This document shows positions 1 through 11,377 of a DNA stretch of 11,377 bases, piece after piece; position 1 is the first letter of the stretch, and the number at the start of each line of letters is the position of its first letter. The position numbers were made by a program, and so were the translations under genes. The notes below the pieces were generated by a model, which did not search any database, was not told the origin of the DNA, and saw nothing but the letters and a program-made list of their open reading frames with translations. Origin of the DNA: Burkholderiales bacterium (GTDB taxonomy: Bacteria; Pseudomonadota; Gammaproteobacteria; Burkholderiales; Burkholderiaceae_D); contig SYFN01000074.1 in NCBI GenBank assembly GCA_005800405.1, forward strand, positions 1 to 11,377. Direction: 5' to 3'.

Positions 1-58
1 ATGAAAATAATGATGTATATATAAACAAATAATGTAATTTAATTCAAATAAACTAAAC

Positions 59-92
59 AAAACGCAAAAATTTGCCTATTTGACTGCGTTTT
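59..92. repeat. inverted repeat in AT-rich edge
   Basis: The 8-base arms AAAACGCA (59-66) and TGCGTTTT (85-92) are perfect inverted copies around an 18-base spacer. The spacer itself contains AAAATTTG. They sit where the AT-rich edge changes to normal composition. This could be an operator or a transcript end for a gene left of the window; there is no clear T tract that would make it a terminator. Confidence 0.35.
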
Positions 93-523
93 ATGCGGTC
101 AAACGTCGCAACGGTGAGTGAGTAAAATGCGGGACGGCGTGTTGTTGTCTGAGAGTGGCGGGCTCGGTAACCCTTCGCAATTCAAGCTTCCGCATACACC
201 CTTGATCGGTTTGGCTATCCGAAGGGCGCGCCCCCGACCAATCCTCAAATCCTCCGCCCTTGCGCAAAGTCTCCAGAGAAGGCGTAGGCCCAAAACTCTC
301 TTGCGGCATGAAATCCCGCTACCAAATAGCGACTTGCACTAATCGATGCCGCGTGATGCTTGAACAGGGACGAACAGCTCAGTGCCGCTCGTGGCCACCT
401 GCGGGTGAATAGTGGGCAGCAAGATCAGCTTGGGGTCGCTGGAAAGTTGCGTTTGACTGCTGACATGCTCTGCTAGTCGCTTTTTGAGTTTAGTGAACGA
501 GGCGGTTCTCACGGCATCCCAAC

Positions 524-540
524 TCGGACTTTATGTCCGA
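524..540. repeat. small perfect hairpin
   Basis: TCGGAC (524-529) and GTCCGA (535-540) form a 6-bp stem with a 5-base loop, followed on the plus strand by CTTTTG. It is only weakly terminator-like because the stem is short and the T run is interrupted. No gene is visible just upstream. Confidence 0.3.
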
Positions 541-603
541 CTTTTGCTATGTCAATAGTATTTTTGGTATTGCACGGTTTACTACACGAACGAATTTTTC
601 GGC

Positions 604-618
604 AATCAATCATTGATT
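604..618. promoter_or_regulatory. dyad-symmetric site, possible operator
   Basis: AATCAAT (604-610) and ATTGATT (612-618) are perfect 7-base inverted arms around a single central base. The spacing is too tight for a hairpin but suits binding by a dimeric protein. No promoter or gene is clearly attached, so the function is unknown. Confidence 0.25.
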
Positions 619-744
619 TCGCGGTTTTTTTTGCCTAGCCCAGCTGTCTGTTAAACCCGGAAACTTTTACGGCGAGGTAAATGACACCAAGACATTGATT
701 TTACGTTCCCCGCGTCCTCCAGCTATGCCATCTCGACGATACAT

Positions 745-759
745 GGGCTTGTGAAGCCC
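745..759. repeat. perfect hairpin before the terminator
   Basis: GGGCTT (745-750) and AAGCCC (754-759) form a 6-bp stem with a 3-base loop, 26 bases upstream of the terminator at 786-816. Together the two hairpins could form the 3' part of a small plus-strand RNA. I could not place a confident promoter for it. Confidence 0.35.
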
Positions 760-785
760 CTCCTCGATGCACCTCAGCGATCACC

Positions 786-816
786 AATCCCTGCCGAATG
801 CCGTCGGGGATTTTTT
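786..816 (+). terminator. rho-independent terminator
   Basis: AATCCC (786-791) pairs with GGGATT (807-812). CGA (795-797) pairs with TCG (804-806) on top of it, leaving a TGC bulge and a 6-base loop. The stem runs directly into six T residues (811-816) on the plus strand. No protein gene ends just upstream, so it would end either an unrecognised small RNA or read-through from the left, and it would insulate dps from upstream transcription. Confidence 0.6.
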
Positions 817-864
817 GAATCTCCTTACGCTCTTACTCTCTTCGAAAAAGTCTATGCAGCAAGC

Positions 865-894
865 ATGACAATTTTGATAAGTGATGCCTAAAAT
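865..894 (+). promoter_or_regulatory. candidate sigma-70 promoter of dps
   Basis: ATGACA (865-870) matches the -35 consensus in five of six bases. TAAAAT (889-894) matches the -10 consensus in five of six, and the spacing is 18 bases. Transcription would begin near 901, leaving a leader of about 23 bases that contains AAGGAG (913-918), five bases before the ATG. It lies downstream of the 786-816 terminator, so dps would have its own transcript. Confidence 0.45.
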
Positions 895-923
895 GCAACA
901 CTTTTCAACCCGAAGGAGATTTC

Positions 924-1418
924 ATGTCCACCAGCGATTCCCGGCTTCCGCCTGTTGATGACGGCATAAGCAATGCCGACCGCCTGAAAATTGTCGACGG
1001 TCTCAGGCATCTACTTGCAGACACGTACACGCTCTACCTCAAGACACACAACTTCCACTGGAATGTGACCGGCCCGATGTTTCAGACGCTGCATCAGTTA
1101 TTCATGCAGTTCTACACCGAGCAATGGACTGCGGTGGATCTCATTGCAGAACGCATACGTTCACTGGGTGAGCGCACACCGGGTAGCTATGAAGAATTCA
1201 CCCAACTAACCTCGATCAAACCAATTCAGGGCCAGCCTAAAGCACGCGAGATGATGATCGAGCTAGTTTAAAGCCAGGAAACGATTGCACGCGTGGTACG
1301 CGCCATGTTCGGCTACGCCGAGCTAGCCTGTGATCAGGCGACGTGCGATTTGCTCACGCAGCGCCTGCAAGTTCATGAAAAAAATACGTGGATGTTGCGT
1401 AGTTTGCTGGCTGAGTAA
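924..1418 (+). pseudogene. dps: Dps family DNA-protection ferritin, interrupted by an in-frame stop
   Basis: Dps proteins form 12-subunit cages that oxidise and store iron and bind DNA during starvation or oxidative stress. The start is firm: AAGGAG lies five bases before ATG 924. Codons 1-115 give a clear Dps N-terminal half with the signature THNFHWNVTGP near residues 41-51. The frame then meets TAA (1269-1271), yet the same frame continues with typical Dps C-terminal sequence (DLLTQR, QVHEK, WMLRSLL) to TAA 1416-1418, for 164 codons including the internal stop. One base change in a Gln, Lys or similar codon would explain the break. Ligand positions by E. coli spacing are H45, H57, D72 and E76. 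The position equivalent to Asp67 is Met61, which may weaken the iron site. It may be a recent pseudogene, a stop-codon read-through or a sequencing error; a protein of 115 residues would lack the last helix. Confidence 0.85.
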
Positions 1419-1688
1419 ATCATCGCGATTTACTTGTCTTCTGCGAGAGGCGACCGCATCAGGTTGATGTGAGTTTACTACTCGCGGGAGCTTGGGGAAT
1501 CAGAGCTCATCCTACGTATGCATGGGACTGCTGATCATGGCTGAATCACAACTCAATGCACTAGTCCAGTGTCGTAAGCAATATCGGTTTGATGAAAATC
1601 AATCACCGTAGAGTCTTTCAGACAATTATGTACACGCAGCAAGGTTTTTACATTGCCTACCTATTTTTTTATGTCCAGGTCCATGTAA
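1419..1688. other. intergenic stretch without recognisable gene
   Basis: These 270 bases between the broken dps and the RTX remnant contain stops in all plus frames, and I see no conserved protein, tRNA or strong terminator. It may contain further decayed sequence belonging to the RTX remnant, but nothing is recognisable. Confidence 0.4.
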
Positions 1689-1946
1689 AACCGGAAGTAC
1701 AACCTCACCATCAGTCGCACGGAACCCGTTTTCTTTGCCAATAACGGAACCGATACGATCCATGATTTCCGTCAAGGCAAGGACAAGATCGAACTCAATG
1801 GCGTGGGCGTTGCCCGTTTTGGTATGTTGATGGCAGAAGCTCACCTGAGCCAACAAGACACGAACACCGTCATCACCTTTGGATTCAACACGATTACGAT
1901 CGTGGATATCACCGAATTAACGGCGTCCGACTTTATTTTTACCTAG
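1689..1946 (+). pseudogene. C-terminal remnant of an RTX / type I secreted calcium-binding protein
   Basis: The frame following an in-frame TAA (1686-1688) encodes 85 residues ending at TAG 1944-1946. They include NNGTDTIHDFRQGKDKIEL, then a VITFG-x-NTITIVDIT stretch and the ending ELTASDFIF. This pattern (a glycine-Asp repeat, D-F-x-x-G-x-D-K-I-x-L, a beta strand, then L-x-x-x-D-F-I-F) is typical of the last ~80 residues of RTX hemolysin, serralysin and adhesin-like proteins, where the type I secretion signal resides. There is no start codon with a ribosome site, and the rest of the large protein is absent, so this looks like a leftover of a deleted or rearranged gene. The family call rests on the pattern alone. 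Confidence 0.55.
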
Positions 1947-2121
1947 CTGATCCGAGCAGCTACATCGGGGGGTGGCATCGTGGATAAAAGTCGTGCGATA
2001 GCCTGGTGCCAGAAAAGCAAAGATGCTGGATCCCGACCTCGCCAGGATGACGCTGGGAATTTTGCAGTCGCCTCAATCACCACCGTCGTTCCGGCCAGCG
2101 TATGCCCTGCGCAGGGATACG
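1947..2121. other. intergenic region with REP-like inverted repeats
   Basis: The gap between the RTX remnant and the convergent end of fliJ. A stretch at 2026-2052 resembles the widespread REP-type pattern GGATCCCG-(n)-GGATGACG. About 35 bases later, from roughly 2082 to 2123, lies a second, inverted REP-like unit containing a strong hairpin. No poly-T terminator was found for the flagellar operon on the minus strand. Confidence 0.35.
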
Positions 2122-2123
2122 CT
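2097..2123. repeat. strong stem-loop overlapping the fliJ stop codon
   Basis: AGCGTAT (2097-2103) pairs with ATACGCT (2117-2123). Inside, CCCTG (2105-2109) pairs with CAGGG (2112-2116), giving a 12-bp stem with a single bulged G. It includes two bases of the fliJ stop codon. No T run follows on the minus strand, so it is more likely a transcript-stabilising hairpin or half of a REP-like pair than an intrinsic terminator. Confidence 0.5.
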
Positions 2124-2553
2124 ACCGCAAATTAAACAACCGTATACCCGCCGCATCCAGCTCACGCTGCTCTTTTTTTGCCGCGATCTGTTCGGCATTG
2201 CGTTCCTCACGTTCAACCATGGCTTCCATTTTAGCTTGCTCGCGCTGAGCGAAGAGCAATGCCGCTTTGGCTTCATTGAGCTGAACGCGTGCTGCTGCAG
2301 TTTGCGATTCGACGCGCAGGCGCAGACCATACAAATGCTCCAGGAACTGTCGGTAGGCGATGTCGTCGCTGATTTTGTGGGATTCTTTTTGCGTGGCGTT
2401 GTAACGCTCGACGTAGTCGGCGCGCAGTTTATCGATATGCACCTCGCTCCCCTCGATTTTTTCCACGCGGGCGCGAGCCTCGAGGACACGGGCGTGGGCC
2501 TCACGGGTTGCGTGCTGTGCGCGTTCTGCGAGGATGTTCCAGCAGTGGTTCAT
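2122..2553 (-). CDS. fliJ: flagellar export chaperone/stalk protein FliJ
   Basis: FliJ is a small coiled-coil protein that inserts into the FliI ATPase ring, like the gamma subunit of F-ATPase, and helps connect it to FlhA and to recycle export chaperones. The 143-residue product is close to the usual ~145 and is almost entirely charged heptad-type helix. It has LAERAQHATREA near residues 8-19, corresponding to the N-terminal LA-rich helix of the family, and a DIAYRQFLEHL segment in the middle, where FliJ proteins carry their conserved YxxFL turn. It lacks the common F-P-L-Q opening. ATG 2553 is the first start after an in-frame stop, with only a weak CCAGG ribosome site. It lies 49 bases after fliI, and a tiny bridging frame (2550-2606) overlaps both genes. 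The assignment rests on helix pattern plus position after fliI. Confidence 0.85.
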   Translation of the reverse strand: MNHCWNILAERAQHATREAHARVLEARARVEKIEGSEVHIDKLRADYVERYNATQKESHKISDDIAYRQFLEHLYGLRLRVESQTAAARVQLNEAKAALLFAQREQAKMEAMVEREERNAEQIAAKKEQRELDAAGIRLFNLR

Positions 2554-2602
2554 AGTTTGGGCCTGGCAGTCATACAGCCTGTCGTGGACTCAGGCGGACG
2601 TG

Positions 2603-3937
2603 TCATACACCCAGCAATTGCCGAATGTTATGACGAGTGGTCGCATGATCCACTTCGGTATGTATGTCCTGTACAAAAAAAACTTCCAGCTGCGCGCGCA
2701 GCGCAATGGCCTGATCAATCTCGGGATTGGAGCCCATTTCATAGGCACCCACGGAAATCAGATCCTGGTTTTGCTGATACAAGGACCACAGCCGGCGTAC
2801 GCGATTGGCCAGCTTGAGCTCGTCAGCCGGCAATAAATCTTGCATGACCAGCGAGATGGACCCATTCAGATCAATCGCAGGATAATGCGCAGCGTCAGCG
2901 AGCTTGCGAGATAACATCACTTGCCCGTCCAGTGACGCGCGTGCGATATCGACAATGGGATCTTGCGCATCATCGCCTTCAGCAAGCACCGTATAAATAG
3001 CAGTGATCGCGCCATAACCATGACGTCCGACCCCGGTGCGCTCAACTAGATTCGGCAGCAGGGCAAACACCGATGGCGGATACCCTTTGGCGGTGGGTGG
3101 CTCACCGATCGCCAAACCAATTTCACGCTGAGCATGCGCTACTCGGGTGAGACTATCCATGAGCATGAGTACGTTCTTGCCCTGATCACGGAAATATTCA
3201 GCGATCACATGCGTGAGGTGCGTGGCTTTCAAACGCATCACGGGTGAGACATTGGCTGGTGCCGCAATCACGATGGATTTGGCACGACCTTCGGAGCCCA
3301 GTACTTCATTGATAAAGGCCTGAACCTCACGTCCGCGCTCACCAATCAACCCGATCACTACCACATCAGCTTTGGTAAAGCGCGTAATCATGCCCAGTAA
3401 TGAGCTCTTGCCGACGCCAGAACCTGCAATCAGACCGATACGCTGTCCCCTGCCCATGGTGAGCAAACCATTGATTGCTTTGACACCCACATCGAGTATC
3501 TGATTGATCGGTCCGCGTTCCATCGGATTTAGTGGCAATCCCAACAGCGCAAGCTTGTCAGGACAATCAGGTACCGGACCACCGTCGAGCGGCTGGCCGA
3601 ATGCATCAATGACGCGGCCCAGCAAGGCATTACCCAAGCGCGCTTCGGAGGAATTAGCGAGTACACGAACGGCCGCGCCGGGGCCAATACCGATAGGCTC
3701 GGTAAAAGGCATCAGGAAAAGTGTCTGGTCATTGAAGCCAACGACTTCGGCAGAGATTTTATTTCCACCATTGCCTTCAATATCGCACAAGGCACCTAGT
3801 GGTGCCATGATGCCGCGTGCTTCGAGCGTCATGCCCACCAGCCGTACCAGGGTGCCTGTATGGCAAGCGGGTGGCGTTCGCGTCTGGGCAATCAGACGCT
3901 CAACCACATCGGCATAATCAATCGTTGTTGTCATCAT
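2603..3937 (-). CDS. fliI: flagellum-specific export ATPase FliI
   Basis: FliI is the F1-beta-like hexameric ATPase at the base of the flagellar type III export apparatus; it helps load and unfold substrates from the cytoplasm. The 444-residue product has full family length. It carries Walker A AGSGVGKS (171-178, Lys177), the catalytic Glu in GERGREV (Glu200), Walker B VLMLMDS (256-262, Asp261) and the long signature LDGQVMLSRKLADAAHYPAID (336-356, conserved in FliI and related ATPases). Two ATG codons are adjacent (3937 and 3934) and either could be used. The start overlaps the 3' end of fliH by 20 bases, which suggests translational coupling. Nothing in the active site is missing. Confidence 0.98.
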   Translation of the reverse strand: MMTTTIDYADVVERLIAQTRTPPACHTGTLVRLVGMTLEARGIMAPLGALCDIEGNGGNKISAEVVGFNDQTLFLMPFTEPIGIGPGAAVRVLANSSEARLGNALLGRVIDAFGQPLDGGPVPDCPDKLALLGLPLNPMERGPINQILDVGVKAINGLLTMGRGQRIGLIAGSGVGKSSLLGMITRFTKADVVVIGLIGERGREVQAFINEVLGSEGRAKSIVIAAPANVSPVMRLKATHLTHVIAEYFRDQGKNVLMLMDSLTRVAHAQREIGLAIGEPPTAKGYPPSVFALLPNLVERTGVGRHGYGAITAIYTVLAEGDDAQDPIVDIARASLDGQVMLSRKLADAAHYPAIDLNGSISLVMQDLLPADELKLANRVRRLWSLYQQNQDLISVGAYEMGSNPEIDQAIALRAQLEVFFVQDIHTEVDHATTRHNIRQLLGV

Positions 3938-5249
3938 CGCTGCTCGAAGTTTCTACTGCAGTGACATCTTCAACATGCTGACTGCCACGCTGTGATTCAT
4001 TCAGACGATCGCTGAGTCGTCCACTACCGGCCTGCCAAGCGGGCGCTACGGGTTGGTTGAGTGATTTTTTGAGACCATCCAAACGACGCTGCATCAAGTC
4101 TTCGACCACGCTGCCATCGAGCGAGACGCGAACGCTGCCACGCTCCAGCAGCGAGTCAGGTCGCAAAATCATGCTGTCTCCAAATTGCGCAACCAGAGGT
4201 CGGTAGGCCTCGAGATCTTCAGGATTCAGATGCACGACAACGGCTTTCTCGCCGGAGGCGTTCAGTTCGCGCAGGCTGTTATCCACCAGCCGTGAAATCG
4301 TTTGTGGCGATTGCGCGATTTCACCGCGCACCAGTTGCTCGGCCAAATGCACGGTTAATTTTTTGACAGGTTCGAACAAGGCATCGGCATCAAAGCTGAG
4401 TTTTTGCAGTGCTTCCTGCAGTGTTTTGAGTTGGGTGATCTGTGCGTCATGTTCTTTTTGTAGTTCTGCTCTGGCCTGTGCTTTACCGGCTTCAAGGCCT
4501 TCGTTGTAAGTGGTCTCGCGGGTTTCGGCTCTCGCCTCTTCCCGTGCTGCCTCTACCAGCGCGGATACAGCTTCACCGGACAGGTCGGGTGTTGATGCTG
4601 CGCCCGGTACTGGCGTTGATTCGGATTCTTGCTCGGGTGCAGACGCCTTTAATTCGTTGTCGTCGACGCTGCCGGCAACCGTTACCTCTGTATCTGCTGC
4701 AGATACGTCGTTGAGCTCGACCGAAGCCGCAAGCATCTCGGTCTCCGTCTGCGAAACTGCAGCTGTGTCCGCGCCGTCGGCATCACTACCCGCCGTCATC
4801 AGATCATCAGCAGGCGGTAGAGTAGCGATGGTCTCATCCGGCTCGGTCTGCTCAGTGAAACCACTGGCATCCTGGGCTGTCATCGCCGCATCAGCGGTGA
4901 ACGTGTTTTGCTGCGCCGCCACCGCGGCATCTGAATCAGCCATTGCGGTTTTCGACACGAAAGCATCGCTGACCTTGGTTTCAGCAGGAAAGGCCGCAGC
5001 ACCCGTCAGATCAGCCAGCTCAAGCACTTCATCCAGTGCAAACGCACCCATGTCTTGACCGCTGATCAGCGGATCGGATTCGAAGCGGAATTCGGAACGC
5101 TCGCCGGGTGCCACAGTGAATGGCTGACTTTCCTCGACCAGCAAGTTTTGCACCGCGAATGGGTTGGTAACCGGATCGAACATCCGGTTAGGCATGTATT
5201 CGTGGCGCCGGCGCGCTGTGTGCGAAGACTCAGACAAAGTCGGCTCCAC
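3918..5249 (-). CDS. fliH: flagellar assembly protein FliH, with long acidic N-terminal extension
   Basis: FliH binds FliI as a peripheral-stalk-like dimer and links the ATPase to the C-ring and FlhA. Residues ~231-400 are a normal FliH domain: helix EAAREEARAETRETTYNEGLEAGKAQARAEL (positions 233-263) with the G-x-x-x-G-like spacing, then a globular C-terminal part with the conserved VVHLNPEDLE near 337-347 and SVRVSLDGSVVED near 372-384. At up to 443 residues it is nearly twice the usual ~230. Residues 101-230 hold 27 Asp/Glu against one Lys. The only Trp is W405, so the N-terminal Trp pair used by E. coli FliH is absent. The start is uncertain. The outermost is GTG 5249, inside fliG. TTG 5237 has the best ribosome site (AGGTGGAG, six bases away), and ATG 5195 and 5183 follow without one. 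Confidence 0.9.
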   Translation of the reverse strand: MEPTLSESSHTARRRHEYMPNRMFDPVTNPFAVQNLLVEESQPFTVAPGERSEFRFESDPLISGQDMGAFALDEVLELADLTGAAAFPAETKVSDAFVSKTAMADSDAAVAAQQNTFTADAAMTAQDASGFTEQTEPDETIATLPPADDLMTAGSDADGADTAAVSQTETEMLAASVELNDVSAADTEVTVAGSVDDNELKASAPEQESESTPVPGAASTPDLSGEAVSALVEAAREEARAETRETTYNEGLEAGKAQARAELQKEHDAQITQLKTLQEALQKLSFDADALFEPVKKLTVHLAEQLVRGEIAQSPQTISRLVDNSLRELNASGEKAVVVHLNPEDLEAYRPLVAQFGDSMILRPDSLLERGSVRVSLDGSVVEDLMQRRLDGLKKSLNQPVAPAWQAGSGRLSDRLNESQRGSQHVEDVTAVETSSSDDDNND

Positions 5250-6306
5250 CTGAAGCGAGGATCAACTCGCCCTTCTCGGATAGTTTTCGGGCCTGACGCA
5301 TGACTTTCTTTTGTGCGTCTTCGACTTCGGTCATCCGCAGAGGACCTTTGGATTCCATGTCGTCGACGAACATGCTGCGTGCACGACTGGACATATTGTC
5401 GAGGAACTTGTTCTTGACTTCGTCAGTTGCCCCCTTGAGTGCCACCATGAGCATATCCGGTTCGACTGCGCGCATGAGCGCCTGGATGCCACGATTGTCC
5501 ACCCCGGCCAGATTCTCGAAGCTGAACATATTGTCCTGAATGCGCAGCGCAAGCTCTTCATCAATCTGACCCACGCCTTGCATGATGGCGGATTCGAGCT
5601 CGACCTTGGTAAAGTTCATGATCTTCGCCGCAGCCTTGACGCCACCGAAACTCGACGAGGAAGAAGACGCATTATTGGAGAACTGCGCTTTCATGATGGT
5701 TTCAAGTTCCTCCATCGCCGATGGCTGAACAGTATCGAGGCTGGCGACGCGGTGCACGACCTCCGGACGGGATTCTTCAGGCAGGAAGGCGAGGACATCA
5801 GCCGCGACTTCGGACTCGAGTACCGACAGAATGATGGCAGTGACCTGCGGATGCTCGCCGCGAATCATCTCGGCGATCGCACGCGCATCCATCCACTGCA
5901 AAATTTCCAGACCACGGCTGGCACGATTGGGCATGATGCGCGACAGCACGGATGCAGCCTTGTCAGGACCCAGCGCGCGCTTGAGGACGGTCTCGACGTA
6001 ATCGGTCGTTCCAAGCGACAGGCTGGTTTGTTTTTTCAGCATATCGACAAACTGGTCCAGCACGGCATTGACCGCCTCTTGGGACAAGTCCGCCACCGAC
6101 ACCATGGCCGCACCGAGTTCCTGCACCTCTTTGGGATCAAGATAGCTGATGATGTTCGACGCAAGGTCTTCACCAAGCAATAGCATGAGCACGGCTGCTC
6201 GCTGCGTGCTGGTGAGCTCAGCCAGTTCGCGCTTGAGTTCTTCGGACATCGGCGGAGGACCGCCATCCGGCTTGGGAGCTTCTGCGTTGGTTTGTGAATC
6301 TGCCAT
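5230..6306 (-). CDS. fliG: flagellar motor switch protein FliG
   Basis: FliG sits on the cytoplasmic face of the MS ring and interacts with MotA to generate torque and switch rotation. The 358-residue product is slightly longer than usual owing to a ~30-residue polar N-terminus before the FliF-binding domain (ALVLMLLLGED-like core near 36-47, LDPKEVQ 56-62). The middle domain has EHPQ (151-154), a six-serine linker (214-219) and the GGVKAAA hinge (221-227). All five torque-helix charges known from E. coli (K264, R281, D288, D289, R297) are present as K291, R308, D315, D316 and R324, so a working motor is expected. ATG 6306 is preceded by AGAGGT five bases away. It lies 22 bases after the unassigned gene and overlaps fliH. 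Confidence 0.98.
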   Translation of the reverse strand: MADSQTNAEAPKPDGGPPPMSEELKRELAELTSTQRAAVLMLLLGEDLASNIISYLDPKEVQELGAAMVSVADLSQEAVNAVLDQFVDMLKKQTSLSLGTTDYVETVLKRALGPDKAASVLSRIMPNRASRGLEILQWMDARAIAEMIRGEHPQVTAIILSVLESEVAADVLAFLPEESRPEVVHRVASLDTVQPSAMEELETIMKAQFSNNASSSSSSFGGVKAAAKIMNFTKVELESAIMQGVGQIDEELALRIQDNMFSFENLAGVDNRGIQALMRAVEPDMLMVALKGATDEVKNKFLDNMSSRARSMFVDDMESKGPLRMTEVEDAQKKVMRQARKLSEKGELILASGGADFV

Positions 6307-6328
6307 AAATAACCTCTGTCGCTACACT

Positions 6329-7045
6329 TTATTTTTTCTTTTCTGCGCCTGTTGAACGCAGCATGTTCTTGATCATCAAGACAACCCGATTCTGTTCTTT
6401 TTCGGTGAGAATTTTTACTAGAATCAGTTTGTCATCATAACTTTTTGCATCGCCCAGTAGCTCGGCCGGTACTGACACACTTTTTTTCGCAGGTTTGAAT
6501 TTATCTCTCATTTCAGCAAAATTTTGAGAGTCACCTTCCGCTGCTGCGGTATCGTCGACAGCGGGCTTGTCGTTTTTGCCCGCAGCTTTGTTATCCATGG
6601 TTGCCGTTGCGGTGGTCATTGACTTGGCCGGATCTTTGGTGGCTGAGTCAGTGGCGCCTGCTACGGCGGGCTTGGCTGCTGGTTTTGTGGCTTCCGCAGC
6701 GGCTTTTGCCGGAACTAGTGCGCTGCCTGTTGCTGTCTTGGCTGCAACTGCAGCGGTCTTGGCAGGCACTGCAGCGGTCTTTGCTGGAACGCCCGTTGTC
6801 TTTGCCGGCACTGTAGAGACCTTTGCAGGAATGCCTGTTGTCTTCGCAGGCACGCCACCCACACGCGCTGGCACTGCGGCGGTCTTGGCAGGAACCGCAC
6901 CAACCCGGGCAGGTACTGCCGCTGTCTTCCCAACGACAGCGACCGCTCTCGAGGGGACCACTGCGGCCTTGGCGGGCACTGCCGTGGCGGTTTTTACCAC
7001 CGGGGCTGCTGGCCGGGGAGCCTCAGATTTTTTTGTTTCTGCCAT
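6329..7045 (-). CDS. unassigned basic repeat protein with FliF-like FliG-binding tail
   Basis: I do not recognise a family for this 238-residue protein, which sits between fliF (33 bases upstream) and fliG (22 bases downstream) and is surely cotranscribed with them. Residues 23-106 are twelve exact heptads of the form VPAKTxx, with Lys or Arg at every seventh position from 26 to 103. Residues 11-128 hold 17 basic residues and one acidic. Residues 107-190 are low-complexity Ala/Lys/Asp. Residues 194-231 align without gaps to the last 38 residues of the FliF encoded next to it, 19 identical, including SYDDK and KNM-x-RS. In FliF this segment binds the N-terminal domain of FliG. There is no signal peptide or membrane segment, so it should be cytoplasmic. 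I infer that it binds FliG at the MS-ring/C-ring junction. The lysine-rich part resembles histone-H1-like tails such as AlgP, so nucleic acid or acidic-protein binding is an alternative. ATG 7045 has a weak GGAAA ribosome site. Confidence 0.9.
   Translation of the reverse strand: MAETKKSEAPRPAAPVVKTATAVPAKAAVVPSRAVAVVGKTAAVPARVGAVPAKTAAVPARVGGVPAKTTGIPAKVSTVPAKTTGVPAKTAAVPAKTAAVAAKTATGSALVPAKAAAEATKPAAKPAVAGATDSATKDPAKSMTTATATMDNKAAGKNDKPAVDDTAAAEGDSQNFAEMRDKFKPAKKSVSVPAELLGDAKSYDDKLILVKILTEKEQNRVVLMIKNMLRSTGAEKKK
6728..6979 (-). repeat. 12-unit, 21-base in-frame tandem repeat
   Basis: Twelve tandem 21-base units, each encoding a heptad of the form VPAKTxx (residues 23-106 of the preceding entry's protein). 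The fourth residue is Lys or Arg in all twelve, and the second is Pro in ten (Val at residue 38, Ala at 101). Because units are multiples of three, gain or loss of copies would change protein length without breaking the frame. The DNA copies have diverged at third positions, which suggests selection on the protein pattern and not a very recent expansion. Confidence 0.85.
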
Positions 7046-7078
7046 GATGTTTCCGTTTCATTTTCCGGTGAGTGTCGA

Positions 7079-9103
7079 TCAAGACCTGACCATATTTTTC
7101 AATACGAGTGCCACACGACCGGATTCCTGCGAGACCAGCATGCGAATCAGCGCAACCTTGTCATCATAGCTGTTGGCGGTGTCGAGCATGTCAGCGGTGA
7201 AGGTTGGCTTCTTGGGCTTCATCGCCTGCATGCGCGCCTTGAGTTCATCCAAGGTCTCGCCCTCTTGCATCTCGATCTCGCCCTCCGCCAGCTCGGCCTC
7301 GGCTTCTGCCTCGGCCGCTGCGAGTCCAGCAGCCTCTTCCTCAGCCGCCAGCACCGCCGCTTCTTCTTCGGCGATACGTGCTTCCTCGGCGGCGAGCTCT
7401 TCTGCGGCGGCTTGCTCTTCTGCAGCGATCTTGGCTTCTTCGGCGGCCTTGGCTTCTTCCAGTGCCTTGACCTCTTCGGCTGTCGGTGTGACGACCGGCG
7501 GCATGATCTGGTTAATGGTCGGCCCTTTGACCAGTGGGCGTACCACCGCCAGCATGAAGACAATGATCACGAGTGCAGCCAGACCAATTTTAATGAAATT
7601 CTGTATGTCGCCATTTTCATACCAGGGCTTGGGTGGCTCCGGTGCCAGCGTCTCAAAGCGCGCTGGTGCCACCGTCACGACGTCGCCCCGCGCTTCACTG
7701 TAGCCTACAGCACTGCGAACCAGATTGAGCATGCGATCGAGTTCCTGCGCCGTGTACGGAATTGTTGTGGGCGCACCCGGTGGCAGAGGCTTGCCATCGG
7801 CCGGTGGTGGTGCAGGACGCTCAGCGACAACCACAGCCACCGTCACACGCGAGATATTACCCAGCGAATTCTTCACGTGACGTACCGAGCGATCCATTTC
7901 AAAGTTACGGGTGGATTTGGTCGTCACGATTTCATTCGTGGCAGGCTTTTGCTCATCCGTATTGGTGTTTTTCGTCAGGTCGGCATCGGGCGGCGGCGAG
8001 TTACTCATCGCACCTGGAATACCCTCTGGATCCAGCTTGAATTTACGCTCGGTAGTCAACGCTTCGGAACGCGGCTTGACACCCTTGTCTTTGTCATCAA
8101 AATCTTCTGTCGTCGTTTCGACCTGGGTGTAATCCAGCGTCAGATTGACCTGCGCCTGAACCGCAGCCTCGCCAACCACCGGCCCCAGCAATTCCGTCAC
8201 GCGATTGCGATAGGTTTCTTCGGTCCGCTGCTTGTGTGCCATTTGGGCCATGGTCAGCCCCATGGCGGCATCGACCTGATTTTCTTCGGTCATCAGGTTA
8301 CCCTGGTCATCCACCACTGAGACGTTCTGTGGTGCCAGATACGGCACGCTGGAGGAAACCAGATGCACGATGGCTTTCACCTGCGGTGTTGATACGCCAC
8401 GGCCGCTGTGCGGTGTCACTACCACCGAGGCTTTCGGGGTGGCGCGTTCGCGTACGAAAACACTCTGCTTGGGCAAAGCAAGGTGAACGCGGGCCGCTTT
8501 GATGGTGGAGATTTGCATAATGCTGCGCGCGAGCTCTTGCTCAATCGCGGTGTTGTACTGCACTTGTTCCATGAATTGACTCGTCGTCATGGAAGATTTG
8601 TCTTTCAGTGATTCCATGCCGATGGGCTGTGCTTCTTTCGGGATGCCCTGACCTGCCAGAAAAATACGTGCTTCGTGATAGCGCGACTCGGGAACCGTGA
8701 TTTGTCCGCTGCTGGTGTCGACTTTGGGTTTGAAGTCACCTGCCTTGAGCGCTTCAATCGCGGCCTGTTTATCGTTTTCAGTCATGCCGGGCATGATCGG
8801 ACGATAGGGTGTGGTCTGGGAAAACTGAAACGACACGGCAGCAATCACCAACACCAGCAGAATCATGAGCGGTATCAGCGCACGACGCACACTGGGCTGT
8901 TTTAGTACGCCATCCATCCAGTCGCGGAAGACGGAAACGCCGCTGCTCACGCCACGCAAAGCCTCGGGCAATTGGGTACCGGGTGCCGGCATGCCAGAGG
9001 TCGCGATGGGCATTGCCGTGGCAGCGCCATCACCGGCGCCATTCGGTGTCGCTGGAGGCAGTTGCGGCGGCATACCGCCCGGGTTCATTGTCGCTTCAGC
9101 CAT
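7079..9103 (-). CDS. fliF: flagellar MS-ring protein FliF, with long acidic cytoplasmic tail
   Basis: FliF forms the inner-membrane MS ring on which the rest of the flagellum assembles. The 674-residue product is ~100 longer than usual. Order of parts: a Pro/Ala/Gly-rich cytoplasmic N-terminus (1-70), membrane helix 1 (about 74-93), periplasmic ring-building domains (about 100-450, with ESRYHEARIFLAGQGIP at 139-155 and ARVHLALPK at 204-212), and membrane helix 2 (about 504-525). A Glu/Ala-rich helix follows at 541-610 (24 acidic, 4 basic residues), and then the FliG-binding tail at 637-674 (SYDDKVALIRML, LKNMVRS). The acidic helix lies between membrane and FliG-binding tail and would lengthen or stiffen that connection. 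ATG 9103 is 54 bases after fliE with a loose AGAGAG ribosome site. Confidence 0.98.
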   Translation of the reverse strand: MAEATMNPGGMPPQLPPATPNGAGDGAATAMPIATSGMPAPGTQLPEALRGVSSGVSVFRDWMDGVLKQPSVRRALIPLMILLVLVIAAVSFQFSQTTPYRPIMPGMTENDKQAAIEALKAGDFKPKVDTSSGQITVPESRYHEARIFLAGQGIPKEAQPIGMESLKDKSSMTTSQFMEQVQYNTAIEQELARSIMQISTIKAARVHLALPKQSVFVRERATPKASVVVTPHSGRGVSTPQVKAIVHLVSSSVPYLAPQNVSVVDDQGNLMTEENQVDAAMGLTMAQMAHKQRTEETYRNRVTELLGPVVGEAAVQAQVNLTLDYTQVETTTEDFDDKDKGVKPRSEALTTERKFKLDPEGIPGAMSNSPPPDADLTKNTNTDEQKPATNEIVTTKSTRNFEMDRSVRHVKNSLGNISRVTVAVVVAERPAPPPADGKPLPPGAPTTIPYTAQELDRMLNLVRSAVGYSEARGDVVTVAPARFETLAPEPPKPWYENGDIQNFIKIGLAALVIIVFMLAVVRPLVKGPTINQIMPPVVTPTAEEVKALEEAKAAEEAKIAAEEQAAAEELAAEEARIAEEEAAVLAAEEEAAGLAAAEAEAEAELAEGEIEMQEGETLDELKARMQAMKPKKPTFTADMLDTANSYDDKVALIRMLVSQESGRVALVLKNMVRS

Positions 9104-9157
9104 GATTTACTCTCTGTTCAGTCATCTGCTTGTTTGTCTGCTCGGTCATTTGCTGCA

Positions 9158-9505
9158 TCACACCGGCATGTTCAAGATATCTTCGTAAGCCTTGAGCACT
9201 TTGTTTCGTATTTGCATCGTTGCTTCGAAGGCCAACGAGGATTTCTGCATCGCGAGAACAACATCGGTCAGAGGTACATCCTCGCCGCGGTCATAGGCTT
9301 GTCTCAAGCTGCTCGCGTGCTGCTGGATGTCATTTGTCTTGACGACAGCCGCTTCAATCGCTTCACCAAAGGTCGGCTTGCCGACTTCCGGTGCCGGTAC
9401 GGTAAGCACGGGCGGCGTAGTCTTGCCCGATGAATCAATCTGATACTGACGCAATGTGGCCAACATGGAATCGATGTTGGCCTGGCTGTTGATTTTGTTG
9501 ATCAT
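9158..9505 (-). CDS. fliE: flagellar hook-basal body protein FliE
   Basis: FliE is a small export substrate that joins the MS ring and export gate to the proximal rod. The 115-residue product is about the family length of 105-110. The conserved C-terminal half is clear: FGEAIEAAV, a DVVLAMQKSSLAFEA stretch (around 80-95) and the ending QIRNKVLKAYEDILNMPV in which FliE proteins carry M-P-V or a close variant. No signal peptide is visible, as expected for a type III substrate. ATG 9505 has a GGGGG run eight bases upstream and starts 16 bases after the stop of the regulator, so it is probably cotranscribed with it or driven by a promoter inside the regulator's 3' end. Confidence 0.95.
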   Translation of the reverse strand: MINKINSQANIDSMLATLRQYQIDSSGKTTPPVLTVPAPEVGKPTFGEAIEAAVVKTNDIQQHASSLRQAYDRGEDVPLTDVVLAMQKSSLAFEATMQIRNKVLKAYEDILNMPV

Positions 9506-9521
9506 GTGCTTGGCCCCCTGC

Positions 9522-10967
9522 TTAGGCGGCTACGGCCATGGGTACGCCACGTTCGCGGAATTGCGCCATCTTGTAGCGCAGTGAACGAGGACTGATACCG
9601 AGTTTTTTTGCCGCTTCGTCACGGTTACGCGTTGACTGAATCGCGGCCATGATGGCCTGGTATTCGCTATTCTTGACCGCTGTCGACAAATCGACAGCCT
9701 CGGGATTGTGCGCATCGGCGACTTCACGCTGACCGTATTTCATCAATTGCGAGTGCGTCGTTGCAGAAAGAGGTTGCGATACCGGCGAGGCGATTGGCTT
9801 TTCATCGGTCTCATCGAACATGAGTTCGGCCTCGGTGATGATGTCGCTATTGCACAGCACCAACGCGCGCTGAACCACGTTTTGCAGTTCACGCACATTG
9901 CCCGGCCAGCGGTAGTGCTGCAGCAGTTCAATCGCACGGGGCGAGAGTTCAATCTGACGATCTACCGGACCATAGGTACGCAGGAATTGCATGACCAGCG
10001 GAAGAATATCGCCCGGCCGCTCGCGCAGCGGCAGCACGGATAATTTGAAAGCGCTGATACGGAAATAGAGATCTTCACGGAACTCGCGCTCGGCAATCGC
10101 TTCGCGCAAATCTTTGTTGGTGGCAGCGACCAGACGCACGTCCAGCTCAATCGGTGCGTGTCCACCAAGACGCGTAATTTTTCGTTCCTGCAGCACGCGC
10201 AGGAGTTTGGTTTGCAAGTGATACGGCATCTCAGCAATCTCATCGAGGAAGATGGTGCCACCATGCGCTTGCTCGAACAGACCACGATGCTCTTTCAAAG
10301 CACCGGTGAAAGCGCCCTTCTCATGACCAAACAATAAATCTTCAATCAGATTTTCAGGCAGTGCGGCGCAATTCATGGCGACGAAAGGCCCATTGCGGCG
10401 TGGCGAGGCATCATGCAGTACGCGTGCGAGTACTTCTTTACCGGCCCCCGTGGGACCCGTGACCATGGCCGAGACCTGGGTCTGCGCGACACGACGTGCG
10501 AGTTCGAGCAGATGCTGACTATTCGGATCAACAAAGACAAAGGTCTGAGGACCACTGCGCTGCGACTCGGGACGGCGAGGCGCAAGTGTGAGCGAGTCAC
10601 GCCAGACGCCCACTGACCATTCATCAGCCGCCAGCACCTGATAAGCACCACAGCGCATCGCCTCGACAGCCAGCTCAAAACGATGACGATCGATGCGACA
10701 GAGCACCGGTACGGCATGACCAAAGGATTGAGTGAGTTTCTTGACCTCATGCAGCAGGCCGACATCATTCATCAGACGAATGACCACCAGCCGCGCACGG
10801 GCCAGGCCTTGCTTCAAGTCGTCGAGTGTGGCGACCGGCAACAACTGCAGTCCGGCAGCGGCAAGCTGTTCACGCTCATTCGGGCCAACCGCGGACTTCG
10901 GGTCCAGCCACAACGCGGGATGCGAGATTTCGGTAGGTGCTGTCACTTTGATTGCCTCTGAAAACAT
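9522..10967 (-). CDS. sigma-54-dependent flagellar activator, FleR/FlrC type, with degenerate receiver
   Basis: This protein hydrolyses ATP to activate sigma-54 RNA polymerase at flagellar promoters. Its 481 residues comprise three domains. A receiver-like N-terminus (about 15-130) lacks phosphorylation residues: Arg64 occupies the phospho-Asp position of the LVVI-x-L strand, and Ala replaces the conserved Lys after GAYQVL. The AAA+ domain is complete, with Walker A GPTGAGKE (171-178, where GESGTGKE is usual), the sigma-54 loop GAFTGA (218-223), Walker B GGTIFLDEI (236-244), and WPGNVREL (354-361). A Fis-type helix-turn-helix (about 449-470, LGISPRSLRYKM) closely resembles FleR/FlrC, as does the position directly before fliE. 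No sensor kinase gene is visible. ATG 10967 has AGAGGAAAG upstream, but a sigma-54 promoter overlaps that site, so GTG 10946 (codon 8, with AGAGG eight bases before) is a possible alternative. The open frame extends to 11174, but that part is Cys/Pro-rich and not credible protein. Confidence 0.93.
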   Translation of the reverse strand: MFSEAIKVTAPTEISHPALWLDPKSAVGPNEREQLAAAGLQLLPVATLDDLKQGLARARLVVIRLMNDVGLLHEVKKLTQSFGHAVPVLCRIDRHRFELAVEAMRCGAYQVLAADEWSVGVWRDSLTLAPRRPESQRSGPQTFVFVDPNSQHLLELARRVAQTQVSAMVTGPTGAGKEVLARVLHDASPRRNGPFVAMNCAALPENLIEDLLFGHEKGAFTGALKEHRGLFEQAHGGTIFLDEIAEMPYHLQTKLLRVLQERKITRLGGHAPIELDVRLVAATNKDLREAIAEREFREDLYFRISAFKLSVLPLRERPGDILPLVMQFLRTYGPVDRQIELSPRAIELLQHYRWPGNVRELQNVVQRALVLCNSDIITEAELMFDETDEKPIASPVSQPLSATTHSQLMKYGQREVADAHNPEAVDLSTAVKNSEYQAIMAAIQSTRNRDEAAKKLGISPRSLRYKMAQFRERGVPMAVAA

Positions 10968-10983
10968 GGAGTGCTTTCCTCTT

Positions 10984-10999
10984 AGCAATCCGTGTGCCA
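10984..10999 (-). promoter_or_regulatory. sigma-54 (-24/-12) promoter of the flagellar activator
   Basis: Read on the minus strand, the site is TGGCAC, five bases, TTGCT, which matches the sigma-54 consensus TGGCAC-N5-TTGCW at every defined base. The GG and GC pairs have the required 10-base separation. Transcription would start near 10973, only about five bases before ATG 10967. FleSR and FlrBC of Pseudomonas and Vibrio are known sigma-54-dependent class II genes, so the placement fits. The -12 element and the ribosome site for ATG 10967 directly adjoin. Confidence 0.65.
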
Positions 11000-11037
11000 G
11001 ACAATTTAGCGAGGCAATATGCGGGTTTTCAGGGGAT

Positions 11038-11108
11038 CTGTCGGATCGGCAGGGGTTTGCCGGGGGAGGAAGAAGCCGTCCGCTTTGCGGGGGACGGAAA
11101 GTCGACAG
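11038..11108. other. nested inverted repeats, possible three-way-junction leader RNA
   Basis: An outer stem CTGTCG (11038-11043) / CGACAG (11103-11108) encloses two hairpins. One is CGGCA (11047-11051) / TGCCG (11058-11062). The other is CCGTCC (11076-11081) / GGACGG (11092-11097), extended by GC/GC with a three-base bulge. The fold is possible in RNA from either strand. On the minus strand it would be in a leader only if transcription began upstream of the sigma-54 site. It could equally be a set of protein-binding sites. Confidence 0.35.
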
Positions 11109-11183
11109 TCCGATAGCCCTGCACCCGCAAGGTAGGGGTGTGCAACATGGGTGCCCGTTGACCGGTTGGCTCAACTACCAAAA

Positions 11184-11201
11184 TTAGCTAATATTAGCTA
11201 A
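11184..11201. repeat. perfect 18-bp palindrome, two copies of TTAGCTAA
   Basis: TTAGCTAA (11184-11191), TA, TTAGCTAA (11194-11201). The whole 18 bases are their own reverse complement. Its centre lies about 220 bases upstream of the predicted sigma-54 start, within the normal range for a bound activator (enhancer site). The insertion sequence starts at the very next base and its CTAA target lies inside the right arm. Confidence 0.7.
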
Positions 11202-11377
11202 GGAAGCGCTGATTTATTCCCCGAAGGCCTTCCCGTGACGCAGTTGTTCTTTTAGAATTACGTCTACGCCCCCTGCTAGCGAGACTGCTCATGCAAACTA
11301 GTTTCTCCGAACTAGAATACGCCGCGAAGAAGAAGATCACACGACGTGATCGTTTTCTCGCTGAGATTGATGCAGTA
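11202..11377 (+). mobile_element. left end of an IS5-family insertion sequence (cut by window edge)
   Basis: The terminal sequence GGAAGCGCTGATTTATTC begins directly after CTAA (11198-11201), which fits the YTAR target preference of IS5-group elements. The transposase starts 89 bases in, reading rightward. The right end and the second copy of the target lie outside the window, so neither the element's completeness nor a target duplication can be judged. Confidence 0.75.
11291..11377 (+). CDS. IS5-family transposase, N-terminal fragment
   Basis: The first 29 codons, cut by the window edge, encode MQTSFSELEYAAKKKITRRD followed by RFLAEIDAV. The pattern M-x-x-x-F-x-x-x-E-Y-x-x-K-K-x-x-T-R-R-x-x-F-L-x-x-(M/I) is the standard N-terminus of IS5-group DDE transposases. 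The catalytic residues lie beyond the window. The gene points away from the flagellar operon. Confidence 0.82.
   Translation, partial: MQTSFSELEYAAKKKITRRDRFLAEIDAV

Follow-up and report, generated by a model that had tools for sequence, protein, structure and literature searches.

The flagellar operon of a Burkholderiales bacterium raised the question of why the C-terminal tail of FliF should be encoded a second time, as a separate protein. The operon was located on the minus strand of the 11,377-nucleotide stretch of DNA that was analysed (contig SYFN01000074.1, here called the window). In this operon, fliE (9158-9505) is followed by fliF (7079..9103, 674 aa), by the gene of a stand-alone FliF-tail protein that we named X (6329..7045, 238 aa), by fliG (5230..6306, 358 aa), whose product is the presumed partner of X, by fliH (3918-5249), and by an ORF resembling fliI (2603-3937). 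fliE and fliH were identified by Pfam, fliF by Pfam PF01514 and PF08345 together with NCBIfam TIGR00206, and fliG by the Pfam domains FliG_N, FliG_M, and FliG_C, while the fliI-like ORF was named from its sequence alone. A ferritin-like (Dps-type) ORF of 115 aa was seen on the plus strand at 924-1271; the Pfam domain, with 142 positions, is longer. In other species, the accessible text of PMC6079021 describes the FliF C-terminal tail as co-folding with the N-terminal domain of FliG (FliG_N). In the window, this domain corresponds to residues 30-131 of FliG (5914..6219, minus strand; Pfam PF14842) and is the presumed docking site.

A copy of the FliF tail encoded between fliF and fliG

A sequence-only reading of the window had proposed that a second FliF-type tail is carried by a protein of its own, encoded between fliF and fliG, and the gene was found as described. 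X starts with ATG, and its residues 194-231 (6353-6466, minus strand) aligned without gaps to residues 637-674 of FliF (7082..7195, minus strand), with 19 of 38 positions identical, as the reading had claimed. By alignment and BLASTP, the tail-like core of X covered residues 183-231 (6353..6499, minus strand). BLASTP of whole X against whole FliF gave 22 of 49 identical positions with 2 gaps and E = 2e-10 for this single comparison. The local score of X 166-238 against FliF 561-674 was 110, while 2000 shuffles gave a mean of 28.8, an SD of 5.1, and a maximum of 50. When tested for non-significance, the similarity was significant by shuffling, BLASTP, and profiles. The proposed lack of a membrane segment also held. 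The best 19-residue Kyte-Doolittle mean of X was 1.3, compared to 2.88 in the TM2 region of FliF, and no membrane helix was indicated for the X of a second locus, L033 (0.75), or for a phage relative described below (V of L065, 0.4). The YscJ/FliF ring domains PF01514 and PF08345, both present in the adjoining FliF, were not detected in X (best Pfam E = 0.7). No convincing match to X was obtained in NCBIfam (best E = 2.8) or PHROGs (best E = 0.026). PDB sequence searches with X and with the profile of the phage relatives returned nothing relevant; elongation factor G, at E = 0.065, was taken as a chance match.

Duplication of the 3' end of fliF had been considered the simplest origin of X, and both the tail homology and the gene position supported this. 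In addition, two membrane-anchored tails found elsewhere keep a helix that, as in FliF TM2, terminates in a VVRP-type motif, which fits an origin by fliF duplication. The origin of X as a copy of the FliF tail was thus well supported. As a separate observation, the GC content of the X-core DNA (6329-6527) was 38%, against 54.8% for the window.

Conservation of X in the genus

A FliG search was conducted in 37 genomes, 21 of which, including that of the window, belonged to the same genus. A close FliG (87-100% identity) was found in 16 of the 21, and X was located upstream of fliG at all 16 loci. FliF with its own tail was readable 18-105 nt before X at 15 of these loci, which ruled out a misassembled or truncated fliF in place of a separate X gene. 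At the remaining locus, L005, the contig ends inside X, so X is cut and the fliF side is unreadable. At L016, the ORF taken as X had just 53 residues and began with TTG. In a 17th genome (G011), the same fliF was present, and its contig stopped 31 residues into the X that came next. A profile search of the 21 genomes found X in 16 and, in G011, the FliF tail without X; nothing was found in G004, G012, G013, and G018, and several of these genomes are incomplete. G013 had a FliG of only 43% identity, and G004, G012, and G018 gave no FliG match. X was present, whole or in part, in 17 of the 21 genomes, and the other four were without this type of fliF. Checking the position in relatives, as the reading had proposed, placed X between fliF and fliG wherever both sides were readable in the genus. 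A second, canonical-type fliF-fliG pair without X was seen in two genomes of the genus (L216 of G007 and L020 of G013). G007 has two systems, and in the second one a canonical FliF tail goes with overlapping fliF and fliG. A protein search with the X of the window gave 20 relatives among 27 candidates, all with the same core. These results meant that X is a conserved family tied to this operon type.

A variable extension and a conserved core

In the window, X carries a basic VPAK heptad-repeat extension at residues 23-114 (6704..6979, minus strand), which is specific to the window's subclade. It contains ten matches to [VIL]PA[KRN], and the DNA shows tandem repeats of 21 and 42 bp. The sequence-only reading had treated fusion to this repeat-rich sequence as the defining event and had suggested the tethering of nucleic acid. 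However, the VPAK repeat was present only in L003, L004, L005, and L006, with extension net charges of +13, +14, +2 (cut), and +10, respectively. The other 12 of the 16 same-genus loci had extensions of 0-46 residues with net charges of -4 to 0. The length of X ranged from 70 to 238 aa where the start was readable (L005 and L016 left out). In the database search, in which the window's own protein was the query, 18 of 20 relatives had the repeat, and two proteins (P0022 and P0023) had an A/P/K-rich extension without heptads. Histone H1-like bacterial proteins are rich in lysine, alanine, and proline, and their composition is similar to that of the window's extension. In contrast to such proteins, 12 of 16 same-genus X proteins lacked the repeat, and X matched no family of this kind in Pfam or NCBIfam. 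Because the repeat is missing from these 12 loci, it was ruled out as the essence of X, the fusion was dropped as the defining event, and nucleic-acid tethering is not a shared function of X. The VPAK repeat is a variable extension and incidental to X.

Short members of the family consist almost of the docking core alone. The core of ~50 residues was common to 19 aligned proteins and comprises a lysine-rich stretch followed roughly by A.[ST]Y[DE]DK[LV]...K.L[TS]EKE..R..L..KN[ML]L. Counting only pairs with pS of 0.05-0.7, the median pN/pS was 0.20 for the X core (45 pairs) and 0.26 for the core of the phage relatives (23 pairs), compared to 0.05 for both the FliF tail (61 pairs) and FliG (56 pairs). 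The X core is under purifying selection and evolves faster than the FliF tail. This faster evolution, together with the variable extension, could be expected if X were a functionless relic of the fliF duplication. However, the presence of X in 17 of 17 genus genomes with this operon type and the median pN/pS of the core made such a relic highly improbable.

Further stand-alone tails in bacteria

Scanning named genomes yielded 29 loci among 148 candidate stretches. Some came from metagenome-assembled genomes with labels such as Oxalobacteraceae or Burkholderiaceae and carried X or this type of FliF tail; there were others as well. At ten loci from Comamonadaceae and other Burkholderiales, a second protein ended in the tail (ORFs of 203-297 aa, starts uncertain). 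Three loci (L049, L051, and L058) were read gene by gene, with the genes named from sequence. There, the tail protein, which we named Y, lay between fliH and fliI, and FliF had its own tail directly before fliG. The Y of L049 has a membrane helix (hydropathy 2.29). In G282, from another family, a 156-aa protein with a helix (2.21) and the tail was encoded between fliF and fliG. The tail was also found on proteins of 438 aa (L054), 420 aa (L057), ~260 aa (L202 and L209), and 283 aa (L207), all with hydrophobic stretches, which were measured in L054 and L202. No flagellar genes were seen by eye around L054, L202, L207, and L209. The ~260-aa tail proteins at L202:874-1653 and L209:1498-2286 adjoin mobA-like and fdhD-like genes (named by eye). 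The genome of L057 also had a FliF with this tail; the genomes of L054, L202, and L207 each yielded no tail beyond this one. In L059 (labelled K189A clade), a FliF of this type was directly followed by fliG.

Using a phage-protein profile, this tail type was found in 12 of 399 genomes of the order, including that of the window; a FliF-based profile might find more. In a separate comparison of 1820 candidates, 869 short proteins matched FliF-type tails at E<=0.001. Among the 120 listed (P0144-P0263), many were named FliF, and some, encoded on contigs of 99 kb to 1.5 Mb, were 61-64 aa long. Either pieces of broken FliF genes or genuine separate tails could account for them.

A homologous protein family in phages

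Searching viral contigs with an alignment of X yielded 179 candidate stretches and, among them, 56 loci, all with a short ORF of a type that we named V. In the 38 loci examined, the V ORF was ~63-80 aa long from the likely ATG. A phage-only alignment retrieved 108 relatives among 179 stretches, of which 80 were kept. An alignment of bacterial FliF-type tails containing neither X nor V also retrieved 24 viral loci among 44 stretches; of five examined, four had V ORFs and one (L240) had a V cut by the contig end. The V profile matched 1211 protein clusters at E<=0.01 among 8000 candidates scored, some of which may be FliF ends or X. Of those clusters, the 120 listed were 67-82 aa long and without a Pfam domain. 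By a motif rule, a V-like ORF was present in 154 of 158 viral loci, with L159, L182, L184, and L240 failing the rule.

The genes around V were of the phage type. In a first set of neighbours, a family was assigned to 7 of 10: a gp43-type DNA polymerase, an endolysin, Hsp20, PhoH, an exonuclease, and two of unknown function. A second set, also with 7 of 10 assigned, gave GTP cyclohydrolase I, DegT-type, Bax1-I-type, PTPS (QueD-like), a radical-SAM protein, DUF6267, and GP88. The L065 polymerase was nearest to those of Synechococcus phages (cyanophages) and unannotated marine viruses, at ~53%. The six flagellar proteins of the window gave no match at E<=1e-4 in the 158 viral loci (1.06 Mb, flanks <=5 kb, with the same contigs repeated). 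The phage-type neighbours and the lack of any flagellar match within these flanks ruled out that the viral contigs were mislabelled flagellar loci. V is encoded by phages.

No match was obtained for two V queries in 50,697 named phage records, and four V proteins reached a best E of 0.11 in PHROGs. A search of viral contigs for a gammaproteobacterial-type tail (P0178) gave 56 pattern matches, none of them a relative. A conserved, unnamed protein of ~260-290 aa (DPLTLFALANGAVKLV...) was encoded beside V at 5 of the 56 loci (L065, L117, and three more) and had no PHROGs family. In the case of L155, a V-bearing phage contig of 165 kb, a permuted tmRNA was found at 7466-7876 that matched RF01850 (beta_tmRNA) and RF04321. 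Its score against RF01850, the Betaproteobacteria tmRNA, was 137 bits with a cut-off of 84, so a betaproteobacterial host is likely for this phage. A tmRNA of this type was over the cut-off in none of 19 genomes of the genus and in none of 12 other tail-bearing genomes. The host may therefore be a different betaproteobacterium.

Relationships among the tails

Profiles were built for the FliF tail (21 distinct sequences), X (14), V (61), and Y (10). The four profiles recognised each other with medians of 41-88 bits, against shuffle maxima of 8-15. With the FliF-tail profile, the median score was 54 bits for X (shuffle maximum 14) and 48 bits for V (shuffle maximum 8). These scores make V a homologue of both X and this type of FliF tail. 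When compared with 10 canonical FliF tails, the four profiles gave medians of 0.3-6.5 bits and best scores of 7.3-9.5, with shuffle maxima of 5.5-9.2. The FliF-type profile reached a median of 6.0 bits and a maximum of 9.5 (shuffle maximum 6.3), while the X and V profiles, with medians of 0.7 and 0.3 bits, had no detectable similarity to the canonical tails. The hhalign probabilities against canonical tails were 60% for these FliF tails, 65% for Y, 2.5% for X, and 1.7% for V. These scores suggested a weak link between this tail type and canonical FliF tails. For this reason, we infer through FliF that X and V kept the binding to FliG.

In FastTree (108 sequences, 67 columns, rooted on L059), X, V, and Y were set apart from the FliF tails (0.82). 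X and V each formed one group, and support for X+V was 0.49. In IQ-TREE (84 sequences, 62 columns, with 30 V sequences, 28 of them chosen from 61), SH-aLRT support was 97 for X+V+Y and 94.6 for X+V. There, V formed one group (93.6) inside X with unsupported nearest X neighbours (30.9), and L054 and L057 grouped with the FliF of genome G423 (83.7). With so few columns, the only points drawn from the trees are a common origin of X and V, a probable repeated origin of stand-alone tails, and a lean, no more, towards transfer from bacterium to phage.

The opposite direction would mean that X came from phage V, entering the flagellar operon and being kept there, for example, against other flagellum-using phages. 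The large V set (108 viral loci and the 1211 clusters, perhaps with some X or FliF ends) would agree with this, as would the GC3 of the window's X core, which was 22/60 (37%), below that of every one of the 139 fliF and fliG windows compared. However, GC3 was low for the surroundings (<5% of windows as low) in only 3 of the 16 same-genus cores (L003, L004, and L017). Because the other 13 were not unusual, the low GC of the window's X core was not taken to point to a phage origin. In addition, IQ-TREE placed V inside X and not the reverse, and the grouping of the fliH-fliI membrane protein with X and V (97) fits a bacterial origin. We consider a phage origin of X distinctly unlikely.

The same trees bear on the possibility that X is a brake, which would compete with the FliF tail for FliG so that fewer complete rotors form, and that phages adopted a ready-made inhibitor of motility. 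X and V share features absent from the FliF tail (DKL.LVK.LTEKE), V is nested inside X in IQ-TREE, and a bare tail that lacks the ring-forming part is what one would naturally expect of a competitor. However, FastTree gave X and V as sister groups. X also has the same operon position as fliF and fliG and is therefore presumably made together with them, which would be odd for an inhibitor. A brake is unlikely on balance.

Proposed docking on FliG

In the preferred reading, X would serve as a second plug for FliG_N independent of FliF, and phages would use V as a decoy for that site; we hold this to have an even chance of being correct. As a copy of its own FliF's tail, X would simply be expected to fit the place on FliG where that tail sits, and it probably binds FliG. 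X lay between fliF and fliG at 16 of 16 loci, and its start follows fliF in the 17th genome. The core of X would co-fold with FliG_N where FliF's own tail sits, so that X would be a soluble plug unattached to the MS ring. Its most likely role would be to occupy copies of FliG held by no FliF tail, either unassembled or, if FliG exceeds FliF, surplus in the C-ring. For Salmonella motors, the text available from PMC11087270 gives a proposed FliF33:FliG34 assignment, which makes a FliG without a FliF tail thinkable. In E. coli, the copy number of FliG follows FliF at ~34 according to the part of PMC10128058 at hand, which speaks against surplus FliG there. Phage V, as a nearly bare tail, would most likely take FliG_N and block or loosen the rotor of the host; a decoy would be the simplest use of such a tail. 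While the homologies, the operon position of X, the selection on its core, and the phage identity of the V contigs are shown by the sequences, we infer that X and V bind FliG, along with all effects on function.

Structure prediction was weak. A single-chain model of X joined to FliG_N by natural read-through had a pLDDT of 56 and a pTM of 0.45, and the control with the FliF tail and FliG_N, also weak, had a pLDDT of 61 and a pTM of 0.53. Helices were predicted at 27-35 and 39-54 in the X part of the former model. In the PDB, FliG is represented by chains from solved complexes and by a fusion with FliF.

Alternatively, X and V might keep the fold of the tail and bind a partner other than FliG, such as FliF itself or another protein. 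In addition to the lack of detectable profile similarity between X or V and canonical FliF tails, charge could favour this. The X core was basic at 16 of 16 loci (+5 to +11), while the FliF linker was acidic at all 15 readable loci (-17 to -34); in the window, the linker before the tail has 101 residues with a net charge of -22 (7232..7534, minus strand, coordinates derived from the sequence). X and FliF could thus also touch, although contact through opposite charges is a guess. However, the homology with the operon's own FliF tail is strong, and FliG docking is the known job of that region of FliF in other species, as described in the accessible text of PMC6079021. A different partner therefore seems quite unlikely, and docking on FliG is retained as the preferred reading.

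Discussion

The larger story is the homologous phage family V; the sequence-only reading had seen neither V nor the membrane-anchored paralogues. The closest known system is the FliF C-terminal tail docked in FliG_N (PDB 5tdy and 5wuj; FliF-FliG fusion chain 8z4d). X and V are homologous to the FliF tail of the bacterial genomes studied here. Unlike FliF, each is a protein of its own that lacks ring domains and, where measured (X of the window and of L033, V of L065), a membrane helix. PIT4 of Pseudomonas phage LSL4 is, like the proposed V, a phage protein interfering with host motility. It abolishes twitching and interacts with the histidine kinases FleS, PilS, and PA2882 and, unlike the proposed V, is not described as a copy of a motor part in the available text of PMC10714779. 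Among the titles and abstract openings returned by a full-text literature search, outside which most subscription papers lie, none described a stand-alone FliF tail or a phage copy.

These results suggested that the FliG-docking tail of FliF could be a portable module, with separate soluble or membrane-anchored copies in several Burkholderiales and, in a large family of uncultured phages, a mimic that would seize FliG. We judge this proposal to be evenly balanced. For the flagellar motor, this plug may be a detachable handle, one that phages use too. Two questions could then be tested: whether a strict one-to-one ratio of FliF to FliG is required, given the FliF33:FliG34 proposal in the available text of PMC11087270, and by what means phages disturb swimming. 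An abundant phage protein family, nameless in the libraries searched here, would also gain a candidate function. If true, V would be a phage protein acting directly on the flagellar rotor by copying a rotor part.
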